Origin: Mycolicibacterium gilvum
GTDB taxonomy: Bacteria > Actinomycetota > Actinomycetes > Mycobacteriales > Mycobacteriaceae
Direction of reading: 5' to 3'
Length of the DNA: 64,000 bases
NCBI RefSeq assembly: GCF_900454025.1
Contig: NZ_UGQM01000001.1
Location: forward strand, 1,612,001-1,676,000
Positions 1 through 64,000 of this stretch are shown in pieces. The notes under the pieces are model-generated. The model ran no database searches, had not been told where the DNA came from, and worked only from the letters and a program-made list of their open reading frames with translations. The translations under genes and the position numbers were made by a program. The first letter of the stretch is position 1. Every line of letters begins with the position of its first letter.

Positions 1-1
1 C

Positions 2-523
2 GAGGCGCTGATGGAGTCGGTGCGCCGGGTGTCGTCGATCGCGCTCGTCCACGACGCGCTGTCGATGTCGGTGGACGAGGAGGTCAACCTCGACGAGGTC
101 ATCGACCGCATCCTGCCGATCATGAATGACGTTGCGGCGGTGGACTCTCCGATCAGGATCAACCGTGTCGGCGATCTCGGTGTGCTCGATGCGGACCGTG
201 CGACGGCCCTGACGATGGTGATCACCGAGTTGGTCCAGAACGCGATGGAGCACGCCTTCGACGCGGAGACGCCGCAGGGCTGCGTGACGATCCGCGCGCA
301 GCGGTCGGCCCGCTGGCTCGACGTCATCGTGCACGACGACGGGCGCGGTCTGCCCGAGGGATTCAGCCTGGAGAAGTCGGATCGACTGGGTCTGCAGATC
401 GTGCGCACGCTGGTCTCGGCGGAGCTCGACGGATCACTGGGCATGCACGAGGCGGCCGAGGGCGGCACCGATGTGGTCCTGCGGGTGCCCATCGGACGGC
501 GCGTGCGCGTCAGTCAGTACTGA
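2..523 (+). CDS. pdtaS: Sensor histidine kinase PdtaS, C-terminal part (gene starts before window)
   Basis: Only the C-terminal 173 codons are present and the frame is open at the window edge. The fragment begins near the phospho-acceptor/dimerisation helix of HisKA_2-type kinases (R-V-S-S-I-A-L-V-H-D). It then contains a complete HATPase_c domain, with an N-box (TELVQNAMEHAF, about 73-84 from the first Met), a G1 box (DDGRGLP) and a G2 box (GLQIVRTLV). PdtaS is a soluble kinase that phosphorylates the antiterminator response regulator PdtaR. Placement next to convergent whiB1 matches the order around M. tuberculosis Rv3220c, which supports the name. The sensory GAF/PAS part is outside the window, so identity rests on the kinase core plus synteny. 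Confidence 0.85.
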   Translation, partial: EALMESVRRVSSIALVHDALSMSVDEEVNLDEVIDRILPIMNDVAAVDSPIRINRVGDLGVLDADRATALTMVITELVQNAMEHAFDAETPQGCVTIRAQRSARWLDVIVHDDGRGLPEGFSLEKSDRLGLQIVRTLVSAELDGSLGMHEAAEGGTDVVLRVPIGRRVRVSQY

Positions 524-577
524 CGCTTTATGCCATTTCTGTTAGGCCTGATTTCAGTTGAATTGATTACACACGAG

Positions 578-605
578 TACGGCCCCGACTTTTGTCGGGG
601 CCGTA
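578..605. terminator. Bidirectional hairpin between pdtaS and whiB1
   Basis: A perfect 12-bp inverted repeat (TACGGCCCCGAC / GTCGGGGCCGTA) flanks a TTTT loop, in the gap between two convergent genes. There is no long U tract on either side, as is common for mycobacterial terminators. It would serve both pdtaS and whiB1 transcripts. Confidence 0.7.
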
Positions 606-626
606 TCGGTGTAGATCGAGGAGCGC

Positions 627-881
627 TCAGACGTTCGTGCGGGCCTTCGTCCGGGCGTTGCGACGCTTGAGCGCACGGCGCTCGTCCTCGCTCATGCCGC
701 CCCACACGCCGGCGTCCTGGCCGGACTCCAAAGCCCAGCTCAGGCATTCCGCGGTGACCGGGCAGCGGTTGCAGACGAGCTTCGCGTCAGCGATCTGGGC
801 AAGGGCCGGGCCGCTGTTTCCCACCGGGAAGAACAGTTCCGGATCCTCGTCGCGACAGATCGCCTTATGGCGCCAATCCAT
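627..881 (-). CDS. whiB1: WhiB1, iron-sulphur transcription factor
   Basis: This is an 84-residue WhiB protein. Cluster cysteines are at 9, 37, 40 and 46 (C...CxxC...C), followed by the GVWGG turn at 58-62 and a basic C-terminal tail (ALKRRNARTKARTNV) that binds DNA. The family holds a nitric-oxide-sensitive [4Fe-4S] cluster and WhiB1 contacts the primary sigma factor region 4. An in-frame ATG lies 31 codons upstream. The start at 881 is preferred because AAAGGGAG precedes it and the length equals that of M. tuberculosis WhiB1. A CRP-like site lies about 140 bp upstream. It is convergent with pdtaS. Confidence 0.95.
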   Translation of the reverse strand: MDWRHKAICRDEDPELFFPVGNSGPALAQIADAKLVCNRCPVTAECLSWALESGQDAGVWGGMSEDERRALKRRNARTKARTNV

Positions 882-1021
882 GGTCTGACTCCCTTTCATA
901 TGCGCGCAGAAGGGCGCATGAGCTTTACATCGGCTGTTAACGCAAAGGCACGAAATGTTTCCGTGCTGTTGCAATAGATGCTTTCACAGGCTGAACAGAT
1001 GTCAATAGAACTTCGTTAACT

Positions 1022-1037
1022 CGTGGGCTATCTCACT
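1022..1037 (-). promoter_or_regulatory. Candidate CRP (cAMP receptor protein) site upstream of whiB1
   Basis: On the minus strand the sequence reads AGTGAGATAGCCCACG. This fits the mycobacterial CRP pattern (GTGA-N6-TCAC) with one degenerate half, and it matches, as I recall it, the CRP site described upstream of M. tuberculosis whiB1. A -35-like TTGACA is seen downstream at 1005-1000 (minus strand), so the protein would sit just upstream of the promoter. Confidence 0.55.
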
Positions 1038-1152
1038 TCAAGGGTCGGGTACCCGGGCCCTCACACTGCTGTACTACGCTCTACCCATCTGCGCCCGAAA
1101 TCATGCGGGGCTTTCTCGGAACCTTTCTCCTGCCCACGCCGGTCTGCGCAGT

Positions 1153-2109
1153 TCAGCGCCCCATTCTCGCCGGTGGCGCGACCACCTGCAGAGCGCCGGG
1201 CACGGCGGTGAAACGCATCCTGTCGCGAGGCCCGAGGAAATCTCCGTCGATCTGGCATGCGACCGGGGTGTCGCTGGTCACCTCGACCCAGGCGAGGTCG
1301 TCGTCACGGATCAGGTGTTTGGCGTCCAGTCGGGGCTTGCGGGAGTTCATCTGCCGCGCCAGTCCCAGGTTGGCCCAGATGTTCATGCTCGTCGTCGCAA
1401 AGACACCCAGGCCCGTCTCGAAGGTGGTGTCGGGGTTCGTCCACACCGGACGCGAATTTGCGTACGTCCACGGGCTGGAGTTGGACACGAAGGCGAAATG
1501 CACCCCGCCGACGGGCTCCCGGCCGGGGAGGTGCAGCGTCAGCTGCGGCTCCTTGCGGGTCGCGGCCAGCATCTCGCGGACTGCGACGCGGATGTAGCGC
1601 GATGCGGTGACCTTGCGGCCCTTGGCGCGCTGCGCCTCGACGGCGGCCACCACGTCGCCGTCGACGCCCATGCCCGCGGTGAAGACACCCCAGCGTTCGC
1701 CGCAGTCCATCAAGCCGATACGCCGCCACGATCCTCCGCGCCGGAAGGCGCCGAGCAGGTCGACGAGCTGATTGGTGGCCTCGATCGGGTCCGGGCTGAT
1801 GCCCAGCGCGCGGGCGAACACGTTGGCCGATCCGCCGGGAACCACCCCGACCGCGGGGGCGGGATTGCCCGGGCCGCACTGCCCGACGATGCCGTTGACG
1901 ACCTCGTTCACGGTGCCGTCACCGCCGTGCACGATGACCACGTCGACACCCCCGCGGGCGGCGTCCTGCGCGATCTCGATCGCGTGGCCGCGGTGGTCGG
2001 TGTGCACCACCGACAGCTCGACGCGGCTTTCCAGCGCGTGCGCCAGCAGGTCTCGGCCCGCCGGCGTCGTCGACGTCGCATTGGGGTTCACGATCAGCAC
2101 GGCACGCAC
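1153..2109 (-). CDS. Diacylglycerol/lipid kinase family protein
   Basis: The 318-residue protein has the DAGK catalytic fold. It carries the nucleotide loop [10 protein letters not shown] (61-70) and [10 protein letters not shown] (91-100, the PGGTxN motif), and a C-terminal beta-sandwich ending in the typical [12 protein letters not shown]...F...PGALQVV pattern. The family phosphorylates diacylglycerol or other lipids at the membrane with ATP. The GTG start at 2109 was chosen because the conserved beta strand [11 protein letters not shown] begins there. A -10-like TAGGCT lies 8 nt upstream, which suggests a leaderless transcript. It is the positional equivalent of Rv3218 and is divergent from aroQ. 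The lipid substrate is unknown. Confidence 0.88.
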
Positions 2110-2188
2110 GGGGCCCGAGCCTAGTGGGCGCGGAGGTCTCGGGGTCGCAAGTGCTCGTGCCGGGCGATGGCGCCGGTACCGTACAACG

Positions 2189-2632
2189 GTGACCGAACGC
2201 CGCCTGCTCCTCCTCAACGGGCCGAACCTGAACCTGCTGGGCACCCGGCAGCCCGAGGTGTACGGCTCGACGACCCTTGCCGAGATCGAAGCGAAGGTCG
2301 CCGAGGTGGCCAAGGACGCCGGTCTGCAGGTCCGTGCGGTCCAGAGCAATCACGAAGGTGTCCTCGTGGACGCGATCCACGCCGCCCGCACCGAATGCGT
2401 GGGCATCATCATCAACCCGGCCGCCTACAGCCACACCTCGGTGGCGATCGCCGACGCGCTGCGCTCGGTGGGCCTGCCCGTGGCCGAGGTGCACCTGAGC
2501 AACATCCACGCCAGGGAGGAGTTCCGCCACCACTCCTACGTGTCGGCGGTCGCGGACATGGTGGTCGCCGGCGCCGGACCCCTCGGCTACGAGATGGCCG
2601 TGCAGTTCCTGGCTGACAGGCTCGGGCCGTGA
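2189..2632 (+). CDS. aroQ: Type II 3-dehydroquinate dehydratase
   Basis: This 147-residue protein is a dodecameric type II dehydroquinase of the shikimate pathway (3-dehydroquinate to 3-dehydroshikimate). The hallmarks are the N-terminal [16 protein letters not shown] with catalytic Tyr25, NPAAYSHTS (about 76-84), and [16 protein letters not shown] with catalytic His102 and Arg113. The GTG start gives the same length as the M. tuberculosis enzyme. TACCGT lies 6 nt upstream, so the mRNA may be leaderless. The stop overlaps the next start by 4 nt (GTGA). In M. tuberculosis the single dehydroquinase gene sits in the aro operon, not here, so this copy may be a paralogue or a relocated gene. Confidence 0.93.
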
Positions 2633-3081
2633 CCTTCCGCGATTCCCGGATGTTCACGCCCCGCCCGGTGCGCCTCGCCGGCGCGATCGCCGCACTCGAA
2701 GGCGCACTGGCGCTTCTGATGGCCGTGGTGCTGGTGGTCCGCGAAGCGGCCGGTCACCACGAGGACGCCATCAGCGGATACGGGACCGCCGGGTGGTTCA
2801 CGATCATGGGCTCGGGGGTGGCGGCGGCCGGCTGGGCGCTGTGGACGGGCCGACGGTGGGGCCGCGGCATCGCGGTGTTCGCGAACCTGGTGCTGCTGCC
2901 CGTGGCCTGGTACGTGTTCAGTTCCGGCTGGGCGGGCTACGCGGCGGTCGTGGCGGCCGCGGCGATCACGGTGCTGGCCGGGTTGTTCAGCCCGTCGGGG
3001 CTGCACTGGCTCACTCAGGAACCCGACCCGGGCACGTCGCGGGAGGCCAGCTCCGACAGGCCGGGCCCCGACACCCGGTAG
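2629..3081 (+). CDS. Four-helix integral membrane protein, Rv3217c-like
   Basis: This is a 150-residue hydrophobic protein with four predicted membrane segments, at about 14-38 ([20 protein letters not shown]), 54-70, 77-97 and 100-122. It ends in a short polar tail. It starts with GTG overlapping the aroQ stop (GTGA), so it is translationally coupled. The last 67 bp overlap the convergent GNAT gene tail to tail. In position and type it corresponds to Rv3217c. No catalytic motif is visible and the function is unknown. Confidence 0.8.
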
Positions 3082-3545
3082 GTGATCCATTCGGTCTGCG
3101 GCTTCCCGCCGACACCGTCGTAGAGCGCGATCGCGTTGGCGTTCCAGTCCAGGACCGCCCAGCTGAGCCGCGAGTAACCGTTGTCGACGCACTCGCGCGC
3201 GAGGGTGGCGAGCAGCTTGCGCCCGAGGCCGCGCCTGCGGAACTGCGGGCGCACGAACAGGTCTTCCAGGTAGATCCCGGCCACGCCGTCCCACGTCGAG
3301 TAGTTGCGGAACCACAGCGCGGTCGCGGCAGCCTGTCCGTCGACCTCGACGATGTGCCCGTACACCGCCGGATCGGGACCGAAAAGCGCTTGCGCAAGCC
3401 GACTTTCGGTGACGGTGCATTCCTCGGCGGCGTGCTCGAACTCGGCGAGCTCGTGGATCATCGCCGTCAGTTCCGCCTCGTCGCCGGGGCGGACGGCACG
3501 GATGCAGATGTTTCCCCCGTCGCTTCGCTCGCCCCGCCTGCTCAT
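3015..3545 (-). CDS. GNAT family N-acetyltransferase
   Basis: The 176-residue protein has a single GNAT fold. Motif A is VRPQFRRRGLGRKLLATLA (about 95-113), the acetyl-CoA pyrophosphate loop (Q/RxxGxG/A). The motif B region is LSWAVLDWNANAIALYDGVGGK. The strand YLEDLFV before motif A is typical of the diamine/spermidine-type GNAT subgroup. The ATG at 3545 overlaps the entC stop as ATGA, so it is the third gene of a phosphatase-entC-GNAT operon. It is positionally equivalent to Rv3216, which appears shorter in the reference. The acceptor substrate is unknown. Confidence 0.9.
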   Translation of the reverse strand: MSRRGERSDGGNICIRAVRPGDEAELTAMIHELAEFEHAAEECTVTESRLAQALFGPDPAVYGHIVEVDGQAAATALWFRNYSTWDGVAGIYLEDLFVRPQFRRRGLGRKLLATLARECVDNGYSRLSWAVLDWNANAIALYDGVGGKPQTEWITYRVSGPGLSELASRDVPGSGS

Positions 3546-4639
3546 GACTCGACTCCCAGCGCTGACAGGATGGTGCGGAACTTCGTGGTCGTCTCGTCGA
3601 GTTCGGCTCCGGGATCGGATTCGGCGACAATGCCGCCCCCGGAATGCGCCAGCGCGGTGTGGCGGTCGGCGGACAGTTGCGCGCACCGGATCGACACCAC
3701 CCAGCGGCCGTCTCCGCGCTGATCGCACCACCCGACCGCGCCGGCGTAGAACCCGCGATCGCCCTCCAGTTCGTCGATCAACGCGACCGCGCGGTCGGTG
3801 GGGGACCCGCCGACGGCCGGGGTCGGGTGCAGTGCGACGGCGAGATCCAAAGCGGTCGTGGACCTTTCGCGCAGCGTCGCGGTGATCGGCGTGTAGAGAT
3901 GCCAGACCGCGGCGGTCCTGGTCAGCTGGGGCCGCGGCGCGATCTGCAGGTCGGTGCACAACGGCTCCAGCGCGGCGCGCAGCGCGTCGACCACCAGCTG
4001 GTGTTCGTGACGGTTCTTGTCCGATTCGACGAGGGCGGCACCGCTGGCGGCGTCGTCCTCGGGGTCGGGCCTGCGGGGGGCGGAGCCGGCGAACGGGCGG
4101 CACAGCACCTGCCTGCCGTGGCGGGCGACCAGCAGTTCCGGACTGGCGCCGACCAGGGCGGTGCCCGAGTAGCCCTCACCGGCCGCGGACAGATCCACCA
4201 GGTACTTGGTCGCCTGCGCGTCCGCGGACGCCAGACGGTCCAGCACCGTCCTGGCGTCCAGGCGGCCCTGCGCGGTCAGCAGCAGCGCGCGGGCGAGCAC
4301 GACCTTGTCCAGCGGGTCGGCCGGATCGCGCAACCGGGCCAGGGCCACCCCGATACGCCGGCGGTGCTCATCGGCGTCGGGGGACGTCTCGGTGATCTCG
4401 GTCGACGCCAGCTCACGCCCGGGTCCCTCCGGCATCACGTCGGTGAACCGCACCGACTGGGGGCGCATCAGGGCCGCGGGACGGGAGAGGTCGAAAGGCA
4501 ACGCGCCCACCACAATCGGTGAACTGTGCGAGGCCAGCGCGGCCCGGGCGTCCGCGATGTGCGGGAAGGCGGTGTGCACGCCCTCGCCGACGACCACACC
4601 GTCGGGGCCGGCGAAGACGAACGTGGGTTCGCGGGTCAC
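3542..4639 (-). CDS. entC: Isochorismate synthase (MenF/EntC family)
   Basis: This 365-residue chorismate-utilising enzyme is expected to interconvert chorismate and isochorismate for menaquinone or siderophore precursors. The chorismate-binding domain shows LDKVVLARA, the GASPELL loop, [16 protein letters not shown] and the closing [18 protein letters not shown] near the C terminus. These are standard Mg2+/chorismate-binding elements of the ADC synthase/EntC fold. The GTG start overlaps the upstream phosphatase stop by 4 nt (GTGA). It is the Rv3215 equivalent. Sequence alone does not separate the EntC role from the MenF role. Confidence 0.9.
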
Positions 4640-5247
4640 GTCGACACGGCCGGGTTGGGCAGACCGGTCTGGGCCAGCGCACTGAGCTGGCGCACACCGT
4701 GCTCGAAGCCGCACACCGCGATCGACGCCGCGGGCATCGCGAACCGGATGCCCTCGTAGACGGGCTGCTCGATCCAGCGGGTGATGACGGCGCGGGAGAA
4801 ATGCCCATGCCCGACGAAGACCACATCGCGCGACTCCATGTGCCCCAGCGCAACGTCGATGGCCTGATCGGCCCGCGCACACACCTGCGCCGAGGTCTCG
4901 CCGCCCGGGCATCCGTGGGTCCAGACCAGCCAGTTCGGCACGGCCTTACGGATGTCGGCGGTGGTGGTGCCCTCGTAGTCGCCGTAATCCCATTCGCTCA
5001 CCAGCGGGCTGACCTCGTCCACGGTCAGGCCGGCGAGATCGGCGGTCGTGGTGGCGCGCACCCGCGGGCTGCTCACCACGTAGGGATCGTCGAGTTCCAT
5101 CTGCTTCAGCGTGTCTGCCGCGGCCCGGGCCTGTGCCCGGCCATGCTCGGTGAGCTCAAGTTCGGTACTGCTCGTATGCTTGCCCGATTTCGACCATTCC
5201 GTCTCACCGTGGCGGAGCAGGATCAGACGGTGCTGCAGGAGGCCCAC
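4636..5247 (-). CDS. Histidine phosphatase superfamily protein (Rv3214/Gpm2-like acid phosphatase)
   Basis: This 203-residue protein has the phosphohistidine motif LLRHGETEW (His13) and the second catalytic histidine in FVGHGHFSRAV. EWDYGDYEG and CPGGET are also typical. It is the same length as M. tuberculosis Rv3214, once annotated as phosphoglycerate mutase 2 but reported to act as an acid phosphatase. The GTG at 5247 was chosen by alignment to that protein. It is the first gene of the operon with entC and the GNAT gene and is divergent from the ParA-like gene at 5341. Its physiological substrate is unknown. Confidence 0.88.
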   Translation of the reverse strand: MGLLQHRLILLRHGETEWSKSGKHTSSTELELTEHGRAQARAAADTLKQMELDDPYVVSSPRVRATTTADLAGLTVDEVSPLVSEWDYGDYEGTTTADIRKAVPNWLVWTHGCPGGETSAQVCARADQAIDVALGHMESRDVVFVGHGHFSRAVITRWIEQPVYEGIRFAMPAASIAVCGFEHGVRQLSALAQTGLPNPAVST

Positions 5248-5340
5248 AGAGTCCGATTCTGCCGTACGTCGAGGTTTGTCACACGAACGTGCCGGTGAAC
5301 ATGCACAGGGGAGGGCCAAGATGTCAGGATGGGCGGCAGG

Positions 5341-6144
5341 ATGGGAACAGTGACTCGGGTACTTGCGGTCGCCAATCAGAAGGGCGGAGTCGCCAAGACG
5401 ACGACGGTGGCATCGGTCGGCGCGGCGATGGTCGAGCAGGGCAAGAAGGTGTTGCTCGTCGACCTCGACCCCCAGGGTTCGCTGACGTTCTCGCTCGGCC
5501 ACGACCCGGACAAACTGCCCGTCTCCGTCCACGAAGTGCTGCTCGGAGATGTCGAACCCGACGTCGCGATCGTGGAGACCCCCGAGGGCATGTCGTTGCT
5601 GCCGGCCAACATCGATCTCGCGGGTGCCGAGGCGATGCTGCTGATGCGGGCGGGCCGCGAGCATGCCCTCAAGCGGGCGCTGGACAAGGTCAGCGCCGAG
5701 TTCGACGTCGTGATCATCGACTGCCCGCCGTCGCTGGGCGTGCTGACGCTCAATGGGCTGACAGCCGCCGACGAGGTCGTGGTCCCGTTGCAGTGCGAGA
5801 CGCTGGCCCACCGCGGCGTCGGCCAGTTCCTCCGAACGGTGTCCGACGTTCAGGCCATCACCAATCCGGATCTGAAGATGCTGGGCGCGCTGCCCACGCT
5901 CTACGACTCGCGCACCACCCACAGCCGTGACGTGCTGTTCGACGTCGTCGACCGCTACGGCCTGCCGGTGCTCGCGCCGCCGATTCCGCGCACGGTGCGA
6001 TTCGCGGAGGCCAGCGCGTCGGGCGCCTCGGTGCTGACCGGCCGCAAGAACAAGGGGGCGATGGCCTACCGCGAGTTCGCCGACGCGCTGCTCAAGCACT
6101 GGAAGACGGGCAAGGATCTCGCCACGTTCACGCCGGACCTTTAG
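5341..6144 (+). CDS. ParA/Soj-like ATPase (orphan)
   Basis: This 267-residue cytoplasmic ATPase has a deviant Walker A box NQKGGVAKTTT (12-22, signature Lys14), Walker A' LLVDLDPQG and Walker B VVIIDCPPSLG. These place it in the ParA/MinD class. There is no ParB gene next to it, unlike the chromosome partition operon, so it is not the segregation ParA. It is the Rv3213c equivalent. The start is uncertain: ATG 5341 and GTG 5350 are both plausible and neither has a strong ribosome site. The stop interlocks with the convergent downstream gene (TTAG, 6141-6144). Confidence 0.85.
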   Translation: MGTVTRVLAVANQKGGVAKTTTVASVGAAMVEQGKKVLLVDLDPQGSLTFSLGHDPDKLPVSVHEVLLGDVEPDVAIVETPEGMSLLPANIDLAGAEAMLLMRAGREHALKRALDKVSAEFDVVIIDCPPSLGVLTLNGLTAADEVVVPLQCETLAHRGVGQFLRTVSDVQAITNPDLKMLGALPTLYDSRTTHSRDVLFDVVDRYGLPVLAPPIPRTVRFAEASASGASVLTGRKNKGAMAYREFADALLKHWKTGKDLATFTPDL

Positions 6145-7349
6145 CCGAGCGCGACGAGGTCGTCCCCCCGCAGCTCCAGCACCGTCGTCCCCGCCACCGC
6201 CGGCACGACCGGACCGTCGACCGGCGGTCGCTGCACCGGGATGTGCTTCTCGCCGGTACCCGTCTCCGGATCGAACACGTCGTAGCCGGTGGTGACCGGC
6301 ACCAGGAGCTTGCCGGCCATGATCGTCGCGGGACCCACCGGCGCGTCCGGACCCGTCGCCGCGACGGTGTACTTGTATCGAAGGTCGTTGCCGGAGAACA
6401 CCATCAGCGCGTCGCCGGTCCACCACGTCACCAGGTCGCCGGCTTTCGACATGGTCGCCTCCGGCGACGGCGGACCGTCGACGATCGTGGTGTCGACCGT
6501 CGCACCGGTGTCGTCGATGAGGTCGAGCCTCGGCTTAGGCGTCGGGACGTAGAGGGCGGTGTAGGTGTCGCTGACCGCGACCACCCGGGCGCCGGTCCCG
6601 TCGGCGACGCCCGTCTGCTGGACGTACTTCGCCTCGGGGGAGTCCTCTTCATCGGATGGGCGCAGCAGGGTCAGGCGCAGATCCTGCGATTCGCAGGCCT
6701 CCAGCACCGACACCGAGTCGGAGCTCGCCCCTGCGGACACGAATCGGCACAGCGGAGTGGCGGGCACGCCGGGCTTGATCGGTGCGTCGAGGGCACCGTA
6801 GCTGAGCATGCGGACCATGTCCGAACGCCACATCTCCAGACGGGTCTCGCCCTGCGAGAGGACTGTGCTGCCGTCACCGGACAGCGTGACGTGGCGGTCG
6901 GCGTAGCTGGTGCGCGCCGGGCCGCGTCGCCCCGTCTTCGCGTCCACGGTGCTGACCTGGCCGCACCCGCGCGCATCCGGATAGACGGCCACCGCGTAGT
7001 TGTAGACCCACGTGACACCGCAGAGATCCAGATCGCGGGCGTAACTCCACACGACGTCGCCGGTGGCGGGCTCGCGGCCCTGCATCGCCTGGCCGTCCCC
7101 GGTGACGACGGCGCCGCCGACGACCAGCGGCCGGGTGGTCTCCCCACTGCGCGCCGTCCACAACTGGGTCAGCGAATCCGGTACCGCGACAGCCGGTTTC
7201 AGGCTCGGGAGCGGCTCGGCGGCGGGTGTGCTGCGCGTTGCCCGCGCATCACTGGTCCACCACACGACCGCTGCCACCAGAACGATGACCCCGGCGATCG
7301 CAGCAGCCGCCACCAGGTCCGCCCGAGTGCGGCGTTCGGGTTTGACCAA
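6141..7349 (-). CDS. Membrane-anchored PQQ-like beta-propeller protein (Rv3212-like)
   Basis: The 402-residue protein has one N-terminal membrane helix (about 11-30) followed by an extracytoplasmic domain. This contains repeated outer strands of the kind G-D-V-V-W-S-Y..., TGRRGPART and GTGEKHIPV, consistent with a PQQ/WD-like propeller. Several paired cysteines could form disulphides outside the cell. The start is TTG (7349), 9 nt after the rhlE stop, and is supported by conservation of the N-terminal MVKPERRT with the mycobacterial homologue. It is co-transcribed with rhlE. Molecular role unknown. Confidence 0.8.
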   Translation of the reverse strand: MVKPERRTRADLVAAAAIAGVIVLVAAVVWWTSDARATRSTPAAEPLPSLKPAVAVPDSLTQLWTARSGETTRPLVVGGAVVTGDGQAMQGREPATGDVVWSYARDLDLCGVTWVYNYAVAVYPDARGCGQVSTVDAKTGRRGPARTSYADRHVTLSGDGSTVLSQGETRLEMWRSDMVRMLSYGALDAPIKPGVPATPLCRFVSAGASSDSVSVLEACESQDLRLTLLRPSDEEDSPEAKYVQQTGVADGTGARVVAVSDTYTALYVPTPKPRLDLIDDTGATVDTTIVDGPPSPEATMSKAGDLVTWWTGDALMVFSGNDLRYKYTVAATGPDAPVGPATIMAGKLLVPVTTGYDVFDPETGTGEKHIPVQRPPVDGPVVPAVAGTTVLELRGDDLVALG

Positions 7350-7358
7350 CGCAGTCGG

Positions 7359-8876
7359 TTAGTTGGTGCCCGCGGACGTCCCTGCGGCCGTCCCTGCAGT
7401 TGAGGCCTTGTTGGGGCGGCGACGGCGACGCCGGCGGGCGGGACGGGGTGCGCCGTCGCCTGCGCTGTCGGAATCCGAAGCCTCTGACGAGGATGTGTCC
7501 GCGGCGTCGGGAGTGCCCTCGGGGTGGCCGCTGACCGACTGGCCGCCACGGGTACGGCGCCGGGTGCGGTCGCGTGCCGGCCGCTCGGCGCGGGGTTCCC
7601 GCGGCTCACGCTTGGGCTTGTCCGCCGAGCGCGCCGGCTTACCGATGGAGCCGCCGGCCTCGGTCGGGATGTTGAGCTCGTCGTACAGGTGCGGAGAGTT
7701 GGAGTACGTCTCGGCGGGATCGGGCGTGTCGAGCCCCAGCGCCTTGTCGATCATGGACCAGCGCGGCAGCTCGTCCCAGTCGACGAGCGTCACCGCGATG
7801 CCGGTCTTGCCGGCACGACCCGTGCGGCCGATGCGGTGCACGTAGGCCTGCTCGTCCTCGGGGATCTGGAAGTTGATCACGTGGGTGATGTCGTCGATGT
7901 CGATACCGCGCGCCGCCACGTCGGTGGCCACCAGGACGTCGACGTCACCGTTGCGGAACCCCTTGAGGGCCTTCTCGCGCGCGCTCTGTCCCAGGTCACC
8001 GTGCACCGCGCCGACCCTGAAGCCGCGCTCACCGAGTTCGTCGGCGACCTTCTGGGCGGTGCGCTTGGTGCGGGTGAAGATCATCGTGGCGCCGCGGCCC
8101 TCGGCCTGCAGGATGCGGGCGACCATCTCGACCTTGTCGAGCGCGTGCGCACGGTAGGCGAACTGCTCGGTGGTGTCGTGGGTGGCCGACCCTTGAACGC
8201 CCTCGGCCCGGATGTGCGTCGGCTGGGTCATGAACGTGCGGGCCAGTGTGATGATCGGGTCCGGCATGGTGGCCGAGAACAGCATGGCCTGGCGCTTGGC
8301 CGGGATCTGCTTGAGGATGCGCTCGATGTCGGGCAGGAAGCCCAGGTCCAGCATCTCGTCGGCCTCGTCGAGCACGAGCACGTTGAGCCCACCGAGTTGC
8401 AGATGGCCCTGCTGGGCCAGGTCGAGCAGTCGGCCCGGGGTGCCGACGACGACGTCGACGCCCTTCTGCAGGGCCTCGATCTGGGGTTCGTAGGGGCGGC
8501 CACCGTAGATCGCGGTGACCGTCAGCTTGCGGGTGTCGTCGGCCATCAGGTACTTCGACGCGTGGACGAGGTCCTCGTAGACCTGGATGCACAGCTCGCG
8601 GGTCGGGACGACGACCAGCGCGCGCGGAATGCCGGTCAGTGGCCGCTCGGTGTCGGTGGTGATCCGGTGCAGCAGCGGCACGCCGAACGCGAAGGTCTTG
8701 CCCATGCCGGTGCGGGCCTGACCGATGAGGTCGTCGCCGGCCAGGGCCAGGGGCAGCGTCAGCTCCTGGATCGCGAAAGCGTGCTCGATGCCGTTCTCGG
8801 CGAGGGCGCGGACGATCTCGTCACGCACTCCGAGCTGGGCGAATGTGGGATTGGGGTGTGTGGTAACCGGAGTCAT
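7359..8876 (-). CDS. rhlE: DEAD-box RNA helicase RhlE
   Basis: This is a 505-residue ATP-dependent RNA helicase. It shows a Q motif (F-x-x-L-G-V...AIQ), motif I ARTGMGKT (54-61), Ia PTRELCIQ, Ib TPGRLLD, II DEAD (170-173), III SAT (201-203), and HRIGRTGRAG as motif VI. The tail from about 415 is basic and proline/arginine-rich (RTRRRTRGGQ and a run of nine Arg near the end), probably an RNA-binding extension. It corresponds to Rv3211. The promoter probably lies in the 252-bp gap shared with the divergent ferritin-like gene. It is implicated by family in rRNA maturation or RNA decay. Confidence 0.95.
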   Translation of the reverse strand: MTPVTTHPNPTFAQLGVRDEIVRALAENGIEHAFAIQELTLPLALAGDDLIGQARTGMGKTFAFGVPLLHRITTDTERPLTGIPRALVVVPTRELCIQVYEDLVHASKYLMADDTRKLTVTAIYGGRPYEPQIEALQKGVDVVVGTPGRLLDLAQQGHLQLGGLNVLVLDEADEMLDLGFLPDIERILKQIPAKRQAMLFSATMPDPIITLARTFMTQPTHIRAEGVQGSATHDTTEQFAYRAHALDKVEMVARILQAEGRGATMIFTRTKRTAQKVADELGERGFRVGAVHGDLGQSAREKALKGFRNGDVDVLVATDVAARGIDIDDITHVINFQIPEDEQAYVHRIGRTGRAGKTGIAVTLVDWDELPRWSMIDKALGLDTPDPAETYSNSPHLYDELNIPTEAGGSIGKPARSADKPKREPREPRAERPARDRTRRRTRGGQSVSGHPEGTPDAADTSSSEASDSDSAGDGAPRPARRRRRRRPNKASTAGTAAGTSAGTN

Positions 8877-9128
8877 GCTCGGTAAACGAAGCCTTTCACT
8901 TGTTCCTCATGCGGGTCCACGCGCGCACGAGTTGTGAAGAGAACTTCGCGGGCCCTGCGCTGAGGAGGCGGGCCACCGCGTGCACGCACATTTCTTAGGT
9001 GTCTGCGGCGAGAACTTGCCGGCGTGAGCTGGTTCGAACAGTCGGCACGCACACCGACACCATCGCCCATGGTAGCCGGTCGACTGCGCAGAAGCGGCAT
9101 CGTGGCCGCTGGAGTCTAAGGTTGGGGC

Positions 9129-9854
9129 ATGAATTCGACGCCGTCTGAGGCTGCTGCGTCCGCCCCGACGGGCGAGCTGGGGGACCTGTCCGGGCACGCT
9201 GACGCGCCGCCGATCTCTCTCGATCACGCGGGCATCACCGAACTGTTCGCACTGCTCGCCTACGGCGAGGTCGCGGCCTTCTACCGCCTCGCCGAAGAGG
9301 CCAGGATGGCGCCCAATCTCAGCGGTCGTATCAACATGGCCGCGATGGCGGCCGCGGAGATGCAGCACTACGAGGTGCTCCGCGACGCGCTCGGGCGCCG
9401 CGGCGTCGATGTGGTTCCGGCGATGACCCGCTACGCGTCCGCACTGGAGAACTACCACCGCCTGACCACGCCCAGCACCTGGCTGGAGGCACTCGTCAAA
9501 ACCTACGTGGGTGACGCGATGGCCGCGGACTTCTATCTGCAGATCGCCGATGTGATGCCCGACGAGGCCGCCGAGGTGGTGCGGTCGGTGCTCGCGGAGA
9601 CCGGGCACTCTCAGTTCGTCGTCGCCGAGGTCCGCGCCGCGGTGACGGCCAGCGACCGGCAGCGGCACCGCCTGGCGCTGTGGTCGCGCCGCCTGCTCGG
9701 TGAGGCGATCACGCAGGCCCAGTTCGTGATGGCCGACCACGATGAGCTCGTCGATCTGGTGATGGCAGGCGGTGGCCTGTCGCAGATGACCGAGTTCTTC
9801 GACCGTCTGCAGAACACCCACAACGCCCGGATGCAGGAGCTCGGGCTGGGCTGA
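9129..9854 (+). CDS. Ferritin-like diiron-fold protein (MiaE-like hydroxylase family)
   Basis: The 241-residue helical protein carries a plausible diiron set: Glu47 (AYGEVAAF), E77MQH80 in the second helix and E157TGH160 in a later helix, with Asp134 as a possible further ligand. This ExxH pairing resembles tRNA-(ms2io6A) hydroxylase MiaE and related ferritin-like proteins. It is the position of Rv3210c. TAAGGT lies 6 nt before the ATG, which suggests leaderless transcription. Hydroxylation of a tRNA or another substrate is an inference from the fold only. The first 28 residues are low complexity. Confidence 0.8.
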   Translation: MNSTPSEAAASAPTGELGDLSGHADAPPISLDHAGITELFALLAYGEVAAFYRLAEEARMAPNLSGRINMAAMAAAEMQHYEVLRDALGRRGVDVVPAMTRYASALENYHRLTTPSTWLEALVKTYVGDAMAADFYLQIADVMPDEAAEVVRSVLAETGHSQFVVAEVRAAVTASDRQRHRLALWSRRLLGEAITQAQFVMADHDELVDLVMAGGGLSQMTEFFDRLQNTHNARMQELGLG

Positions 9855-9881
9855 GCCGGCGGCGCACCGGCGCGGGGACCG

Positions 9882-10724
9882 CTAGCGCGTGCAGTTGGTG
9901 ATGATCGAGTTGTTGTTCTGCACGGCGATCAGCGAGCCGTTGGCGTCGAGGATGGCGCAGTTGAGCTGACCGGACACGCTGGTCGCGGTGACCGAGCTGA
10001 GCGTCACGCCCGGGTTGAGGACCACCGTCTTCGTCCACGGCAGCGCCGCGTTCACATCGGTCTTCAGCGCGCCCTGCTCGTCGGTGTAGATGATCGTGAC
10101 GAGGTCGAGTAGGGCCCGGTTGCCGGTGATCCGGTAGGTCACGGTGCCGGGCGCGGCCGCGGCCGGCGGCGGGGCGGCCTGCGGGGCGGGCAGCAGCGGT
10201 GACGGGGCCACCGGCGCCGGGGTCTCCGCGGACGGGGTCACCGTCGTGACCGTCTCCGCGGGCAGCGACGGAGACGCCGGGGCGGCGGCGCGCGGTGACG
10301 GTGCGGCAGACGGTTCCGGAGCGCTGGAGGTCGGCAGCGGAGCTGCCACGGTCGCCGTGACGGAACCGCTGTCCCCGCCGCCGAGGATCATGCTGACGGT
10401 GATGACGGCGACGAACAGGATCGCCCCGGCGACACCGGCAATCCACATCCAGCGGCGGTCGATGCGCGCCTCGTCGAGGTATTCGTCATAGTTCTCGACG
10501 TCGGTGTAGTCGTCGGTGTCGTACGCGTCGTGGGCGTCGTGATCGCCTGGCCGGTAGTCCCGGTACGGGGGAAGGGCGTCGGTGTCGCTGTCGCCGTAGC
10601 GGTCCAGTTCGTCGACATCGCTCCCGCCGTATCCACCGCCGCGCCGTCCGCTGGCTCGCCCGCTGCGGATTCGCTCGGTCGGCGTCAGTGAGTACGGTGA
10701 TTGCGCGGTATAAGGCCTGTTCAT
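9882..10724 (-). CDS. MmpS-like single-pass membrane protein with acidic N tail and Pro-rich stalk
   Basis: The 280-residue protein has an acidic, Tyr/Asp-rich cytoplasmic region (about 34-85) and one transmembrane helix (about 94-114). A Pro/Ala/Ser/Thr-rich stalk (about 122-200) leads to a globular C-terminal domain (about 204-280). That domain has the beta pattern TYRITG...VTIIYTDEQG...PWTKTVVL...VSGQLNCAILDANG seen in MmpS transport accessory proteins. No MmpL partner is adjacent. It ends 27 bp from the convergent ferritin-like gene. It is the Rv3209 position, but the acidic N-terminal extension makes it longer than the reference. Function unknown. Confidence 0.75.
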   Translation of the reverse strand: MNRPYTAQSPYSLTPTERIRSGRASGRRGGGYGGSDVDELDRYGDSDTDALPPYRDYRPGDHDAHDAYDTDDYTDVENYDEYLDEARIDRRWMWIAGVAGAILFVAVITVSMILGGGDSGSVTATVAAPLPTSSAPEPSAAPSPRAAAPASPSLPAETVTTVTPSAETPAPVAPSPLLPAPQAAPPPAAAAPGTVTYRITGNRALLDLVTIIYTDEQGALKTDVNAALPWTKTVVLNPGVTLSSVTATSVSGQLNCAILDANGSLIAVQNNNSIITNCTR

Positions 10725-10982
10725 GAAGCTTTCCAGTCGTCCTGTATCCGGTGTCGCGGCCGATGCTACTGAGACAGAGGTGACGGATGAGGCTGACGCG
10801 CGTTCGACGCGGTCACGGTCGGGACTCGGTTCGGTCGCCGCGCTGTTATGGCACTGCCCGAAATCCCGCCGAGGTCGGTTGTTCGCTCTGCGCGAGGGCG
10901 CGGTGGCGGCTCCGTCGCACCGCGCCGACGTCCACTAGCCTCCATAAGGAAGACGAGCATTTCGAACAGAAGGGTTTCCACC

Positions 10983-11231
10983 GTGGAGGTCAAGATCGGT
11001 GTCACCGACAGCCCGCGCGAGCTGGTTTTCGCCAGCGCGCAGACGCCGGCCGAGGTGGAGAAGTTGGTGGCCGACGCGCTGAGCGGCGAGCCCGGCGTCC
11101 TGGGTCTCACCGACGAGAAGGGGCGGCGTTTCCTCGTGCAGTCCACGCGGATCGCCTATGTCGAGATCGGTGCCGCGGATTCCCGCCGGGTCGGGTTCGG
11201 CGTCGGCGCCGTCGGCTCAGAGGCCGTATAA
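10983..11231 (+). CDS. DUF3107 small protein (Rv3208A/TB9.4-like)
   Basis: This 82-residue protein with GTG start matches the conserved actinobacterial DUF3107 family by its full-length pattern VKIGVTDSPREL...AEVEKLV...TDEKGRRFLVQ...IAYVEIG...RRVGFG. It is predicted as a small alpha/beta protein with no membrane or export signal. It corresponds to TB9.4, next to Rv3208. A strong hairpin follows 9 bp after the stop. Function is not known. Confidence 0.85.
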   Translation: MEVKIGVTDSPRELVFASAQTPAEVEKLVADALSGEPGVLGLTDEKGRRFLVQSTRIAYVEIGAADSRRVGFGVGAVGSEAV

Positions 11232-11240
11232 CTCACGCCA

Positions 11241-11293
11241 AACGTGCGTCCCGCGTGGCAGTTTCGATCGAGATGCCACGCGGGGCGCACGTT
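11241..11293. terminator. Strong bidirectional hairpin between DUF3107 gene and tetR
   Basis: Two 20-nt arms (AACGTGCGTCCCGCGTGGCA and TGCCACGCGGGGCGCACGTT) pair throughout, with one G-U pair and a 13-nt loop. It lies in the 83-bp gap between two convergent stops. There is no U tract. Confidence 0.7.
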
Positions 11294-11314
11294 GTCGTTG
11301 TGGCCAGGGGGTAG

Positions 11315-12073
<759 letters not shown>

Positions 12074-12175
12074 TCAGGACAGCGCTCGACCGCGCCCGCA
12101 CGCCGGAACGCCGCGCGCCGTACTTCGGTGGCGCGCCGGACCTTCACATCCCTTGACCTGTGTCATCCTGTTTCG

Positions 12176-13198
12176 GTGACCTACGACCCGGGGCGCGGTC
12201 GCGTGCCGGTGCTGCGCGACGAATGGCGAGAGCCGCTTCGCGCGCAACGCGACCCGCTGGCAGAGCACCCGGGACGGGTGCGCTCCAACCGGGATGAGCA
12301 CAGGCGCTGGCGCAAACAGACCTGGATCGGTCGCTTCGTCTCCACCTACGGGTGGCGGGCCTACGCGTTGCCTCTGCTGGTGGTGCTCACCGCGGTCGTG
12401 ATCTACCAGACCATCACCGGCACGAGCGCGCCGCAGGCGGTCGAGGACGAGGGCCCGGTTCAGGGCCCGCCGACCATCGGGGTTCCGAGCACGTCCATCG
12501 TCGGCGCGCCGCCCAAGGGCCTGACCGAGTTCGACGCGAACCTGCCGACCGGGATCCTGCCGCAGGGCGGCCCGTTCACCGAAGCCGGCGCAGGCACCTG
12601 GCACATCGTCCCCGGCGCACTTCCTCAGGTCGGCCAGGGCACCACCAAGGTCTTCACCTACACCGTCGAGGTCGAGGACGGCGTCGACACCACGACCTTC
12701 GGCGGCGACGAGGGCTTCGCACGGATGGTCAGCGAGACCCTGGCCAATCCGAAGAGCTGGACCCACAACGCGCAGTTCGGGTTCACCCGCGTCGACGCCG
12801 CCGCCGGCGTCGTCCCCGACTTCCGGGTGTCGCTCACCTCGCCGATGACGATCCGCCAGGGCTGCGGCTACGACATCCAGCTCGAGGCGTCCTGCTACAA
12901 CCCCGCGTTCGGCGGCCAGCCCCGGGTGTTCATCAACGAGGCGCGGTGGGTGCGCGGCGCGGTCCCGTTCCAGGGCGACATCGGGTCCTACCGGCAGTAT
13001 GTGATCAACCACGAGGTTGGACACGCCATCGGCTACCAGCGCCACGAGCAGTGCACGGAGAACGGCGCCCTCGCGCCGATCATGATGCAGCAGACGTTCT
13101 CCACCAACAACAACGACGCGGCCAGGTTCGACCCCGGCACGGTCACCCCGGACGGCCTGTCCTGCCGCTTCAACCCGTGGCCGTACCCGATCGCCTGA
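12176..13198 (+). CDS. DUF3152 membrane-anchored putative metallopeptidase
   Basis: The 340-residue protein has a basic cytoplasmic N terminus, one membrane helix (about 62-80) and an extracytoplasmic domain. This contains HEVGHAIGYQRH (His279, Glu280, His283, His290) followed by a Met-containing APIMMQQ segment. This is a zincin helix plus a Met-turn-like element, so a zinc metallopeptidase is likely. The third histidine is one residue further from the Gly than in textbook metzincins (HExxHxxGxxH). Paired cysteines (C230/C240 and C293 with a late Cys) suit an oxidising compartment. The GTG start matches the N terminus of Rv3207c. The substrate is unknown. Confidence 0.85.
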   Translation: MTYDPGRGRVPVLRDEWREPLRAQRDPLAEHPGRVRSNRDEHRRWRKQTWIGRFVSTYGWRAYALPLLVVLTAVVIYQTITGTSAPQAVEDEGPVQGPPTIGVPSTSIVGAPPKGLTEFDANLPTGILPQGGPFTEAGAGTWHIVPGALPQVGQGTTKVFTYTVEVEDGVDTTTFGGDEGFARMVSETLANPKSWTHNAQFGFTRVDAAAGVVPDFRVSLTSPMTIRQGCGYDIQLEASCYNPAFGGQPRVFINEARWVRGAVPFQGDIGSYRQYVINHEVGHAIGYQRHEQCTENGALAPIMMQQTFSTNNNDAARFDPGTVTPDGLSCRFNPWPYPIA

Positions 13199-13219
13199 CA
13201 CCGTCGGTCCCTCCGCACC

Positions 13220-13277
13220 GCGAGCGCGCGCGTCTGCACGCCGCCGCGCCGCAATTCTCGTGCCAGCGCGCGCGCTC
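13220..13277. repeat. Intergenic palindromic repeat, divergent copy
   Basis: The outer arms GCGAGCGCGCG and GCGCGCGCGCTC pair around GTCTGCACG...CGTGC. The outer part matches the two better copies at 40470 and 41279, but the centre has diverged. It lies between the DUF3152 gene and moeZ, two genes in the same direction. Confidence 0.55.
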
Positions 13278-13372
13278 ACCGAGCCCGAGCGCGCGGGAAG
13301 GGTCGGGCCCTCGTTGCTGTTGACATCGGTACCTGCTGAGATGGGTCATACAGCCAACCAAGGAGATAGTCG

Positions 13373-14566
13373 GTGTCGACACCGTTGCCGCCGCTGGTCG
13401 AACCAGCTGCTGAACTCACCAAAGAAGAGGTCGCGCGCTACAGCCGCCACCTCATCATCCCCGACCTCGGTCTGGACGGTCAGAAGCGTCTGAAGAACGC
13501 CCGCGTCCTCGTCATCGGCGCCGGTGGACTCGGATCACCGACCCTGCTCTACCTGGCCGCCGCCGGCGTCGGCACGATCGGCATCGTCGAGTTCGACGTC
13601 GTCGACGAATCCAATCTGCAGCGCCAGATCATCCACGGGCAGTCCGACATCGGCAGGCCGAAGGCGCAGAGCGCCAAGGACTCCGTGCTCGAGGTCAACC
13701 CGCTCGTCACGGTGAACCTGCACGAGTTCCGTCTGGAACCCGACAACGCGGTCGAACTCTTCGAGCAGTACGACCTGATCCTCGACGGCACCGACAACTT
13801 CGCGACGCGCTACCTGGTCAACGACGCCGCGGTGCTGGCGGGCAAGCCGTACGTCTGGGGCTCGATCTACCGCTTCGAGGGGCAGGTGTCGATCTTCTGG
13901 GAGGACGCGCCGGCCGACGAGGGCGGCAGAGAACGTGGCCTGAACTACCGCGACCTCTACCCCGAGCCGCCGCCGCCGGGAATGGTGCCGTCGTGCGCCG
14001 AGGGCGGCGTGCTCGGCATCCTGTGCGCGTCGATCGCGTCGGTGATGGGCACCGAGGCGATCAAGCTGATCACCGGGATCGGCGATCCGCTGCTGGGCCG
14101 GCTCATGGTCTACGACGCGCTGGACATGAGCTACCGGACCATCAAGATCCGCAAGGATCCGTCCACCCCGAAGATCACCGAGCTCATCGACTACGAGGCG
14201 TTCTGCGGAGTGGTCTCCGATGCGGCCGCGGAAGCCGCTGCGGACTCCACGATCACGCCGCGTGAGCTGCGGGAGCTGCTGGACTCGGGAAAGCCGTTGG
14301 CGCTGATCGACGTCCGTGAACCGGTGGAGTGGGACATCAACCGCATCGAGGGCGCCGAGTTGATCCCCAAGGGCGGATTCGAGAGCGGTGAGGCGCTCTC
14401 CAAGCTCGACAACGACCGGACCCCGGTGTTCTACTGCAAGACCGGTATCCGCTCGGCGGAGGTGCTCGCCATCGTCAAGAAGGCGGGGTTCGCGGATGCG
14501 ATGCACGTCCAGGGCGGGATCGTGGCCTGGGGCAAGCAACTCGAACCCGACATGGTGATGTACTAA
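13373..14566 (+). CDS. moeZ: MoeZ: adenylyltransferase/sulfurtransferase for sulfur-carrier proteins
   Basis: This 397-residue protein fuses a ThiF/MoeB E1-like adenylation domain (about 1-270) to a C-terminal rhodanese domain (about 285-397). Seen are the nucleotide loop VIGAGGLGS (48-55), DGTDNFATR, the PSCAEGGVLG region, and the rhodanese loop FYCKTGIRSAE with active Cys355. By family it adenylates and thiocarboxylates MoaD-type and CysO sulfur carriers for molybdopterin and cysteine synthesis. The GTG start has AAGGAGAT upstream. Equivalent to Rv3206c. Confidence 0.95.
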   Translation: MSTPLPPLVEPAAELTKEEVARYSRHLIIPDLGLDGQKRLKNARVLVIGAGGLGSPTLLYLAAAGVGTIGIVEFDVVDESNLQRQIIHGQSDIGRPKAQSAKDSVLEVNPLVTVNLHEFRLEPDNAVELFEQYDLILDGTDNFATRYLVNDAAVLAGKPYVWGSIYRFEGQVSIFWEDAPADEGGRERGLNYRDLYPEPPPPGMVPSCAEGGVLGILCASIASVMGTEAIKLITGIGDPLLGRLMVYDALDMSYRTIKIRKDPSTPKITELIDYEAFCGVVSDAAAEAAADSTITPRELRELLDSGKPLALIDVREPVEWDINRIEGAELIPKGGFESGEALSKLDNDRTPVFYCKTGIRSAEVLAIVKKAGFADAMHVQGGIVAWGKQLEPDMVMY

Positions 14567-14602
14567 CGCGGGGTTCGACCTCTCGGCGCTTAGGCTGTGG
14601 CG

Positions 14603-15457
14603 GTGACTGCAGAGCGACCGCCAGAGCATGTACTCGCAGCTTTCGGGCTGTCCGGCGTGCAACCGGCTCCGCTCGGCTCCAGCTGGGAGGGCGGTTGGCG
14701 CTGTGGCGAAGTCGTGCTGTCGATGGTCGCCGACCACGCCCGCGCGGCCTGGTCGGCGAAGGTCCGGGAGACGCTGTTCGTCGACGGGGTGCGGCTGGCC
14801 CGGCCCGTGCGCTCTACCGACGGACGCTACGTCGTCGCGGGCTGGCGGGCCGACACCTACGTGGCCGGCACCCCCGAACCTCGCCATGACGAGGTCGTCT
14901 CCGCGGCGGTGCGCCTGCACGAGGCGATGGCGAAGCTGGAACGCCCGAGGTTCCTGACCCAGCCGCCGATCGCGCCGTGGGGTGACGTCGACGTCTTCAT
15001 CGCCGCGGACCGCGCGGCGTGGGAGGAACGGCCGCTGCACTCGCTGCCTCCCGGCGCCAGGGTCGGGCCGGGAGCGGCCGACGGTCAGAAGTCCATCGAA
15101 CTGCTCAACCAGCTGGCGACGCTGCGCCGCCCGACCAAGAGCCCGAGCCAGGTGGTGCACGGAGACCTCTACGGCACAGTGCTTTTCGCCGGCACCGCAG
15201 CGCCCGGGATCACCGACATCACCCCCTACTGGCGCCCGCCGGCGTGGGCGACAGGTGTCGTCGTGGTCGACGCGCTGTCGTGGGGCGAGGCTGACGACGC
15301 GCTCATCGAGCGGTGGGCGCAGCTGCCGGAATGGCCGCAGATGTTGTTGCGGGCGTTGATGTTCCGGCTGGCGGTGCACGCCCTGCATCCGAGGTCGACG
15401 GCCGCCGCGTTCCCGGGTCTGGCGCGTTCGGCGTCGTTGATCCGCCTGACGCTCTGA
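14603..15457 (+). CDS. TIGR02569-type conserved actinobacterial protein, phosphotransferase-like fold
   Basis: This 284-residue protein corresponds to Rv3205c. The segment VVHGDLYGTVLF, followed by ITDITPYWRPP, resembles the HGDxxxxN and IDFxxxxxG loops of aminoglycoside-phosphotransferase-like proteins. The catalytic Asn after HGD is replaced, so kinase activity is doubtful. The family has an uncharacterised role. The start is ambiguous: GTG 14597 and GTG 14603 are in frame. I prefer 14603 because TAGGCT ends 6 nt before it, as in leaderless mycobacterial genes. It lies 36 bp after moeZ. Confidence 0.75.
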   Translation: MTAERPPEHVLAAFGLSGVQPAPLGSSWEGGWRCGEVVLSMVADHARAAWSAKVRETLFVDGVRLARPVRSTDGRYVVAGWRADTYVAGTPEPRHDEVVSAAVRLHEAMAKLERPRFLTQPPIAPWGDVDVFIAADRAAWEERPLHSLPPGARVGPGAADGQKSIELLNQLATLRRPTKSPSQVVHGDLYGTVLFAGTAAPGITDITPYWRPPAWATGVVVVDALSWGEADDALIERWAQLPEWPQMLLRALMFRLAVHALHPRSTAAAFPGLARSASLIRLTL

Positions 15458-15536
15458 GGCCTCGCGGTTCCGCCGAACGGAGGTTCCCGGCTGTGATCGC
15501 GGTCGGATTCACCGCTGTGGCGCCAGGCTCGACGCG

Positions 15537-15833
15537 TCAGAACGTGTGCCGGTACTCCGCGAGCGGCACCCTGCCGTCGCGGGCGAGGACGCCCTCGGCG
15601 CGCAGCCGGTCGAGCTGACGGCCGGCCAGATGCGGGGCGGGCCGGCCCGACACCGGAATCACCCTGTGCCATGGCAGATCCGCCGAATCCGTGCGCATGA
15701 TCCACGCGACGATGCGCGGACTCGACAGGCCGGCTGCACCGGCGATGTCGCCGTAGGTCGCGACCCGGCCCGCAGGGATCGCCGCGACGAGCGCGCGTAC
15801 GACCTCGACCTGATCGTCGGTGATCGCGGCCAT
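15537..15833 (-). CDS. Alkyltransferase-like protein (ATL) lacking the methyl-acceptor cysteine
   Basis: This 98-residue protein matches the C-terminal DNA-binding domain of O6-alkylguanine-DNA alkyltransferases, with IPAGRVATYGDIAGAAG followed by SPRIVAWIMR. The active-site motif PCHRV is PWHRV here (Trp55). This is the mark of ATL proteins, which bind alkylated guanine and hand the lesion to nucleotide excision repair instead of removing it. The start ATG is 2 nt after the upstream hydrolase stop, so the pair is coupled. It corresponds to Rv3204, often annotated as a methyltransferase, which the missing Cys argues against. Confidence 0.88.
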   Translation of the reverse strand: MAAITDDQVEVVRALVAAIPAGRVATYGDIAGAAGLSSPRIVAWIMRTDSADLPWHRVIPVSGRPAPHLAGRQLDRLRAEGVLARDGRVPLAEYRHTF

Positions 15834-15835
15834 GG

Positions 15836-16630
15836 TCAGGGAAGCAGATCCCGGATGAGCCTCGCGGTCTCGGCGGGCCTGGCGAGGGGCACCATGTGGT
15901 CGCAGTCCCATTCCAGCAGTGTGAAATTCGGTCCCAGGCCGGCGTCGAGGGCGGCGACCAGTTCGTCGCCTGCATACGGCGGATCGGTACGGGTTGCCCG
16001 CACCAGCGTGGTCGGCGTGCCGTCGCGGGGAATCACCGCGGGGCGGGTCAGCTCGCTCCAATAACACAGCATCGCCGGGATGCTGATCCGCCACCCGACC
16101 CGTCCGCCGGCGGAGGCGACGAGGTGTTCGTCGAGTTCGCGGTCGAGCTCGTCCTCGGCGACCTCACCCCACGAACCGCCGATCTTCTCCTGGCGGGCTT
16201 CCTCCCGATCGGTGTAGTCGGGGGAGGTGTACATCTCGTCGGCGATCTCGCGCATCCACCGCCCGTCGAGCCCCACCGCCGGATCGAGCAGCACCAGCCC
16301 GGCGATCAGATCGGGCCGCGCCGCAGCGAGGTTCAGCGCGATCGCGCCTCCGAACGAGTGACCCACGACTACCACCGGGCCGACCACCGGGCCCTCGGCT
16401 TCGGCGTCCAGGAGCGCGGTCAGGGCCGCCACGTTGGCCTCGATCGTCCACGGCGCATCCCACGACGACCGCCCGTGTCCCACCAGATCGGGGGCGACGG
16501 CGGGGATGTCGGACAGGTGACGGGTGAACAGACTCTCCCAACGCTTACCGTGGCCGGTCAATCCGTGGATCGCCAGAACGCGGGCGGGTCCGGCCGGTCC
16601 GAAACGGTAGGTGCACAGCTGTTCGGTCAC
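15836..16630 (-). CDS. Alpha/beta hydrolase (Rv3203/LipV-position)
   Basis: The 264-residue cytoplasmic protein has the alpha/beta-hydrolase fold. It shows the oxyanion segment IHGLTGHGKRW, the nucleophile elbow GHSFGG (Ser92) and a catalytic His in DCDHMVP near the C terminus (about 245). The conserved APDLVGHGRS segment follows the third strand. No signal peptide is seen. The GTG start gives a protein somewhat longer than annotated M. tuberculosis LipV, which occupies the same position. Coupled downstream to the ATL gene and divergent from adnA. The substrate (ester or lipid) is not predictable. Confidence 0.85.
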   Translation of the reverse strand: MTEQLCTYRFGPAGPARVLAIHGLTGHGKRWESLFTRHLSDIPAVAPDLVGHGRSSWDAPWTIEANVAALTALLDAEAEGPVVGPVVVVGHSFGGAIALNLAAARPDLIAGLVLLDPAVGLDGRWMREIADEMYTSPDYTDREEARQEKIGGSWGEVAEDELDRELDEHLVASAGGRVGWRISIPAMLCYWSELTRPAVIPRDGTPTTLVRATRTDPPYAGDELVAALDAGLGPNFTLLEWDCDHMVPLARPAETARLIRDLLP

Positions 16631-16708
16631 ACCCGCAGATGCTGCCAGGTGTTGTGGACGGCGGCCAGGTCAGGGCCACTTGTCGTACCCCCGTGATGTC
16701 ATGCGTGC

Positions 16709-19700
16709 ATGTCCGCACCGCAGACCGAACTCACGACTGACGCTTTGGGCCGGCGTGATCTGCGCGGCACCGTGCGGGTGCTGGGCGGGCCCGGGACCGG
16801 CAAGAGCAGCCTGCTCGTCGACACGGCGGTAGCCCACATCGCGGCCGGCTGTGACCCGGAATCGGTTCTGCTGCTGACGGGTTCGGCACGGCTGAGCGCG
16901 CAGGTACGTGCCTCGATCACCTCGGCGTTGCTGGGAGCGGGCGGTCGTGCCGCCGTGCGCGAGCCCCTCGTCCGCACCGTGCACTCGTATGCGTTCGGTG
17001 TCCTGCGGCTCGCCGCGCAGCGCAACGGGAGTCCGCCTCCGCGGCTCATCACGAGCGCCGAGCAGGACGGCATCATCCGCGAGCTTCTCGCCGGCGACGT
17101 CGAGGACGGCCCCGCCTCACCGGTGCGCTGGCCCGAGCAGCTGCGGCCGGCGCTGAGCACGGTCGGATTCGCCACCGAACTGCGCGACCTGATGGCCCGC
17201 TGCAGCGAGCGGGGCATCGATCCTGTTGCGCTGCAACGCATCGGGCGCAACGCAGGGCGGCCGGAATGGCAGGCTGCCGGCCGGTTCGCCCAGGCCTACG
17301 AGCAGATCATGCTGCTGCGGTCGGCGGTCGGCATGGCGGCTCCCCAGGCGACCGTGCCCGCGTTGGGCGCCGCGGAGTTGGTGGGGGCCGCGCTGGAGGC
17401 CTTCGCGATGGACGCCGACCTGCTGTCCGCCGAGCGTTCCCGGGTGCAGCTGTTGCTCGTCGACGACGCCCAGCACCTCGACCCGCAGGCGGCGCGTCTG
17501 GTCGAGGTCCTCGCCGCCGGCGCCGAGCTCACCGTGATCGCCGGGGACCCGCACCAGACCGTGTTCGGCTATCGCGGCGCCGATCCGGCCTTGCTGCGCG
17601 GGGACGGACCCGCATTGATCCTCAACCGCTCGCACCGTTGCGCGGCCCCGCTGGCCGATGCGATCGCCGCGATCACGCGAAGGCTGCCGGGTGCCGATGC
17701 GTCGCGTGAGTTCACCGGCCGTGGGGAGCAGGGGACGCTCGCCGTGCGCATCGCGGCGTCGCCGCACGCGGAGTCGGCGCTGATCGCCGATGCCCTGCGG
17801 CGGGCACACCTCGTCGACGGTGTCCCGTGGGACCGGATGGCGGTGATCGTCCGGTCCGTACCGCGCACGGGCGCGTCCCTCGGGAGGGCACTCGCCGCTG
17901 CCGGTGTCCCCGTCGAGGACCCGCACCCGGACGTCCCGCTGGCGAATCAGCCTGCGGTGCAGGCGCTGTTGACCGTGCTGGAAGCCACCGCCGAGAAGCT
18001 GGACGGGGAGCGCGCACTGGCCCTGGTGACCGGTCCGATCGGCCGCGTCGACCCGGTGTCGCTGCGGCAGCTGCGCCGCACCCTGCGCCGCGGTGCCACC
18101 GCCGCCGACCGCGGTTTCGGTGAGCTTCTGGTCGAGGCGCTCGGGCGGGACGTCGCCGCGCTGCCGGACCAGCATGCGCGGGCGCTGCGCCGGCTGCGTG
18201 CGGTGCTGACCGCGGCCCGCCGCAGCGCCGAGCAGGGTGGCGATCCGCGCCAGACGCTGTGGCAGGCGTGGAACCGTTCCGGACTGCAGAAGCGCTGGCT
18301 CGCCGCGGCGGAGCGCGGCGGTCCGGCTGCCGCGCAGGCCGAGCGCGACCTCGACGCGGTCACGGCGCTGTTCGACGTCGCCGAACAGTACGTGGAGCGC
18401 ACCGCGGGCGCGTCGCTACGCGGTCTGATCGACCACATCACGGGGCTGTCGCTGCCGCCGGCGCGCGACGACGCACGCTCCGGTGACGCGATTTCGTTGA
18501 TCAGCGCGCACGCCGCACTCAGCGGTGAGTGGGACTTCGTTGTTCTCGCCGGCCTGCAGGAAGGGCTGTGGCCCAACGTGTCTCCGCGGGGCGGGGTACT
18601 CGCGACACAGCATCTGGTCGATGTGATCGACGGTGTCGCCGCACCGGGGCAGCGGCTGTCCAGCCGGGCCCCGCTGCTGGCCGAGGAACGCAGACTGCTG
18701 ATCGCGGCGATGGGACGTGCCCGCAGCCGGGTGCTGGTCACCGCGGTCGACAGCGACTCCGGCGACGAGGCGGCGCTGCCGTCGCCGTTCTGCCACGAGC
18801 TCGCCGCGATGGCGACCGAGCCGGTGCCGGAGCCGGCACTGCCGATCCGGGCGCCCCGGGTGCTCTCGCCCGCCGCGGTGGTGGGTCGGCTGCGCTCTGT
18901 GGTGTGCGCCGGATCCGATGAGGTTTCCGAGGACGAAAGAGTCTGTGCTGCCGCGCAGTTGGCGCGTCTGGCGACGGCGGGGGTGCACGGCGCCGATCCG
19001 TCGTCGTGGTACGGCGCGCGCGAACTGTCCAGCGACGAACCGCTCTGGGACGGCGACGACCATGTGGTGACGCTGTCGCCGTCGACGCTGCAGATGCTGG
19101 CGGACTGCCCCCTGCGGTGGCTGCTGGAGCGCCACGGAGGCGCGCGGGGCCGGGACGTGCGTTCCACCCTGGGATCGCTGGTGCATGCGTTGGTCTCCGA
19201 GTCCGGCACAGCAGAGTCGGTGTTGCTCGATGAGCTCGACAAGGTCTGGGGCAAGCTGCCTTTCGACGCCCAGTGGCATTCCGACAACGAGCGGATCCGT
19301 CATCTGGAGATGCTGGCGACGTTCCTGAAGTGGCGCAGCGACACCCGGGGCGAACTCACCGAGGTCGGTACCGAGATCGACGTCGACGGTGTGGTCGCCG
19401 GCGGTGACGGAGACGGCCCGGGGGTGCGGGTGCGCGGCCGTCTGGACCGTCTCGAACGCGACAGTGAGGGACGGCTGGTCGTGGTCGACGTCAAGACGGG
19501 TAAGAGCCCGGTCAGCAAGGACGACGCGCAGGCGCACGCACAGTTGGCGATGTACCAGTTGGCCGTCGCGGCCGGTTTGATCGCCGACGGCGACGAGCCC
19601 GGCGGCGGCCGCCTGGTCTATCTCGGCAAGACCACCGGCGGACGCGCGACCGAACGCCACCAGGACGCGGTGACCCCCGAGGTGCGCGAGCTGTGGGAGG

Positions 19701-19825
19701 CCCGGGTTCACGAGGCGGCCGCGGCGACGCAGGGCCCGTCGTTCGTCGCCCGGGTGAACGACGGATGCGCGCACTGCCCGGTCCGTGCGACGTGCCCGGC
19801 ACAGAATTCCAGGAGTCAGCCATGA
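16709..19825 (+). CDS. adnA: AdnA, subunit of the AdnAB helicase-nuclease
   Basis: This 1038-residue protein has an N-terminal UvrD-like SF1A motor and a C-terminal RecB-family nuclease. It shows Walker A GGPGTGKSS (26-34), motif II VDDAQH (251-256) and motif III-like GDPHQTVFGYRGAD. The nuclease motif VVDVKTGK is at about 925-931. A Cys near 800 and C1021-xx-C-x5-C probably hold an Fe-S cluster, as in AddB-type nucleases. The motor is degenerate (DDAQ for DExx), as known for AdnA, while AdnB is the main translocase. AdnAB resects double-strand breaks in mycobacteria. The stop overlaps the adnB start (ATGA). Equivalent to Rv3202c. Confidence 0.93.
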   Translation: MSAPQTELTTDALGRRDLRGTVRVLGGPGTGKSSLLVDTAVAHIAAGCDPESVLLLTGSARLSAQVRASITSALLGAGGRAAVREPLVRTVHSYAFGVLRLAAQRNGSPPPRLITSAEQDGIIRELLAGDVEDGPASPVRWPEQLRPALSTVGFATELRDLMARCSERGIDPVALQRIGRNAGRPEWQAAGRFAQAYEQIMLLRSAVGMAAPQATVPALGAAELVGAALEAFAMDADLLSAERSRVQLLLVDDAQHLDPQAARLVEVLAAGAELTVIAGDPHQTVFGYRGADPALLRGDGPALILNRSHRCAAPLADAIAAITRRLPGADASREFTGRGEQGTLAVRIAASPHAESALIADALRRAHLVDGVPWDRMAVIVRSVPRTGASLGRALAAAGVPVEDPHPDVPLANQPAVQALLTVLEATAEKLDGERALALVTGPIGRVDPVSLRQLRRTLRRGATAADRGFGELLVEALGRDVAALPDQHARALRRLRAVLTAARRSAEQGGDPRQTLWQAWNRSGLQKRWLAAAERGGPAAAQAERDLDAVTALFDVAEQYVERTAGASLRGLIDHITGLSLPPARDDARSGDAISLISAHAALSGEWDFVVLAGLQEGLWPNVSPRGGVLATQHLVDVIDGVAAPGQRLSSRAPLLAEERRLLIAAMGRARSRVLVTAVDSDSGDEAALPSPFCHELAAMATEPVPEPALPIRAPRVLSPAAVVGRLRSVVCAGSDEVSEDERVCAAAQLARLATAGVHGADPSSWYGARELSSDEPLWDGDDHVVTLSPSTLQMLADCPLRWLLERHGGARGRDVRSTLGSLVHALVSESGTAESVLLDELDKVWGKLPFDAQWHSDNERIRHLEMLATFLKWRSDTRGELTEVGTEIDVDGVVAGGDGDGPGVRVRGRLDRLERDSEGRLVVVDVKTGKSPVSKDDAQAHAQLAMYQLAVAAGLIADGDEPGGGRLVYLGKTTGGRATERHQDAVTPEVRELWEARVHEAAAATQGPSFVARVNDGCAHCPVRATCPAQNSRSQP

Positions 19826-22800
19826 GCACACCCCTCTACAGCCCCGCCGAACTGTCCAGAGCGCTGGGCCTTTTCGAGCCCACCGAGGAACAGGCCGCCG
19901 TCATCGCGGCGCCACCGGGGCCGCTGGTCGTCATCGCCGGCGCCGGAGCGGGCAAGACGGAGACGATGGCGGCCCGGGTGGTCTGGCTGGTCGCCAACGG
20001 CTACGCGACACCGGGAGAGGTCCTCGGGCTGACGTTCACCCGCAAGGCGGCCGGGCAACTGCTGCGCCGCGTGCGGTCGCGGCTGGCGCGCCTCGCCGGT
20101 GCCGGACTGACCATCCCGGCGGCCGGCGCGGATCTTGCCGACGATCCCGTCACGATCGGGACCTACCACGCGTTCGCGGGCACTCTGCTCCGCGAGTTCG
20201 GGCTGATGCTGCCGGTCGAGCCCGACACCCGGCTGCTCGGCGAGACAGAGCTGTGGCAGTTGGCGTTCCGGGTGGTCTGCGAGCATCCCGCAGCGCTCGA
20301 CACCGACAAGTCCCCGGCCTCGATCACCGCGATGGTGCTCCGGTTGGCCGGGCAGCTCTCCGAGCATCTCGTCGACACCGAGCAACTGCGCGACACCCAT
20401 GTCGAACTCGACCGGCTGGTCCACACGCTGCCGGCGGGCAGATATCAGCGCGACCGTGGGCCGAGCCAGTGGCTGTTGCGGATGCTGGCCACTCAGACCG
20501 AACGCACCATGCTGGTGCCGCTCATCGATGCGCTGCACCACCGGATGCGCGAGGAGCGCGTCATGGATTTCGGGATGCAGATGGCCTCGGCAGCGCGGCT
20601 GGCGTCCACACATCCGGCGGTCGGGGAGCAGCTGCGGCAGCGTTACCGCGTCGTCCTGCTCGACGAATACCAGGACACCGGGCACGCGCAACGGGTGGCG
20701 CTGTCGTCGCTGTTCGGCGGAGGCGCCGACGACGGGCTGGCGCTGACCGCTGTCGGCGATCCCATTCAGTCGATCTACGGGTGGCGCGGCGCATCGGCGA
20801 CCAACCTGCCCCGGTTCACCACCGACTTCCCGCTGTCGGACGGCACTCCGGCACCCACGCTGGAATTGCGCACCAGCTGGCGCAATCCGCCCGAGGTGCT
20901 GCACCTGGCCAACGCGGCCTCGGTCGACGCACGGCGCCGCTCGGTCGAGGTCCGGTCGCTGCAGCCGCGGCCGAACGCCGAACCCGGCAGCGTGCGGGCC
21001 GCGCTGCTCTCCGATGTCGAGGCCGAGCGTGACTGGGTCGCCGATCAGGTCGCGCACAGGTGGCACGGTGGACTCGCCGCGTCGGGGACCGCCCCGACGG
21101 CCGCGGTGCTGGTCCGGCGCAATGCCGACGCCGCCCCGATGGCCGACGCGCTGAGCCGGCGGGGCGTGCCGGTCGAGGTGGTGGGCCTGGCGGGTCTGCT
21201 CGCGGTGCCCGAGGTCGCCGACGTCGTGGCGATGCTGCGGGTCGCGGTGGACCCGACCGCCGGTGCCGCCGCGGTGCGCGTGCTCACCGGCCCGCGGTGG
21301 CGTCTCGGCGCCCGCGACCTCACCGCGCTCTGGCGACGTGCGGTGACGCTGGTCGACACCGGCCCGTCGGCCTCCGATGCGGTGTCGGCGACAGCGGAGA
21401 TCGTGGCCAAGCTCGAGCCCGACGCCGATGACGCATGCCTGGCCGATGCGGTCTGCGATCCCGGACCGGCCGCGGCGTACTCGCCGACCGGATACGCCCG
21501 CATCGTCGCGCTCGGTCGCGAGTTGACCGCGCTGCGCGCGCACCTGTCGAGCCCGCTGCCCGACCTCGTCGCAGAGATCCGCCGCACTCTCGGTATCGAC
21601 GCTGAAGTCCGTGCAGCGCAGCCGATCTCGGCGGGCTGGTCGGGTACCGAGCATCTGGACCGCTTCGGCGACGTCGTCGCCGAGTTCGCGTCGCGGGGAA
21701 CACCGACCGCATCGGGGCTGCTGGCCTACCTCGACACCGCCGAGCAGGTCGAGAACGGCCTGGCGCCGGCGGAGGTCACGGTGTCGTCCGACCGGGTGCA
21801 GATCCTGACGGTGCACGCCGCCAAAGGCCTGGAGTGGCAGATCGTCGCCGTGCCGCATCTGGTGGGGCGGGTGTTCCCGTCCACCGCGTCCCCGCGGACC
21901 TGGCTCACCGATGCGGCCGACCTTCCGCCGCTGCTGCGCGGAGATTGCGCGACCGTGTCTGCCCACGGCGTCCCGGTGCTCGACACCTCCGATGTGAGCG
22001 ATCGGAAAGGACTGTCCGACAAGATCGCCGCGCACAAGAGCAGCCTCGACCAGCGCCGCACCGACGAGGAACGCCGCCTGCTCTACGTGGCGATCACCCG
22101 TGCCGAGCACACGCTTCTGGTGTCCGGACACCACTGGGGTGCCACCGAATCCAAGCCGCGGGGTCCGTCGACCTTCCTGACCGAGATCAAGGACGTCATC
22201 GATGCGTCGATCGAGGAGGGGCGGCCGTGCGGATCGATCGCCGTGTGGGCCGATGCGCCCGCCGACGGCGAGACCAATCCGATCCGGGACCGGGTCGTCG
22301 AGGCCGTGTGGCCGGTGGACCCGGTGGCGGGCCCTCGGGGGCCCGTCGACCGCGGCGCACACCTTGTCGCAGAGGCACTCTCGGGTGAATGCCCCGAGGT
22401 CGGGTCCGACGATGATCACGGGTGGGTGGCCGACGTCGACGCGCTGCTCGCCGAACGTGACCTCGCCGCACAGCGGGCGGTTCCGTCGCTTCCGGCGCAG
22501 CTGTCGGTCAGCGCCATGGTCGAGCTCGGTCGCGACCCCGAAGCCGTCGCGCACCGGCTGCAGCGCCGCCTGCCCCGCCGTCCGGACTCACATGCGTTGC
22601 TGGGGACGGCTTTCCACGAATGGGTGCAGCGGTACTTCCAGGCGGAGAAACTCTTCGACCTCGACGATCTGCCGGGCGCCGTCGACGCCGACCGTCAGGA
22701 CAGGGGAGAGCTCGACGAACTGCAGACCGCGTTCGCGGTGTCGCCGTGGGCGGCGCGCACCCCGATCGACGTCGAGGTGCCGTTCGACATGATGCTGGCC

Positions 22801-23097
22801 GGCCGCATCGTGCGCGGGCGGATCGACGCGATCTTCGCCGACGGCGACGGCTCGTTCACCGTGGTGGACTGGAAGACAGGCGAGATGCCGACAGACCCGG
22901 AGGTGCTGGCGCACAACGCACTTCAGCTGGCGGTCTACCGGCTGGCGTGGGCGCGACTGCACGGTTGTCCGACGTCTGCGGTGCGGGCCGCATTCCACTA
23001 CGTGCGATCAGGGCGCACCGTGATGCCGGACGCGCTGCCCGAGGAGGACGACCTGATCGCCCTGCTGGCCGACCGCGACGACGAGGATGCCGCCTGA
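19822..23097 (+). CDS. adnB: AdnB, motor and nuclease subunit of AdnAB
   Basis: This 1091-residue UvrD-like helicase and RecB-type nuclease has all SF1A motifs: Q-motif Gln in TEEQAAVI, Walker A AGAGAGKTE (39-47), TFTRKAA, DEYQDT (about 281-286), [24 protein letters not shown] and YVAITRAEH. The nuclease motif VVDWKTGEMP sits near 1015. It pairs with AdnA for DNA end resection in homologous recombination. AGGAG precedes the ATG, and the 4-nt overlap with adnA fits equimolar synthesis. Length is within a few residues of known mycobacterial AdnB. Equivalent to Rv3201c. Confidence 0.95.
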   Translation: MSTPLYSPAELSRALGLFEPTEEQAAVIAAPPGPLVVIAGAGAGKTETMAARVVWLVANGYATPGEVLGLTFTRKAAGQLLRRVRSRLARLAGAGLTIPAAGADLADDPVTIGTYHAFAGTLLREFGLMLPVEPDTRLLGETELWQLAFRVVCEHPAALDTDKSPASITAMVLRLAGQLSEHLVDTEQLRDTHVELDRLVHTLPAGRYQRDRGPSQWLLRMLATQTERTMLVPLIDALHHRMREERVMDFGMQMASAARLASTHPAVGEQLRQRYRVVLLDEYQDTGHAQRVALSSLFGGGADDGLALTAVGDPIQSIYGWRGASATNLPRFTTDFPLSDGTPAPTLELRTSWRNPPEVLHLANAASVDARRRSVEVRSLQPRPNAEPGSVRAALLSDVEAERDWVADQVAHRWHGGLAASGTAPTAAVLVRRNADAAPMADALSRRGVPVEVVGLAGLLAVPEVADVVAMLRVAVDPTAGAAAVRVLTGPRWRLGARDLTALWRRAVTLVDTGPSASDAVSATAEIVAKLEPDADDACLADAVCDPGPAAAYSPTGYARIVALGRELTALRAHLSSPLPDLVAEIRRTLGIDAEVRAAQPISAGWSGTEHLDRFGDVVAEFASRGTPTASGLLAYLDTAEQVENGLAPAEVTVSSDRVQILTVHAAKGLEWQIVAVPHLVGRVFPSTASPRTWLTDAADLPPLLRGDCATVSAHGVPVLDTSDVSDRKGLSDKIAAHKSSLDQRRTDEERRLLYVAITRAEHTLLVSGHHWGATESKPRGPSTFLTEIKDVIDASIEEGRPCGSIAVWADAPADGETNPIRDRVVEAVWPVDPVAGPRGPVDRGAHLVAEALSGECPEVGSDDDHGWVADVDALLAERDLAAQRAVPSLPAQLSVSAMVELGRDPEAVAHRLQRRLPRRPDSHALLGTAFHEWVQRYFQAEKLFDLDDLPGAVDADRQDRGELDELQTAFAVSPWAARTPIDVEVPFDMMLAGRIVRGRIDAIFADGDGSFTVVDWKTGEMPTDPEVLAHNALQLAVYRLAWARLHGCPTSAVRAAFHYVRSGRTVMPDALPEEDDLIALLADRDDEDAA

Positions 23098-23104
23098 CGG
23101 GTGC

Positions 23105-23509
23105 TCAGCTCTCCTTGTAGATCTTCCAGGCCTGGGTGATCATCGGGACCTGGAGCGGCAGCCGGGCGATCGCACCGAGGCGCATCGCGAGGTTCTTGGT
23201 CGGGTCGCGGAACCACATCCGGACCATGTTGGCGTTGCCCGGGAACACGCCGACGAACAGCGCGATCGCCGACAGGGCACCGATGCGCCGCGTCGCGGGG
23301 ACCAGCAGCAGACCGCCGACGCCGACCTCGGCGACGCCGGATGCGTAGGTGTAGAACCGCGCCCAGCCCGGCAGCTCCTCCGGGATGATCGTGTCGAACG
23401 GCTTGGGGGCCGCGAAGTGCAGGACCCCCATCCCGACCAGCCAGGCGCCCATTCGGGCGCCACGTGAGGACGTGGAAATCCGCTGCAGTGCGGACGGAGA
23501 AGAGGTCAT
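23105..23509 (-). CDS. DoxX-like four-helix membrane protein
   Basis: The 134-residue protein has four predicted transmembrane segments: about 20-36 (GAWLVGMGVLHFAAP), 50-72 (FYTYASGVAEVGVGGLLLVP), 75-95 (IGALSAIALFVGVFPGNANM) and a weaker one after 105. The G-N-A-N-M motif after helix 3 and the overall pattern match DoxX/DUF4267-type proteins. These are associated with membrane redox or thiol stress in mycobacteria, but the precise role here is unknown. It is convergent with adnB (7-bp gap) and divergent from the K+ channel gene (46-bp gap), so the two share a promoter region. It breaks strict synteny with M. tuberculosis. Confidence 0.75.
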   Translation of the reverse strand: MTSSPSALQRISTSSRGARMGAWLVGMGVLHFAAPKPFDTIIPEELPGWARFYTYASGVAEVGVGGLLLVPATRRIGALSAIALFVGVFPGNANMVRMWFRDPTKNLAMRLGAIARLPLQVPMITQAWKIYKES

Positions 23510-23555
23510 GATTACATTGTGCTGGTGCGGCTGCCTCACCTCCTGACCGGCCCTC

Positions 23556-24635
23556 GTGGCTGAGGGTCGTCTGCGCCGACGGCTGCGTCGGTTCGATCAG
23601 TCGTTGGCCGACATGCCGGTCCACGCGCTCACCGATCGTGTGCAGATCCCGACCGAGACGGTCAGCCCGGCGCGGCGCATCACGGTCCGCGTCATCTACG
23701 CCCTCGGCGCGCTGTTCGCCGCGGTGCTGATCGTCTACCTCGACCGCGACGGTTACCGCGACTCCCAGGAAAACCCGCTGTCGTTCCTGGACTGCCTGTA
23801 CTACGCGACGGTGTCGCTGTCGACTACCGGCTATGGCGACATCACGCCGATCACGCCGGAGGCGCGGCTGATCAACGTCCTGGTCATCACGCCGCTGCGG
23901 GTGGCGTTCCTGATCGTGCTCATCGGTACCACCGTCGAGACGCTCACTACGCAATCGCGGCAGGTCTATCAAATCCAGCGCTGGAGGAGCAGATTGCGCA
24001 ACCACATCATCATCGTCGGCTACGGCACCAAGGGCCGTACCGCCGCCGCGGCGATGGTCGGCGACGAGATCGCCCCCGGCGACATCGTGGTGGTCGACGA
24101 GGACACCTCGGCCCTGGACCGCGCCAAGAGCGCCGGTCTGGTGACCGTGCGCGGCACCGCGACCGACTCCGAAGTCCTGCGCCTGGCCGGCGCGCAACAC
24201 GCCAAGACCATCATCGTGGCCGCCAATCGCGACGACACCGCGGTCCTCGTCACGCTCACCGCCCGTGAGCTCGCGCCGCGGGCGCAGATCATCGCGGCGG
24301 TGCGCGAGACCGACAACGAGCACCTGCTCAAACAGTCCGGTGCGGACTCCACCGTGGTGACCTCCGAGACCGCGGGGCGGCTGCTCGGCATCGCCGTGCA
24401 GACCCCGAGCGTCGTGGAGATGATGGAGGACCTGCTGACCCCCGACCGCGGTTTCGCCATCGCCGAGCGCGAGGTGTCCCCGAAAGAGGCGGGCGGCTCG
24501 CCGCGGCACCAGACCGACATCGTGCTCGGGGTCGTGCGCAACAAGAAGCTGATCCGGGTCGACGATCCCGAGGTCGACGCGCTCGAGCTGGGGGACCGGC
24601 TGCTCTACATCCGGTCCGCGGACGAGGATCGATGA
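23556..24635 (+). CDS. Two-helix potassium channel with RCK (TrkA-N) domain
   Basis: The 359-residue protein begins with a basic cytoplasmic tail, then TM1 (about 44-62). The pore loop carries the selectivity filter TTGYGD (90-95) and TM2 follows (about 105-127). The cytoplasmic RCK-N domain starts at 150 with IIIVGYGTKGRTAA, a GxGxxG nucleotide-binding Rossmann motif, and an RCK-C-like domain ends the protein. This is the bacterial KcsA/MthK-like K+ channel layout with ligand gating. GTG start. Equivalent to Rv3200c. It is followed 28 bp later by nudC in the same direction. Confidence 0.92.
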   Translation: MAEGRLRRRLRRFDQSLADMPVHALTDRVQIPTETVSPARRITVRVIYALGALFAAVLIVYLDRDGYRDSQENPLSFLDCLYYATVSLSTTGYGDITPITPEARLINVLVITPLRVAFLIVLIGTTVETLTTQSRQVYQIQRWRSRLRNHIIIVGYGTKGRTAAAAMVGDEIAPGDIVVVDEDTSALDRAKSAGLVTVRGTATDSEVLRLAGAQHAKTIIVAANRDDTAVLVTLTARELAPRAQIIAAVRETDNEHLLKQSGADSTVVTSETAGRLLGIAVQTPSVVEMMEDLLTPDRGFAIAEREVSPKEAGGSPRHQTDIVLGVVRNKKLIRVDDPEVDALELGDRLLYIRSADEDR

Positions 24636-24663
24636 GCGCTGGCGCGAAGAGCAGAGAACCTCT

Positions 24664-25590
24664 ATGACACCGTTCCGGCTACGCAACATTCCGCTGCTGT
24701 CGAGGGTGGGCGCCGATCGCGCCGACACCCTGCGCACCGACATCGATGCGGCGATCGCGGGATGGTCGGAGGCGCTGCTGCTGCGCGTCGACCGACGCAA
24801 CCAGGTACTGATCTCCGACGGCCGCGCCGTCCTGAACCGTGCGGTCTCGGTGGGTCCGTCCCCGCCCGAGAACGCGGTGTTCCTCGGAAAACTCGACGAC
24901 GGCCGCCACGTGTGGGCGGTGCGTTCGGACCTGCAGCCACCCGAGGACGAGACCACGCCCGTCCAGGTGCTCGACCTGCGCCGCACCGGCGATGTGTTCG
25001 ACGACGTCAGCGCGCAACTCGTCGCGACCGCGACGGCACTGCTGAACTGGCACGACAGCGCCCGGTTCAGCCCCGTCGACGGTGCTCCGACGACGCCGAT
25101 CAAGAGCGGCTGGGCGCGGATCAACCCCGCCACCGGGCAGGAGGAGTTCCCGCGGATCGACCCCGCGGTGATCTGCCTGGTGCACGACGGGCACGACCGT
25201 GCGGTGCTGGCGCGCCAGACGGTGTGGCCGCCGCGGCTCTTCTCGATCCTCGCCGGCTTCGTCGAGGCCGGGGAGTCGTTCGAATCGTGTGTGGTCCGCG
25301 AAATCGCCGAGGAGATCGGCCTGACGGTCACCGACGTCGAATACCTGGGGTCCCAACCCTGGCCGTTCCCGCGGTCGCTGATGGTCGGCTTCCACGCCGT
25401 GGGTGACCCCGAGCAGCCGTTCTCGTTCAACGACGGTGAGATCGCCGAGGCGCAGTGGTTCACCCGCGCCGAGATCCGGGAGGCCCTCGACCAGGGCGAC
25501 TGGAGCTCCGACAGCAGCTCCCGGTTGTTGCTGCCCGGCTCGATCTCGATCGCCCGCGAGATCATCGAGTCCTGGGCGGCCCTGGACTGA
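24664..25590 (+). CDS. nudC: NAD(P)H pyrophosphatase NudC
   Basis: This 308-residue Nudix hydrolase cleaves NADH to NMNH and AMP, and family members can remove NAD caps from RNA. The Nudix box runs from Gly198 to Leu220 (GFVEAGESF...REIAEEIGL), and the NADH-type array SQPWPFPRS is at 230-238. The four zinc-binding cysteines of E. coli NudC are absent, as in other mycobacterial homologues. Pro232 corresponds to the residue that is Gln in M. tuberculosis H37Rv, a substitution reported to impair that enzyme, so an active enzyme is expected here. Equivalent to Rv3199c. Confidence 0.94.
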   Translation: MTPFRLRNIPLLSRVGADRADTLRTDIDAAIAGWSEALLLRVDRRNQVLISDGRAVLNRAVSVGPSPPENAVFLGKLDDGRHVWAVRSDLQPPEDETTPVQVLDLRRTGDVFDDVSAQLVATATALLNWHDSARFSPVDGAPTTPIKSGWARINPATGQEEFPRIDPAVICLVHDGHDRAVLARQTVWPPRLFSILAGFVEAGESFESCVVREIAEEIGLTVTDVEYLGSQPWPFPRSLMVGFHAVGDPEQPFSFNDGEIAEAQWFTRAEIREALDQGDWSSDSSSRLLLPGSISIAREIIESWAALD

Positions 25591-25651
25591 TTCGCCGTGC
25601 GCGCCACCCCGTAGGCTGAATGACTTCAGTCAGTCTCGGGATCGGAGCGCC

Positions 25652-25888
25652 GTGGAGACCCTACTTCCGCCGACCGTCAGGCAAGCCCGGTGGTTCATCG
25701 TCGGCGGGCTTGTCGCGGCCGTGATGGGCGTGGTGCGCATCGTCGGCTTCGTGAACTACGGCGGCCTGGTGGCGTTGGTGATGGGCACGGTGTTCCTCGG
25801 CCTCGCCCTCGCCTCGTTGGCGGCGGGGATCATCCGGATCCGCCGGGGCGACGACCCCGGCCGGCCGAGCGGGCCGACCCGGACCTAG
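25652..25888 (+). CDS. Small two-helix membrane protein
   Basis: A 78-residue protein, GTG start with GGAG 8 nt upstream. It has two hydrophobic segments, about 14-34 ([20 protein letters not shown]) and 39-62 ([21 protein letters not shown]), followed by a short basic tail [13 protein letters not shown] that should face the cytoplasm. A TGACT-TC-AGTCA palindrome lies 20-31 bp upstream and might be an operator. Its stop codon interlocks with the stop of the convergent mycoredoxin gene (CTAG). I do not recognise a family. Confidence 0.6.
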
Positions 25889-26136
25889 CTCGCCAGTTTG
25901 GCTTTGACCTGCGCTCCGGTCGGGTTGGTCAACGTCGAACCGTCGGCGAACTTCAGCGTGGGGACGACGTGGTTTCCGCCGTTGACCGAACCGACGAACT
26001 CCGCGGCGGCCGGATCCTCCTCGATGTTGACCTCGGCGAACGTGATGCCCTCGTTCTTGAGAACCTTCTTCAGCCGAACGCAGTAGCCACACCACGAGGT
26101 CGTGTACATCGTCACCGCCGGTACATCAGTGCTCAT
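25885..26136 (-). CDS. mrx1: Mycoredoxin (glutaredoxin-fold, mycothiol-dependent)
   Basis: This 83-residue thioredoxin-fold protein has the redox motif WCGYC (about 15-19), the cis-Pro segment [10 protein letters not shown] and the GGNH element, all typical of mycobacterial Mrx1. Mycoredoxin reduces mycothiol mixed disulphides in the cytosol, taking electrons from mycothiol. It is the right length and the ATG start is clear. It corresponds to Rv3198A and is divergent from uvrD2 with an 81-bp gap, so both promoters lie there. Confidence 0.93.
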
Positions 26137-26217
26137 AAGGCATTCAACGTAGTCGACGCCGCGGACATGCCCTCCCGAGGCCCGCGTTTGTCGGGGCACG
26201 CTGACATGATGGTCGCC

Positions 26218-28329
26218 ATGTCCCCGACGGCCTCCCGCGACCGGCTGCTGGGCGACCTCGACGACGAGCAGCGCGAAGCCGTGCTGGCGCCGCGCGGTCC
26301 GGTGTGCGTGCTCGCCGGAGCCGGCACCGGTAAGACGCGCACCATCACCCGCCGCATCGCACACCTCGTCACCGCGGGGCACGTCGCGCCCGGTCAGGTG
26401 CTCGCGGTGACGTTCACCCAACGCGCCGCGGGCGAGATGCGAGGGCGCCTGCGCGCCCTCGACGAGGGATCGGGCACCGGTGGCGTGCAGGCGCAGACGT
26501 TCCACGCCGCCGCGCGCCGTCAGCTGTCGTACTTCTGGCCCCGGGTCGTCGGTAACACCGAATGGCAGCTGATGGACAGCAAGTTCGCCGTCGTCGCGCA
26601 GGCCGCCAACCGTGGCGGGCTACCGACCGGCACGGACAACGTCCGCGACCTCGCCGGCGAGATCGAGTGGGCCAAGGCCTCGTTGATCAGCCCGGAGACC
26701 TATGCCGACGCGGTGGCCGAGGTCAGCCGCGACATCCCGTTCGACGCGGCGAAGATCGCCACCGTCTACGCGAACTACGAGGCGCTCAAGACCCGTAACG
26801 AGGGTCTCGTGCTCTTGGACTTCGACGACCTGCTGTTGCACACCGCCGCGGCCATCGAGAACGACCCGGCGGTCGCCCAGGAGTTCCGGGACCGGTACCG
26901 GTGCTTCGTCGTCGACGAGTACCAGGACGTGACGCCGTTGCAGCAGCGCGTCCTCGACGCCTGGCTCGGCAACCGTGACGACCTGACCGTGGTCGGCGAC
27001 GCGAACCAGACCATCTATTCGTTCACCGGCGCCTCCCCGCGCTATCTGCTCGACTTCTCCCGGCGCTTTCCCGAGGTCACCCTCGTACGGCTCGAGCGCG
27101 ACTACCGGTCGACCCCGCAGGTGGTCTCGCTGGCCAACCGGGTCATCGCCGGGGCCCGCGGTCGCATGGCGGGCAGCAGACTGCACCTGGTCGGGCAGCG
27201 TCCACCGGGTCCCGAGCCGGTGTTCAAGGAGTATCCCGACGAGGTCGCCGAAGCCGCCGCCGTCGCCAAGAGCATCCGGACGCTCATCGAATCCGGTACC
27301 GCCGCATCGGAAATCGCGGTTCTCTACCGCATCAACGCCCAGTCGGAGGTCTACGAGGAGGCGCTCACCGAAGCCGGAGTCGCGTTCCAGGTCCGCGGGG
27401 GCGAGGGCTTCTTCAGCAGGCAGGAGATCCGCCAGGCCCTGCTGGCGCTGCAACGCGTCGCCGAACGCGGCGCGGGCGACACCGGCGGTTCGCTGCCCGA
27501 GATCGTGCGCGCCATCCTGGAACCGCTGGGACTGACGGCCGAACCTCCGGCGGGCACTCGTGCCCGGGACCGCTGGGAGGCGCTCGTCGCGCTGGCCGAA
27601 CTGGTCGACGACGAGGTCGCCCAGCGTCCGCACCTGGATCTGCGGGCGCTTCTCACCGAGCTGCGTCAGCGCGCCGATTCCCGTCATCCGCCGGTGGTCC
27701 AGGGCGTCACGCTGGCGTCGCTGCATGCGGCCAAAGGGCTCGAGTGGGACGCGGTCTACCTCGTCGGGCTCGCCGACGGCACGTTGCCGATCTCGCATGC
27801 GCTGTCGCACGGACCCGACAGCGAACCCGTCGAAGAGGAACGTCGGCTGCTCTACGTCGGGGTCACCCGGGCTCGCGTGCATCTGACGCTGAGCTGGGCG
27901 CTGGCCCGTAAACCGGGCGGCCGGCAGGGCAGACGCCCGTCACGGTTCCTCACCGGGATCGCTCCGCAGTCGCAGCGCGACGACGGTCCCAGTCGCTCCC
28001 GCAAGCCGCGCGGGCCGGCGCCGCGATGCCGGGTCTGCAACGCGCAGTTGACGTCTCCGACGGCGATCATGCTGCGACGGTGTGAGAGCTGCCCGTCCGA
28101 CATCGACGACGAGTTGCTCGCCGAGCTCAAGGACTGGCGGTTGCGAATCTCCAAGGAGATGAGCGTGCCGGCCTTCGTGGTGTTCACCGACAACACCCTG
28201 ATCGCGATCGCCGAATCCATGCCGACCGACGATGCGGCACTGGTGGCGATCCCGGGCATCGGCGCCCGCAAGGTCGAACAGTACGGACCCGACGTCCTCG
28301 CACTGGTCAAAGGCCGCCAGAAGTCGTAA
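26218..28329 (+). CDS. uvrD2: UvrD2, SF1A DNA helicase with HRDC domain
   Basis: This 703-residue 3'-5' DNA helicase/ATPase shows DDEQREAV, Walker [10 protein letters not shown] (33-41), TFTQRAA, DEYQDV (234-239), [23 protein letters not shown] and YVGVTRAR. The linker carries the tetracysteine element CxxC-x14-CxxC (604, 607, 622, 625). A C-terminal HRDC domain (about 632-703) includes [16 protein letters not shown]. That layout is specific for mycobacterial UvrD2, which is essential in M. tuberculosis. Three in-frame ATGs (26206, 26209, 26218) exist and the last is chosen to match the family N terminus. Equivalent to Rv3198c. Confidence 0.94.
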
Positions 28330-28350
28330 AGATCGCGCCAAAAGTGCTGG

Positions 28351-28391
28351 TCAAAAATGCGTTGCGGGATTTTCCTGCTAGCGTTTAGCCT
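28351..28391 (+). promoter_or_regulatory. whiB7 promoter with AT-rich WhiB7 element
   Basis: TCAAAAATG, an AT-rich patch, sits directly upstream of a -35-like TTGCGG (28362-28367). After an 18-nt spacer comes TAGCCT (28386-28391), a TANNNT -10. WhiB7 binds AT-rich DNA next to the -35 through its AT-hook and autoactivates. The layout fits, but the transcription start is not proven. Confidence 0.55.
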
Positions 28392-28434
28392 CGAACGACA
28401 CAGACGGGCCATGTGCGAAAGGAGGGTGTCCGAC

Positions 28435-28629
28435 ATGATCAGCAACGACATGATCACCAGCGTCAGCGCGACCGGCATGCTGCGGACCCTCCATGTGCCG
28501 TCCCAGGTACATCCCGCACACCCGATTGCTGCCGCTGCCGCCGTGGCCGCGCCGCGTAAGCGCCGCGCCGCCGCCGGCACGATTGCCGCGTCCGTGAAGG
28601 GCTACCCCGAGGTGCCAGCCCGGCACTAG
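28435..28629 (+). CDS. Upstream ORF (leader peptide) of whiB7
   Basis: A 64-codon ORF in the whiB7 leader, with a strong ribosome site (AAAGGAGGG, 9 nt before ATG 28435). It ends with TAG 18 nt before an intrinsic terminator. The peptide is Ala-rich with a basic patch PRKRRAAAG and resembles no family I know. An earlier in-frame ATG at 28411 lacks a ribosome site. whiB7 leaders in mycobacteria are known to carry a uORF whose translation state controls readthrough. Here nucleotides 28590-28596, within codons 52-54, are complementary to the left arm of the terminator, which gives a physical basis for coupling translation to termination. Confidence 0.75.
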   Translation: MISNDMITSVSATGMLRTLHVPSQVHPAHPIAAAAAVAAPRKRRAAAGTIAASVKGYPEVPARH

Positions 28630-28646
28630 CCCTCACACCGCCCCCG

Positions 28647-28690
28647 AGGCCACGGACCCGCGATCAGGGATCCGTGGCCTTTTTGTTTTT
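28647..28690 (+). terminator. Intrinsic terminator (attenuator) in the whiB7 leader
   Basis: AGGCCACGGACCC (28647-28659) pairs with GGGATCCGTGGCCT (28667-28680), a 13-bp stem with one bulged A and a 7-nt loop. It is followed directly by TTTTTGTTTTT. This is the only classical stem plus long U tract next to a regulatory gene in the window. It lies 49 bp before whiB7 and after its promoter, so it must act as an attenuator. Confidence 0.88.
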
Positions 28691-28738
28691 CCCGCAAGAC
28701 CCCGCCGAGTATCAACGATCAGAAAGCAGAGGACCGAC

Positions 28739-29032
28739 ATGTCTTCGCCGACATGCGAGATGACGCCCTCATCGGAAACGAGGCAGCCAGCGGTGCCGTG
28801 TCATGTCGAGGACCCCGACCTGTGGTTCGCCGAGGATCCCCGCGACCTCGAACGCGCCAAGGCGCTGTGTGCGGACTGCCCGCTACAGCGGGCCTGCCTG
28901 AACGCCGCGTTGGAGCGTCAGGAACCGTGGGGCGTCTGGGGTGGCGAGATCCTTGACCGCGGCTCGGTCATCGCCCGCAAGCGGCCGCGGGGGCGTCCCC
29001 GCAAGGATTCGAAAAGCCCTGTCGCCGCGTGA
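28739..29032 (+). CDS. whiB7: WhiB7, antibiotic-responsive transcription factor
   Basis: This 97-residue WhiB protein has Fe-S cysteines at 21, 44, 47 and 53, the turn EPWGVWGGE (62-70) and a C-terminal AT-hook RGRPRK (84-89) that identifies WhiB7. With the sigma factor it activates intrinsic resistance genes such as erm, tap and eis when translation is inhibited. AGAGGA precedes the ATG. Expression is probably controlled by the upstream promoter, uORF and attenuator. It lies downstream of uvrD2, as in other mycobacteria, and ends at a strong hairpin shared with the convergent ABC1 gene. Confidence 0.96.
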   Translation: MSSPTCEMTPSSETRQPAVPCHVEDPDLWFAEDPRDLERAKALCADCPLQRACLNAALERQEPWGVWGGEILDRGSVIARKRPRGRPRKDSKSPVAA

Positions 29033-29077
29033 GATTCGCTGATCCCGACGGTCACACCCCGTCGGGATCAGCGAATC
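29033..29077. terminator. Perfect 19-bp hairpin between whiB7 and the ABC1 kinase gene
   Basis: GATTCGCTGATCCCGACGG (29033-29051) and its exact complement (29059-29077) flank a 7-nt loop. The left arm begins right after the whiB7 stop. The right arm is the last coding segment of the convergent ABC1 gene, so the terminator and codons share sequence. Confidence 0.75.
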
Positions 29078-30389
29078 CCGGGACGTTCTCCATCGCGATG
29101 CGCCGGGTGGGGACGTGCGCGTCGAGCTGGCACGAGATCGCGACGATCGATGCGATGACCCGCATCGGGATCGCCAGCTTCGGCGGAATGTCCATCTGCC
29201 GGGCCGCTTTGATCTGGCCTGCGGCCTTCTCCAGCTCGATGTTGGTCATCTTCTGCAGCCACCGGCGGGTGTAGTGGAAGACCTCGACCTCCAGCGGTTC
29301 GACGTACTGCTTGAGCATGTCGTCGATCTCGCGGGTCGACACGCTCTGACCCTTCTGGATGAACCCGACCTTCTCCATGGTCGGCAACAGCTTGTCGTAG
29401 TTCTTGTCCACCGCGTACCGCAGCATCTGGCCGAGCTCGATGGGCCAGCCGCCGGGCATCGGCGCGACGGCGCCGAAGTCGATGACACCCATCTTGTCGC
29501 CGGGCAGCAGCATGAAGTTGCCGGGGTGAGCGTCCCCGTGGACCATCTCCAGGCGGGTCGGCGCGTCGTCGCAGAACTCGAACAGCCGGGTGGCCATCAG
29601 GTCACGCTGCTCCTGGGTGCCTTCGCGGATGATGTGCGACAGCGGGATGCCCTCGATCCACTCCTGGATGACGACCTTGGGTGCGCTCGCGACGACGTGG
29701 GGGACGACGAACTCGGGATGACCGGCGTAGGCCTTCGCGAAGGCCCGCTGGTTGTCGGCCTCCAGGCGGTAGTCCAGCTCCATCTCGGTGCGCTCGATCA
29801 GCTCGTCGACGACACCCTGCACGTCGGCGCCGGGGGAGAGCTGCTTGAGCACACCGACCATGCGCTGCATCGTCTTGAGGTCGGCGCGCAGGGCCTCGTC
29901 GGCGCCCGGGTACTGGATCTTCACAGCGACCTCGCGGCCGTCGGCCCACACCGCCTTGTGCACCTGGCCGATGCTGGCCGACGCGACGGCCTTGTCGTCG
30001 AAGGTCTGGAAGCGTTCCCGCCACTTGGTGCCCAGTTGCTGGTCCAGCACGCGGTGCACCTTGGCCGCGGGCAGCGGCGGCGCTTCACGCTGCAACTTGG
30101 TCAACGCCTCCCGGTACGGCTTGCCGTACTGCTCGGGGATGGCCGCCTCCATCACCGACAGCGCCTGGCCGACCTTCATCGCGCCGCCCTTGAGCTCGCC
30201 GAGCACGGTGAACAGCTGCTGGGCAGCCTTGTCCATCATCTCGGCGTTGACCTCGTCTTTCGACTTCCCGGTCAACCGCTTGCCGAAGCCGAGCGCGGCG
30301 CGTCCTGCCATCCCCACCGGCAACGATGCGAGCTTGGCATTGCGCGCGACGCTGCCCCGCTTGATCTCACTCACCAGTCCATCATCCAC
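29052..30389 (-). CDS. ABC1/UbiB-family atypical kinase (Rv3197-like)
   Basis: This 445-residue protein kinase-like protein is of the ABC1/ADCK/UbiB type. It shows the family KxGQ motif (GGAMKVGQALS, 70-79), the A-rich loop VASASIGQVHKA, the ATP-binding Lys in VAVKIQYPG, the catalytic loop HGDAHPGNF and the metal-binding DFG in IDFGAVA. No C-terminal transmembrane helices are seen, unlike E. coli UbiB. Family members support lipid or quinone metabolism and some act as ATPases. Homologue Rv3197 has been linked to macrolide tolerance next to whiB7. GTG start. The 3' end overlaps the whiB7 terminator. Confidence 0.9.
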   Translation of the reverse strand: MDDGLVSEIKRGSVARNAKLASLPVGMAGRAALGFGKRLTGKSKDEVNAEMMDKAAQQLFTVLGELKGGAMKVGQALSVMEAAIPEQYGKPYREALTKLQREAPPLPAAKVHRVLDQQLGTKWRERFQTFDDKAVASASIGQVHKAVWADGREVAVKIQYPGADEALRADLKTMQRMVGVLKQLSPGADVQGVVDELIERTEMELDYRLEADNQRAFAKAYAGHPEFVVPHVVASAPKVVIQEWIEGIPLSHIIREGTQEQRDLMATRLFEFCDDAPTRLEMVHGDAHPGNFMLLPGDKMGVIDFGAVAPMPGGWPIELGQMLRYAVDKNYDKLLPTMEKVGFIQKGQSVSTREIDDMLKQYVEPLEVEVFHYTRRWLQKMTNIELEKAAGQIKAARQMDIPPKLAIPMRVIASIVAISCQLDAHVPTRRIAMENVPGFADPDGV

Positions 30390-30431
30390 GAACTCCGCGA
30401 ACTTCCACCAACGAGTTGGTAACAGGGGTTG

Positions 30432-31265
30432 TCAGCACGAGCAGTCCGGATGGCGCGTCCACCGACGCGCCTGCACCGTCCCGGCGGCGACGTCGAACTC
30501 CAGGGTCGTGTCCAGGGTCTCCGGCGAGGCCGCGACGGCGCCCGGATGGTCGGGCCGCAGCGACCGGACGATGTGGTCGATCTCGTTGAGCGCCAGCGCC
30601 GCGGTGGCCAGGACGGTGGCCCGGTCGGCGTTGCCGACGGTGCGGCTCAGCTGCGCCGCAATGGCCGGCCACGCGGCATCACGGTCGCTACGGTGCAGGT
30701 CGGCGCACCGCAGGCAACTGGTCACCGACGGGATCACCAGCGGGCCGACCAGGCCCGTGCCGTCGCGCACCCGAACAGGCAGGTGCGGGACGCGGGCGTC
30801 GCAGAGGTCGCGGACCAGCCGTGGGTCCGCCACCAGGTAGTCGGTCAGGACGACGAGGTCGGGGCGTCCGCTCGACGCATTGGGCCGGGTGCTGTGGCTG
30901 ACCCGCACGTTCGCGTGACGCAGCGAATTGATCAGCAGGTCGGCGAGCGGACCGTCCCCGTGCACCCGCACCGCGACGGATCTCACAGGGGTCCGCGGTG
31001 CCTCGGTGACGATTCCGCGGGTGATCAGGTGGGCGACCAGGCCGTCGACCACGGGTGCGTCGACACCGTGTCCGGCGGCCAGTCTCTGCAGCTGCGGCGC
31101 GGTCGCGACCCCCTGCAGTGCCCGCAGCAGCTCGGCGAGAACGCTACCCGGCAACCCGGCAGGGGGACGGACCACGACCGCCTTGCGGGGATCCCACCCG
31201 ACCTGCACCGTCCCGTCGGGACGGGACAGGACCGGGGTGGCGGGGCTGAGCGCGTACCGCGTCAT
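30432..31265 (-). CDS. Orphan TOMM cyclodehydratase-type (E1-like) zinc protein
   Basis: The 277-residue protein is similar in layout to the leader-binding/E1-like cyclodehydratase partners of thiazole/oxazole-modified peptide pathways. It has an N-terminal winged-helix-like region (about 1-90) and a Rossmann-like middle domain (about 95-180). Four cysteines that probably hold zinc are C184LRC187 and C275-S-C277 at the extreme C terminus (HPDCSC). DAAWP after the first pair is typical. No YcaO cyclase, dehydrogenase or precursor peptide is nearby. It is the Rv3196 equivalent, conserved in mycobacteria. ATG 31265 is preferred over the upstream GTG at 31283, which is in the same frame. Confidence 0.7.
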   Translation of the reverse strand: MTRYALSPATPVLSRPDGTVQVGWDPRKAVVVRPPAGLPGSVLAELLRALQGVATAPQLQRLAAGHGVDAPVVDGLVAHLITRGIVTEAPRTPVRSVAVRVHGDGPLADLLINSLRHANVRVSHSTRPNASSGRPDLVVLTDYLVADPRLVRDLCDARVPHLPVRVRDGTGLVGPLVIPSVTSCLRCADLHRSDRDAAWPAIAAQLSRTVGNADRATVLATAALALNEIDHIVRSLRPDHPGAVAASPETLDTTLEFDVAAGTVQARRWTRHPDCSC

Positions 31266-31352
31266 GGTTCGACACCGCGTCATGTTCCGACACTGTCACG
31301 GCGCCGAGGCCCGCAGCCGGGTTATCCACAGGGGCCGGGAACCACGCGGGGA

Positions 31353-32735
31353 CTAATCCGTGGACTCGCCGGGCCCGGTGTCACCGCGCCTGAAGTCGCG
31401 CTCCAGATCGGCGATCGCGCTGTCGATGTCGCTGGTGTCGCCGCCGATCATCCGGTCGATGAAGGCGGCCGGCTCATCGAGATCGGACGCGCTCGGCAAC
31501 AGGTCGGGGTGCTGCCAGACGCCGTCGCGGGCATCGGCGCCGACGGCTTCGGTGAGCCTGACCCACAGGTCGGCGGCCTCGCGCATCTTGCGCGGCCGCA
31601 GTTCCAGACCGACCAGGGTCGCGAACGTCTGCTCGGCGGGGCCGCCGGTGGCGCGGCGGCGGCGCAGCATCTCGCTGAGCGCCGAGGTGCCGGGGATGCG
31701 GTCGCCGAGCGCGTCGGTGACCACGGTCTGGACCCAGCCCTCGATCAGCGCGAGCATCGTCTCCAGCCGCTCCAGCGCCGCCGTCTGCTCCGGGGTGGCC
31801 TTCGGCTCGAAGATGCCCTGGTTGAGCAACTGCTCCATCTCCGACGGGTCGGTCAACGACGCCGGGTTGAAGCCGCGCGCGAACTCCTCGATGCCGCTCA
31901 TGTCGATCTTGGTGCCCTTGGCGAACGCCTCCACGGCGTTGAGCAGCTGGCTCGACAGCCACGGCACGTGGCTGAACAGACGGTGGTGGGCCGCCTCGCG
32001 GGCGGCGAGGAACGTGACGATCTCACTGCGCGGCTGCTCCAGACCTTCGGCCAGAGATTCGACGGCCTCGGGCATCAGTGCCGCAACACCTTTGGGGCCC
32101 AACGGAAGTCCGATGTCGGTGGAGGTGAGCACCTCTTTGGACAGCGTGCCGAGCGCCTGGCCCAGCTGCGAGCCGAACGCCATGCCGCCCATCTGCGACA
32201 TCATCGCCAACAGCGGGCCGGCCATCGCCTGCGCCTCCTGGGGCAGTGCCTGTGCCCACACCGTCGAGATCTGCTCGGCCACCGGGTCGCACAACCGCTT
32301 CCAGGTGCCCATCGTGTTGTCGATCCAGTCGGTCGGCGTCCACGCCGCCGTCCTGGTCGTGCCCGCGGGGATCGGGGTCACACCGTCGAGCCAGGTCTCG
32401 GCCAACCGCACCGCATCGGCGATGGCGCTGGTGGTCTGTTCGGGTATCGGCGCGACGAAGCCGATCGAGCTCGCCGCGAGCTGGCGGGCGAGGTCGTAGT
32501 TGACCGGTCCGCCGGACTTCCCGCCGGACATCGAGGTGCCCGCGCCGCTGAACATCTCGCCGAGCTTGGAGAAGATCTGCCCGAGCTGCGACATGTCGAA
32601 TTCACCGCCCGCGCCGGGCATGCCGAGCCCGAACGGGTCCGCACCCGAGCCGGGTCCGGATCCGGAGTTGTCCTTGTTGCGCTTGTCGCGGTCGGGGTCG
32701 TCCCCGGCAGAGAAGCCGAAAGGCAGGTCAGCCAT
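31353..32735 (-). CDS. DUF2342/zincin-like metallopeptidase type 2 family protein
   Basis: The 460-residue cytoplasmic protein has a disordered Gly/Asp-rich N terminus (about 10-50) and a mainly helical body. The central helix contains REAAHHRLFSHVPWL, the place where this actinobacterial family (TIGR03624/DUF2342) is proposed to bind zinc. The usual HExxH order is not present, since it reads ExxHHR, so peptidase activity is unproven. TACCGT lies 7 nt before the ATG, suggesting a leaderless mRNA. It is divergent from the PDZ-Lon gene. Equivalent to Rv3195. Confidence 0.82.
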   Translation of the reverse strand: MADLPFGFSAGDDPDRDKRNKDNSGSGPGSGADPFGLGMPGAGGEFDMSQLGQIFSKLGEMFSGAGTSMSGGKSGGPVNYDLARQLAASSIGFVAPIPEQTTSAIADAVRLAETWLDGVTPIPAGTTRTAAWTPTDWIDNTMGTWKRLCDPVAEQISTVWAQALPQEAQAMAGPLLAMMSQMGGMAFGSQLGQALGTLSKEVLTSTDIGLPLGPKGVAALMPEAVESLAEGLEQPRSEIVTFLAAREAAHHRLFSHVPWLSSQLLNAVEAFAKGTKIDMSGIEEFARGFNPASLTDPSEMEQLLNQGIFEPKATPEQTAALERLETMLALIEGWVQTVVTDALGDRIPGTSALSEMLRRRRATGGPAEQTFATLVGLELRPRKMREAADLWVRLTEAVGADARDGVWQHPDLLPSASDLDEPAAFIDRMIGGDTSDIDSAIADLERDFRRGDTGPGESTD

Positions 32736-32869
32736 GCCCACAACGGTACTCACCATGGCCGCGTCGTGTGCCGACGCGGTCACGCTGAGAGTGAACCGGG
32801 GCGTCCCGCCGGCCCGTCCCGGGCGGTCTTCACGGCTTCCCCGCAGAACCGACCTTTACTGTGGGCGGC

Positions 32870-33892
32870 GTGAACAGGCGGATTTCGACCCTGGTCGTCG
32901 CGCTGGCGCCGATCCTGATCTTCGGGATCTTGCTGTCCGCGGTGACCGTCCCCTATGTGGCCCTCGGACCCGGACCGACGTTCGACACCCTGGGCGAGGT
33001 CGACGGCAAGGAGGTCGTCGACATCGAGGGCGCCGACGTCCACACGACATCAGGGCACCTCAACATGACCACGGTGTCGCAGCGTGACGGCCTCACGCTC
33101 GGTCAGGCGCTGATCTTCTGGGCCTCGGGACGCGACCAGTTGCTGCCGCGCGATCTCGTGTATCCGCCGGACAAGACCCGCGAGGAGATCGACGAGGCCA
33201 ACAGCCAGGACTTCCGTCAGTCCGAGGACAGTGCGGAGTACGCCGCGCTGCACCACCTGAAGTACCCGATGGCCGTCACCGTCGAGAGCATCGACGAGGA
33301 AGGCCCCTCCAAGGGCAAGCTCCAGGGGGGCGACGCGATCGACGGTGTGAACGGCAAGCCCGTCGCGACCCTCGACCAGTTCCAGGAACTGCTCAAGGCT
33401 TACAAGCCGGGAGACACGATCGCCGTCGACTACCGCCGCAAGAACGCGCCGATGGGCACCGCCGAGATCACGCTCGGCAAGCATCCGGACCGCGATCAGG
33501 GCATTCTCGGGGTCAACGTGCTGGATGCGCCGTGGGCGCCGTTCACGATCGACTTCAACCTCGCCAACATCGGGGGACCGTCGGCGGGGCTGATGTTCAG
33601 TCTGGCCGTGGTCGACAAACTCACCACCGGCGACGTCACCGGCGGCAAGTTCGTCGCCGGCAGCGGCACCATCTCCGGCGACGGGAAAGTGGGCTCCATC
33701 GGCGGCATCACCCACAAGGTGACCGCGGCGCAGGAGGCCGGTGCCACCGTGTTCCTGGTGCCCGCCGACAACTGCGCCGAGGCCAGGACCGCCGACGCAG
33801 ACGGGATCGAACTGCTCAAGGTCGAGACCCTCGAGCAGGCCGTCGACGGTTTGCGGACGCTTTCCGCTGGTGGTGAACCTCCACGCTGCTGA
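32870..33892 (+). CDS. Membrane-anchored PDZ-Lon serine protease (Rv3194c-like)
   Basis: This 340-residue protein is identical in length to Rv3194c. It has one N-terminal membrane helix (about 7-29), a PDZ domain (about 125-205) with GKLQGGDAIDGVNGKPV, and a C-terminal Lon-type protease domain. That domain has the nucleophile in GGPSAG (Ser about 237) and a general-base Lys in GGITHK (about 282), a Ser-Lys dyad. The active domain lies outside the membrane. The GTG at 32870 is preferred over GTG 32861 because TACTGT ends 7 nt before it. It probably degrades or senses misfolded envelope proteins. Confidence 0.9.
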   Translation: MNRRISTLVVALAPILIFGILLSAVTVPYVALGPGPTFDTLGEVDGKEVVDIEGADVHTTSGHLNMTTVSQRDGLTLGQALIFWASGRDQLLPRDLVYPPDKTREEIDEANSQDFRQSEDSAEYAALHHLKYPMAVTVESIDEEGPSKGKLQGGDAIDGVNGKPVATLDQFQELLKAYKPGDTIAVDYRRKNAPMGTAEITLGKHPDRDQGILGVNVLDAPWAPFTIDFNLANIGGPSAGLMFSLAVVDKLTTGDVTGGKFVAGSGTISGDGKVGSIGGITHKVTAAQEAGATVFLVPADNCAEARTADADGIELLKVETLEQAVDGLRTLSAGGEPPRC

Positions 33893-33981
33893 CTCGCCGC
33901 CTCAGATCAGATGCGTAAAGTGAGGGCGGAATCCGTCCTTCCTGTGCATGTGCTGGGAATTTCCGAGAGTGGAGTAGTCGA

Positions 33982-36900
33982 GTGGGTATGCGGCCCGCGG
34001 CAAGAATGCCGAGCCTGACGCAACGAAGCCGGTTTCTGATCGCGGTCTCCGCGGTCCTCGTTCTGCTCCTGCTGCTGGGGCCGCGCTTCATCGACACCTA
34101 TGTCGACTGGCTGTGGTTCGGCGAGCTGGGGTACCGGTCGGTCTTCACCACCCAGATCATCACGCGGCTCGTCATCTTCTTCGTGGTCGCGATCCTCGTC
34201 GGCGCCGTCGTGTTCGCCGGGCTCGCACTGGCCTACCGCACCCGGCCGGTCTTCGTGCCGACCGCAGGCCCCAACGACCCGATCGCGCGGTACCGCACCG
34301 CGGTGATGGCCCGGCTGCGCCTGATCGGCATCGGCGTGCCGCTGGCCATCGGTGTGCTCGCGGGTTTCGTCGGACAGAGCTACTGGCAGCGGGTGCAGTT
34401 GTTCCTGCACGGCGGTGACTTCGGAGTCTCCGACCCCCAATTCGGCATCGATCTCGGCTTCTACGCGTTCGACCTGCCGTTCTACCGCTTGGTGCTGACG
34501 TACCTGTTCGTCGGGGTCTTCCTGGCGTTCCTGGCGAACCTGCTGGGCCACTACCTGTTCGGCGGCATCCGACTGGCCGGTCGCAGCGGGGCGCTGAGCC
34601 GCGCGGCCCGCATCCAGCTGATCACCCTCGTCGGGTTGCTGATGCTGCTCAAGGCGGTCGCGTACTGGTTCGACCGCTATGAGCTGCTCAGCCACACCCG
34701 TGGCGGCAAGCCGTTCACCGGCGCGGGCTACACCGACATCAACGCGGTGCTGCCCGCGAAACTGATCCTGATGGCGATCGCCGTCATCTGTGCGGTCGCG
34801 GTGTTCTCCGCGATCTTCCTGCGCGACTTGCGTATTCCGGCCATCGGCGTGGTGCTGCTGTTGCTGTCGTCGCTGGTGGTGGGCGCCGGCTGGCCGCTGG
34901 TGGTCGAGCAGATCAGCGTGCGTCCCAACGCCGCGCAGAAGGAAAGCGAATACATCAGCCGAAGTATCACCGCGACACGGCAGGCCTACGGACTGACCGA
35001 GGAGTCGGTCACCTACCGCGACTACCCGGGTAACGCCTCCGCGACGGCGCAGCAGGTCGCCGCCGACCGCGCCACCACGTCGAACATCCGGGTGCTCGAC
35101 CCCAACATCGTCGCCCCGGCCTTCACCCAGTTCCAGCAGGGCAAGAACTTCTACTTCTTCCCCGACCAGCTGAACATGGACCGCTACCGCGACGACTCCG
35201 GCAATCTGCGCGATTACGTGGTCGCGGCCCGTGAGCTCAACCCGGACCGGCTGATCGACAACCAGCGCGACTGGATCAACCGGCACACCGTGTTCACCCA
35301 CGGCAACGGGTTCATCGCGTCGCCGGCGAACACCGTGCGCGGGATCGCCAACGACCCGAACCAGAACGGCGGGTACCCCGAGTTCCTCGCCAGCGTGGTC
35401 GGCGCGAACGGCGAGGTGTCCTCACCCGGTCCCGCTCCGCTGGCGCAGCCGCGCATCTACTTCGGTCCGGTCATCGCGAGTGCGGCCGACGACTACGCGA
35501 TCGTCGGCGAGAGCGGCACCCCCCGCGAGTACGACTACGAAACCAACACCGACACCCGCAACTACACCTACACCGGTAGCGGTGGTGTCCCGATCGGCAA
35601 CTGGCTGACCCGCAGCGTGTTCGCCGCGAAGTACGCCGAGCGGAACTTCCTGTTCTCCAACGTCATCAACGAGAACAGCAAGATCCTGTTCAACCGCGAC
35701 CCGGCCGACCGTGTCGAGGCGGTGGCCCCGTGGCTGACGACCGACACAACGGTCTATCCGGCGATCGTCAACGAGCGCATCGTCTGGATCGTCGACGGCT
35801 ACACCACGCTGGACAACTACCCGTATTCGGAGTTGTCGACGTTGTCGTCGGTCACCACCGACTCCAACGAGGTGGCGCAGAACCGGTTGCAGCTCGACAA
35901 GCAGGTGTCCTACATCCGCAACTCGGTCAAGGCCACCGTCGACGCCTATGACGGCACCGTGACGCTGTACGCACAGGACGAGCAGGACCCGGTGCTGCAG
36001 GCGTGGATGAAGGTGTTCCCGGACAGCGTCAAACCCAAGAGCGACATCTCCCCGGAACTTCAGGAGCATCTGCGCTACCCCGAGGATCTGTTCAAGGTGC
36101 AGCGAGCGCTGCTGGCCAAGTACCACGTCGACGATCCGGTCACGTTCTTCTCGACGTCGGACTTCTGGGACGTGCCCCTGGATCCCAACCCGACGGCGAG
36201 CAGCTATCAGCCGCCGTACTACATCGTCGCCAAAGACCTTGCGGAGAACAACGGTTCGGCGTCGTTCCAGCTGACGAGCGCGATGAACCGGTTCCGGCGT
36301 GACTTCCTGGCGGCCTACATCAGCGCGAGCTCGGACCCCGAGACCTACGGCCGGCTCACGGTTCTGACCGTTCCGGGTCAGGTCAACGGTCCGAAGCTGG
36401 CGTTCAACGCGATCAGCACCGACACCGCCATCTCGACCGAGCTGGGTCAGATCGGCCGCGACGGCCAGAACCGGATCCGTTGGGGCAACCTGCTGACGTT
36501 GCCGATGGGCGACGGCGGATTGCTCTACGTCGCACCGATCTACGCGTCCCCGGGCAACACCGATGCCGCGTCGACCTATCCGCGACTCATCCGCGTGGCG
36601 ATGATGTACAACGACCAGATCGGCTACGGGCCGACGGTGCGCGACGCGCTGACCGACCTGTTCGGTCCCGGCGCCGATGCGACCGCAACCGGGCCGGCGG
36701 CCACCGAACCGCCTGCCGGGCAGGCGCCGCAGGCGCAGGGCAACAACACCGCGCCGCCGGCTGCGCAACCACCGAACCGGCAGGGGCAGGCGCCGGCAGG
36801 GCGGCCGGAGGTCCCGGTTGCGGTGCCGCCGACTGGTCCCACGCAGCTCTCTGCCGCGAAATCGGCTGCGCTGCAAGATGTCAACGCCGCCCTGGATGCG

Positions 36901-36996
36901 CTTCGCGGCGCCCAGGAGAGCGGTGACTTCGCGCAGTACGGAGAGGCTCTTCAACGCCTCGACGACGCGGTGAACAAGTACCAAGAAACCGACTGA
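33982..36996 (+). CDS. UPF0182 large membrane protein (Rv3193c-like)
   Basis: This 1004-residue protein has about seven transmembrane helices in the first 300 residues (the first at about 18-34). They contain the family signature [17 protein letters not shown] and [19 protein letters not shown] large extracytoplasmic domain (about 310-890) follows. The C-terminal tail is Pro/Ala/Gln-rich (about 895-945) and ends in a short helix. UPF0182 proteins are conserved in Actinobacteria and their function is unknown. GTG start. The next gene starts 13 bp later, so co-transcription is likely. Confidence 0.9.
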
Positions 36997-37009
36997 CCCA
37001 CCCCCGCCG

Positions 37010-40000
37010 GTGCGCTATCGGTTGCTCGGGCCACTCCAGGTGGTCCACGGGGAGGCAGCGGTCGATATCGGCCCGCGCAAGCAGCGGTCCGTACTGGCGG
37101 CGTTGCTGCTGGCGCAGGGGCGGGTGGTCTCGACGGACCGGCTGGTCGACGTCGTATGGGGAGACGACGTTCCCGCCAGCGCGACGGCGAGCCTGCAGGT
37201 GTACATCTCGAACCTGCGCCGCGCGCTGCGTAGCGGTGCCGGTGACCGGACGGTGTCGTCGGTCGCGCAGCCGATCGTGCGGCAGCCCCCCGGCTACTTC
37301 CTGGACGCCGGACCCGACGAGTCGGACATCGCGGTGTTCACCGCGGCGTGCGCGCGGGCAGCGGCGGCGATCGACGGCGAACGCTGGGACGAGGCGCTCG
37401 CCGAAGCCGACACGGCGCTGAGCCTGGTGCGCGGTGAGTTGCTGGAGGACATCGGCGACGCCGACTGGATCCGTGAGGATGCGGCCAGGTTCGCCGAGAT
37501 GCGCACCGAATGCCTTGCCGGCAAGGTGATGTCGCTGTTGGCGCTGGGCAAGATACCGGCAGCACTGACCGCGGCATCCCAGTTGGGTGCGCTCGACCCG
37601 CTGGCCGATCGGGGGTGCCGGCTGCAGATGCTCGCGCTGTACCGGGCGGGACGCACGGCCGACGCGCTGGAGGTCTACACCCGGTATGCGCGCCGCCTCG
37701 ACGCCGAGCTGGGTCTCGAACCCGGGCCCGAGCTGCGTGATCTGCAGACCGCGGTGCTGCGGCAGGCGCCCGAGCTGTCCGGCTGGCCGCGTTCGCCGGG
37801 GTGGACCGGGGCTGCGGCCGTCACCGCGACCGAGGCGGTCCCGGTGCGGCTCGACACCGTCGAGTCGGCGTCGCACCGGGCACCACTGGTGGGTCGGCGA
37901 CGCGAGTTGGCCGCCGCGGCAGACGTTCTGGATCGCGTGACCGCGGGCGCGGCGCGCTGGCTGGTGCTCTCGGGTCCGCCCGGGATCGGCAAGACCCGGC
38001 TCGCCGAGGAGATCGCCGGGCTCGTCGCCGCCGGCGACGGTGACGTGGTGTGGGTGAACTGCCCCGACGAGCGCGGCACACCGCCGTGGTGGCCGATGCG
38101 CCAGCTCGTCCGCGCGCTGGGGGCCGACGCCGACGAGGTTCTCGAGATCCCGCCGCACGCCGATCCGGACACCGCGAGATTTCTCGTCTACGAACGCATT
38201 CAGAGACTCCTGGAGTCGGCGCCACGCCTGCTCGCGGTCGTGGTGGACGACGTGCAGTGGGCGGACACCACCTCGGCGGCGTGCCTGGCCTACATCGCGG
38301 GGACGCTGCGTGACCGCCCCGTTCTGGTGGTCGTCACGGTGCGCGACGGTGAGCACCCGGCCGAGGTCTCCCGGCTGCTCAGTACCGTCGCGCGCGGCGA
38401 GGCGAACCGGCTCATCGAGGTCCCGGCGCTGTCGTCGGAGGACGTCGCGACGCTGGCGAACGAGGTCGCCGAGGAAGTGGTGACCGCCGCCGAGGCCGCC
38501 GAGCTCGCCGACCGTACCGGCGGCAACCCGTTCTTCGTCTCCGAATACGCCCGTCTTCCCCGAGAAGAGCGGGCGGGCAACGAGATTCCGCGGGCGGTGC
38601 GGTCTGTGCTGGATCGGCGGCTCGCCGCACTCGACCCCGCGGTGATGCAGGTGCTGCGCGCCGCGGCGGTGATCGCCGACGTGCTGGACTCCGTGACGGT
38701 CCCACTGCTGGCCCGGACGACGGCACTGGACCTCGACACCCTCGCCGACTATCTCGACGAGGCGGCCGACGAGCGCATCATCGTCAACTCCCATACCGGC
38801 GACGGCTACGTGTTCGCCCACGGCCTGCTGCGCGAACAGCTGCTGACCGGGATGCCGGCGTTGCGCCGGCAGCGGGTGCACGCCAAGGTCGCCGACGTGC
38901 TGGCCGACAGCGCCCTGCCCGACGCTCCGACGTGGCGTGCGCAGCACCTCGTCGCGGCGCAGCCTCTCGTGGAGCCGACGGTGGTGGTGCCGGCGTGCCG
39001 GTTGGCCGCCGAACAGGCGACGCAGCAATGGAGTTCGGATATCGCCGCGGGCTGGTGGCAGGCCGCACTGGACGCCTACGACCGGCTCCCGGCCTCCGAG
39101 CGCGACGACGCCGACCGCGACGCGCTGACCGTCGAGCTGTTGGAAGCGCACTCCCGGGCCGGCCGGGGGCAGCTCGTCCTCGACAGCGTCACACGGTACC
39201 TGGGGGAGGCGCTGCGCACCGGCCGCGCGGCCAGCGCGGGGCGGGTGGCCAGCGCGCTGCTGCGGGCCAGCGGGGGATGGCCGTGGCTCGCGCCCGGAAA
39301 CGACCCGGGAGAGCTGCTGACCCTGTTGTCGCGGGCGGCGACCCTGTCGGAGGGGGAACCCGCGTCGGCGGCGCGGGTCCTGCCGGCGCTGGCCGTCGGG
39401 CACTGCTACCACCCCGACCCGACGATCGCCCCCGAACTGCTCGACCGCGCCGAGCGGCTGGCCGAAGCCACCGGGGATCCGGATGTGATCGCCGACGTCC
39501 TGATCGGCCGGCTCATCACCTTCTCCGGGGTGGCGACGCTGAGTGCGCAGTCACTGGAGTGGGTGCAGCGCTTGAACGCTCTGCGCCACAGCAGATCTCG
39601 TGAGGACGCGGTGATCGCCCATTCGGTGGCCACGATGGCCGCGATGAACCTCGGCGACGTCGACGGCGCCCGGCGGCACGTGCAGGCCGGTATCGCGGGC
39701 AGCGAGGAACTGCAACTGCCGGTGCTGCGGGCGCAGCTGCGCTGGATGGAGGCGGTGCTGGCGGTGTGGCACGGTGATTTCGCCGAGGCCGGACGTCACC
39801 ACGCGATCGCGGCGCACGTGCACGAGCAGACCGAGTTGTACGAAGCGGGCAGCGGGCTGCTCGCTCGCGCGACCCTGCTGCGCGAGCGCGGCGGTCCGGT
39901 CGATCCCAGCTGGACGGACCTGAACGCGCAGCAGGCCGGCGGTCTCGGCATGGTCGGTGTGGTGCGGACCGGGGTGCTGACGTTGCTGAGCGGCCCGAAG

Positions 40001-40456
40001 GCCCGAGCCGAAGCCCTGGCCACCTTGCGGCATTGGGCGCAACACACCGACCGGGCCCACATCTGGACGACGCTGGGTCACCACACGCTGCTCGCACATC
40101 TCGCCGTCGACCACGACCTGCCCGATTTCGCCGAACCGCTTCTGGCGCAGCTGGATCCGTATCGGGACCGGATCGCCGTGATCGGTCAGGTCGGGATGGC
40201 CGGACCGGTCGCGCTGGCCACGGCACGGTTGCACGCGCTACGCGGCGACAAGGTGGCCGCCCTCACTGATCTGGCGGTGGCGCGCACTATCGCCGAGCGC
40301 AGCGCCGGGGTGCCCACGCTGTTGCGGTGCCGGCTGCTGGAGTGCGAGCTGGCCGAGGAGTCGCCCGGGCGTTCGGCTGCGGCCTCGGCCCTGGCGGCCG
40401 AGGCCGCCGACCTGGGCATGGCCGCGGTCGTGGAGGCGGCCTCACGTCTGGTGTGA
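37010..40456 (+). CDS. Large SARP/AfsR-like transcriptional regulator with AAA ATPase
   Basis: This 1148-residue regulator has an N-terminal OmpR-type winged helix (about 1-95, RYRLLGPLQV...LVDVVWGDDVP...YISNLRRAL). A bacterial transcriptional activation domain (about 100-245, ELGLEPGPELRDLQ) follows. The AAA/STAND ATPase has Walker A SGPPGIGKTR (about 321-330) and Walker B VVVDDVQWAD (about 408-417). A long TPR-like helical C terminus with many Ala/Leu repeats completes it. This is the AfsR/MalT layout, an ATP- and ligand-dependent activator. GTG start, 13 bp after the UPF0182 stop. Its target genes cannot be deduced, and adjacent oxidoreductase genes are candidates. Confidence 0.88.
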   Translation: MRYRLLGPLQVVHGEAAVDIGPRKQRSVLAALLLAQGRVVSTDRLVDVVWGDDVPASATASLQVYISNLRRALRSGAGDRTVSSVAQPIVRQPPGYFLDAGPDESDIAVFTAACARAAAAIDGERWDEALAEADTALSLVRGELLEDIGDADWIREDAARFAEMRTECLAGKVMSLLALGKIPAALTAASQLGALDPLADRGCRLQMLALYRAGRTADALEVYTRYARRLDAELGLEPGPELRDLQTAVLRQAPELSGWPRSPGWTGAAAVTATEAVPVRLDTVESASHRAPLVGRRRELAAAADVLDRVTAGAARWLVLSGPPGIGKTRLAEEIAGLVAAGDGDVVWVNCPDERGTPPWWPMRQLVRALGADADEVLEIPPHADPDTARFLVYERIQRLLESAPRLLAVVVDDVQWADTTSAACLAYIAGTLRDRPVLVVVTVRDGEHPAEVSRLLSTVARGEANRLIEVPALSSEDVATLANEVAEEVVTAAEAAELADRTGGNPFFVSEYARLPREERAGNEIPRAVRSVLDRRLAALDPAVMQVLRAAAVIADVLDSVTVPLLARTTALDLDTLADYLDEAADERIIVNSHTGDGYVFAHGLLREQLLTGMPALRRQRVHAKVADVLADSALPDAPTWRAQHLVAAQPLVEPTVVVPACRLAAEQATQQWSSDIAAGWWQAALDAYDRLPASERDDADRDALTVELLEAHSRAGRGQLVLDSVTRYLGEALRTGRAASAGRVASALLRASGGWPWLAPGNDPGELLTLLSRAATLSEGEPASAARVLPALAVGHCYHPDPTIAPELLDRAERLAEATGDPDVIADVLIGRLITFSGVATLSAQSLEWVQRLNALRHSRSREDAVIAHSVATMAAMNLGDVDGARRHVQAGIAGSEELQLPVLRAQLRWMEAVLAVWHGDFAEAGRHHAIAAHVHEQTELYEAGSGLLARATLLRERGGPVDPSWTDLNAQQAGGLGMVGVVRTGVLTLLSGPKARAEALATLRHWAQHTDRAHIWTTLGHHTLLAHLAVDHDLPDFAEPLLAQLDPYRDRIAVIGQVGMAGPVALATARLHALRGDKVAALTDLAVARTIAERSAGVPTLLRCRLLECELAEESPGRSAAASALAAEAADLGMAAVVEAASRLV

Positions 40457-40469
40457 CCCCCCTTGCCCC

Positions 40470-40530
40470 GCGAGCGCGCGTGTCTGCCCGCCGACACTCC
40501 GTGTCGGGGCGTGCAAGACCGCGCGCTCGG
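40470..40530. repeat. Intergenic palindromic repeat, copy A
   Basis: A 61-nt imperfect hairpin: GCGAGCGCGCG ... GTCTGCCCGCC GACAC TCC GTGTC GGGGCGTGCAAGAC ... CGCGCGCTCG. The GACAC/GTGTC core and the outer arms pair, with a bulged A in the right arm. It begins 14 bp after the AfsR-like gene. It is nearly identical to the copy at 41279 and related to that at 13220. Confidence 0.75.
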
Positions 40531-40625
40531 CGGGCCGTTCGTCCTTGCCCTGAGGTCGGCGGGGGAGGACGATGAGGACGTCCGGCGGCGCCGCTGGGAC
40601 GCTGCCACGTCCTACGGAGGCAGAC

Positions 40626-41246
40626 ATGTATGCGCGTAGTTCAACTGTCCACGCGCGGTCCTCGGCCGTCGACGCGGGGATCACCTACATCCACGACACG
40701 GTGTGGCCGGGGCTGACCGAGCTCGACGGCTACGTCGGTCTCTCGCTGCTGGTCGATCGCCAGACCGGGCGCTGCATCGTGACGACGGCATGGGATTCCG
40801 AAGAGGCGATGCACGCCAGCCGGCGGACCGCCGACACCTACCGCGACCACGCCGCCGAGATCCTCGGGGGCAGTCCCACCGTCGACGAGTGGGAGATCGC
40901 CGCACTGCACCGCGACCACCGCTCCTCGCCGGGCGCCTGCGTGCGGGTGACCTGGGCCCGCGTTGCCCACGAGAACGTCGAACGGGCCGTCGACGGCTTC
41001 CGGCTCGCGACCATCCCGGCGCTGGAGGAGCTGGACGGCTTCTGCAGCGCCAGTCTGATGGTGGATCGCGATTCGGGATTCGGGGTCGCGTCGGTGACCT
41101 TCGACAGCGCGGAGGCGCTGCGGCGCAACCGGCAGGCGATGGAGGAGCTGCGGTCGGCCACGATCCGCGACGCCGGCGCCGAGATCCTCGACGAGTGCGA
41201 CTGCGACCTGGTGCTGGCCCACCTGCGGGTCCCCGAGATGGCCTGA
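40626..41246 (+). CDS. Duplicated ABM-type (dimeric alpha/beta barrel) domain protein
   Basis: The 206-residue protein is made of two similar halves (about 1-100 and 105-206). Each has the pattern TIPAL(E/T)EL-DG(F/Y)-x5-L-VDR-SG...V-TFDSAEA, the antibiotic-biosynthesis-monooxygenase/heme-degradation barrel fold. The conserved R-Q/D residues of true heme oxygenases are not evident. The ATG at 40626 has ACGGAGG upstream, and an ATG 18 codons earlier lacks one. It is flanked on both sides by copies of the palindromic repeat. Could be a small-molecule binding or oxygenase protein; no substrate is implied. Confidence 0.7.
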   Translation: MYARSSTVHARSSAVDAGITYIHDTVWPGLTELDGYVGLSLLVDRQTGRCIVTTAWDSEEAMHASRRTADTYRDHAAEILGGSPTVDEWEIAALHRDHRSSPGACVRVTWARVAHENVERAVDGFRLATIPALEELDGFCSASLMVDRDSGFGVASVTFDSAEALRRNRQAMEELRSATIRDAGAEILDECDCDLVLAHLRVPEMA

Positions 41247-41278
41247 CGGGCCCGCGCAGCACCGGGCCCAGCAGCACC

Positions 41279-41339
41279 GCGAGCGCGCGAGTCTGCACGC
41301 CGACACTCCGTGTCAGGGCGTGCAAGACCGCGCGCTCGC
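41279..41339. repeat. Intergenic palindromic repeat, copy B
   Basis: A 61-nt hairpin nearly identical to the copy at 40470, with GCGAGCGCGCG arms, a GTCTGCACGCC/GGCGTGCA-AGAC inner stem with one bulge, and GACAC-TCC-GTGTC at the tip. A further partial arm CGAGCGCGCG follows at 41346. It lies between the ABM protein gene and the FAD oxidase gene. Confidence 0.75.
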
Positions 41340-41478
41340 CCCACTCGAGCGCGCGCAAAGTTCCAGGTCACGCGGTAGGTTTCCGCTTGGATTTTTCTTG
41401 GTGCCCGCGGCCAAGCCCTCGCCAAGGCGACTCGGCGATGCTCGTCGGCAGCACAAGACATCCGAGAAAAGGATTCCG

Positions 41479-42867
41479 ATGACCGTACCGACCGACCTGA
41501 GGCGCGACGAGGCGCTGCGCAGTCTGCGCGACCAGGTCGCCACCCCTGTGGCCCTGCCCGGCGAGCCCGGCTATGAGCGTTGCAGGCCGTGGAATGTGGT
41601 CGCACCCGTCGAACCCGCTGCCGTCGTGCTCGCGACGTCCCCCGAGGATGTGGCCGGCACCGTGCGCTTCGCTGCGGCCCACGGGTTCAGGGTCACCGTC
41701 CAGGCCACCGGGCACGGCGCCGTCGGGGTGGGTCCGGACACGATCCTGATCCAGACGTCGGCGATGAGGCACGTCTCGGTGGACGTGGTGAACGGAACGG
41801 CACGGGTGGGCGCGGGCGCACGGTGGCAGGACGTGCTCGACGTCGCGACCCCGCACGGTCTTGCGCCGCTGTGCGGTTCGGCGCCGGGCGTCGGCGTCAT
41901 CGGCTACCTGACCGGTGGGGGTATCGGCCCGCTCGTCCGCACCTACGGGCTGTCGTCGGACCATGTGCGCTCCTTCGACGTGGTGACCGGCGGAGGACGG
42001 CTGTTGCGTGCCGCGCCCGACGAGAACGCCGACCTGTTCTGGGGGCTGCGCGGTGGGAAGGCCACCCTCGGCATCGTCACCTCCGCCGAGATCGACCTGC
42101 TGCCGGTTCCCGAGTTCTACGGCGGTGCAGTATATTTCGCTGCCGATGACGTCGCGGATGTGCTGCGCGCGTGGGCCGCGTGGTGCGTGGATCTGCCCGA
42201 GACGATCAACACGTCGATCGCGATCCAGCAGCTCCCGCCGCTTCCGGAGGTCCCCGAGCCGCTGGCCGGCCGGATGACGGTGGCGGTGCGCTATGCCGCG
42301 GTCGGCGACGTCGACGAGGCCGAGCAGGCGCTCGCACCGATGCGCGCGGTCGCAACACCCGTGCTCGACACCGTCGGTGTGCTCCCGTATGCCGCGATCG
42401 GGGCCGTGCATGCCGATCCGGTCGACCCGATGCCGATCAACGAGGATCAGGCCCTGCTGCGCGAGCTGCCACCGGAGGCCGTGGAGGCTCTGCTGGCCGC
42501 CGCGGGTCCCGAGTCGGGGTCGCCGCAGGCCATCGTCGAACTGCGCCACCTCGGGGGCGCGCTGGCGCGCGAGGCGACGCACCGCAGCGCGTTCTGTCAC
42601 CGCAACGCGGCGTTCTCGCTGGCGGTCATCGGGGTGCCGGCACCCGAGATCGCCGACATGGTGATCGCCCACGCCGGCGCGGTGACGGGGGCCGTGGCGC
42701 CGTGGTCGACCGGCGGGCAGATGCCGAACTTCGCGCCGTCCTATGACCCGGCCCGCCCGTCGCGGGTCTACACCGACGACACGTTGCACTGGCTGGCCGG
42801 TCTCGCCGATCGCTACGATCCGGCGCGCACGCTGGCGACGGGTCAGGTCATCCGAACCGTCGTGTAG
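41479..42867 (+). CDS. FAD-binding (PCMH/BBE-type) oxidoreductase
   Basis: The 462-residue protein has the vanillyl-alcohol-oxidase/PCMH FAD fold, with PSxPEDVAGTVRFAAAHGFRVTVQATGHG (split: VRFAAAHGFRVTVQ and ATGHGAVG, about 60-85). The ATGHG histidine is a possible 8-alpha-FAD attachment site. LCGSAPGVGVIGYLTGGGIG lies at about 135-155 and GLRGGKATLGIVTSAEIDL at about 193-212. A BBE-like end (RYDPARTLATGQ) closes it. There is no Tat or Sec signal, so it is cytoplasmic. AAAAGGATT precedes the ATG. Family members oxidise sugars, alcohols, or ring systems in secondary metabolism. The substrate is unknown. Confidence 0.85.
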   Translation: MTVPTDLRRDEALRSLRDQVATPVALPGEPGYERCRPWNVVAPVEPAAVVLATSPEDVAGTVRFAAAHGFRVTVQATGHGAVGVGPDTILIQTSAMRHVSVDVVNGTARVGAGARWQDVLDVATPHGLAPLCGSAPGVGVIGYLTGGGIGPLVRTYGLSSDHVRSFDVVTGGGRLLRAAPDENADLFWGLRGGKATLGIVTSAEIDLLPVPEFYGGAVYFAADDVADVLRAWAAWCVDLPETINTSIAIQQLPPLPEVPEPLAGRMTVAVRYAAVGDVDEAEQALAPMRAVATPVLDTVGVLPYAAIGAVHADPVDPMPINEDQALLRELPPEAVEALLAAAGPESGSPQAIVELRHLGGALAREATHRSAFCHRNAAFSLAVIGVPAPEIADMVIAHAGAVTGAVAPWSTGGQMPNFAPSYDPARPSRVYTDDTLHWLAGLADRYDPARTLATGQVIRTVV

Positions 42868-42899
42868 CGGCCGTCCGGTAACCGACCCGGAGGGCTCGC

Positions 42900-42905
42900 T
42901 ACTAT
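42900..42905 (+). promoter_or_regulatory. Candidate -10 for htpG
   Basis: TACTAT, followed by a run of T, lies 45 bp before the htpG start. No convincing -35 is seen, which is not unusual for mycobacteria. No HrcA/CIRCE or HspR repeat was found in the 83-bp gap. Confidence 0.3.
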
Positions 42906-42950
42906 TTTTCTCCCGGCATCTGCAGATCGTCTTGTCGAAGGGGAGAGCAC

Positions 42951-44906
42951 ATGGCACCGCACGTTGAGCAGCTCGAATTCCAGGCGGAGGCACGGCAACT
43001 GCTGGATCTGATGATCCACTCCGTTTACAGCAACAAGGACTCGTTCCTGCGCGAGCTCATCTCGAACGCCTCCGACGCGCTGGACAAGCTTCGGCTCGAG
43101 GCGTTCCGGAACAAGGACCTCGACGTCGACACCTCCGATCTGCACATCGAGATCGTCGTCGACAAGGAGGCCCGCACGCTGACGGTGCGCGACAACGGCA
43201 TCGGCATGTCACGCGACGAGGTCGTCCGCCTGATCGGAACGCTCGCGAAATCGGGGACGGCCGAGCTTCGTCAGCAGTTGCGGGAGGCGAAGGACGCGAA
43301 CGCCAACGAGGAACTCATCGGCCAGTTCGGCATCGGCTTCTACGCGAGCTTCATGGTGGCCGACCGTGTCGAGCTGCTCACCCGCAAGGCGGGCGAAAGC
43401 GAGGCCACCCGATGGGAGTCCACCGGTGAGGGCAGCTACACCATCGAGACGGTCGATCAGGCGGGAGGTGAAGTGCCGCAGGGCACTTCGGTGACGCTGC
43501 ACCTCAAACCGGAGGACCGTGAGGACGAGCTGCACGACTACACCTCGGAGTGGAAGATCCGGGAGCTGGTCAAGCAGTACTCGGACTTCATCGCGTGGCC
43601 CGTCCGGATGGATGTCGAGCGTCGCACCCCGGCGTCCGAGGAGGGCGGCGAGGAGACGGTCACCGTCGAGACCCAGACCTTGAACTCGATGAAGGCGCTG
43701 TGGGCCAGGCCCCGCGACGAGGTCTCCGATGAGGAGTACACCGAGTTCTACAAGCACGTGGCGCACGCATGGGACGAGCCCCTGGAAACCATCGCCATGA
43801 GGGCCGAGGGCACGTTCGAATACCAGGCGCTGCTGTTCATCCCGTCGCATGCGCCGTTCGACCTGTTCCAGCAGAACGCCACGGTCGGGGTGCAGCTCTA
43901 CGTCAAACGGGTCTTCATCATGGGTGACTGCGACCAGTTGATGCCGCCCTATCTTCGCTTCGTCAAGGGCGTCGTCGACGCACAGGACATGTCGCTCAAC
44001 GTCTCTCGCGAGATCCTTCAGCAGGACCGCCAGATCCGGGCGATCCGGCGCAGGCTCACCAAGAAGGTGCTTTCGACCATCGCGGAGATGCAGGCTGAGC
44101 GGCCAGAGAAGTACCGCACGTTCTGGACGCAGTTCGGCAGAGTCCTCAAGGAGGGCCTGTTGAGCGACACCGACAATCAGGACACGCTGCTGCGTGTGAG
44201 CTCGTTCGCCTCGACGCGCAGCGACGACGAACCGACCACGCTGGCCGAATATGTCGAACGGATGCCGGAGGGGCAGACCCAGATCTTCTACGCCGCAGGC
44301 GAATCGCGGCAGCAGCTTCTGAATTCGCCGCATCTGGAGGCGTTCAAGGCCAAGGGCTACGAGGTGCTGCTGCTGACCGATCCGGTCGACGAGGTCTGGG
44401 TGGAGTCGATCCACGAGTTCGACGGCAAGCCGTTGCAGTCGGTGGCCAAGGGTGAGGTGGACCTCGACTCCGAGGCGGACAAGGAAGCCCAGGAGACCGA
44501 ACGCCAGGAGCGCGAGAAGGAGTTCGCCGACGTGATCGCGTGGCTCACGGAGGTGCTGGGTGACCACGTCAAGGAGGTGCGCCTGTCGACCCGGCTGACG
44601 GATTCGCCGGCGTGCCTGATCACCGACACCTTCGGGATCACCCCGGCGCTGGCGCGCATGTACCGGGCGTCAGGTCAGCCGGTGCCGGTCGAGAAGCGGA
44701 TTCTGGAGCTGAACCCGACCCATCCGCTCGTCGTCGGTCTCAGGGAAGCGCACAAGAGCCGGGGTGCCGACGACGAGCTGGCCGGTACCGCTGAATTGCT
44801 CTACGGGACCGCGCTTCTCGCCGAGGGCGGTGCGCTGGAGGATCCGGCGCGCTTCGCCGGACTGCTCGCTGACCGGCTGACGCGCATGGTGGGGGATCAG
44901 TCCTAG
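42951..44906 (+). CDS. htpG: HtpG, bacterial Hsp90 chaperone
   Basis: This 651-residue ATP-dependent chaperone has a GHKL ATPase domain (1-about 225), with Glu35/Asn39 in RELISNASDALDKLR, DNGIGM (81-86) and the lid/glycine box GQFGIGFYAS (124-133). A middle domain contains the conserved Arg in LNVSREILQQ, and a C-terminal dimerisation domain follows. AAGGGGAG is well placed before the ATG. In M. tuberculosis htpG (Rv2299c) lies far from the genes to the left, so synteny changes here. The initiator tRNA gene follows 101 bp downstream. Confidence 0.96.
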   Translation: MAPHVEQLEFQAEARQLLDLMIHSVYSNKDSFLRELISNASDALDKLRLEAFRNKDLDVDTSDLHIEIVVDKEARTLTVRDNGIGMSRDEVVRLIGTLAKSGTAELRQQLREAKDANANEELIGQFGIGFYASFMVADRVELLTRKAGESEATRWESTGEGSYTIETVDQAGGEVPQGTSVTLHLKPEDREDELHDYTSEWKIRELVKQYSDFIAWPVRMDVERRTPASEEGGEETVTVETQTLNSMKALWARPRDEVSDEEYTEFYKHVAHAWDEPLETIAMRAEGTFEYQALLFIPSHAPFDLFQQNATVGVQLYVKRVFIMGDCDQLMPPYLRFVKGVVDAQDMSLNVSREILQQDRQIRAIRRRLTKKVLSTIAEMQAERPEKYRTFWTQFGRVLKEGLLSDTDNQDTLLRVSSFASTRSDDEPTTLAEYVERMPEGQTQIFYAAGESRQQLLNSPHLEAFKAKGYEVLLLTDPVDEVWVESIHEFDGKPLQSVAKGEVDLDSEADKEAQETERQEREKEFADVIAWLTEVLGDHVKEVRLSTRLTDSPACLITDTFGITPALARMYRASGQPVPVEKRILELNPTHPLVVGLREAHKSRGADDELAGTAELLYGTALLAEGGALEDPARFAGLLADRLTRMVGDQS

Positions 44907-44965
44907 TCGCAGGAGACGCGTTTTCGCGGGGGAGAATCCCGGTCCAAGCCCTCTGAACAGGCGAT

Positions 44966-44994
44966 TTGGAGCCGAGCGGCCGTCCCGGTAACCT
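44966..44994 (+). promoter_or_regulatory. Promoter of the initiator tRNA gene
   Basis: TTGGAG (44966-44971), a 17-nt spacer and TAACCT (44989-44994) form a plausible SigA promoter. A start about 7 nt downstream would leave only a short 5' leader before the tRNA at 45008. Confidence 0.45.
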
Positions 44995-45007
44995 AGCTTT
45001 CACCCGT

Positions 45008-45081
45008 CGCGGGGTGGAGCAGCTCGGTAGCTCGCTGGGCTCATAACCCAGAGGTCGCAGGTTCGAATCCTGTCCCCGCTA
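45008..45081 (+). tRNA. Initiator tRNA-fMet (anticodon CAT)
   Basis: A 74-nt cloverleaf without encoded CCA (the flank reads CTA). The acceptor stem is GCGGGG/CCCCGC with an unpaired first position (C1 opposite U72). The anticodon stem has three consecutive G-C pairs (GGG...CCC) around CTCATAA, with CAT at 45042-45044. The T-arm has GGTTCGAATCC. The 1-72 mismatch and the three G-C pairs define the formyl-methionine initiator rather than the elongator. Confidence 0.97.
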
Positions 45082-45089
45082 CTAAATGG

Positions 45090-45123
45090 AACGGCCCTCG
45101 GAGGAAACTCCGGGGGCCGTTTT
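45090..45123 (+). terminator. Intrinsic terminator of the initiator tRNA gene
   Basis: AACGGCCCTCGGAG pairs with CTCCGGGGGCCGTT around a GAAA tetraloop (14 bp with one G-U pair), followed by TTTT. It begins 8 nt after the tRNA. Confidence 0.85.
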
Positions 45124-45264
45124 CATGGGCGGTGACGGCGTTGATCCCTCTCAGATCCGAGTACGACACGACGCGGCTCAGTGGCCGCGCAGGCGTTCTC
45201 GCCGGCGGTTCCTCACGGGGCCGGATGGTCGTCGACGTGGGACTTTCGCAGACGTACGGATCGT

Positions 45265-46278
45265 TCAGAACTGGTACTGGGAGATGGTGTTGGCGTCGGC
45301 TTCCAGCGCGGCATTTCCGACGAAGACGTTGTCGTAGCCGTCGAGTTTGGTCAGCGAGTCGTAGCCGGGGACATTCAGGTCGGTGCCTGTCTCGATCTTC
45401 TCGCCCTGCACAAGCATCAGCGCGATCTGCAGCTGCGCTTCCGCGGCCATCGCCGGATCCCAGAAGAAGATCTTGTCGATCGAGCCATCGGCGAAGAACG
45501 TCGACGCCACGGAAGGAACCGCCGTGCCCATCACACATGTCCGGTCCTGCAAGCCCGCGTCCCGGACGGCCCGGGCGATTCCCGGCACATCGGTACTGGC
45601 CGCGCCCTGGAAGCCCTTGAGGTTCGGGTACTTCACCAGCAGCTCGGTGGCCCTCGCGTAGGCGGTCGGCTCGTCGTTGGCGGTTTCGACCGGTCCCTCG
45701 ATGCGGGTCATACCGGGGAACTCGGCCAGCTGCATGTCATGTGCGGCGTCCACCCACTGCATGTGTGTCGTCATGGCCACGCTACCGACGAACTGGACGT
45801 ACTCGCCTTGCCCTTCCATGCACTGGGCGAGGCTCTGCATGGTCTGCCTGCCGAAGGCGGCGTTGTCGAAGGCCTCGATGTCGATGTCGGCGTTCCGAAT
45901 TCCGGTGGCCTCGTGCGAGACGACGGTAATGCCTTGGGCGCGAGCCTGGCCGAGAACATCCTCCAGCGCATCTACCGAGTTGGGCACCACGGTGATGGCG
46001 GTGGGGCGGCGAGGGATCAGGTCCGCGATGAGCTGAACCTGCTTCTGCGCGCTGGTGTCGTCTGCGCCCACCTGGCTCGCGTGGACGCCGGTGCGACTCG
46101 CAAAGTTCTCGACGCCCACCGCCATTCGGTTGAACCAGGGGATGCCTTCGACCTTGACGACGTTGACCATCGTCACGTCGCCGGCATCCGGGGAGGCGTT
46201 GGCGGCGCCCGCGGACGCGGCGACCAGCGACATGGTCACGCCCACCGCACCGAGAAGGGCAGTTCGACTGCGGCGCAT
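45265..46278 (-). CDS. Exported sugar/AI-2-type ABC substrate-binding protein (orphan)
   Basis: The 337-residue protein has a Sec signal peptide (1-about 28; hydrophobic LLGAVGVTMSLVAASAGA, then A-N-A). It has the Peripla_BP_4 fold of LsrB/RhaS-type binding proteins: VEGIPWFNRMAVGVENFA, QVQLIADLIPRRPTAI, VVSHEATG, FDNAAFGRQTMQSLA and YPNLKGFQGAASTDVPGIARAV. There is no lipobox Cys, so it would be free or loosely attached outside. GGAGAAG precedes the ATG. No permease or ATPase gene lies beside it. It could serve a transporter elsewhere or act as a sensor. Ligand (AI-2, rhamnose or other) unknown. Confidence 0.83.
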   Translation of the reverse strand: MRRSRTALLGAVGVTMSLVAASAGAANASPDAGDVTMVNVVKVEGIPWFNRMAVGVENFASRTGVHASQVGADDTSAQKQVQLIADLIPRRPTAITVVPNSVDALEDVLGQARAQGITVVSHEATGIRNADIDIEAFDNAAFGRQTMQSLAQCMEGQGEYVQFVGSVAMTTHMQWVDAAHDMQLAEFPGMTRIEGPVETANDEPTAYARATELLVKYPNLKGFQGAASTDVPGIARAVRDAGLQDRTCVMGTAVPSVASTFFADGSIDKIFFWDPAMAAEAQLQIALMLVQGEKIETGTDLNVPGYDSLTKLDGYDNVFVGNAALEADANTISQYQF

Positions 46279-46406
46279 TCACTTCTCCATTCGTGGACCC
46301 GGCAGGGTTGAGTACCAGACTGGCCTACTTAGGTGCTGGGCAGAGGAGGATTGCCGTCTTCCGTTGTGATGGAACCCAATCCGTCGGCGAGTCTGACTGT
46401 GGGTGG

Positions 46407-47738
46407 CTACGCGGCTGCCCGTTCCGACGCGTCGTCGTCGGAATCCCCGTCGTCGTCGGAGGACTTGGCCGAGCCGTTCGCCGGTGCTGCGTCATCGGCC
46501 TCGGCGTCGGGGTGGTTCCCGACGGCATGGTCGGATGCGCCGGTGTCCTCCTCGACTGTGTCTACGTCGATGGTGTCTACGTCGACGGTGTCCTCGAGGA
46601 CGACGTCGGAGGCCGTCGCCTCGTCGTCGTCAGTACTGCCGGTGACCTCGTCACCCGACGGCGGTGTGGAGCCCGCGGGTGCAACGCCCGAACCGTTGCG
46701 TGTCTCGGCCTCGGCGACCGCCACGGACTGCGGTTCGGCTTCGTCGTCGTCCTGGGGAGCGGCGGTCACGACAGCACGGTGCAGCTCGGTGACGTCCAGA
46801 CTGTCCTCGGTCACGGATGGGCGGAACTCGTCGACGATGTCGCGCACGGTGTCGGGGATGAACCGGACCACCGCCCGGGTCACCTCGATCAGGCCGTCGC
46901 GCACCGCATTCACCAGCGTCTCGAAGTCGCCCGACGAGAACGCCGTGCCGACGTTGTAGAGCGCGGTCTGCGGCGCGACCACCAGGTCCCGGACGTTGAC
47001 GAGCAGCTTGGTGGCCAGCGACGGGTCGGCTGAGACGGCTTGTCCCGCCCAGCTCACCAGTGTCCAGCCCTCCTCGGGGCTGCCTTCCACCACCACCGAC
47101 TCGACGTTGTCCAACTGATGCCTGAGCATCAACAGAAGGTCGGGGTTGTCGACGTTCATCATCACCCAGAACATGATCGTGGCGCCGTGCGCAAAGGCCA
47201 CTGCGTTCTCGTCGCCGTTGTCGGCGATCTCCGCGATCGCACCATCGACTCTGGCGTCGAACGCGTTTCCGTCCTCCCCGCCGGGCACGGGCACGAACCG
47301 GGCGCCCAGCATCCAGGTGACCGGTGCCAGGGCATAGCCCAGCCGGCCCAGGCCCTCGTTCTCGGACGATCCCTCGAAGATGCCCGCCGAGATCTCCCGA
47401 AGGCCGGGCAGGACCTGATAGCTCGACCCGGGCAGCAGATCGAGCATCGGCTGTGCCGTCAGCTGGGTCCGCAGCATCGACGACACATAGATGCCGTCGA
47501 AACCCATGCCGGCGAGCACAGGTGCGATCGCCCGCGCCTGAAGCTCACCTGCCTCACTCAGCCCGGGGCCGGGCACTCGGGTGTCGATGATGCCGGCCTC
47601 GTTGGCCAGAGATTCCGCGTGACGCACGAACGTCAACGTCATCGCCCACGACGGAATCGCCGACACCAGGACGAGGAGCACCGCCGACAGCGCCGCGATC
47701 AGAATTCGTCGAACTCGACACGTCCGTGGATCTGGCAT
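46407..47738 (-). CDS. Exported histidine-phosphatase-like protein with acidic C-terminal tail
   Basis: The 443-residue protein has a signal peptide or anchor (about 9-32, ILIAALSAVLLVLVSAIPSWA) followed directly by the phosphohistidine motif FVRHAESLANEAG (His40). A second histidine is in VAFAHGATI. The phosphatase domain runs to about 225. The rest has helical pieces and then about 100 residues of Asp/Glu/Ser/Val/Thr-rich low complexity (VDVDTIDVDTVEEDT, SSDDDGDSDDD). Mycobacterial exported phosphoglycerate-mutase-like proteins of this type are common and their substrates unknown. ATG 47738 is preceded in frame by two GTG codons, which are also possible starts. Confidence 0.8.
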   Translation of the reverse strand: MPDPRTCRVRRILIAALSAVLLVLVSAIPSWAMTLTFVRHAESLANEAGIIDTRVPGPGLSEAGELQARAIAPVLAGMGFDGIYVSSMLRTQLTAQPMLDLLPGSSYQVLPGLREISAGIFEGSSENEGLGRLGYALAPVTWMLGARFVPVPGGEDGNAFDARVDGAIAEIADNGDENAVAFAHGATIMFWVMMNVDNPDLLLMLRHQLDNVESVVVEGSPEEGWTLVSWAGQAVSADPSLATKLLVNVRDLVVAPQTALYNVGTAFSSGDFETLVNAVRDGLIEVTRAVVRFIPDTVRDIVDEFRPSVTEDSLDVTELHRAVVTAAPQDDDEAEPQSVAVAEAETRNGSGVAPAGSTPPSGDEVTGSTDDDEATASDVVLEDTVDVDTIDVDTVEEDTGASDHAVGNHPDAEADDAAPANGSAKSSDDDGDSDDDASERAAA

Positions 47739-47851
47739 CACCACTCCGATTCTGCCCCGGTGCGTGTGCCCACGGTACGACGCGCACCGCAGGGAAGGGG
47801 CCCAAACGGCGGAGCCACACAGCGCATCTCGCCCGCGTGACCCCGCAGCGC

Positions 47852-48130
47852 TCACAACGCAGCGAAGTAGAAGCCCAGCAGCAACCCGACGACGGCGATC
47901 AGCCACCCGTTGGCCGTCACCTTCAGCCACTGTGGCGCGTGGCGGACCTCCATGAAATGCCAGATCACGAGTTGGGTCTTGACGGCCGCGATCACCAGCA
48001 CGACGACGGTGACCGTCGCGTTGAGGTGGTGCGACGCGCCGCCGTCGCGCGCGGTCAGCCACGACACGATCGTCACCGCGGTGAGCACCGCCCAGACGGC
48101 GGTCAACGGGTGGCGCACATAAGACGTCAC
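47852..48130 (-). CDS. Cytochrome c oxidase subunit IV-like (prokaryotic COX4/CyoD) membrane protein
   Basis: The 92-residue protein has three membrane helices (about 8-25, 36-58 and 70-90). It carries the family pattern TVVVLVIAAVKTQLVIWHFMEVRHAPQWLK (read as VIAAVKTQLVIWHFMEVR), typical of the small subunit IV of heme-copper oxidases. GTG start, 4 nt after the COX3-like stop, so it is the last gene of a four-gene operon. No subunit I or II is in the window. Confidence 0.8.
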   Translation of the reverse strand: MTSYVRHPLTAVWAVLTAVTIVSWLTARDGGASHHLNATVTVVVLVIAAVKTQLVIWHFMEVRHAPQWLKVTANGWLIAVVGLLLGFYFAAL

Positions 48131-48134
48131 GGCG

Positions 48135-48737
48135 TCACCTCATCAGATAGAGCAGGGCGAACAGGATGATCCACAGCAGGTCGACCATGTGCCAGTAGGT
48201 CGCACCCGTCGCCGCCAGCGAGAGTCGCGGCTCGGCGGGACCGCGCAGATCGCGGACGACGAAGTACAGGATCGCCAGCCCGAGAAGGACGTGGCACAGG
48301 TGCATGCCCGTCATCACGTAGTAGAACATGAAGAACAGGTTGGTTCCCGGCGTCAGACCGGAGGCGACCTCCGGGACGTATTCGAAGGCTTTGAGCACCG
48401 GGAAGACGGAGCCGGCGACCAACGCCATGAGGAACAGCCGGTGGGCATCGGCGACCTTGCCGGTGCGCAACGCCGACGTTCCCAGCGCGACGAACAGCGA
48501 ACTGGTCAGCAGCACAACGGTATTGACCGCGCCGATGTCGGTGTTCAATCGCGCCTGGCTCTCCAGGAACAGCTGGTGGTCCTGGCCGCGGTAGTACATG
48601 TACACCACGAAGTACACGCCGAAGATGATGAGGTCGCCGATGACGAAGAACCACATGCTGGGCTCACCCGGAAGGTGGCCGCGGCCCTTGGCTTTTCGGG
48701 GCGTCTCGTGCGTCTCGGCCACCCCGAGCCCCGTCAC
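48135..48737 (-). CDS. Heme-copper oxidase subunit III family protein (NorE/CtaE-like)
   Basis: This 200-residue protein has five predicted transmembrane helices. It has the family features GEPSMWFFVIGDLIIFGVYF, LNTDIGAVNTVVLLTSS, FYYVMTGMHLCHVLLGL and ATYWHMVDLLWIILFALLYL. The tail WHxVDxxWIxLF and the GxHxxHV signature define COX3/NorE proteins. It is shorter than CtaE and closer to NorE. The GTG start overlaps the upstream stop by 4 nt. Located between a COX4-like gene and two tandem 6-TM genes. Confidence 0.82.
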   Translation of the reverse strand: MTGLGVAETHETPRKAKGRGHLPGEPSMWFFVIGDLIIFGVYFVVYMYYRGQDHQLFLESQARLNTDIGAVNTVVLLTSSLFVALGTSALRTGKVADAHRLFLMALVAGSVFPVLKAFEYVPEVASGLTPGTNLFFMFYYVMTGMHLCHVLLGLAILYFVVRDLRGPAEPRLSLAATGATYWHMVDLLWIILFALLYLMR

Positions 48738-49534
48738 GAGTCCGCCCCTGACCTGACCGGCGGTCCGGTCGGTGCGGCGATCAGCGCGGCGTTGTCGAGT
48801 TCGTCGTCCGGTTGGTTCTTGATGGCCCGGAAGATGCACACGTAGACGATCATCTGCCAGGACACGTAGAGCGCCATCGCGAACCAGAATGTCAGCAGGC
48901 CGTTCCAGGCGAACGGCCCCGTCTTCGCGATCCACACCGGCGCGGCCATCAGTTCGGTGACGTACTGCCAAACGGTGTAGTAGCCGAGCCATTTCGGCAG
49001 GATGGTGTTCTTGTCGAGGATGATCGCCAGGCCGAACGCCATCCACATGATGCAGAAGCATCCGAGCGATCCGATGAACGCGAGATAGCCGAAGTCGTAG
49101 AGCATCGCCAGGATGGCCGGGTCGTAGCCGGGCCGGAACGCGCCGAGCCCGAAGCAGAACATCGGGAACAGCATGCCGACGATGGTGCCGGTCGTCGCGC
49201 CTGCCATCAGCGCGTAGCGCAGTGCCGGGCTGACCGACATACGCCTGATCTGGTTGAGGTAGCACGCGTTGGACACAGGGGCCAGCCCGAACGCCAAAAT
49301 CAGGATGACGCAGGCGATCAGGAGGTTGGGCGACTGCATGAACGCGACGATCTCGTCCTTCGGACTGCTCGGTGATCGCGGGGGCATCATCCAACTCAGC
49401 GGGATGAAGACCAATCCGAACAGGCTGAAGAACACCGGGACCGACCAGAACGCGATCCACTGGTCCAGCTTGGCAGGTCGGCGCCGTCGGCGGGCCCGCC
49501 CGCCGGCATGCGCGGGCGCGGTGTCGGTGCTCAT
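48734..49534 (-). CDS. Six-helix membrane protein, paralogue of the next gene
   Basis: The 266-residue protein has about six transmembrane segments (at about 26-48, 72-92, 105-130, 145-172, 180-200 and 210-235). Between TM1 and TM2 is a PPRSPSSPKDEIVAFM segment. It aligns in order and spacing with the adjacent upstream gene (DEIVAFM...LLIACVI against EQVAAFF...GVAILCN; DFGYLAFIGSLG against DMAWFFFIAPVG). No heme-binding pairs or catalytic motif are obvious. ATG start overlaps the previous stop (ATGA) and the COX3-like start overlaps its own stop. I do not recognise a named family. Confidence 0.75.
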   Translation of the reverse strand: MSTDTAPAHAGGRARRRRRPAKLDQWIAFWSVPVFFSLFGLVFIPLSWMMPPRSPSSPKDEIVAFMQSPNLLIACVILILAFGLAPVSNACYLNQIRRMSVSPALRYALMAGATTGTIVGMLFPMFCFGLGAFRPGYDPAILAMLYDFGYLAFIGSLGCFCIMWMAFGLAIILDKNTILPKWLGYYTVWQYVTELMAAPVWIAKTGPFAWNGLLTFWFAMALYVSWQMIVYVCIFRAIKNQPDDELDNAALIAAPTGPPVRSGADS

Positions 49535-50268
49535 ACCGTCTCGTCCGGCTCCGCGCCCTGACGGTTGACCACCCCGACCAGGACGACGAACATGACCGCG
49601 ACATAGACCGCCAGAACGATCATGCGCAGATCGAAGGACACCGCACCGTCCCAGGCCAGCGGTCCGGACTTGTACAGCAGGGAGAACGCGCTCGGAACCA
49701 GAAGGACCGCGGTGGCGACGTTGAAATGCGCCACCCAGCGCGCGAAGACCGGTTCGGGGCGAGCGTCGAGGTAGATGCTGACTGCCAGGCACAGGTTGGC
49801 CACGACGATCGTGCCCACCGGCGCGATGAAGAAGAACCACGCCATGTCGTTGAGCAGGCTGATCAACTGAGGGTCTCTGTCGGTACGGAACGCCGCCATT
49901 GCCCAGCAGTAGTCGGCGAGGATGAACGCGGTCAGTCCGACACCGACGCACAGCATGTACGCGTAGGTGAAGACGTTGCTCGACGTGCCGATCCGCGAGA
50001 TCTGGACAGCGGTCACCGCGAACAGCGGCACCAGCGAGCATGCGATCAGGTTGCACAGGATTGCGACGCCGAGGATGCCGGTGACGTTGTCGGCGAAGAA
50101 CGCCGCCACCTGCTCGGGCGTCATCGTGGGTGACAGCGGCGCGGAGAAGACCGGAAACAGGAAATAGGCGAGGACGAACAGGGCAGCCGCCGGCGGCACG
50201 GTCCACAGCAGAATGCGCTGACCCCTGGTGTTCATCGCTGCTGACGGCGCGGCGGTGGTCGTCGTCAT
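49531..50268 (-). CDS. Six-helix membrane protein, first gene of the COX3/COX4-like operon
   Basis: The 245-residue protein has about six membrane segments, starting with ILLWTVPPAAALFVLAYFLF (about 18-38). The extracytoplasmic loop SPTMTPEQVAAFFADN follows TM1. Related to its downstream neighbour, so the pair probably arose by tandem duplication and may form a heterodimer. A TetR gene is divergent, with a 226-bp gap that should hold both promoters. Start ATG 50268 is chosen (AGTGAG upstream), and a later Met (position 12) is possible. Function not recognised. Confidence 0.72.
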   Translation of the reverse strand: MTTTTAAPSAAMNTRGQRILLWTVPPAAALFVLAYFLFPVFSAPLSPTMTPEQVAAFFADNVTGILGVAILCNLIACSLVPLFAVTAVQISRIGTSSNVFTYAYMLCVGVGLTAFILADYCWAMAAFRTDRDPQLISLLNDMAWFFFIAPVGTIVVANLCLAVSIYLDARPEPVFARWVAHFNVATAVLLVPSAFSLLYKSGPLAWDGAVSFDLRMIVLAVYVAVMFVVLVGVVNRQGAEPDETV

Positions 50269-50494
50269 CTCACTGTTCCTGCCTGTCTGCGTCCGTTCGG
50301 TGTCCATCCGGCGTGCGTGCCGTGCCGGCGCCGTCTCAGGTCTAGCATGTTCGCTGACAGATGACAACGAGTTCGGTAGCACGTTGATACGTCGATCGGC
50401 TCGAACCTCCTGCATAAGGCTCGCTAGAGGTCCAGATCCCGATGATTAGGCCGACAAGCGTCAGTCAGACGCCACGATGCGGCAGAATGGGCGA

Positions 50495-51103
50495 GTGCCG
50501 AACAGTGCCACGCAGCGGGAAGTGCAGCGTCAGAACACCCGCGCCCGCCTGCTGGACGCCGCCATCGTCGAGTTCCAGCGCTCCGGCACCGGCGGCGCCG
50601 ACATCAACGCCATCGTCAAGGCGGCCGGGGTGGCGCGCAGCACCTTCTACTTCCACTTCCCGACCAAAGAACATGTGCTGCTCGAGCTGATCCGCCGTGA
50701 CGAGCGGCACCTCGCCGAAGAGCTCGACCGGTTCCTGGAAACCCGGCACGACCTGCCGACGGTGCTGACGACCATCGTCGAGTTGGTCTTGGACCTCGAA
50801 AGCCGTTGGGGCGGAGCACTGTTCCATGACGTGATCCGCCTGTACTTCTCGCCTGCCCGTCCCGAGCGTGAGCAGTGGATCAACCATCCGATCTTCGTAC
50901 TGCTGGCCGCCGAGATCGAACGCTCCCGCATTCGCGGCGAACTCTACGATGACGTCGACGCCTACCACAGCGCGGCCTTCTTCCTGCTCGGCCTCTACGC
51001 GTTGCTCACCACCGTCGGAGAGTCCAGGTCCGAGCGTGACCTCGCGCTGACCAAGTTCGTCACCAGTACGCTGCGCAGCCTTCGGCCGGCATCACCGCGC
51101 TGA
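50495..51103 (+). CDS. TetR family regulator, divergent from the COX3/COX4-like operon
   Basis: The 202-residue protein has an N-terminal helix-turn-helix (RARLLDAAIVEFQRSG...INAIVKAAGVARSTFYFHFPTKEHVL, about 14-60) and a helical ligand domain. CAGAAT ends 6 nt before the GTG start, so the transcript may be leaderless. Its position back to back with the membrane operon makes that operon and itself the likely targets. Confidence 0.85.
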   Translation: MPNSATQREVQRQNTRARLLDAAIVEFQRSGTGGADINAIVKAAGVARSTFYFHFPTKEHVLLELIRRDERHLAEELDRFLETRHDLPTVLTTIVELVLDLESRWGGALFHDVIRLYFSPARPEREQWINHPIFVLLAAEIERSRIRGELYDDVDAYHSAAFFLLGLYALLTTVGESRSERDLALTKFVTSTLRSLRPASPR

Positions 51104-51237
51104 AGCGTCGCCCCGGCTTCCGGCATAAGGGCAGCCCTGCCACAATTGCGGGAAATGTCGGGCCGGTCCGAGATAGGTTGTCGACATCGGGCGACCGACC
51201 GACACGGGAACTGCGGGGGGCCATATGACTCCGGGCC

Positions 51238-52581
51238 ATGCGCGGCCTTCGTCCTACGGTGCCCGGGCTCAGCGGTGGAAACATCGTGCGTGACCTCGTC
51301 GGTGAGCTGATCGCCTCGATCGATCCACAGTCGCTGCTGCAGCGGATCGTCGAGCAGGTGTGTGTCCGTATGCCGACCGCGTCGGGGGCGTCGGTGGCGT
51401 TGAAGACGCCCGGCGACTTCCTGGAGGTCCTGGCGACCTACGGCGCGACGGGGACCCTGAAGGGACGTGTGGTGCCGATCGACGACACCTTCCAGGTCTA
51501 TCCGCTCGGGTCGGGACGACCTGAGATCGTCGACGACACCGCGACCGATGCGCGTATTACCCCGCAGGTGCGCGAGCTCAGTCAGCAGCTCGGCGTCCGC
51601 AGCTGTTTGTCCATTCCGCTGATCAGCGAGGGCTCGGCGATCGGGACGCTGTCCGTCGTGGCGCACGAGCCGTACGCGTTCGGCGCGAGCGACGTCGCTC
51701 CGGTCTCGGCGGTCGCCGAGTTCCTCGGTGTATTGATCAGCGCGAGTACGCAACTGGCCGCCCTGCTCAAGGATCTGTTGGGCGCGGGCTCGATCCGGGT
51801 CGACTCGCGGGCGGCAGCGGATCTGCTGGCGTCGGTGCTCCTTCCCGAACTCTCCGAGCGTGATGAACTCCGGCGGGTCATCGACGACGTGGTGATGGCG
51901 GGCGAGATCGTTCCGGTCTTCCAGCCGATCTTCGATCTCATCACCGGCGAGGTGATCGGCTTCGAGGGGTTGAGCCGATTCAGGTGCGAGCCCACACGCA
52001 GTCCCGACAAATGGATTGCGCTGGCGCACAATGTCCGTCGGGGTATCGATGTCGAGCTCAAGGCTCTTCGGGCACTGTTGAAGGGGGCGCTTTCGATACC
52101 CGACAAGTATCTGGTCTCGGTGAATCTCAGTCCGCTCGCACTCGCCGATCCGATCATTCAGCAGGAGTTGCTGTCGTATCCGCGGGGCGTGGTCGTCGAA
52201 CTCACCGAACGCGAACCCGCTCCGGAACTTCTCGGCGAGAGTGTGGAGCCGTTGCGTCAGAGTGGGATTCGCCTCGCCATCGATGACGCCGGTAGTGGAT
52301 TTGCGGGGCTGACGACCATCCTGCGCCTGCGGCCCGACATCATCAAACTCGACCGGGAGCTGACCGTCGGCATCGACACCGACCCGAGTCGACGGGCGCT
52401 GGCGACGGCGCTGACCCACTTCGCCCGTGAGATCGACGCATATACCGTCGCCGAGGGCATCGAGACCGAGGTGCAGATGCAGTTGCTGCGCGACATCGGG
52501 ATCCGTTATGGGCAGGGGTATTTCCTCGGCCGCCCGCAACCTGTGGACGTGTTCGAGGAATCACTCTTCTCGCGTGCGTAG
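51238..52581 (+). CDS. GAF-EAL protein, putative cyclic-di-GMP phosphodiesterase
   Basis: The 447-residue cytoplasmic protein has an N-terminal GAF domain (about 20-185) and a C-terminal EAL domain (about 215-440). The EAL signature reads F-E243-G-L-S-R. The other metal and catalytic residues look present: VNLSP (Asn), ELTE (Glu), IDDAGSG (two Asp), KLDRELT (Lys), AEGIETE (Glu) and YGQGYFLGRP (Gln). The active site is therefore probably intact despite Gly in place of Ala. No GGDEF domain is present. The GAF domain would make hydrolysis ligand-dependent. The gene stands alone. Confidence 0.88.
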   Translation: MRGLRPTVPGLSGGNIVRDLVGELIASIDPQSLLQRIVEQVCVRMPTASGASVALKTPGDFLEVLATYGATGTLKGRVVPIDDTFQVYPLGSGRPEIVDDTATDARITPQVRELSQQLGVRSCLSIPLISEGSAIGTLSVVAHEPYAFGASDVAPVSAVAEFLGVLISASTQLAALLKDLLGAGSIRVDSRAAADLLASVLLPELSERDELRRVIDDVVMAGEIVPVFQPIFDLITGEVIGFEGLSRFRCEPTRSPDKWIALAHNVRRGIDVELKALRALLKGALSIPDKYLVSVNLSPLALADPIIQQELLSYPRGVVVELTEREPAPELLGESVEPLRQSGIRLAIDDAGSGFAGLTTILRLRPDIIKLDRELTVGIDTDPSRRALATALTHFAREIDAYTVAEGIETEVQMQLLRDIGIRYGQGYFLGRPQPVDVFEESLFSRA

Positions 52582-52584
52582 GCC

Positions 52585-53154
52585 TCAACGTCTGGGGAAC
52601 AGGAAGATCCCGTCGGCCTCGACGGTGACCTCGCCTCCGTGGGTGATGAATCCCTCGACGAAGGTCTTGCTGCCCTGGGTTTCCCGGATCCTGGCCTCGG
52701 CACGAAGCGCAACGTCCAACGGTGTGGGACGCCGGTAGCGCAACGTCAGCGTGCCGGTGACCGCGGGCCGGCCGGGTTGGTGCACCGCGGCGCCGAGTAC
52801 GTGGTCGAGGATCATCGCGCAGACGCCGCCGTGGACGTGCCCCGGCGGACCCTCGTACGCGACGCCGAGTGCGAAATCGGTCGCTACGCCGCCGTCGTCA
52901 CGGTGGTGCATGGTCAGCGGAGGTGCGATCGCATTGCGTTCGCCGATGATCACGTTGCCGGCAACCCGGGAGATGCCGGCAATGTGGTGTACGCCGACCG
53001 CACCGGGGATCGTCTCGACCGTCAACTGCGCTGTGAGGGAATCGATCTGGCTCTGCACGGCCCTGATCGTCGCGTCGTCGGCGAGGGTCCGGATGGTGGC
53101 GTCGATCAGTCGGCGTACCGATCCGGCCAGCTCGATCGCAGGATCGTCGCTCAC
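52585..53154 (-). CDS. PaaI/THEM4-type hotdog acyl-CoA thioesterase
   Basis: The 189-residue protein has an N-terminal helix (about 1-50) and a hotdog domain. The family segment is EGPPGHVHGGVCAMILDHVLGAA (read as GPPGHVHGGVCAMILDHVLG), where His-Gly-Gly and Asp line the active site, and TLTLRYRRPTPLDVAL follows. These enzymes hydrolyse acyl- or aryl-CoA. The GTG start overlaps the flavin reductase stop by 4 nt (GTGA), so the two are coupled. Its place next to catabolic genes suggests a role in releasing or recycling CoA. Confidence 0.85.
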   Translation of the reverse strand: MSDDPAIELAGSVRRLIDATIRTLADDATIRAVQSQIDSLTAQLTVETIPGAVGVHHIAGISRVAGNVIIGERNAIAPPLTMHHRDDGGVATDFALGVAYEGPPGHVHGGVCAMILDHVLGAAVHQPGRPAVTGTLTLRYRRPTPLDVALRAEARIRETQGSKTFVEGFITHGGEVTVEADGIFLFPRR

Positions 53155-53657
53155 GGTGCGGACGCGTCGAGTCCGCCGTAAGCGCCCCGAAAGTACAGCA
53201 GCGGCTCGGTATCCCGCGCCGCCCGCAGCCCGGTCACGTGCGCCACCACGATCGTGTGATCGCCCGCGCCGTGCTCATACTCGAGCTCGGCCTCGATGGT
53301 GGCGACCGTGCCGTCGAGGACGGGGGAGCCGTTGTGGCCCGGCGACCACGAGACACCGCGGAACTTGTCGCCCCCGCTGGTGGCGAACTGTGCGCACAGC
53401 TCGCGCTGCTCGCGGGCCAGAACGTTGACCGCGAGCCTGCCGGTGCTGCGGATCAGGGGCCACGTCGCCGACGTCGACGCCGGGCAGAACGAGATGTACG
53501 GCGGTTCCAGTGACACCGAGGTGACCGACTGGCACGCGAAGCCGAGGGGCCGGACGCCGTCGTGGCCGGTGATCACGGCGATCCCGGTGCAGAAGTGGCC
53601 GAGCACGTGGCGCATGGTCGCAGGATCGGGCACGAGCAGTTCCGGGTGCGTGGTCAT
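53151..53657 (-). CDS. Flavin reductase (two-component monooxygenase reductase type)
   Basis: The 168-residue protein has the FMN-binding split-barrel fold: MRHVLGHFCTGIAVITG near the N terminus, FACQSVTSVSLEPPYISFCP, STGRLAVNVLAREQ, and a GDHTIVVAHV segment near the end. This is the HpaC/HsaB reductase family, which supplies reduced flavin to a partner oxygenase. No flavin-dependent oxygenase is adjacent, so the partner is elsewhere, or the protein serves another flavin enzyme in this cluster. Divergent from the padR gene with a 122-bp gap. ATG 53657 is preferred over an upstream Met. Confidence 0.85.
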   Translation of the reverse strand: MTTHPELLVPDPATMRHVLGHFCTGIAVITGHDGVRPLGFACQSVTSVSLEPPYISFCPASTSATWPLIRSTGRLAVNVLAREQRELCAQFATSGGDKFRGVSWSPGHNGSPVLDGTVATIEAELEYEHGAGDHTIVVAHVTGLRAARDTEPLLYFRGAYGGLDASAP

Positions 53658-53760
53658 GGGTCTCCCTGGTGGTCGGGCGTTCCCACGAGCGTCGGTCCGC
53701 GGGCCGGGACGCACAAGACCTCATCCCGGCCACCGGTCGCTGATCAGTGCGCAGACATTC

Positions 53761-53773
53761 AGGTTGTTAACCT
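53761..53773. promoter_or_regulatory. Palindrome over the padR -10, likely autoregulatory operator
   Basis: AGGTT-GTT-AACCT is a perfect inverted repeat with a 3-nt centre. Its right half is part of TAACCT, a -10-like element ending 6 nt before the GTG of padR. A dimeric PadR bound here would block its own promoter and could also affect the divergent flavin reductase gene. Confidence 0.5.
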
Positions 53774-53779
53774 TGGGCA

Positions 53780-54463
53780 GTGACCGACAGCGCCGACAGC
53801 GGATCCGGACGCAAGCCAGGGCTGGCTGCGACCAGCTATGCGCTGCTCGGGCTGCTGTCCTATGAGCAGGAACTCTCCGGATACGACATCCGGAAGTGGA
53901 TCGGCTGGACCATGCGCTTCTATTACGGGAGCCCGGCCTACAGCCAGATCTACAGCGAGCTCAAGAAACTGGAAAGCCTGGGCCTGGTGACATCCCGGGT
54001 CGAGAGCACCGGGGGTGCCCGCAGTCGCCGGCTGTACAAGATCGCCCCGGCCGGACTCGACGAGGTCATCCGCTGGGCGAACGACGAACCCTTCGATCCG
54101 CCCTCGCTCAAACACGGTCCGTTGTTGCGGATGACGTTCGGGCATCTGTCGACCCCGGCGCGGCTCAAAGAGCTTCTGAACGAACACATCGCCTACGCCG
54201 ACGAAATGGAACGTGAGGCAGCCAAGGACGCGCGGCTGGCTGGTGCCGATCCTTCGTGGGCGTACGCGCGGGTGGCGTTGCGGTGGGCGGAACGTTACTA
54301 CGCCAACGAGCGCGAACTCGCGCTGCAGATGATCAAGGATCTCGACGAGGCCGAGGCCGAGTTCCCTCGGGCCGCCCGCGGGGATCAGGCCGCGGTGGCG
54401 TGGCCGGAGCCCGCGTATTGGTACGAGGTCGAGCAGCGCGCGCAGTCCGAAGCGGACTCCTAG
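53780..54463 (+). CDS. PadR family transcriptional regulator
   Basis: The 227-residue protein has a PadR winged helix (about 17-95: TSYALLGLLSYEQELSGYDIR, then YSQIYSELKKLESLGLVTSR, and SRRLYKIAPAGLDEV). A Vir_C-type helical dimerisation domain (about 110-200) includes WAYARVALRWAERYY. PadR proteins repress genes for detoxification or aromatic catabolism until a small ligand binds. The gene sits between the thioesterase/flavin reductase pair and the KstD/KshA genes, so it probably controls this cluster. Convergent with the KstD-like gene (12 bp). Confidence 0.88.
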   Translation: MTDSADSGSGRKPGLAATSYALLGLLSYEQELSGYDIRKWIGWTMRFYYGSPAYSQIYSELKKLESLGLVTSRVESTGGARSRRLYKIAPAGLDEVIRWANDEPFDPPSLKHGPLLRMTFGHLSTPARLKELLNEHIAYADEMEREAAKDARLAGADPSWAYARVALRWAERYYANERELALQMIKDLDEAEAEFPRAARGDQAAVAWPEPAYWYEVEQRAQSEADS

Positions 54464-54475
54464 CGCCCGCCGGCC

Positions 54476-56176
54476 TCAGCCCCGCGCGGCGTCCAGTGCG
54501 GCGACGTAGCCGTACACCAGCCCCTGCGCGATGGTCGCGCCCGCGCCCGGGTAGGTCGCCCCGAAAGCGTTGGCGGCACAGTTGCCGATCGCATACAGGC
54601 CCTCGATGGCGGCGCCGTCCTCGCGCAGCACCCGTGCCCGTTCGTCGGCACGCAGCCCGCCGCACGTCCCCAAGTCGCTGAGCACCATCTTCACCGCGTA
54701 GAACGGACCCTTGGCCAGGGGCCGCAGGTTCGGGCTGGGCGTGACGGTCGGGTCGCCGTAGTAGCGGTCATAGGCGCTCTCACCGCGGTGGAAGTCGGAA
54801 TCGATTCCCGCGCCTGCGGATTCGTTGAAGCGTCGCATCGTGTCGCCGAAGGTCTCGGGCGGTACGCCCATCAGGCCGGCGAGCTCGCTGAAATCGTCTG
54901 CGCGGTGCGCGATCCCGGCGTCGTACCAGGACTGCGGAATCGCCATCCTCGGGAAGAGTTCGGCGGCGAACACGTAGCTGTTGCGGTATTTCTGGTCGAA
55001 CACGATCCACATCGACTCGACAGGCGTACCGGTGCGCTCCAGCTCGAGGACCCGTTGACCGAAGGACATGTAGTCGCTGGACTCGTTGGCGAAGCGGCGC
55101 CCGTTCTGGTCGACGATCAGGGAGCCGGGCAGGGAACGCTCGGCGAGCATGACCGCCGGCGCCTTGCCGGGCAGCGGCGCCACCGCGGGGAACCACCAGG
55201 ACTGATCCATCAATCCGATTGCCGCACCGCGGTCCTGGGCGATGCGGATGGCGTCGCCGGTGTTGGTGTCGGCGCCCAGGCTGACGCCGGGCTGCAGCGA
55301 TTCCGACTGGAACTTCCAGCGCATGTCCATGTTGTGGTCGAATCCGCCGGCGGCCAGCACCACGCCGCGACGGGCGGTGACCGTGATCTCGGTGCCGCGG
55401 TGCGACACCACAGCCCCGGTGACCCGGGCGTCGTCGCCGGTCAGTTCGACCAGCGCGGTGTCGGTCCACACCGGGATTCCGGCGCGCAACACACCGGCGA
55501 ACAGGCCGGCGGCCAGTGCCTGGCCGCCCGCGGCGTAGCGCCGGCCCAGCAGCAGTCCACCGACGCCCTGGCCGAGCCGTTTGGCGATGGTGGGCAGACC
55601 CTTGCGGGGCACGCGGGTCATCAGGTTGAGCCAACGGTAGTCCGCGCCGGTGGTCGGCATCGGGATGGTCACTTCCATCACGCCCGGCCGCAACCGGGGC
55701 AGGTACTCGCCGAGCACCGCGGTGTCGAGGGGTCGGCATTCGCAGGTGCGGCCCGCGGCGCTGCCGCCGGGCTGCTCGGGGTGGTAGTCGGAGTACTCGC
55801 GCGCCCAGAACAGCTTCATCGGGGTGGTGCGCCGCAGCATGTCGAGGGTGCCGGTCAGATGTGCGAGGAATCCCGCCGAACGCTCCGAGGGTGCCGCGCC
55901 GTCGACCACCGCATCGAGGTAGGTCCGGGCACGCTCGACGCTGTCACCGGCTCCGGCCGCGCCGAGCACCGGGCTGGCGGGCAACCACAGCGCGCCGCCC
56001 GAGCGCGCGGTCGACCCGCCGACGTACTCGGACTTCTCCACGATGAGCACCGAGAGCCCGGCCTCGTGCGCGGCGAGCGCGGCCGACATACCGGTCCCCG
56101 ACCCGACGACCAGCAGATCGACAGTGGTGTCCGAGACGGGAAGTCCGGCGGGAATCGTCGCAGAAGCAGCGGTCAC
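54476..56176 (-). CDS. KstD-like FAD-dependent 3-ketosteroid 1-dehydrogenase family protein
   Basis: The 566-residue flavoprotein is collinear with M. tuberculosis KstD. It has a dinucleotide loop VVGSGTGMSAALAA (23-36), GGSTARSGGALWLP (53-66), YSDYHPEQPGG (128-138), ADTNTGDAIRIAQDRGAA, GESAYDRYYGD (about 464-474) and a TYPGAGATI FAD-binding end. The Tyr residues of the YSDY and YDRYYG segments correspond to catalytic tyrosines of KstD enzymes. It introduces a 1,2 double bond into a 3-keto ring, using FAD. GTG start with TAACGT 7 nt upstream. Divergent from the KshA-like gene. The exact steroid or terpenoid substrate is unknown. Confidence 0.85.
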   Translation of the reverse strand: MTAASATIPAGLPVSDTTVDLLVVGSGTGMSAALAAHEAGLSVLIVEKSEYVGGSTARSGGALWLPASPVLGAAGAGDSVERARTYLDAVVDGAAPSERSAGFLAHLTGTLDMLRRTTPMKLFWAREYSDYHPEQPGGSAAGRTCECRPLDTAVLGEYLPRLRPGVMEVTIPMPTTGADYRWLNLMTRVPRKGLPTIAKRLGQGVGGLLLGRRYAAGGQALAAGLFAGVLRAGIPVWTDTALVELTGDDARVTGAVVSHRGTEITVTARRGVVLAAGGFDHNMDMRWKFQSESLQPGVSLGADTNTGDAIRIAQDRGAAIGLMDQSWWFPAVAPLPGKAPAVMLAERSLPGSLIVDQNGRRFANESSDYMSFGQRVLELERTGTPVESMWIVFDQKYRNSYVFAAELFPRMAIPQSWYDAGIAHRADDFSELAGLMGVPPETFGDTMRRFNESAGAGIDSDFHRGESAYDRYYGDPTVTPSPNLRPLAKGPFYAVKMVLSDLGTCGGLRADERARVLREDGAAIEGLYAIGNCAANAFGATYPGAGATIAQGLVYGYVAALDAARG

Positions 56177-56277
56177 CGAGGTGACGTTAGGGGCCGCCGC
56201 ACGCAGGCGGTAAACGGCCTCCTGATGAGTGGAACAGCGACCGTCCATCGAGGCCGGGGGGCGCTCTAATCGTGGGT

Positions 56278-57432
56278 ATGACTGTGCAGCCCCCCGCCGA
56301 CGAGGTGCGTCTGATCGAGGCCGACGCCGCACCGACCCGCTTCGCCCGTGGATGGCACTGCCTGGGCCTGATCCGCGACTTCGGTGACGGAACACCCCAC
56401 CAGGTCAACGCGTTCGGGCAGAAGCTCGTGGTCTTCCATGCCGAGGACGGCTCGATCAACGTGCTGGACAGCTACTGCCGGCACATGGGCGGAGACCTGT
56501 CGCAGGGCACGGTCAAGGGCAACGAGATCGCGTGCCCGTTCCACGACTGGCGCTGGGGTGGCGACGGCCGGTGCAAACAGGTTCCGTACGCCAAGCGCGT
56601 CCCTCGCCTGGCCCGCACCCAGACGTGGCCGACGCTGGAGCAGGACGGCATGCTGTTCGTCTGGAACGACCCGCAGCGCAAACCGCCGCCGGACGACGTC
56701 ACCATCCCGCGGATCGAAGGCGCCACCAGCGACGAGTGGACCGACTGGCACTGGTACACCACCGTGGTCCACACCAACTGCCGCGAGATCATCGACAACG
56801 TCGTCGACATGGCGCACTTCTTCTACATCCACGGGTCGCTGCCCACCCAGTTCAAGAACATCTTCGAAGGTCACACCGCGACGCAGTTCATGAGCAGCGG
56901 CGGCCGTCCCGACCTCGGCCAGGCCGAGGGCGGGGTCAAACTGCTGGGCACGACGTCACTGGCGTCCTACCACGGCCCGTCCTTCATGATCGACGACCTG
57001 ACCTATCACTACGAGCACGGCGACACGAAGACCGTGTTGATCAACTGCCACTATCCGATCGACGCGAATTCCTTTGTGCTGCAGTACGGCATCGTGGTGC
57101 AGAAGTCCGCCGACCTTCCTGAGGACCTGGCCGTGCAGACCGCGGTCGCTCTCGGTGACTTCGTGAAGATGGGCTTCGAACAGGACGTGCAGATCTGGCG
57201 GAACAAGGCGCGCATCGACAACCCGCTGCTGGTCGAGGAGGATGGTCCGGTGTATCAGTTGCGACGCTGGTACGAACAGTTCTACGTCGACGTCGAGGAC
57301 GTGACCCCGGACATGGTCGATCGCTTCGAGTTCGAGATCGACACGACACGGCCGCGCGAATCCTGGATGAAAGAGGTCGAGGACAACATCGCCGCCGGCC
57401 GGGTACCGAAGCTGGCGTCCGGAACCACCTGA
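56278..57432 (+). CDS. kshA: Rieske oxygenase, KshA family (3-ketosteroid 9-alpha-hydroxylase oxygenase)
   Basis: The 384-residue oxygenase has an N-terminal Rieske domain with C-R-H-M-G-G-D-L and CPFHDW (about 66-93) holding [2Fe-2S]. The KshA signature DNVVDMAHFFYIHGSLPTQFKN provides the Asp and two His of the mononuclear iron site. NCHYPIDANSFVLQYG and DNPLLVEEDGPVYQLRRWYEQFY are shared with mycobacterial KshA. It hydroxylates the steroid nucleus at C9 with electrons from a KshB reductase, which is not in the window. TCTAAT lies 7 nt before ATG 56278, favouring it over GTG 56272. Substrate preference cannot be read; mycobacteria often have several KshA copies. Confidence 0.88.
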   Translation: MTVQPPADEVRLIEADAAPTRFARGWHCLGLIRDFGDGTPHQVNAFGQKLVVFHAEDGSINVLDSYCRHMGGDLSQGTVKGNEIACPFHDWRWGGDGRCKQVPYAKRVPRLARTQTWPTLEQDGMLFVWNDPQRKPPPDDVTIPRIEGATSDEWTDWHWYTTVVHTNCREIIDNVVDMAHFFYIHGSLPTQFKNIFEGHTATQFMSSGGRPDLGQAEGGVKLLGTTSLASYHGPSFMIDDLTYHYEHGDTKTVLINCHYPIDANSFVLQYGIVVQKSADLPEDLAVQTAVALGDFVKMGFEQDVQIWRNKARIDNPLLVEEDGPVYQLRRWYEQFYVDVEDVTPDMVDRFEFEIDTTRPRESWMKEVEDNIAAGRVPKLASGTT

Positions 57433-57701
57433 TGACGGTTCGTCCCGACAACCGGCTCGCCGACGGTCCCATGGCCCCGGTTCAGTGCAACCGTTGCGCG
57501 GCAACCGTACTGGTCCGTAAGAGCAGTTGGCATCAGACCAGCGTGCAGTGGGACGCGACGGCGACGGCGCGATGCGAGGAGCGTCATGATGCCCGGCAGT
57601 TGGCGGGGGAGGGCGGTCTGTTCCTGACGTGCTCGGCGCTGGGGGACTCGGTCGCCGACGCGGTGGTGCGCGGTACCCTGCACACGGTCGACGACGCCTG
57701 A
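57432..57701 (+). CDS. Small cysteine-containing protein coupled to kshA
   Basis: The 89-residue protein starts with ATG that shares one base with the kshA stop (TGATG), so it is translationally coupled. It has a C-x-x-C pair (VQCNRCAATVLVRKSSW, about 19-35), a further CEER and FLTCSALGDS. The cysteines could bind zinc or iron, but the pattern is not that of a plant-type or [4Fe-4S] ferredoxin. Not recognised. The coupling suggests an accessory role for the oxygenase. Confidence 0.65.
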   Translation: MTVRPDNRLADGPMAPVQCNRCAATVLVRKSSWHQTSVQWDATATARCEERHDARQLAGEGGLFLTCSALGDSVADAVVRGTLHTVDDA

Positions 57702-57710
57702 GCGCCGCTA

Positions 57711-59285
57711 CTACCCGGCCGCGTGTGCTCCGGCGCGGCGGCCGCTGAAGACGCAGTCCGACAACGACAGTCCGCTGACGTAGCTGTTCGAGCAGATGCC
57801 GACCGCGGTGCGTCCCACCGCGTACAGCCCAGCCACGGTGCCACCGGCGCGGTGCATCACCTCGCCGGTCTTCTCGTCGACGACCAGCCCGCCGAGCGTC
57901 AGCCCGGGGACCGGATAGAACATCGACGACGCCGCGGAGATGTCGATCGAGTAGAACGGTCCCGTCGTCATCGGCGCACACAGACCGGGGTCCTTGTGTG
58001 CCGGATCACCGGTACCGGAGACGATTCCGGAGTTGTAGGCATCGACGGTGCGCCGCAGTCCGGCCGGGTCGATGCCGTTCTTGCGGGCCAGACCCTCCAG
58101 GGTGGAGCTCTTGCGGTGTCCGGTGGTGAACAGGTAGATCAACTGCAGACGCTGGAACAGCTGCGTCTGGGTCCGGACCTGACCGCGGATCTTCGCCCAT
58201 GTGCGCGCGTCGTAGATCGCCCATCCGGTGCCGCCGAACTCGCGCATCATCACAGTGCTGTGTGTGGCGCCGTAAAGGTCCTCGTTGGTGATCCGGAGGC
58301 CGTCGGCGCCGACGGTGAGGCCTTCGAGAAATGCGCTGGGCGGGGCGAGGAACCGCCAGGCGGCGACGTTGCCCATCTTGTCGGTGAACCCGCCGGCGTC
58401 GAGCCCCAGCGTGATCCCGTTGCCATCGTCGCCGGCGGTGCCCAGCGGGGAGATCTTCGTGAACTCCGGCGCGTGCGCCTGAACCCACTCGCGGTTGAAG
58501 ATGAAGCCGCCCGCGGCCAGGATCACCGACGGCGCGCGTGCTTCGGTCTGCACCGCTGCCTCGGCCCATAGCCGTTCGGCCCGGGCCACCACACCATTGA
58601 CCAGGCCCGGCATCCACGTGCCCAGTTTCGCGGTGGCTCTGGTCAGCACGCGGTGACGGTGTGCGTTGGGGTGGCCCTGATCCAGCACGCGGTATCGCAC
58701 CCCGACGACGCGGCCGGCGTCGGTGATCAGACCGTGGACGCGGGCCAGTGGAATCACAGTGACTCCCTTGGCTTTCGCCGAGTCCCGTAGGCGCTCGTAG
58801 AGCACTCGGCCCGAACTCATACCGGGGGCGAGCACGCGGTGTCCGCGCGGTGCCGGGGCAGCATGCTGAGCGTAGGGGTAGGCCTTCTCGTTGCCCGAGT
58901 AGTAGAGGTAGAAGTCGTCGGTGGGGTAGGACGTCTTGTACGACGACACGGGTCCACCGCGGAACTCGACGCCTTGCGCCTTCAACCATTCGATGAGGCC
59001 GGGACTTTCGGCACAGAAGCGTGTCAGCGTGTCCTCGCCGACCGCGTCGCCGACCTCCTGTGTGAGGTAGGCCCGAAGGTTGTCGACGGAATCGGTGTGG
59101 CCGCCCGCGTGTTGTTCGGCGGTGCCTGCGCCGGCGTAGATGATCCCGCCAGACAACGCGGTCGCGCCGCCACCGTAGCCGCGGTCCAGCGCGAGGACCC
59201 GTGCGCCGCGGTCGGCCGCCTCGATCGCGGCGGCCGCACCGGCGGCGCCGAACCCGACGACGATGACGTCGTACTCGTCGGCCAT
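57711..59285 (-). CDS. FAD-dependent dehydrogenase of the fumarate reductase/KstD superfamily
   Basis: The 524-residue flavoprotein has a Rossmann loop VVGFGAAGAAAAIEA (9-23), followed by GGGATALSGGIIYAG (37-51). It has ILAAGGFIFNREW in the middle and a C-terminal FAD contact TVAGLYAVGRTAVGICSNSYVSGLSLSD. It shares the superfamily fold with the KstD-like protein at 54476 but lacks its YDRYYG segment, so the reaction differs. Mycobacterial relatives are annotated as FAD-binding dehydrogenases. It starts 5 nt after the stop of the upstream gene and probably belongs to one operon with it. Convergent with the small Cys gene. Confidence 0.82.
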   Translation of the reverse strand: MADEYDVIVVGFGAAGAAAAIEAADRGARVLALDRGYGGGATALSGGIIYAGAGTAEQHAGGHTDSVDNLRAYLTQEVGDAVGEDTLTRFCAESPGLIEWLKAQGVEFRGGPVSSYKTSYPTDDFYLYYSGNEKAYPYAQHAAPAPRGHRVLAPGMSSGRVLYERLRDSAKAKGVTVIPLARVHGLITDAGRVVGVRYRVLDQGHPNAHRHRVLTRATAKLGTWMPGLVNGVVARAERLWAEAAVQTEARAPSVILAAGGFIFNREWVQAHAPEFTKISPLGTAGDDGNGITLGLDAGGFTDKMGNVAAWRFLAPPSAFLEGLTVGADGLRITNEDLYGATHSTVMMREFGGTGWAIYDARTWAKIRGQVRTQTQLFQRLQLIYLFTTGHRKSSTLEGLARKNGIDPAGLRRTVDAYNSGIVSGTGDPAHKDPGLCAPMTTGPFYSIDISAASSMFYPVPGLTLGGLVVDEKTGEVMHRAGGTVAGLYAVGRTAVGICSNSYVSGLSLSDCVFSGRRAGAHAAG

Positions 59286-59290
59286 GGTGC

Positions 59291-60370
59291 TCAGGCGAGC
59301 TGGAACGCGCTCAGCGGTGCCTCGGCGGGATACGTGGTGGGAGCGCCGATGTCGTAGGCGGCGTTGAGGGCCCCGATGAACGCCGGATCGTGCAACGGGG
59401 CGCTCGGGATGTCGAGATTGATGCCCTGTTTGCGGAGGTTGTCGACGAGCATGTCGATGGCCTTGTCGATGGTGAGATCGTCAGAGCCGTCCATGTTCTT
59501 CTTGAGCTCGTCGAAGTCGCTGAACACCTCGGCCGACCAGTGCACCAGGAACCGGAGGTCGTCGGTGTGGTGGCGCGCGATGACGTCGTCGCCGTTCTTG
59601 AGCACCCACCGGTCGCGGTCTGCGGGGTCGCCGGCGAACACGGTGTCGAAGGCCAGTCCGGCGGGCATCTGCTGCTCCAGCGGACCGTTGGCCTCGCCGC
59701 GGTGCACCATCATCTCGTTCTGCACCACGACGCCGCGGTTGTTGATCGGCGGCAGAAGACGTTTGGGGGCGGCGAGCGGACCCTCGGGCCAGTAGGTGAA
59801 GCCGCTACCCTCGTCGAGGGAGAACCACGTGATGACCTGGGCCATCTTGATCAAATAGTCGGAGAACAATCCGGACTTGCCCATCACGCTGCACAACCAG
59901 GTCGGGGCGTTCTCATGCCGCACACCGCGGAAGCTCGGCGAATCCAGATGTCCCGGATCACGGTTCGCGCACGGGCCGTTGATGTTGAACAGCATCAGCT
60001 CGGGTTTGGCGTACTGGGCTCCCCAGTAGCTCTTGGCATGGCTGAGGAACTTCTCGTTGTAGAAGACGTCGTGCAGTTCGGGGTAGAGCACAGCGCCGTA
60101 GTTGGCGAGGTAGCCGCGAAAGGTCGGGGTCAGGAACAAATCCAGCGACGGCTCGAAACCCTCGGGGAACGCACCGCTCATCGTGGCCATCAGCTCGTCT
60201 GCCGAGGCGAAGTGCTGGGCGATGATCAGCTTCCACGGCCCCCGGTCGTGCACCACGTCGAGGAGCCGGCGCTTCTGGTCCTCGGTGTACACCCCGTCGA
60301 CCTCGACGGGGGGTGCGGCGGGACGCAGGACATCGGACAGCTCCCTGCGTCGCTCCTCGGTGAGCATCAT
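59291..60370 (-). CDS. Unrecognised HxD...H protein, possible Fe(II)/2-oxoglutarate-type oxygenase
   Basis: The 359-residue soluble protein is of a family I do not recognise. It contains H141-L-D143 (DPGHLDSPSFRG) and a later H223-R224 in EMMVHRGEANG. This spacing fits the HxD...H metal triad of a cupin-like Fe(II) oxygenase. Aromatic-rich segments (WFSLDEGSGFTYWPEGP) lie between. A strong ribosome site GAGGAGA is 3 nt before the double ATG; 60370 is used. First gene of an operon with the FAD dehydrogenase at 57711. Assignment as an oxygenase is inference from the triad only. Confidence 0.6.
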   Translation of the reverse strand: MMLTEERRRELSDVLRPAAPPVEVDGVYTEDQKRRLLDVVHDRGPWKLIIAQHFASADELMATMSGAFPEGFEPSLDLFLTPTFRGYLANYGAVLYPELHDVFYNEKFLSHAKSYWGAQYAKPELMLFNINGPCANRDPGHLDSPSFRGVRHENAPTWLCSVMGKSGLFSDYLIKMAQVITWFSLDEGSGFTYWPEGPLAAPKRLLPPINNRGVVVQNEMMVHRGEANGPLEQQMPAGLAFDTVFAGDPADRDRWVLKNGDDVIARHHTDDLRFLVHWSAEVFSDFDELKKNMDGSDDLTIDKAIDMLVDNLRKQGINLDIPSAPLHDPAFIGALNAAYDIGAPTTYPAEAPLSAFQLA

Positions 60371-60473
60371 GGTTCTCCTCTTGTCGGCACGTGTCATGTC
60401 GTTGCGGCGATGGTCCCAGCCGCGGCGACCCTGCGACCGCGCGATGACCGTTGATCGGGACAGACTTTCGTGG

Positions 60474-60539
60474 CCCGCGAGCAGACGCATACCCGGGCGC
60501 GTCGCCGGCGTGTCCTGCGAGTTCGCGTCTGCTCGCGGG
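60474..60539. repeat. Intergenic palindrome with perfect 15-bp arms
   Basis: CCCGCGAGCAGACGC (60474-60488) and its exact complement GCGTCTGCTCGCGGG (60525-60539) are separated by 36 nt that are themselves GC-rich and partly self-complementary. It lies between two minus-strand genes, 23 bp after the esterase stop, and may be the terminator of that operon. It shares GCGAGC and GTCTGC words with the 40-41 kb repeats. Confidence 0.65.
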
Positions 60540-60561
60540 TGGTGGCGGGGAGGGGATACGG

Positions 60562-61506
60562 TCAGAACGGCAGGGGTTCAGCGAATTTCGCCCGCAGCAG
60601 TGCGCCGATCTCGGCCATGGCGAGTCGGCCGCGGGCGGTGCCGTCGGGCCGCATCAGGAAACCGTGGTACATCCCGGGATACCGGGTCAGGGTCGTCTGG
60701 ACGCGGGCGTCGCGCAGCCTCTGTGCGTACCGTTCGCCCCAGTCGCGGATCGGATCGCATTCGCCGGTGACGACGATCGCCGGCGGCAGGCCCGAAAGGT
60801 CCTCGGCGTAGGCAGGGATGCGGTACGCGTCATGCGGTGCGCCCACCCCGTCGTCGGCCAGCTCGTGCATGTAGTCGATGTCCGCGCGGGACAGCAGCGG
60901 AGCGTCGGGCATCGCAACCATCGACGGCGCCGCCATATCGCGATCCAGACCGGGATACATCAGCACCTGAGCGCAGATCACCGGTCCGCCACAGTCTCTG
61001 GCCGCCAGGGTCACGGCGGCAGCGAGGGATCCGCCTGCGCTGTCACCCGCGACGGCCAACCGTGCCGGGTCGACACCGAGCGATGTGGCGTTCTCGGCAA
61101 CCCACGTGGTCACCGCGGAGCAGTCGACGAACTGTGCGGGGGCGGGATGTTCCGGTGCCAGCCGGTAGTCCACCGAGACCACCGTCGCGGTGCTGCCTGC
61201 GGCCAGTGCTCTGGCGAGCGGTTCGAAGGATCTGTTGGAGCCCATGACCATTCCGCCGCCGTGGAAGTAGACCACCACCGACGCGTCGGTGGCGTCGGTG
61301 GGCCGGTAGATGCGCAGTGGGATCGGACCATCGGGGCCGGGGGCGCAGCGCTCCTCGATGGAGGCCATCGCCGGCATGTCGTCGGGCACAGGGGTGTTCT
61401 CGACGCCGGCCCGCACCGCATCCAGTCCGCGCTCGTGCATCGGCGGGATGGGGCCGAACGATGCGACGCGCGCTGCGGCGTCGGGATCGAGTGTGGGGCC
61501 GGGCAT
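60562..61506 (-). CDS. HSL-family (family IV) esterase/lipase
   Basis: The 314-residue alpha/beta hydrolase has the oxyanion motif YFHGGGMVMG (about 79-88), the nucleophile GDSAGG (Ser about 154), an acid in ECDPIRD and the base His in MYHGFLMR. This combination defines hormone-sensitive-lipase-type esterases, many of which occur in mycobacteria (Lip family). No signal peptide. The ATG directly follows the SDR stop (TGAATG). In this cluster it could cleave an ester or lactone of the ring substrate. Confidence 0.9.
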   Translation of the reverse strand: MPGPTLDPDAAARVASFGPIPPMHERGLDAVRAGVENTPVPDDMPAMASIEERCAPGPDGPIPLRIYRPTDATDASVVVYFHGGGMVMGSNRSFEPLARALAAGSTATVVSVDYRLAPEHPAPAQFVDCSAVTTWVAENATSLGVDPARLAVAGDSAGGSLAAAVTLAARDCGGPVICAQVLMYPGLDRDMAAPSMVAMPDAPLLSRADIDYMHELADDGVGAPHDAYRIPAYAEDLSGLPPAIVVTGECDPIRDWGERYAQRLRDARVQTTLTRYPGMYHGFLMRPDGTARGRLAMAEIGALLRAKFAEPLPF

Positions 61507-62376
61507 TCAGTGTTTGGCCGGGTCGAAGCGGCGCTCGGTGCGCAGTTGCGGAGCCTGGCGGGTGCTCAGGACGCGGGCCCGTTCGGTCATCGCCGAGGAC
61601 ACATACTCGGGCTGGGTCAGCAGGTAGAACTCGCCCGCGGCCGCCTGGTCGAACACCACCTCGGCGGCGGCGACCGGATCCATTGCGGCAGCCTTGATGT
61701 CGAGCATCGCCGCACGCTGGGACTCTGCGGCCGTGACGGCCTCGGAGTCGGAGTCGTCGACACCGCGGGCGGACTCGAAGATGTTGGACACCACCGCTCC
61801 CGGCAGCACCGCCTGCACATGGATGTGGTCGTGCCCGGCGTGGCGGACTTCCAGGTGCAGACACTCGGTCAGAGCCAGCACCGCGTGTTTGGTGACGATG
61901 TAGGGGGCCTGCAGCGGGACGACCGCCACCCCTCCGATCGACGACATGTTCCACACCCACGCGGGCGTGCCCGCGTCGATCATCTTCGGCAGGAAGGCGC
62001 GGACACCGTGGAACACCCCGTCGACGTTGATGTCCATGATCCGATTCCAGTTGGCGACCGGGGTGTCCCAGAGATAGCCGAACTGTTCGACCCCGGCGTT
62101 GTTCACCAATAGGCGGACCGGACCCACGTCACGGTAGACACGGTCGGCGAGCTCCTGCACCGCGACGGGGTCACGGACATCGCACATCGCGTCCACCGCG
62201 ACACCGCCGGCGGCCTCGAGTTCGGCGCGCAAACCCGCGACGGCGCCGGCGTCGATATCGACCAGCACCACCGTCATTCCGAGGCTGCTCGCGTAGCGCG
62301 CCAGCCCCGCTCCGATCCCCGCGCCGGCGCCGGTGATGACGGCGACGCCACCGGCGAACGTGCCGCGGGCGCTCAC
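61507..62376 (-). CDS. Short-chain dehydrogenase/reductase
   Basis: The 289-residue classical SDR has the NAD(P) loop ITGAGAGIGAGLA (about 15-27), the strand motif LVDIDAG with Asp (suggesting NAD preference) and NNAG. The catalytic set is Ser in NMSSIGG and Y-I-V-T-K. The tail is longer than usual (about 40 extra residues, ending RTERRFDPAKH). It would oxidise or reduce a hydroxyl/keto group on the substrate. The GTG start overlaps the NTF2-like stop by 4 nt, and its stop abuts the esterase ATG. Confidence 0.9.
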   Translation of the reverse strand: MSARGTFAGGVAVITGAGAGIGAGLARYASSLGMTVVLVDIDAGAVAGLRAELEAAGGVAVDAMCDVRDPVAVQELADRVYRDVGPVRLLVNNAGVEQFGYLWDTPVANWNRIMDINVDGVFHGVRAFLPKMIDAGTPAWVWNMSSIGGVAVVPLQAPYIVTKHAVLALTECLHLEVRHAGHDHIHVQAVLPGAVVSNIFESARGVDDSDSEAVTAAESQRAAMLDIKAAAMDPVAAAEVVFDQAAAGEFYLLTQPEYVSSAMTERARVLSTRQAPQLRTERRFDPAKH

Positions 62377-62864
62377 GAGCCAGAGACGACGGCGGCCGAG
62401 TTCTTGGTGCGGTACTCCGCGAACGGGATCGAATCCTCGGCGTCGAGAACCACGCTCATCGAGGTGAACACCAGACCGCCCTCGCCGCGGCGGATACCGA
62501 CGTCGACGACCCCGCTGGACACGTCGAACGGCACATTGTTGGTGACCTGGTTGACGTACAGGTAGAAGCGGGCGGTGGTGACCTCGCCGGAGACGCCGGT
62601 GCGGAAGATGTTGGTGGCGTGATGGCGCAGCGGGTAGGGATTCTCGTTGCGGTGCTGGGTGAGCCACGCCAGAGTCTGCTCGCCGCCGTGCAACTCGGCC
62701 GCCAGCAGTTCCTCGAAGGGGCAGTTGCCCGAATCCGACCGGCTCACGTACTCCATCTCGTCGCCGATGCGCGAGGCGAGTTCCTCGAAGTGGCCCTGGT
62801 CGTAGTGGTACCAGAACCCGGCGATGAACTCCTGAACCTCGGGCAGCGTGATCTCGTTGCTCAT
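62373..62864 (-). CDS. SnoaL/NTF2-like protein
   Basis: The 163-residue protein has an NTF2/SnoaL-type cone fold suggested by VQEFIAGFWYHYDQGHFEELASRI at the N terminus, the HHATN strand, TTARFYLYVNQVTN and a final EYRTKN. Such proteins act as isomerases, dehydratases or small-ligand binders and are frequent in steroid and aromatic clusters. No clear catalytic pair is assigned. It starts the NTF2-SDR-esterase operon unless the acyl-CoA synthetase is also included (70-bp gap). Confidence 0.75.
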   Translation of the reverse strand: MSNEITLPEVQEFIAGFWYHYDQGHFEELASRIGDEMEYVSRSDSGNCPFEELLAAELHGGEQTLAWLTQHRNENPYPLRHHATNIFRTGVSGEVTTARFYLYVNQVTNNVPFDVSSGVVDVGIRRGEGGLVFTSMSVVLDAEDSIPFAEYRTKNSAAVVSGS

Positions 62865-62934
62865 ACCGTCAGTGAACTGCAGTGTGGCGGCCGTTACAGT
62901 GGCGTTGCCCGGTCAGTGGAACACCGCCGCCGGC

Positions 62935-64000
62935 TCAATTCATCGCTGAGGCGAACCGTTCGCGGAGTTCACGTTTGAGGAGCTTCCCGCTGGGGTTCTT
63001 GGGAAGCTCGGCGACGGTGAAGATCTGCTTGGGTGTCTTGAACCCCGCGAGCCGGGACCGGCAGTGCGCGATGACCGCGTCGGGATCGAGCACCCGTCCT
63101 TCCCTCGGGACCACCGCCGCGACGACGGCCTCGACCCACACGGGGTGGGGCAGTCCGAAGACGGCGGCCTCCTGCACATCGTCGTGCTGATAGAGGACTT
63201 CCTCGACCTCGCGGCTGGCGACGTTCTCGCCCCCGGACTTGATCATGTCCTTCTTGCGGTCCACCACGTGCAGCAGCCCGAACTCGTCGTAGTAGCCGAG
63301 ATCCCCGGAGTGGAACCAGTCCCCGCGGAAGGCCTCGGCGGTGCGTTGCGGATCGTCGAGGTAGCCGACCATCAGATGTGGGCTGCGGTGGGCGATCTCG
63401 CCGACGGTGCCCGGTGGCACCGGATTGTCGGAGTCGTCGAGGATCGCGGTCTCCACGTTGACCGCGGGGCGTCCGGCCGCGCCGCCGTGCCGGTCCTGCT
63501 CGTCGGGTCCCAACGAGGAAGCGAGCGGCGCGATCTCGGTCTGGCCGTAGAAGTTCCACAGGGAGACGTTCGGGAGCCGGTCACGAAGCTCGTGCAGGAT
63601 CTCGCGTGGCATCGCCGACGCGCCGTAATAGCCCTTGCGCAGGCTCGTCAGGTCGTACCGGTCGAACGCCGGGCAGCGCAGCAGCGCGATCCACACCGTG
63701 GGTGGTGCGAAGAAATTCGTCACCTGCTCGGCTTCGATCGTGCGCAGGATGGCCTCGGGGTCCGGGCCGGGCAGGATGATGCTGGTCGCACCGAGGTACA
63801 CGTCGGTGATCAGGAAATTGTCCAGCTGTGCGCAGTGGTAGAGCGGCATCGAATGTATCTCGACATCCTCGCCCGACATCGATCCGGCGACGATGCTGCT
63901 GATGTACTGCCACATCAGGCTGCGGCTGGTGTGCATCACGCCTTTGGGTCGCGATTCGGTTCCGCTGGTGTACATCAGCCGCAGGACGTCGTCATCGGCG
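62935..64000 (-). CDS. Acyl-CoA synthetase (AMP-forming), C-terminal part; start beyond window
   Basis: The last 354 or so residues of a fatty-acid or steroid-side-chain CoA ligase; the N terminus lies past 64,000. Seen are the AMP-binding P-loop YTSGTESRPKGVMH, NFYGQTE (A5), HSGDLGYYDEFG (A7), RKKDMIKSGGENV (A8) and the C-terminal catalytic Lys in PKNPSGKLLKREL (A10). It ligates a carboxylic acid to CoA with ATP. The FadD number and the substrate cannot be assigned. It is probably part of the neighbouring catabolic operon. Confidence 0.92.
   Translation of the reverse strand, partial: ADDDVLRLMYTSGTESRPKGVMHTSRSLMWQYISSIVAGSMSGEDVEIHSMPLYHCAQLDNFLITDVYLGATSIILPGPDPEAILRTIEAEQVTNFFAPPTVWIALLRCPAFDRYDLTSLRKGYYGASAMPREILHELRDRLPNVSLWNFYGQTEIAPLASSLGPDEQDRHGGAAGRPAVNVETAILDDSDNPVPPGTVGEIAHRSPHLMVGYLDDPQRTAEAFRGDWFHSGDLGYYDEFGLLHVVDRKKDMIKSGGENVASREVEEVLYQHDDVQEAAVFGLPHPVWVEAVVAAVVPREGRVLDPDAVIAHCRSRLAGFKTPKQIFTVAELPKNPSGKLLKRELRERFASAMN

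Follow-up and report, generated by a model that had tools for sequence, protein, structure and literature searches.

The window, i.e., the whole 64-kb stretch of DNA analyzed, carries a membrane operon of four minus-strand genes with a divergently transcribed regulator. The first gene (49531-50268, minus strand) encodes a 245-aa protein, 6TM-A, and is followed by its tandem paralogue 6TM-B (48734-49534, minus strand, 266 aa). A COX3-like gene (48135-48737, minus strand, 200 aa, GTG start), of the type found in NorE position, comes next, and a COX4-like gene (47852-48130, minus strand, 92 aa, GTG start), in NorF position, lies directly behind it. The junctions are an ATGA overlap between the two 6-TM genes, a GTGA overlap and a 4-nt gap before the COX4-like gene. 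On the plus strand, a gene for a TetR-family regulator of 208 aa (50477-51103) points away from the operon. All three family assignments were computed with Pfam above the respective cut-offs: 39 bits for PF00510 in the COX3-like protein (cut-off 23.8), 50.5 bits for PF03626 in the COX4-like protein (cut-off 28.9) and 46.5 bits for PF00440 (TetR_N) in the regulator (cut-off 24). The original prediction described four tightly coupled genes beside a divergent TetR gene, with COX3- and COX4-like members lacking oxidase subunits I and II, and this description holds in its coordinates and overlaps as well as in its gene content, since neither COX1 nor COX2 nor another oxidase-core gene was found in the operon. 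The operon is surrounded by genes for a histidine phosphatase, a periplasmic-binding protein and a GAF-EAL protein.

The two 6-TM proteins were proposed to be paralogous, which their alignment bears out (25% identity over 230 columns, E 3e-18). Hydropathy indicated six transmembrane segments in 6TM-A and five, some of them merged, in 6TM-B. The structure prediction that had been suggested as a check gave a confident helical AlphaFold2 model of 6TM-B (mean pLDDT 90.6, pTM 0.84), in which six helices or kinked helix pairs are of membrane length. The original prediction was to be refuted if the proteins belonged to a known family with an assigned role, and no such family emerged: NCBIfam gave no match for 6TM-A or 6TM-B, Pfam gave nothing beyond one chance-level row for 6TM-B (E 0.99), and comparison with PDB structures returned no fold match that would explain the 6-TM protein. 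The unnamed family is distantly related to DUF4386 (PF14329). Indeed, 2 of 20 aligned family members match this model weakly (best E 3e-4) and a precomputed DUF4386 domain is present on 4 among the 120 profile matches listed, whereas 6TM-A and 6TM-B do not match it even at E values up to 1. The term DUF4386 was absent from the literature searched. Nearly invariant positions of the family include P51, P52, R134, D147, D174, P180, W182, W189, G206, P207 and G212, and no His is found among its conserved positions.

A phylogeny of 95 6-TM proteins places 15 A proteins and 15 B proteins in two sister clades (support 100/99 and 100/100, jointly 100/97), from which it follows that the tandem arose by one old duplication and stayed paired in 15 cassettes. 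A second 6-TM tandem (L128) is independent of this duplication. The COX3 proteins of the 15 double-6TM cassettes likewise form one group in their own tree (91/97), matching the A/B pairing, and the genes thus seem to have evolved as a unit. Besides, 81 6-TM genes were placed in 58 regions, all picked for holding such a gene: 51 have an A, B or single position in a cassette and the other 30 were scored as lone, some of the latter lying at contig ends or behind COX4. Hence, with 30 of 81 genes not followed by COX3, the 6-TM protein does not always come with the pair.

The gene set is conserved well beyond the window. A scan of species genomes with 6TM-B, which detects close relatives only, gave 33 loci in Mycobacterium, Mycolicibacterium and Mycolicibacter; 6TM-B is present in them by construction, 6TM-A and COX3 accompany it in 33/33 and COX4 in 32/33, the exception (L040) ending at a contig edge. 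A divergent TetR gene was found in 27/33 loci, with no strong TetR match in L030, L032, L033, L038, L039 and L043, among which L038 starts too near the operon for TetR absence to be judged. The host genome itself holds nine 6-TM, six COX3 and five COX4_pro genes, which make up five 6TM-COX3-COX4 cassettes, with two 6-TM genes standing alone. The cassettes are that of the window, with two 6-TM genes, one at 5.56 Mb (L049), also with two and with a divergent TetR gene whose product is 48% identical to that of the window, and three with a single 6-TM gene. The lone genes lie near flavin-oxidoreductase-like (read from the sequence start), aldehyde dehydrogenase and YrbE genes.

On a wider scale, 6-TM matches were obtained in 20 of 296 sampled genomes of Actinomycetota, ten of them strong (best E ≤1e-62) and ten weak (1e-21 to 2e-4), and in 48 of 393 genomes of a class survey at E up to 1e-25. 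COX4_pro was over its cut-off in 96/296 phylum genomes, including the ten strong ones, mostly in one copy, so that this protein is common without a 6-TM partner elsewhere in the phylum; within the ten strongly positive genomes, 21/21 COX4_pro genes sit in 6TM cassettes. Thirteen plasmid records carry a 6-TM gene, from Rhodococcus, Pseudonocardia, Streptomyces, Novosphingobium, Sphingobium, Diaphorobacter and Mycobacterium branderi. Twelve of the 13 loci were read and COX3 is contiguous with the 6-TM gene in ten (two being near-duplicates from one strain); a COX3/COX4 pair lies about 2.6 kb from the 6-TM gene on the other strand in L056, and L062 has no pair. Co-occurrence of the four genes outside this species, on which the original prediction had been made to depend, is thus observed. 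Relatives are also present among Alpha- and Betaproteobacteria and in Actinomycetota other than the host. This combination is found again in many bacteria, in most cases without an oxidase or NOR gene nearby.

The affiliation of the COX3/COX4 pair was traced through a search with the window COX3, which returned 242 plasmid records, and ten further neighborhoods, hand-picked among the best 60 of the 242, were read. Four of them are 6TM cassettes (L112, L113, L114 and the Azoarcus locus L120, the last in the order COX3-COX4-6TM), and the family profile gives their 6-TM proteins 115 to 185 bits. The remaining six have the pair among NOR-type genes: in five, NorQ-type and VWA genes are accompanied by a cytochrome c gene and a "cbb3-type subunit I," and the sixth, from Thiothrix, has NorQ-type and VWA genes. 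In the records, one member of the pair is named "cytochrome c oxidase subunit 3" and the other mostly "subunit IV family protein." The NOR cluster gene set is stated in PMC13036017, and the identities NorE, NorF, NorB, NorC and NorD at these plasmid loci are our reading of the gene layout. According to a 2026 paper, NorE and NorF have no known function. Since the six pairs without a 6-TM gene occupy the NorE/NorF position, it seems that an accessory unit of two genes was re-used with the 6-TM family.

Membership of the window COX3 in the NorE/COX3 family (PF00510) is seen in its residues as well as in its score: K116, E119, H146, H149, W182, H183, D186 and W189 (window numbering) are invariant in 50/50 6TM-linked and 6/6 NOR-linked proteins. 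The COX4-like protein falls in NorF/COX4_pro (PF03626) by its score and by the position of its gene directly behind COX3. In a tree of 57 COX3 proteins, 49 of the 50 6TM-linked rows group together with moderate support (84/92) and the NOR-linked rows fall outside, the root resting on a single long-branched canonical-type sequence; the 6TM-linked Azoarcus protein falls among the NOR-linked rows. The operon thus resembles a cNOR cluster in having a COX3-like gene followed by a COX4_pro-type gene, with the eight COX3 residues common to both, but differs from it by the lack of NorC, NorB, NorQ and NorD, in whose place the 6-TM protein is found. Similarly, the pair resembles subunits III and IV of caa3-type oxidases (CtaE/CtaF) in exceeding the PF00510 and PF03626 cut-offs, whereas it stays under the curated NCBIfam cut-offs for actinobacterial CtaE and caa3 subunit IV. 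The original prediction also held that the 6-TM proteins take the place of oxidase subunits I and II. The missing core agrees with this, but the picture of a simple oxidase pair deprived of its partners does not, as the relatives sit with NOR-type genes.

The core genes were then searched for in 111 6-TM-bearing stretches, the 64-kb window included, with one query each, COX1 from the host and NorB from Azospirillum, and no relative of either was detected at E up to 1e-3. The NorB query finds 5/6 of the NOR plasmid loci and the COX1 query misses those NorB genes, so that each query sees its own kind. The window operon is accordingly not part of a cNOR cluster and, with no detectable COX1 or NorB relative and no conserved His in the 6-TM family, it is not an oxidase core. 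Unlike a haem-copper oxidase, it has neither a subunit I with haem/copper His ligands nor a subunit II, and the COX1 query finds nothing in the window. The module might still handle NO or other reactive nitrogen species, having kept the original business of NorE and NorF, as the six pairs lying with NOR-type genes could suggest. This is very unlikely given that the NorB query had no hit in the 111 stretches and that the annotation surrounding the plasmid cassettes read shows no denitrification gene, two of these records being unannotated.

A further possibility is that the cassette supplies alternative subunits III and IV to an aa3-type oxidase encoded elsewhere, e.g., around an extra COX1 copy, with the 6-TM proteins acting as assembly or anchoring factors. 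The canonical-type COX3 of the host shares all the invariant residues except K116, which is Q; it is 31% identical to the window protein, whose operon is devoid of subunits I and II. Besides, the host genome has three COX1 genes and a single COX3 outside the cassettes. Across the host genus, 6-TM and COX1 gene counts are weakly correlated (rho 0.38, p 0.04, n = 28), the 6-TM count following genome size to a similar figure (rho 0.35, p 0.06), whereas the correlation is negative among 21 genomes outside the family (rho -0.53, p 0.01; 13/21 have one COX1); both COX1 correlations exclude G049, which belongs to a different genus of the family, and 6-TM counts of 7 and COX1 counts of 4 stand for at least these values. 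Single genomes also argue against an oxidase partner: G305 and G320 both have one COX1, the former with three cassettes and the latter with two as well as a COX3-COX4 pair that lies one gene away from a 6-TM gene. On contigs shared by both in the ten strongly 6TM-positive genomes, the nearest COX1 lies 56 kb from a cassette, in the host genome; the two cassette contigs of G053 are only about 7 kb long, hence less is seen there. In at least one genome (G642), COX1 is found about 15.5 kb from a cassette. The G642 case and the outcome of the COX1/NorB queries point in opposite ways. Together with the lack of a COX1 hit in all 111 stretches and the NOR-type surroundings of the relatives without 6-TM, these data leave the aa3-type role a rather small chance. 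An accessory module for an oxidase elsewhere had been offered as one option in the original prediction, and it is weakened by the three cassettes and one COX1 of G305 while keeping the genus correlation and G642 on its side.

Regulation of the operon was approached by aligning 28 TetR-to-6TM-A regions (27 orthologues and the window). This revealed a 20-bp imperfect palindrome, TCGCTGACAGATGACAACGA (50351-50370), upstream of 6TM-A, with 9-bp arms complementary at 7/9 positions and a 2-bp spacer. It is present at ≤2 mismatches in 28/28 TetR-bearing loci of the window-type operon, and it was found near the operon in 0/5 informative TetR-less loci at up to 4 mismatches, the site in L039 being far off at 14.9 kb. 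Because the pattern was built from the same sequences, what is informative is that it disappears along with TetR. By chance, 0.28 matches at ≤3 mismatches are expected in 64 kb and 3/100 shuffles gave two or more, the two match rows of the window representing one palindrome, seen once per strand. In the host genome, the exact palindrome occurs at 50351-50370 of the window only. It is also present in L164, a window-type operon, and is missing at ≤2 mismatches in the paralogous TetR-bearing L049 and in L147, L149, L161 and L165, which makes it special to the lineage of the window. A second inverted operator-like box before tetR (50448-50467) is recognizable in many orthologues; in the window it is degenerate, with more than 4 mismatches, and hence weak. 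The regulatory site and the module are well supported by these observations. With a TetR_N domain and a palindrome in the divergent promoter region, the regulator has the features of a TetR-family repressor, for which repression is predicted, and 50351-50370 is likely its operator.

The genomic context of the family was examined within five genes of 6TM regions, 452 of 520 neighbors being kept after removal of near-copies and compared with 269 of 271 control genes from 20 arbitrary regions of seven genomes, with partial genome matching. Oxygenase-type neighbors are modestly enriched (23/452 vs. 4/269, p 0.014), as are P450 (11/452 vs. 1/269, p 0.04) and beta-oxidation/SDR/ALDH genes (53/452 vs. 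18/269, p 0.03); these p-values are uncorrected, gene calling relied on a simple codon-position script, which misses some genes, and the seeds are plasmid-derived and were chosen after the plasmid contexts had been seen. Of 15 single families, P450 (0.04) and ALDH (0.09) were the only ones with p <0.1. Rieske, P450 or mce genes also lie beside several plasmid 6-TM copies, and among ten annotated plasmid loci Rieske or Mce genes are near four, while others, e.g., L065 and L066, have none. The window copy has no catabolic neighbors in this seed-based test.

This context bears on the possibility that the 6-TM protein is a permease-like part for the uptake or efflux of lipophilic compounds, working with Mce or in TetR-controlled efflux and tolerance, the pair serving only to stabilize it. 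Lone 6-TM copies of the host lie beside YrbE genes, with Mce genes behind in L053, and the cassette adjoins mce operons in two Rhodococcus plasmids. A Pfam scan of a subset of both gene sets gave TetR_N in 14/144 neighbors against 4/148 controls (p 0.015), whereas single-protein seeds gave TetR in 6/452 against 2/269 (p 0.72). Moreover, Mce (4/452) and YrbE (2/452) neighbors are not significant, and neither window 6-TM protein matches any transporter family in Pfam or NCBIfam, so we regard a permease as quite unlikely. A tie to the cofactor mycofactocin, with electron transfer from mycofactocinol, is most improbable: on a Streptomyces plasmid, mftA-G are found in the vicinity of a lone 6-TM gene, and in Novosphingobium mftR is close to a cassette, but 38 of the 46 genomes (among 296) with mftC over the cut-off have no strong 6-TM match. 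Strict dependence on mycofactocin is contradicted, 2 of the 10 strongly 6TM-positive genomes, G053 (nine 6-TM genes) and G117 (two), having no mftC over the cut-off.

Our preferred explanation, to which we give about an even chance, is that the four genes form a cofactor-free accessory membrane module for the catabolism of hydrophobic compounds, made of a NorE/NorF-type pair and two DUF4386-like 6-TM proteins. An accessory role for oxygenases is judged most likely because P450, Rieske, flavin monooxygenase and Mce genes are repeatedly found next to the genes of the module, a step for which support is modest. According to this scheme, TetR would repress the module by binding the palindrome before 6TM-A, and a ligand, probably hydrophobic, would free TetR and switch the module on. 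The four proteins would then assemble into a heteromeric accessory complex in the cytoplasmic membrane, which, showing no sign of a redox centre, would not be an oxidase. This complex could assist in the uptake, retention or transfer of apolar substrates (or O2) for the oxygenase-driven catabolism of steroids, terpenoids or aromatics, and the pair would serve the 6-TM proteins as such a pair accompanies NorCB in NOR clusters. We found no earlier description of a membrane module with this make-up; the original prediction of an undescribed membrane complex thus stands as regards a conserved module, and for the complex itself we propose assembly. A bolder extension, which we consider rather doubtful, is that subunit-III-type proteins have an activity of their own through the invariant E/H/H/H/D residues, independently of a haem-copper subunit I, that with DUF4386-like 6-TM proteins they make up a widespread inducible membrane machine for oxygenase catabolism of hydrophobics, and that NorE/NorF do the same job for NorCB.

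These results call into question the "cytochrome c oxidase subunit" labels carried by these genes. A broadly distributed "hypothetical" 6-TM family also gains a likely partner and a regulatory site. Finally, a NorE/NorF-type pair that lives without an adjacent nitric oxide reductase, and with a consistent other partner, makes the role of this pair directly testable.

Downstream of the operon, the window encodes a histidine phosphatase domain protein with a long acidic C-terminal tail (46407-47738). Further along, an ORF (45041-45538) lies close to a tRNA-Met gene (45008-45082). This ORF is likely spurious: its C-terminal end, TGFEPATSGL, is of a kind seen in false ORFs derived from tRNA genes.

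Elsewhere in the host genome, lone 6-TM genes, i.e., those outside the 6TM-COX3-COX4 cassettes, are found in two blocks alike in make-up, located at 0.37 and 3.55 Mb, each of which combines YrbE genes, the lone 6-TM gene and a flavin-oxidoreductase-like gene. Another lone 6-TM gene is carried by a plasmid of Streptomyces sp. NBC_00080, behind an mftA-G mycofactocin cluster accompanied by a hydroxylase and a flavin reductase. On a plasmid of Streptomyces sp. CA-256286, a P450 gene is followed directly downstream by a 6TM-COX3-COX4 cassette, close to which an FAD-dependent monooxygenase gene is also present. This stretch may be a biosynthetic cluster.

A second 6-TM tandem was observed, together with COX3-COX4, at 2.73 Mb in the surveyed genome G305. 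According to a tree of 95 6-TM proteins, this tandem arose independently and is unrelated to the duplication that produced 6TM-A and 6TM-B in the window operon. In genome G327, a stretch of approximately 13 kb on contig 15 contains six 6-TM genes, one of which belongs to a COX3-COX4 cassette; here, the 6-TM family is expanded locally.
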